Shown: piece after piece, positions 1 to 10,389 of the stretch
Numbering within the stretch: the first letter of the stretch is position 1
How the letters are laid out: each line of letters starts with the position of its first letter
Assembly (NCBI GenBank): GCA_946478635.1
Contig: CAMLCX010000139.1
Coordinates: 1 to 10,389, forward strand
DNA: 10,389 bases
Direction: 5' to 3'
Source of the DNA: an uncultured Pseudomonadota bacterium
GTDB taxonomy: Bacteria; Desulfobacterota_B; Binatia; UBA9968
Notes under the pieces: generated by a model
What the model saw: the letters and a program-made list of their open reading frames with translations, nothing else
Told to the model about the DNA's origin: nothing
The model's database searches: none
Program-made: the position numbers and the translations under genes

Positions 1-2068
1 CGGTCAGGGTTGTGGACGTCATGGCGGTGGCGCGGGCCTGAGCGATGTTGACGCCATTTCGCTGCCAATTGACCACCGGCAAACCGTAACCGAAATTTTT
101 AAAGCCGGTGCCTTGAACAGTGAAGCTTGACGGCGGAGCCGCCAAATCCACGTTGGACGGCGTGATGGAATTAACTACGGTTGTGAAACCGCTGACGGTT
201 ACCGACGCACCATCACCGCCGGTGAAGTTAACGCTACCGGCAAAGGTACCCGACGCCGTCGGAGCGAAGCGAACCGTAACAATCTGACTTTGTCCACCGC
301 TGAGATTGTACGTGCCACCTGACACGATCGAATAGGGCCCGCTCGTAGTCGCAGTGCCTGAAAGTATCCCGCCACCGGTATTGTGTACAGTCAAGCTCTT
401 ATCTATTGAGCTGCCCACCGCGACGCCGTCGAAATCAATTGAGTTAGGCGTGACGCTGATAGTCGGGTTTGCGACGTTGACTGTTATTTTATCGTTACCG
501 GGAAACGTCAGTGTGTAGGTTCCTGCTGCGCTTGGCGTCCATTGGCCCGAATAGATTCCGTCTGCTGCGGCCTGGTCCGCGCTGGCCCCATTGTCCAGGA
601 GGGTCACCGATGAACTTCCCGGGCTGACAGAGACAACGACGTTGCCGTTGGGATTGGCGCAGTTGATGTTCAACGATGCGAGTACTACCGGTACTCCTGG
701 CGAAGCACTGATCGTGCTGGCGACCGGTTGCACGCGCGTCTGAATCGAGCTGTTTGAGCATGTCATAGCGCCGTTGGCATTGATCCGCTTTCCCGTGATC
801 GTATTGGCCATGGAACTGATAGTGTTGCCGCCGGCCAAGATCAGGTTTTTAATTACGCGCCAGTCCCTGTTGGGATCTTGGGCGTTGAGAAGTGCCGCTA
901 AACCAGCCACGTGTGGAGTGGCCATCGAAGTGCCGTCGAGAGACGTATACCCGCCTCCAGGTACTGTGCTTAGTATGCCTTGACCTGGGGCGCCGACATG
1001 CACTGTGCGCCGGCCATAGTTTGAGAAGCCGGCTTTGGCATCGGTGCTTCGGGTGGCGGCGACGCAGATGATATTAGCGAGGAAATAGTTACACGGGTAA
1101 AATGGCGTCGTATCGTTATTCTGGCCGACGCCAAACGCATTTCCGTTACCAGCCCCGGAGATAAAAAGTATGCCGAGCTGGCGCTGCTCGGCTATGGCGT
1201 CGTACAACGCCTGAGAATTCTCATCTCCACCCCAGCTATTGTTGGTGGCGACGATGTTGACGCCGCGCGCCTTCATGTCTTTGACATATTCCAGACACTC
1301 GATGGCGCCTTCCGTCGTGGCGGAGCCGCTGGCATCGAAAAACTTGCACGCCAGCAGTTTGACGTTCCAATTAACACCGACGACGCCGATGCCATTGTTG
1401 CCCACCGCGCCGATGGTGCCGGCGACGTGCGTGCCGTGGTAATGATCATCCATCGGATCAGAGTCGCCGTTGGCCACGTCGATCCCGAAGCAATCATCGA
1501 TGTAGCCATTGCCGTCATCATCGATGCCATTGCTGTTGCAGTCGGCCGTATTGCGAAACATATTGGCTGCCAAGTCCGGATGGTTGTAATCGATGCCGGT
1601 GTCGATCACCGCCACCACCGCGTTGCTGCTGCCGGTGGTAATATTCCACGCGCTCGGCGCGCTGATCTTGGTGAGCCCCCAAAGACTGCCAAAGCTCGGA
1701 TCGTTGGGTGTTGCGGTCAGGTTAGACTTGGCTGTCAAGTGTAAGATGTAGTTGGGTTCGGCGTACAGGACGTCGGGGTCTTGTTCGTAAAGGTCAATGG
1801 CTTCCTGGACCGAGACGTTGCGCGGCAACTTGATCACTTCCAGCCCGCGGACGGTTTTAAATACTTTCTTGCGGCTGCCCGAGACCCGAAAACGCGCTAG
1901 ATCCTTGCGCGACTCGTCGACTCCATCGCGGAACCTGACGATGACCTCGTCGGAAACATGCTCGGGAACCCGGGGCTGTGATTGCGCCGCATACTGAGAA
2001 GTGGAACGTGTATCCAATGCGAGAAGCGCAAGCAGGAAGAAAACAGTAAGGCCAATCCGCTTGGTCAT
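1..2068 (-). CDS. Secreted subtilisin-family (S8) serine protease, C-terminus cut by window edge
   Basis: Read on the minus strand from ATG at 2068, the frame is open for 689 codons to base 2, so the gene continues beyond the window. Seen: a signal peptide (residues 1 to about 28, hydrophobic core at 5-18); an inhibitor-type propeptide at about 40-110 (begins DEVIVRF, ends YAEPNY); then the S8 catalytic domain at about 125-425. The triad is Asp156 (VIDTGID), His211 (HGTHVAGT) and Ser381 (GTSMATPH), with oxyanion-hole Asn308 (GAGNGN). Residues 176-193 form an Asp/Asn/Gly-rich loop (NGIDDDGNGYIDD) typical of calcium-binding inserts in these enzymes, flanked by Cys177 and Cys193. After the protease come beta-rich modules: an Ig-like segment (about 445-530), an ASH/choice-of-anchor-D-like segment (about 534-630) and the start of an IPT/TIG-like segment (from 631). 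All catalytic residues are present, so an active extracellular or surface protease is inferred; the substrate is unknown. Start supported by AGGAGG 5 bases upstream. Overlaps the PrcB-like gene by four bases. Confidence 0.95.
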   Translation of the reverse strand, partial: MTKRIGLTVFFLLALLALDTRSTSQYAAQSQPRVPEHVSDEVIVRFRDGVDESRKDLARFRVSGSRKKVFKTVRGLEVIKLPRNVSVQEAIDLYEQDPDVLYAEPNYILHLTAKSNLTATPNDPSFGSLWGLTKISAPSAWNITTGSSNAVVAVIDTGIDYNHPDLAANMFRNTADCNSNGIDDDGNGYIDDCFGIDVANGDSDPMDDHYHGTHVAGTIGAVGNNGIGVVGVNWNVKLLACKFFDASGSATTEGAIECLEYVKDMKARGVNIVATNNSWGGDENSQALYDAIAEQRQLGILFISGAGNGNAFGVGQNNDTTPFYPCNYFLANIICVAATRSTDAKAGFSNYGRRTVHVGAPGQGILSTVPGGGYTSLDGTSMATPHVAGLAALLNAQDPNRDWRVIKNLILAGGNTISSMANTITGKRINANGAMTCSNSSIQTRVQPVASTISASPGVPVVLASLNINCANPNGNVVVSVSPGSSSVTLLDNGASADQAAADGIYSGQWTPSAAGTYTLTFPGNDKITVNVANPTISVTPNSIDFDGVAVGSSIDKSLTVHNTGGGILSGTATTSGPYSIVSGGTYNLSGGQSQIVTVRFAPTASGTFAGSVNFTGGDGASVTVSGFTTVVNSITPSNVDLAAPPSSFTVQGTGFKNFGYGLPVVNWQRNGVNIAQARATAMTSTTLT

Positions 2069-2643
2069 GGGAGCCTCCTGAACACGACTTTTTCAGCACG
2101 AGGTATTGTGATTCGAACAATATGAAATGCTTGGGTGAAGGCTTGTGTCGATATCGCGCCCGGCCGTGGTTCCTTTTCGCTAAAAGAGACAGTCAGCACG
2201 CCGTTGGTTTGTTCCACGCTGATGATGGCTATCTCGTAGCCACCGGTCGGTTTGTCACCTAAAAAGACTGCTACGACTATTTGATCACCAAAGTCTACGG
2301 CTGGCGGAGGCGGTTGATTTGCTCTGATCGAGGCGTGCCGTTGCCAGAAGTCCTTCCACTCGGACTGCTCGCGAATGACGATCTGCAAACGCTCCTTCAC
2401 GCCGCTGTGAATCCCCTTATCGACAGTCTGAAAAGCAGCTTGCTTTGCCAGCTGCGTGTCGCTTGTCGCCATGGCAATGACCCCGAGAGGCCGTTCCGTC
2501 AGGCTCCCATCGGCTCTAGAAAATGAGACGACAGACGGGATTGTGAGGCATATCCAAGCAAGGGAATGTCTGGTGGGGCAGCAGGCGTAATTTGAAGCGT
2601 TGAAAAGGTTGAACTGCGAGCGTGTACTTAGGGCTTTAGCCAT
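2065..2643 (-). CDS. PrcB C-terminal domain-type exported protein, likely partner of the adjacent subtilase
   Basis: 192 residues. The C-terminal half (about 85-190) matches the pattern of the PrcB_C family: a hydrophobic strand after VDF (QIVVAVFLG, 121-129), the characteristic KPTGGYEI turn (131-138), a second strand pair (VLTVSFSEKEPRPG, 149-162) and a closing FHIVRITIP...VVF segment (173-188). PrcB is the small accessory component of the Treponema denticola dentilisin protease complex; other family members are small exported proteins of unclear activity. Near the N-terminus, residues 27-42 are hydrophobic and could be a signal peptide or lipoprotein-like leader, although the preceding 26 residues are long and only weakly basic. 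An in-frame ATG at 2472 (Met58) is an alternative start but would lose the export signal; the chosen ATG has CAAAGG (2652-2657) 8 bases upstream. The TGA stop shares bases with the protease ATG. The family call is from motif recognition; its role as chaperone, inhibitor or adaptor for the protease is inference. Confidence 0.8.
   Translation of the reverse strand: MAKALSTRSQFNLFNASNYACCPTRHSLAWICLTIPSVVSFSRADGSLTERPLGVIAMATSDTQLAKQAAFQTVDKGIHSGVKERLQIVIREQSEWKDFWQRHASIRANQPPPPAVDFGDQIVVAVFLGDKPTGGYEIAIISVEQTNGVLTVSFSEKEPRPGAISTQAFTQAFHIVRITIPRAEKVVFRRLP
2074..2079 (-). promoter_or_regulatory. Ribosome binding site AGGAGG of the subtilase
   Basis: A perfect AGGAGG on the minus strand lies 5 bases before the protease ATG (2068-2066), inside the last codons of the upstream PrcB-like gene. 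It fixes the protease start and supports translational coupling through the ATGA overlap. Confidence 0.85.
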
Positions 2644-2782
2644 TCAAGAAGCCTTTGAATTAACGCTACTTGTCACATCTAAAGCAAAGTGACGGCCAGT
2701 CATAAAATCTCCCAAAAATGCCCCAGTACACCAAAGCGCGAACTCGGGTAAGAACAATTATGATACGCGGAATCGACAAAAT

Positions 2783-2799
2783 CCGGGGCTCCGCCCCGG
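2783..2799. repeat. Perfect 7-bp GC-rich hairpin
   Basis: CCGGGGC-TCC-GCCCCGG: a perfect 7-bp stem with a 3-base loop, with no following T-run on either strand. It looks like a REP-type intergenic palindrome rather than an intrinsic terminator. Only one copy is visible in the window. Confidence 0.5.
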
Positions 2800-2810
2800 C
2801 TACTTGCAAC

Positions 2811-2860
2811 TTGCCCTTAGGGTCGAGGTACATATTACAAATTGCCCTAACGGGTCAAGG
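2811..2860. repeat. Two degenerate direct repeats, each a small inverted repeat
   Basis: TTGCCCTTAGGGTCGAGG (2811-2828) and TTGCCCTAACGGGTCAAGG (2842-2860) are near-copies, 31 bases from start to start. In each, CCC and GGG flank a short AT centre, so each unit could itself fold weakly. They could be operator-like sites or remnants of an intergenic repeat; two copies are too few to decide. Confidence 0.35.
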
Positions 2861-3029
2861 GTTCCGGAGTGCCGTGATCTCGACTCCATTTTGGGACAAG
2901 CTGAGATTGGCGTCCGCGGGTAAATCCCGACGTTGCCATAAAGGACAGGCGTACGGAGAGGCCGACAGTGTCAAGAGATCTTAACGGGCAACAAATTGAC
3001 GCTTAGCGGAAAGACTGTCGAGGTAAAGC

Positions 3030-3200
3030 ATGCGTAATGACCGCGAGTGGAACGTCTTGATTTTCCGACCTGTCATCATAATTTTTTCCTTACAAGTGGG
3101 GTGGTCGGGCTATCCAAAGTATCTGAAGCAATCGGGTTTCTTCTCACTCACGACTCCGACAAAAAATAAGCATTCTACTATCTCACCAAGAAGCGTATAG
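3030..3200 (+). CDS. Possible small protein of 56 residues, unrecognised
   Basis: ATG at 3030 is preceded by GAGG (3020-3023) at a 6-base spacing, which is a better ribosome binding site than that of the following gene. The peptide starts MRNDREWNVLIF and has one hydrophobic stretch (residues about 9-25, VLIFRPVIIIFSLQVGW) with an internal Arg, then a polar Lys/Ser/Thr-rich tail ending at TAG. It resembles no family I know. The frame is short and lies in AT-rich intergenic DNA, so it may be chance; the stop falls inside the inverted-repeat region. Confidence 0.2.
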   Translation: MRNDREWNVLIFRPVIIIFSLQVGWSGYPKYLKQSGFFSLTTPTKNKHSTISPRSV

Positions 3201-3253
3201 TGGGTGTAAAACTGTTCTAGGTATCGATACATAATTTCATATCTCTTGGTGAG
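3182..3253. repeat. 10-bp inverted repeat enclosing a perfect palindrome
   Basis: CTCACCAAGA (3182-3191) and TCTTGGTGAG (3244-3253) are exact reverse complements separated by 52 bases. Inside lies GTATCGATAC (3221-3230), a perfect 10-bp palindrome. The arrangement sits about 165 bases upstream of the glycosyltransferase start. It could be a regulator binding region, an RNA fold in a leader, or a small mobile-element remnant. Confidence 0.4.
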
Positions 3254-3417
3254 CATTACCGCGCTTTACGCAAAGGCGCATTTGCTCACTTCGCAGATTG
3301 AAAGTGAACTTTCCGGCTACGTCGCGATGAGCTTATTTGTGGGGCTTACGTGATCGTTGCTCGGAAGGCCGCGTGAAGCAAGCTGAAAAGGGCCGGGGAA
3401 TATCTCGAAACTCAATC

Positions 3418-4959
3418 ATGAAAACTGTCATTTATAGGAGCACTTTTAAACTGCTCGTCTTCGCGAGTTTTATTTTGTTGATTGCGTTTCTATCAATAAT
3501 ACATCTAGAAAGAGTTCCCCCTTTGGGGTGGGACGAAGGTTGGACTTTGTCCGTCGCCCGCAACTGGGCTGAGAAAGGCGTATATGGGCGGTTGCTTAGC
3601 GGAAACCCGACTTCTCCAGGACTCGCAGCATCATTTACAGTAACGACACCTATCGCTATCGTTTTTCGATGGCTTGGTGTTGGGATATGGCAAGGAAGAA
3701 TAGTAGGTTTAATCTTTTTGATCGGAGCGGTAACTCTCCTCTACGTTTTGGCGGTACAAATCTATGATCGAACCGTCGCCCGTTTTGCGCTTGTGGCTTT
3801 GTTCACGATGTCCATGTTTGCGGAGTGGCATCCAATCATTATCGGACGTCAGGTTTTAGGTGAAGTACCGATGCTATTCTTTATCCTAGGTGGATATTTC
3901 TGTTTTTATGTAGCTCTTTCGCGCTCTTTGTGGTTCATGCCTTTCGCTGTGTTGTTGTGGGCGACAGCGGCAGTAACGAAAGCTCAAGTCCCTCCGTTCT
4001 TTGCGGCATCATTGCTTGCGCCCTTGGTGTTGACCCTCTGGTCGCGGCAATGGCGGCTTGCGATCGTCATCGGTAGCGCTTTGGCATCAACTTTTCTGGC
4101 GGTTAAGTGCCTTCTTTGGCTTCAGAACGGGATGTTTGCCGAGCAAAGAACGGCACTGCCGGAAATCTACGGTACCTTTGCCTTTGTGCCAATTCTTCAA
4201 ATTCGGTGGCGCGCGTTCCAGGCGTCACTGTTTCTTTTGCCAACTATTCTTGGGATCCTTTATGAAACCCGCAACTCACGCCAGCTTACTCATTCAAGCA
4301 GACTGAAAAGCGATATCGATATCCTTCGCGTAACACTCTTGGTTTTCACCGGGAGTTGGTTAGGCTGGTATATTTTTGCGTCGAATCCTGCTTATAGATA
4401 CGCATTCGTGCCCGGCTTTGTTGGAAGTATTTTTACGGCTAAGCTTCTACGGGATCTAATTGATCGCGAAGTAGAAGTCTTTTCTTGGAAAAAGACCAGG
4501 ACGTCCGAGGCCACGAAAGCAACGCGACAGCCGGCCTCTCCCGAGCTGTTGTTGGCGTTGTTGCTAATCACCGTGTGGTCCTTCTCGACATTTAGAATGC
4601 TTTATCAGGTTTATGTCGTAGAGGGCGATGAATCCGCAACGCAGGTGGCTCAGTTTATAAATAGTCAAGCGTCTCCAGGTTCGCTAATTGAAACCTATGA
4701 CAGTCAAATACACTTCCTGTTAAATCGCCGCTACCACTTCCCGCCAGATCAGGTCCACTTGGATCTGATTCGCCGTACATTCCCGGGCAATCACACAAAA
4801 GTACGAGTCGACTACGACCCATTGGCTTCAGACCCCGACTATTTGGTAGTGGGCGATTTTATAAAAGACTTAGGGCTTTATGATCCAGTGCTTAGAACCG
4901 ATGCCTTTCGGTTGATTCGAGAATTCAAGCAGTATCGAGTCTACAAAAGGGCTAGATAG
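3418..4959 (+). CDS. Multi-pass membrane glycosyltransferase-like protein (GT-C fold, ArnT/PMT family 39 type)
   Basis: 513 residues from the ATG at 3418. A first membrane helix (about 10-30) is followed by an external loop containing an acidic pair, Asp39-Glu40 (PPLGWDEGWTLS), the position and form of the catalytic Asp/Glu in GT-C enzymes that move sugars from polyprenyl-phosphate donors. Many further hydrophobic segments follow to about residue 410 (including regions near 78-100, 105-125, 140-180, 190-235, 260-280, 305-330 and 380-400), then a soluble tail of about 100 residues, a common GT-C layout. The likely job is transfer of a lipid-linked sugar to lipid, glycan or protein on the outer face of the inner membrane; donor and acceptor cannot be read from sequence. 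Start is uncertain: the frame is open back to a TTG at 3337, and GTG at 3373 has GGAAGG 4 bases before it, whereas ATG 3418 lacks a clear ribosome binding site but places the first helix normally. Base use is visibly more AT-rich than in flanking genes, suggesting transfer or a variable surface-glycan function. Confidence 0.75.
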   Translation: MKTVIYRSTFKLLVFASFILLIAFLSIIHLERVPPLGWDEGWTLSVARNWAEKGVYGRLLSGNPTSPGLAASFTVTTPIAIVFRWLGVGIWQGRIVGLIFLIGAVTLLYVLAVQIYDRTVARFALVALFTMSMFAEWHPIIIGRQVLGEVPMLFFILGGYFCFYVALSRSLWFMPFAVLLWATAAVTKAQVPPFFAASLLAPLVLTLWSRQWRLAIVIGSALASTFLAVKCLLWLQNGMFAEQRTALPEIYGTFAFVPILQIRWRAFQASLFLLPTILGILYETRNSRQLTHSSRLKSDIDILRVTLLVFTGSWLGWYIFASNPAYRYAFVPGFVGSIFTAKLLRDLIDREVEVFSWKKTRTSEATKATRQPASPELLLALLLITVWSFSTFRMLYQVYVVEGDESATQVAQFINSQASPGSLIETYDSQIHFLLNRRYHFPPDQVHLDLIRRTFPGNHTKVRVDYDPLASDPDYLVVGDFIKDLGLYDPVLRTDAFRLIREFKQYRVYKRAR

Positions 4960-5043
4960 GAGATGTCAAGATAAACTTTTAAATCAGACACCGAGTCCTC
5001 ACTGCTTACCGTGCGCTAAGACGTTAAGTTTCTTCGTGTGCGG

Positions 5044-5049
5044 TATACT
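5044..5049 (+). promoter_or_regulatory. Candidate -10 box for the GlyRS gene
   Basis: TATACT differs from the TATAAT consensus at one position and lies about 130 bases before the synthetase start, but no recognisable -35 sequence is found 16-18 bases upstream. A tentative call only. Confidence 0.2.
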
Positions 5050-5056
5050 TCAATTG

Positions 5057-5076
5057 GTCTTGTAGCCAAACAAGAC
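5057..5076 (+). promoter_or_regulatory. Perfect 7-bp hairpin in the GlyRS leader
   Basis: GTCTTGT and ACAAGAC pair perfectly around the 6-base loop AGCCAA. No U-run follows, so it is not a standard intrinsic terminator. It lies between the glycosyltransferase stop and the synthetase start, in the presumed 5' leader. I see no T-box consensus, so glycine-responsive control is not supported. Confidence 0.35.
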
Positions 5077-5182
5077 GCACTGGCTAAGTCCTTAAACGGT
5101 AAAGCGGCCTCGATGGGCGCATTTTGACTCCGCCCCCTCCATCCATTACATTATTAGAATTCCCATCAGATAGGATCCCTTA

Positions 5183-6634
5183 ATGGTCGACATGGACAAA
5201 ATCGTGTCGCTGTGCAAGCGGCGTGGCTTTATATTTCAATCGAGCGAGATTTACGGCGGTACGGGGTCGTGCTGGGATTACGGGCCGCTCGGCGTGGAGC
5301 TGAAAAACAACGTCAAACGCGCCTGGTGGCGCGATAATGTGCAAAATCGCGCCGACATGGTCGGGCTCGATGCGTCGATTTTGATGCACGCCAGGGTATG
5401 GAAGGCGAGCGGCCACTTGGATCATTTCACCGATCCGATGGTCGACTGCCGCGCCTGCAAGCGGCGTTTTCGCTCGGACAAGATCGAGGACGATGCCTGG
5501 GTGCACTTCTGCGAGGCGACGAAGGGAAATAAATTCACCATTCCGGGCGGTGAAGCGTGCAAGCACTGCGGCAAAAAGCGCACTCTCTGCGCGGCCTGCG
5601 GCAAGGGCGAGCTCACCGAGCCGCGTCAATTTAACTTGATGTTCAAAACATTCATGGGGCCGGTGGAAGACGACGCCGCAGTGACGTACCTGCGTCCGGA
5701 GACCGCCCAGGGAATATTTGTAAACTTCGACAACGTGCTGCAGTCCATGCGCCTCAAGCTGCCTTTCGGTATCGCCCAGATCGGCAAAGCATTTCGCAAC
5801 GAGATCACGCCGGGAAATTTCACGTTTCGCACGCGTGAATTCGAGCAGATGGAGATCGAGTTCTTCGTCATGCCGGGCAGCGATGAAGAATGGCACCAGC
5901 GCTGGATCGACGAGCGTTTTGCCTGGTATCCGCGCTACGGCATGCGCCGAGAAAATCTGCGCTTGCGCGAGCACGACCGAGACGAGCTGGCCCACTATGC
6001 CAAGCGCACCGCGGATATCGAGTATCTCTTTCCGATGGGTTGGAGCGAGCTTGAAGGCATCGCCAATCGCACCGACTTCGATCTCAAGCAGCATACCCAG
6101 TTCAGCGGCAAGGCTCTCGAATACTTCGACGAGGAGAGCAAGCAGAAAATCGTTCCCTACGTTATTGAACCGTCGGCCGGTGCCGATCGCGGAACCCTGG
6201 CGTTTCTGGTCGACGCTTATAACGAGGAGGAGGTTAAGGGCGAAAAGCGCGTGGTGCTCAACTTTCACCCGGAGCTGGCGCCGATCAAGATCGCCGTATT
6301 GCCGCTGCTCAAGAAAAATTCCCGCATCGTCGAAACGGCGCACCGGCTTTGCGCTGACCTGCGCAAGCGCTGGTATTCCGTCTACGACGATACGGCTTCC
6401 ATCGGCCGGCTCTATCGTCGTCAGGATGAAGTCGGCACACCCTTCTGCGTGACCGTCGATGTCCAAACCGTCGGCGACGACAAGTCCGCAGCCGATGAGA
6501 AAGTGACGATTCGCGACCGCAAGACCATGGGGCAGGTGCGCGTGGCGATGAGCGCGCTGCCGGCAGTCATGGAGAAGCTCATGGGCGGCCAATGGAACGA
6601 GATTTACCGCGACCACGGCATCGGCAAAGATTAG
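5183..6634 (+). CDS. glyQS: Glycine--tRNA ligase, single-chain (alpha2) class II type
   Basis: 483 residues. Catalyses ATP-dependent charging of tRNA-Gly in the cytoplasm as a homodimer. Seen: the N-terminal signature ([14 protein letters not shown]...WDYGPLG, about 13-37); a motif 1 region around 60-77; class II motif 2 with FRNE at 204-207 followed by [14 protein letters not shown]; and motif 3 EPSAGADRG at 329-337 with its ATP-binding Arg336. An anticodon-binding domain begins at about 368 (PIKIAVLPL) and runs to the end. CxxC pairs at 89/92, 126/129 and 136/139 lie in the insertion before FNLMF and could bind zinc. Length matches bacterial, eukaryotic-type alpha2 enzymes rather than the separate alpha and beta chains of many proteobacteria. 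ATG 5183 is chosen because AGGA (5172-5175) is 7 bases upstream; ATG 5192 is a less well placed alternative. The next gene begins 74 bases downstream without a visible terminator. Confidence 0.96.
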
Positions 6635-6693
6635 GCACTGCCGGCAATTCCTCTTTCAATTGCGCGGCCAAGCGCTGCACTCGGCTCCCTTAG

Positions 6694-6701
6694 AAAAAGG
6701 A
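6694..6701 (+). promoter_or_regulatory. Ribosome binding site AAAAAGGA preceding an ATT start
   Basis: AAAAAGGA ends 7 bases before ATT at 6709, an ideal spacing, and the frame is closed by TAG just upstream (6691-6693). No ATG, GTG or TTG occurs in frame between that stop and TTG 6814, so this site decides the start of the first exporter subunit. Confidence 0.55.
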
Positions 6702-6708
6702 CACAGAG

Positions 6709-8481
6709 ATTCTTCGCTATTACCATCGTGTTCAGTTTCTCGTTGATCGTCATCGCCGTCTCCTCGTTCTCGGCATTCTCTCGCTGGTCGGCACCGATCT
6801 CGCCGGCATCGCCTTGCCTTGGCTGATCAAGGGCGGCATCGATACCGCTCTTCACCATGGCCCCGAGCGCTCTTTGCTCCGCTATCCGCTGTTGATCCTC
6901 GGCGCCGCCGCGGTGCAAGGATTTTTTCGCTACTGCTGGCGCATCAACATTCATGGATTTTCACGGCGCTGCGAGGCCGATCTGCGAGACCGCGTCTTCA
7001 CGCATTTGCAGAAGCTTCCTTTGGGTTATTTTCAGCGCACCAAAACGGGCGACCTGATGTCGCGCCTCACCAACGACATTCAGGCAGTGCGCGAGTTGAT
7101 GGGCTTCGGCTCGCTCGCCATCGTCGATGCGGTCGTCGTGATTTTGTTCAGCTTGACACTGATGATCGCGATCGATCCTTGGCTCACTCTCTGGTCAATG
7201 ATCGCCATGCCGTTAATTCCCATTGTCGTGCGTTTCTTCGGGCGCGAGATCTTTCGCACATCGCGCGAGACACAGGAGCGGCTAAGCCAATTGAGCGCGT
7301 ATGTATTGGAAAATTTCTCCGGCATCCGTGTCGTTCAAGCGTACGCCCAGGAACAAAATCAGGTCGATGGTTTCGGCGCGATCAGCGTCCAATACCGACG
7401 AAAGACCATGTGGCTGGCAACGCTCTGGGGGATTTTCTGGCCGCTCATGCAGGTGATGGCGGGCAGTGCGGCGGCGGTGGTGCTCTGGCTTGGCGGGCGC
7501 CAGGTTCTGCAGGGGACAATGACATTGGGTGAATTCGTTGCCTTCAACGGTTATCTCGCGATGTTGACCTGGCCGCTCATGGCGATCGGCTACACCGCGA
7601 ACCAATACCAGCGCGGCACGGCCGCGCTTTCGCGCATCGCCGAGGTACTCGATGCGCCGGCTTCGCCGCGCTATCAATCGGCAGGCACAATAAACGTCGG
7701 CGCGGCGGTTGCGGGCGCCATCGAATTTCGCAATCTCCATTTTGCCTACGACGGCGACTCTGCGCCGGTCATCCAACGGCTGAATCTCGTCATTCCGGCT
7801 GGAACCGTTTGCGGTATCGTCGGCGAAACCGGGTCGGGGAAGAGCACGCTGGTGAATCTCTTGCTGCGGCTATACGAACCCGGTGATCAGCAGATTTTCA
7901 TCGACAGCGTCGACATCAAACAAATGGACCTCCGAGCGCTTGAAACTGCCACGGCCCATGTGGGCCAGGATATTTTTCTTTTCTCGGGATCGGTGCGGGA
8001 TAACATTCTTCTCGGCGGCGAGAATGGCTCGGCAAGCGGCGTGGAAGAGGCGGCGCGGATTGCTCAACTGCTGCCAACCCTCCAGTCCTTCAATGCCGGC
8101 TTTGACACGGTGATCGGCGAGCGCGGCGTGCGCTTGTCGGGCGGACAGAAACAGCGCACCGCGCTGGCCCGCGCGATCATCAAGAATTCGCCTATTCTTA
8201 TTCTTGATGACGCCTTTTCCAGCGTCGATGTCGAGACTGAAGAGGAAATATTGCGCGAGCTCAGGCAATTCATGCGCGCGCGCACAACGTTGTTGATCTC
8301 GCATCGAGTCTCGACGGTGCGCGACGCCGACAAGATCGTTTACCTGCGCGGCGGCGAGATTATCGAGCAGGGTGGCCACAATGAATTGCTCGCCCGGCGC
8401 GGCGCCTATTACGAGCTTTACCGGCGCCAGAGCCTGGCGCGGCAAGTCGAGTCCATGGCCCGCGCGGAAAAGAGATTGTGA
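6709..8481 (+). CDS. ABC exporter half-transporter, subunit 1 (MdlA-like), degenerate catalytic site
   Basis: 590 residues if started at ATT 6709, the usual length for a TMD-NBD half-transporter. The N-terminal six-helix domain covers about 15-325; its first helix (LLVLGILSLVGTDLAGIALPWL) lies largely before TTG 6814, so a start there would remove it. The nucleotide-binding domain has Walker A GETGSGKST (372-380), Q-loop Gln420, signature LSGGQ (476-480), Walker B LILDD with Asp500, and H-loop His532. The residue after the Walker B Asp is Asp501 instead of the catalytic Glu, as in the degenerate subunit of heterodimeric exporters such as TM287/288. It would pair with the following gene, whose GTG overlaps its TGA, to pump a hydrophobic compound, lipid or peptide out across the inner membrane using ATP. 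Substrate unknown. In-frame alternatives (ATT 6775, CTG 6784, TTG 6814) have poorer context. Confidence 0.93.
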   Translation: MLRYYHRVQFLVDRHRRLLVLGILSLVGTDLAGIALPWLIKGGIDTALHHGPERSLLRYPLLILGAAAVQGFFRYCWRINIHGFSRRCEADLRDRVFTHLQKLPLGYFQRTKTGDLMSRLTNDIQAVRELMGFGSLAIVDAVVVILFSLTLMIAIDPWLTLWSMIAMPLIPIVVRFFGREIFRTSRETQERLSQLSAYVLENFSGIRVVQAYAQEQNQVDGFGAISVQYRRKTMWLATLWGIFWPLMQVMAGSAAAVVLWLGGRQVLQGTMTLGEFVAFNGYLAMLTWPLMAIGYTANQYQRGTAALSRIAEVLDAPASPRYQSAGTINVGAAVAGAIEFRNLHFAYDGDSAPVIQRLNLVIPAGTVCGIVGETGSGKSTLVNLLLRLYEPGDQQIFIDSVDIKQMDLRALETATAHVGQDIFLFSGSVRDNILLGGENGSASGVEEAARIAQLLPTLQSFNAGFDTVIGERGVRLSGGQKQRTALARAIIKNSPILILDDAFSSVDVETEEEILRELRQFMRARTTLLISHRVSTVRDADKIVYLRGGEIIEQGGHNELLARRGAYYELYRRQSLARQVESMARAEKRL

Positions 8482-10301
8482 GCGAAGAGATTCAGCAAGA
8501 AGACGAGATCCTCGGCAAGGCCTACGACGCCCGGCTGATGGTGCGTGTGCTGCGCTATCTCCGGCCGTATTGGAAGCTTTTGACGGTATCTTTCGTCTTT
8601 TTGATGTTGCAGACCGCCACGCAACTGCTTGGCCCTTTCATCACCAAGATCGCCATCGATCGCTACATCGCCACGAAAGATCTCCATGGCCTGGATCTCA
8701 TGGCCCTGGCCTATGTCGGCGTCGTTATTCTCGGCTTTGTCGTGCTCTTTGTTCAAACGTACACAACGCAGTACACCGGCCAGCGCGCCATGCACGACCT
8801 GCGCATGGATATTTTTACGCATTTGCAAAGACAGGACCTCGCCTATTTCGATCGCAACGCCGTAGGCCGGCTGATGACGCGAACGATCAACGACGTGGAA
8901 ACGCTGAACGAGCTTTTCAGCACCGGCGTTGTCGGTTTGCTCGGCGATGTATCGATTGTTTTCGGTATCGCTGTGATGATGCTCTGGCTCGACTGGCAGC
9001 TGGCACTGGTTTGTCTCGCGGCGTTTCCGATCATTCTCTATGTCAGTCGATTTTACCGGCGCCGCGCCCGCGAGGTTTACCGCGAGAGCCGTTTGATCCT
9101 GGGCCGCCTCAATGCCGGGCTGCAGGAGAATATTGCGGGCGTGGCCACGATCCAGACTTTCGGCCAGGAAGAGAAGATGTACCGGCGCTTTCAGGCGATC
9201 AATTACCGATATCGCGATGTGTTGCTGCGCAGCATCCGCTACAATGCGGTATTTTTTCCGGTCATCGAAGTTTTCAGCGCGCTCAGCGTCGGCTTGTTGC
9301 TCTGGTACGGTGGCAATCTGGTCATGGCCAACGCCATTCAGGCTGGAGTCATGGTCGCCTTCATTCAATACATCCAGCGCATGTACCAGCCGATTCGCGA
9401 CTTGGCGGAGAAATACAACATCATGCAAGCGGCGATGGCGTCCTCGGAGCGAATTTTCGCCCTACTCGACACCGCTGAGACGATCCAAAACCCGGTGCAA
9501 ACGAAGAAGGTCGCAAAGTTTGCCGGCGAGATCGAGTTTAAAGATGTGTGGCTGTCATACCGGCCGGGAGAGCCGGTGCTGAAAGGGATTTCTTTTCAGG
9601 TCCGTCCCGGTGAGAAAGTCGCTCTGGTCGGCGCCACGGGCGGCGGCAAGACTTCGATCATCTCGGCTCTCTGTCGATTTTACGACGTCGAGCGCGGCGC
9701 GATTCTGGTCGACGGGCTCGATGTCCGCGAGTGGAACAAACAGGCGCTGCGCCGCCATGTGGGCCTGGTTTTACAGGATGTTTTTCTTTTCTCCGGCGAC
9801 ATCGCCAATAATATTACTCTCGGCGATCGGCGCATCGCCGAAGAGCGCATGTTGGAAGCGGCGCGCCGCGCGCACATCGCGCCGTTCATCGAAAAACTGC
9901 CAAACCGCTATCACGAGGAAGTTCAGGAGCGCGGCTCGACGCTCTCCCAGGGGCAGCGCCAATTGCTTTCATTTGCCCGGGCCCTGGCGTTCGATCCGAA
10001 AATTTTGATTCTCGACGAAGCGACCAGTTCGGTCGACACGCAAACTGAAATATTAATTCAAGAGGCGCTGGATGAGCTTTTGAAAAACCGCACCGCGCTG
10101 ATCATCGCCCATCGTCTGTCGACGATCCAACATGCGGATCGGATTCTGGTCATTCACAAGGGCGAGATTTGGGAACAGGGTAGCCACGACGAGCTGCGCG
10201 CGCAGGGCGGTCTCTACGCGCGGCTGTACGATTTGCAATACCGCTTTCAAGAGCGCGACGACAGGATTAGCGCAGGCGCGCTCGTGGTGCCGGAAACCTA
10301 G
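8478..10301 (+). CDS. ABC exporter half-transporter, subunit 2 (MdlB-like), catalytic Glu present
   Basis: 607 residues starting at GTG 8478, which overlaps the TGA of subunit 1 (GTGA), so the pair is translationally coupled; GGAAAAGAG lies just upstream. A short polar N-terminus is followed by a six-helix membrane domain (about 25-335) and an NBD with Walker A GATGGGKTS (385-393), Q-loop Gln433, signature LSQGQ (489-493), Walker B LILDE with Asp513 and catalytic Glu514, and H-loop His545. The signature has Gln in place of the first Gly. In a head-to-tail NBD dimer this altered signature faces the Walker A/B of subunit 1, which itself lacks the catalytic Glu, so both changes fall in one site. 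The other site (Walker A/B of subunit 2 with LSGGQ of subunit 1) is intact. Likely a heterodimeric inner-membrane exporter of the MdlAB/BmrCD/YheIH group; multidrug, lipid or peptide transport are all possible. Confidence 0.95.
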   Translation: MSEEIQQEDEILGKAYDARLMVRVLRYLRPYWKLLTVSFVFLMLQTATQLLGPFITKIAIDRYIATKDLHGLDLMALAYVGVVILGFVVLFVQTYTTQYTGQRAMHDLRMDIFTHLQRQDLAYFDRNAVGRLMTRTINDVETLNELFSTGVVGLLGDVSIVFGIAVMMLWLDWQLALVCLAAFPIILYVSRFYRRRAREVYRESRLILGRLNAGLQENIAGVATIQTFGQEEKMYRRFQAINYRYRDVLLRSIRYNAVFFPVIEVFSALSVGLLLWYGGNLVMANAIQAGVMVAFIQYIQRMYQPIRDLAEKYNIMQAAMASSERIFALLDTAETIQNPVQTKKVAKFAGEIEFKDVWLSYRPGEPVLKGISFQVRPGEKVALVGATGGGKTSIISALCRFYDVERGAILVDGLDVREWNKQALRRHVGLVLQDVFLFSGDIANNITLGDRRIAEERMLEAARRAHIAPFIEKLPNRYHEEVQERGSTLSQGQRQLLSFARALAFDPKILILDEATSSVDTQTEILIQEALDELLKNRTALIIAHRLSTIQHADRILVIHKGEIWEQGSHDELRAQGGLYARLYDLQYRFQERDDRISAGALVVPET

Positions 10302-10389
10302 AAACGGCACCGCGCCAGGGCGAGCGGCGTTCGCTAGCTAGTGTAGTGTCTCACGCTGTTGGTGCTTTATCCGGCGTATAGTCTCCGCC
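10302..10389. other. Unassigned end of window
   Basis: The 88 bases after the second exporter gene hold no recognisable gene start, terminator with a T-run, or repeat. No downstream gene can be inferred. Confidence 0.5.

Follow-up and report, generated by a model that had tools for sequence, protein, structure and literature searches.

A PrcB-like gene overlapping a subtilase gene as a candidate protease-partner unit, and the patchy recurrence of PrcB_C-S8 pairs in several phyla

In the 10,389-nucleotide stretch of DNA analysed here (the window), a gene for a PrcB-like protein runs directly into a gene for a subtilase of the S8 family, which raises the question of what such a protein does for the protease encoded beside it. 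Sections of a 2021 paper on Treponema denticola describe PrcB as required for, and interacting with, the protease PrtP, and as a protein without homologs outside the oral Treponema (PMC8167434). The features of the present pair are collected in Table 1.

Table 1. Coordinates of the PrcB-like gene, the subtilase gene and their junction in the window
Feature	Position	Strand	Basis
PrcB_C-domain protein, 192 aa	2065..2643	minus	ORF and PF14343 profile match
AGGAGG within the PrcB-like gene, likely the protease's ribosome-binding site	2074..2079	minus	sequence
ATGA overlap of PrcB-like stop and protease start	2065..2068	minus	sequence
S8 subtilase, first 689 of 856 aa	2..2068	minus	ORF and Pfam; 3' end beyond the window edge

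The 192-residue protein matches the PrcB_C profile (PF14343) with 47.6 bits over residues 123-178 against a curated cut-off of 24, which bears out the family assignment made in the initial annotation. A protein search with this sequence returned 34 proteins, the window's own entry (P0001) being one of them, and all carry a precomputed PF14343 match. The hydrophobic stretch seen by eye at about residues 28-42 is likely an export signal, and the folded domain extends over about residues 68-192. An AlphaFold2 model of residues 62-192 (pLDDT 93.3, pTM 0.87) displays one helix and seven strands, and its comparison with solved structures gave no convincing or informative match.

The full protease is available as a database copy of 856 residues (P0035), which is 100% identical over the query; 689 of these residues are encoded inside the window. 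It consists of an N-terminus that is hydrophobic by eye, a fervidolysin-type prodomain (43.6 bits), an S8 domain (PF00082, 161.5 bits) and choice-of-anchor X and D (ASH) domains, the ASH score being 27.6 bits against a cut-off of 27. The residues of the Asp-His-Ser motif (D156, H211 and S381) are present, and the protein is a member of the S8 family. Of the Ig/ASH/IPT architecture proposed at first, the ASH part is retained, but no Pfam match to an IPT/TIG domain was obtained at E up to 0.1. In the tail of P0035 one motif occurs twice, at 648 and again 111 residues further on, at 759. The prodomain and the S8 domain are shared with fervidolysin/thermitase-type subtilases, and some homologs of the window protease carry the source name thermitase; the window protease differs from these in being encoded with a PrcB-like partner.

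At the junction, the stop codon TGA of the PrcB-like gene (2067-2065) overlaps the start codon ATG of the protease gene (2068-2066), four bases being common to both, and this leaves no space for an intervening gene. The AGGAGG motif lies 5 nt ahead of the ATG. The coordinates agree with both features as originally described, the ATGA overlap and the internal ribosome-binding site, and the same junction is found on a contig labelled Deltaproteobacteria bacterium (L001), where the 4-bp overlap, the AGGAGG and the first nine bases of the protease gene (ATGACCAAG) are identical to those of the window. This contig, which stops 58 codons into the protease gene, is syntenic with the window (ABC exporter, glycyl-tRNA synthetase, PrcB and protease), and its glycyl-tRNA synthetase is 89% identical to the window's. 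Between the PrcB and glycyl-tRNA synthetase genes, the window encodes a 540-residue hydrophobic protein without a Pfam match (3337-4959, plus strand), and L001 has just about 0.3 kb in its place.

Overlapping junctions are also found in the G003 phylum, labelled Candidatus Rokuibacteriota/Rokubacteria, where six of ten junctions have a 4-bp overlap with an ATG or GTG start (L003, L026, L108, L109, L110 and L115). At L112 the overlap exists only with a TTG start, a later ATG being used otherwise, and at L111, L113 and L114 the two genes are separated by 26, 15 and 14 nt, respectively. The six overlapping pairs resemble that of the window in the type of protease, the PrcB-first order and the overlap itself, but some of their PrcBs carry a lipobox-like site and no exact AGGAGG precedes the start.

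When a window-type protease was defined by at least 64% identity across the query stretch, a threshold chosen once the list had been seen, it was recorded in 10 of the 95 genomes of the G003 phylum, and PF14343 was present in nine of these ten as compared to three of the other 85. In those three (G093, G095 and G115), PrcB stands beside a subtilase of another lineage. Three further genomes, all without PF14343, have a protease match at E up to 1e-20 and 42-48% identity; with this E value in place of the identity threshold, the domain is present in 9 of 13 protease genomes. In the one exception among the ten, G086, the protease is cut by a contig edge, there is no PF14343 match, and no PrcB match was found in the 6 kb examined. 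The PrcB_C and protease genes of G075 and G005 are on separate contigs, and in G002 the PrcB adjoining the window-type protease matches over its C-terminal half only, a second and whole PrcB being located near another S8 gene. The G005 protease (L116:3220-3290) is preceded by what is by eye a short PrcB-like tail ending in ATGA, and the whole PrcB of this genome (L005:5953-6411) is at another site, flanked by the neighbours that the pair has in G026.

Genomes positive for PF14343 numbered 12 of 95 in the G003 phylum, 8 of 247 in the G001 phylum, 17 of 247 in Spirochaetota, 12 of 251 in Chloroflexota (one below the cut-off), 8 of 398 in the G012 phylum (G012 is a Natronospira) and 105 of 111 in Deinococcota, nearly all of the last with one match. 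S8 genes were located in the positive genomes of the G003 and G001 phyla, Spirochaetota and Chloroflexota, and were within 5 kb of 11 of 13, 2 of 8, 11 of 18 and 1 of 12 PrcB_C genes, respectively, the single chloroflexotal pair being convergent. Pooled over the four groups, 25 of 51 PrcB_C genes have an S8 neighbour against 0.44 expected under random placement, and the probabilities attached to this difference are indicative only, since related genomes are non-independent. One of the 25 (G379) has an S8 fragment only, at a contig end, and the pair of G001, cut by a contig end, was left out. An S8 gene lies directly upstream of PrcB_C in three of the eight cases in the G012 phylum. Among 26 genomes drawn by PrcB similarity, 5 of 28 PrcB_C genes (30 domain matches) have an S8 gene within 5 kb, the G001 pair being excluded here too.

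In Deinococcota, the flanks of the 30 best-scoring loci from the 105 positive genomes, followed for at most about 1.5 kb, showed no S8 gene. The S8 search in this phylum covered, among the matches listed, 42 of the 105 together with G023, and among the same matches G614 has a PrcB_C-S8 pair 3.6 kb apart on opposite strands. No S8 match was obtained in 9 of the 68 PrcB_C genomes searched (5 of 26 and 4 of 42), one of the five being G001, whose protease is cut off. The survey thus reveals an enrichment of PrcB_C genes beside S8 genes that reaches outside Treponema-type loci. The earlier proposal of general partners outside spirochaetes is supported in part by the strong linkage in the G003 phylum, alongside that in Spirochaetota, and by the partial linkage in the G012 and G001 phyla, but the word general does not suit the counts from Chloroflexota, Deinococcota and the genomes with no S8 match. 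The pairing is not a local accident, but it is patchy.

The S8 genes so linked belong to more than one lineage. A tree was built from 65 S8 domains, 23 linked to PrcB_C and 42 unlinked, by a quick search; several rows have long branches, the unlinked domains are a selection, and the G012-phylum pairs, discovered afterwards, were not included. Linked domains are found in the window group, in the dentilisin group, in that of G093, G095 and G115, at the second locus of G002, in G889, and in a further group with the S8 gene first (G119, G265, G366 and G402). At least seven changes of label are forced by the starred branches and the fewest possible on the tree is 11, as compared to a mean of 19 after shuffling. 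The order of the genes also differs by lineage, the protease gene being first in some and PrcB in others. Since similar pairs are present in several phyla, the helper has probably been reused as a partner of subtilisins. In a wider and still tentative reading, PrcB_C proteins may be widespread dedicated extracytoplasmic partners of subtilases, with a fold absent from solved structures and joined to several S8 lineages in both orders, and dentilisin may be the oral-spirochaete case with PrcA in addition.

The description of the pair as dentilisin-like is apt as an analogy but not as a statement of membership. The window PrcB scores 77.3 bits with the dentilisin PrcB equivalog (NF033596, denti_PrcB), whose cut-off of 125 is reached by L123, L125, L135, L136 and L138, and the protease, with 689 residues in the window and its best stretch at 115-398, scores 89.4 bits with NF033595 (denti_PrtP) against a cut-off of 300. 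Five Spirochaetota loci (L122, L123, L125, L135 and L136) carry PrcA as the middle gene, flanked by PrcB and the protease, and the PrcBs of four of these pass the dentilisin cut-off, that of L122 being the exception. PrcA was found at E up to 0.001 in none of 19 other PrcB_C genomes (G001, twelve of the G003 phylum, G119, G265, G366, G379, G402 and G889), and both dentilisin controls (G591 and G532) were positive; the named control genome of Deinobacterium chartae gave a PrcA match below the cut-off. The earlier remark that no PrcA-like gene stands beside the pair holds between the two genes and on the PrcB side, the DNA beyond the protease being outside the window. In both systems a PrcB_C protein is encoded first, upstream of an S8 gene on the same strand (PrcB-PrcA-PrtP in T. 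denticola). The window pair differs in the direct ATGA overlap, in having no PrcA between the genes, in a PrcB without lipobox and, as compared to PrtP, in a protease N-terminus without cysteine and a choice-of-anchor/ASH tail. An identification of the pair as dentilisin was rejected on the two scores, the missing intermediate PrcA, the lack of PrcA in the 19 other genomes and the missing lipobox, the last as judged by a simple sequence pattern. We think, by analogy, that the pair may work like the PrcB-PrtP half of dentilisin.

The sections of the T. denticola study state that prtP is still transcribed after a non-polar deletion of prcB, PrtP itself being undetected, and that the purified dentilisin complex is equimolar (PMC8167434). 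As far as these sections go, the two observations speak for a subunit acting in folding or stability rather than for an inhibitor, and by analogy PrcB is most likely an exported subunit of this kind for its own protease. The two genes would then be a translationally coupled unit for a secreted protease with a partner dedicated to it. Of the two products, the PrcB-like protein would be made first and exported, and the strong site within its gene would serve to translate the protease in a linked ratio. Once outside the cytoplasm, PrcB may bind the subtilase precursor, which may require it in order to fold, remain stable or become active, and PrcB may perhaps persist as a subunit, a helper role modelled on that of T. 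denticola PrcB. This explanation is regarded as rather probable and as the best one because of the domains, the overlap, the same junction in L001, the recurrence with several S8 lineages and the lack of PrcA in the 19 genomes. The two-gene version without PrcA offers a simple system for studying the effect of PrcB on a subtilase, and from the recurrence of the pairing partner genes can be predicted for secreted proteases that now stand alone in annotations.

PrcB could instead be an inhibitor that restrains the subtilase until it is in place and is made first, like an antitoxin. The PrcB-first order and the overlap suit a protein needed ahead of the enzyme, and the conserved GxKPTGGY loop of PrcB is reminiscent of the NPTTGY loop of the I42 (chagasin/ICP) cysteine-protease inhibitors. 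However, ten PrcB_C proteins searched at E up to 5 gave no I42 or BsuPI Pfam match, other lineages have the protease gene ahead of PrcB, and loss of PrcB in T. denticola, as described in the sections cited, removes PrtP and its activity (PMC8167434), which leaves inhibition an unlikely role. It is more doubtful still that the main task of PrcB, as a subunit, is to anchor or localise the protease at the cell surface. The same sections describe a T. denticola PrcB that retains its lipid and propose an anchoring role for it (PMC8167434), and a simple sequence pattern detects a lipobox-like site in 40 of the 77 PrcB frames examined (some loci counted twice), but with this pattern the site is absent from the window PrcB, the L001 PrcB and many other PrcBs linked to S8 genes.

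The two genes may also be mere neighbours, or share one operon, with separate functions, PrcB having an extracytoplasmic task of its own. Such a task would agree with the near-universal presence of PrcB_C in Deinococcota, where the 30 loci show no link, with the fusion of PrcB_C to a zinc finger in Elusimicrobia, and with Methanocaldococcus jannaschii, which matches PrcB_C and is not among the controls matching S8, suggesting S8-free uses of the domain. PrcB_C has, however, been paired repeatedly with S8 genes of different lineages, with either gene first, which argues against separate functions and makes them improbable.

In the Elusimicrobia proteins (L010:5215-6345 and L017:3269-4501), PrcB_C is combined with an N-terminal zf-HC2 zinc finger of the anti-sigma type; the PrcB_C score is 34.9 bits in L010 and 15.3, below the cut-off, in L017. 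Three PrcB_C domains occur in a single protein at L020:5893-7179, and in Deinococcota (L066-L095) the domain resides mostly in open frames of about 345-425 residues. L137:2668-3324 encodes a dentilisin-like PrcB, which resembles the PrcB of L138; no S8 match was found there in the 6 kb examined, and one S8 gene is present elsewhere in the genome. Two very similar PrcB genes (L123:2720-3331 and 10223-10891) flank a dentilisin operon.
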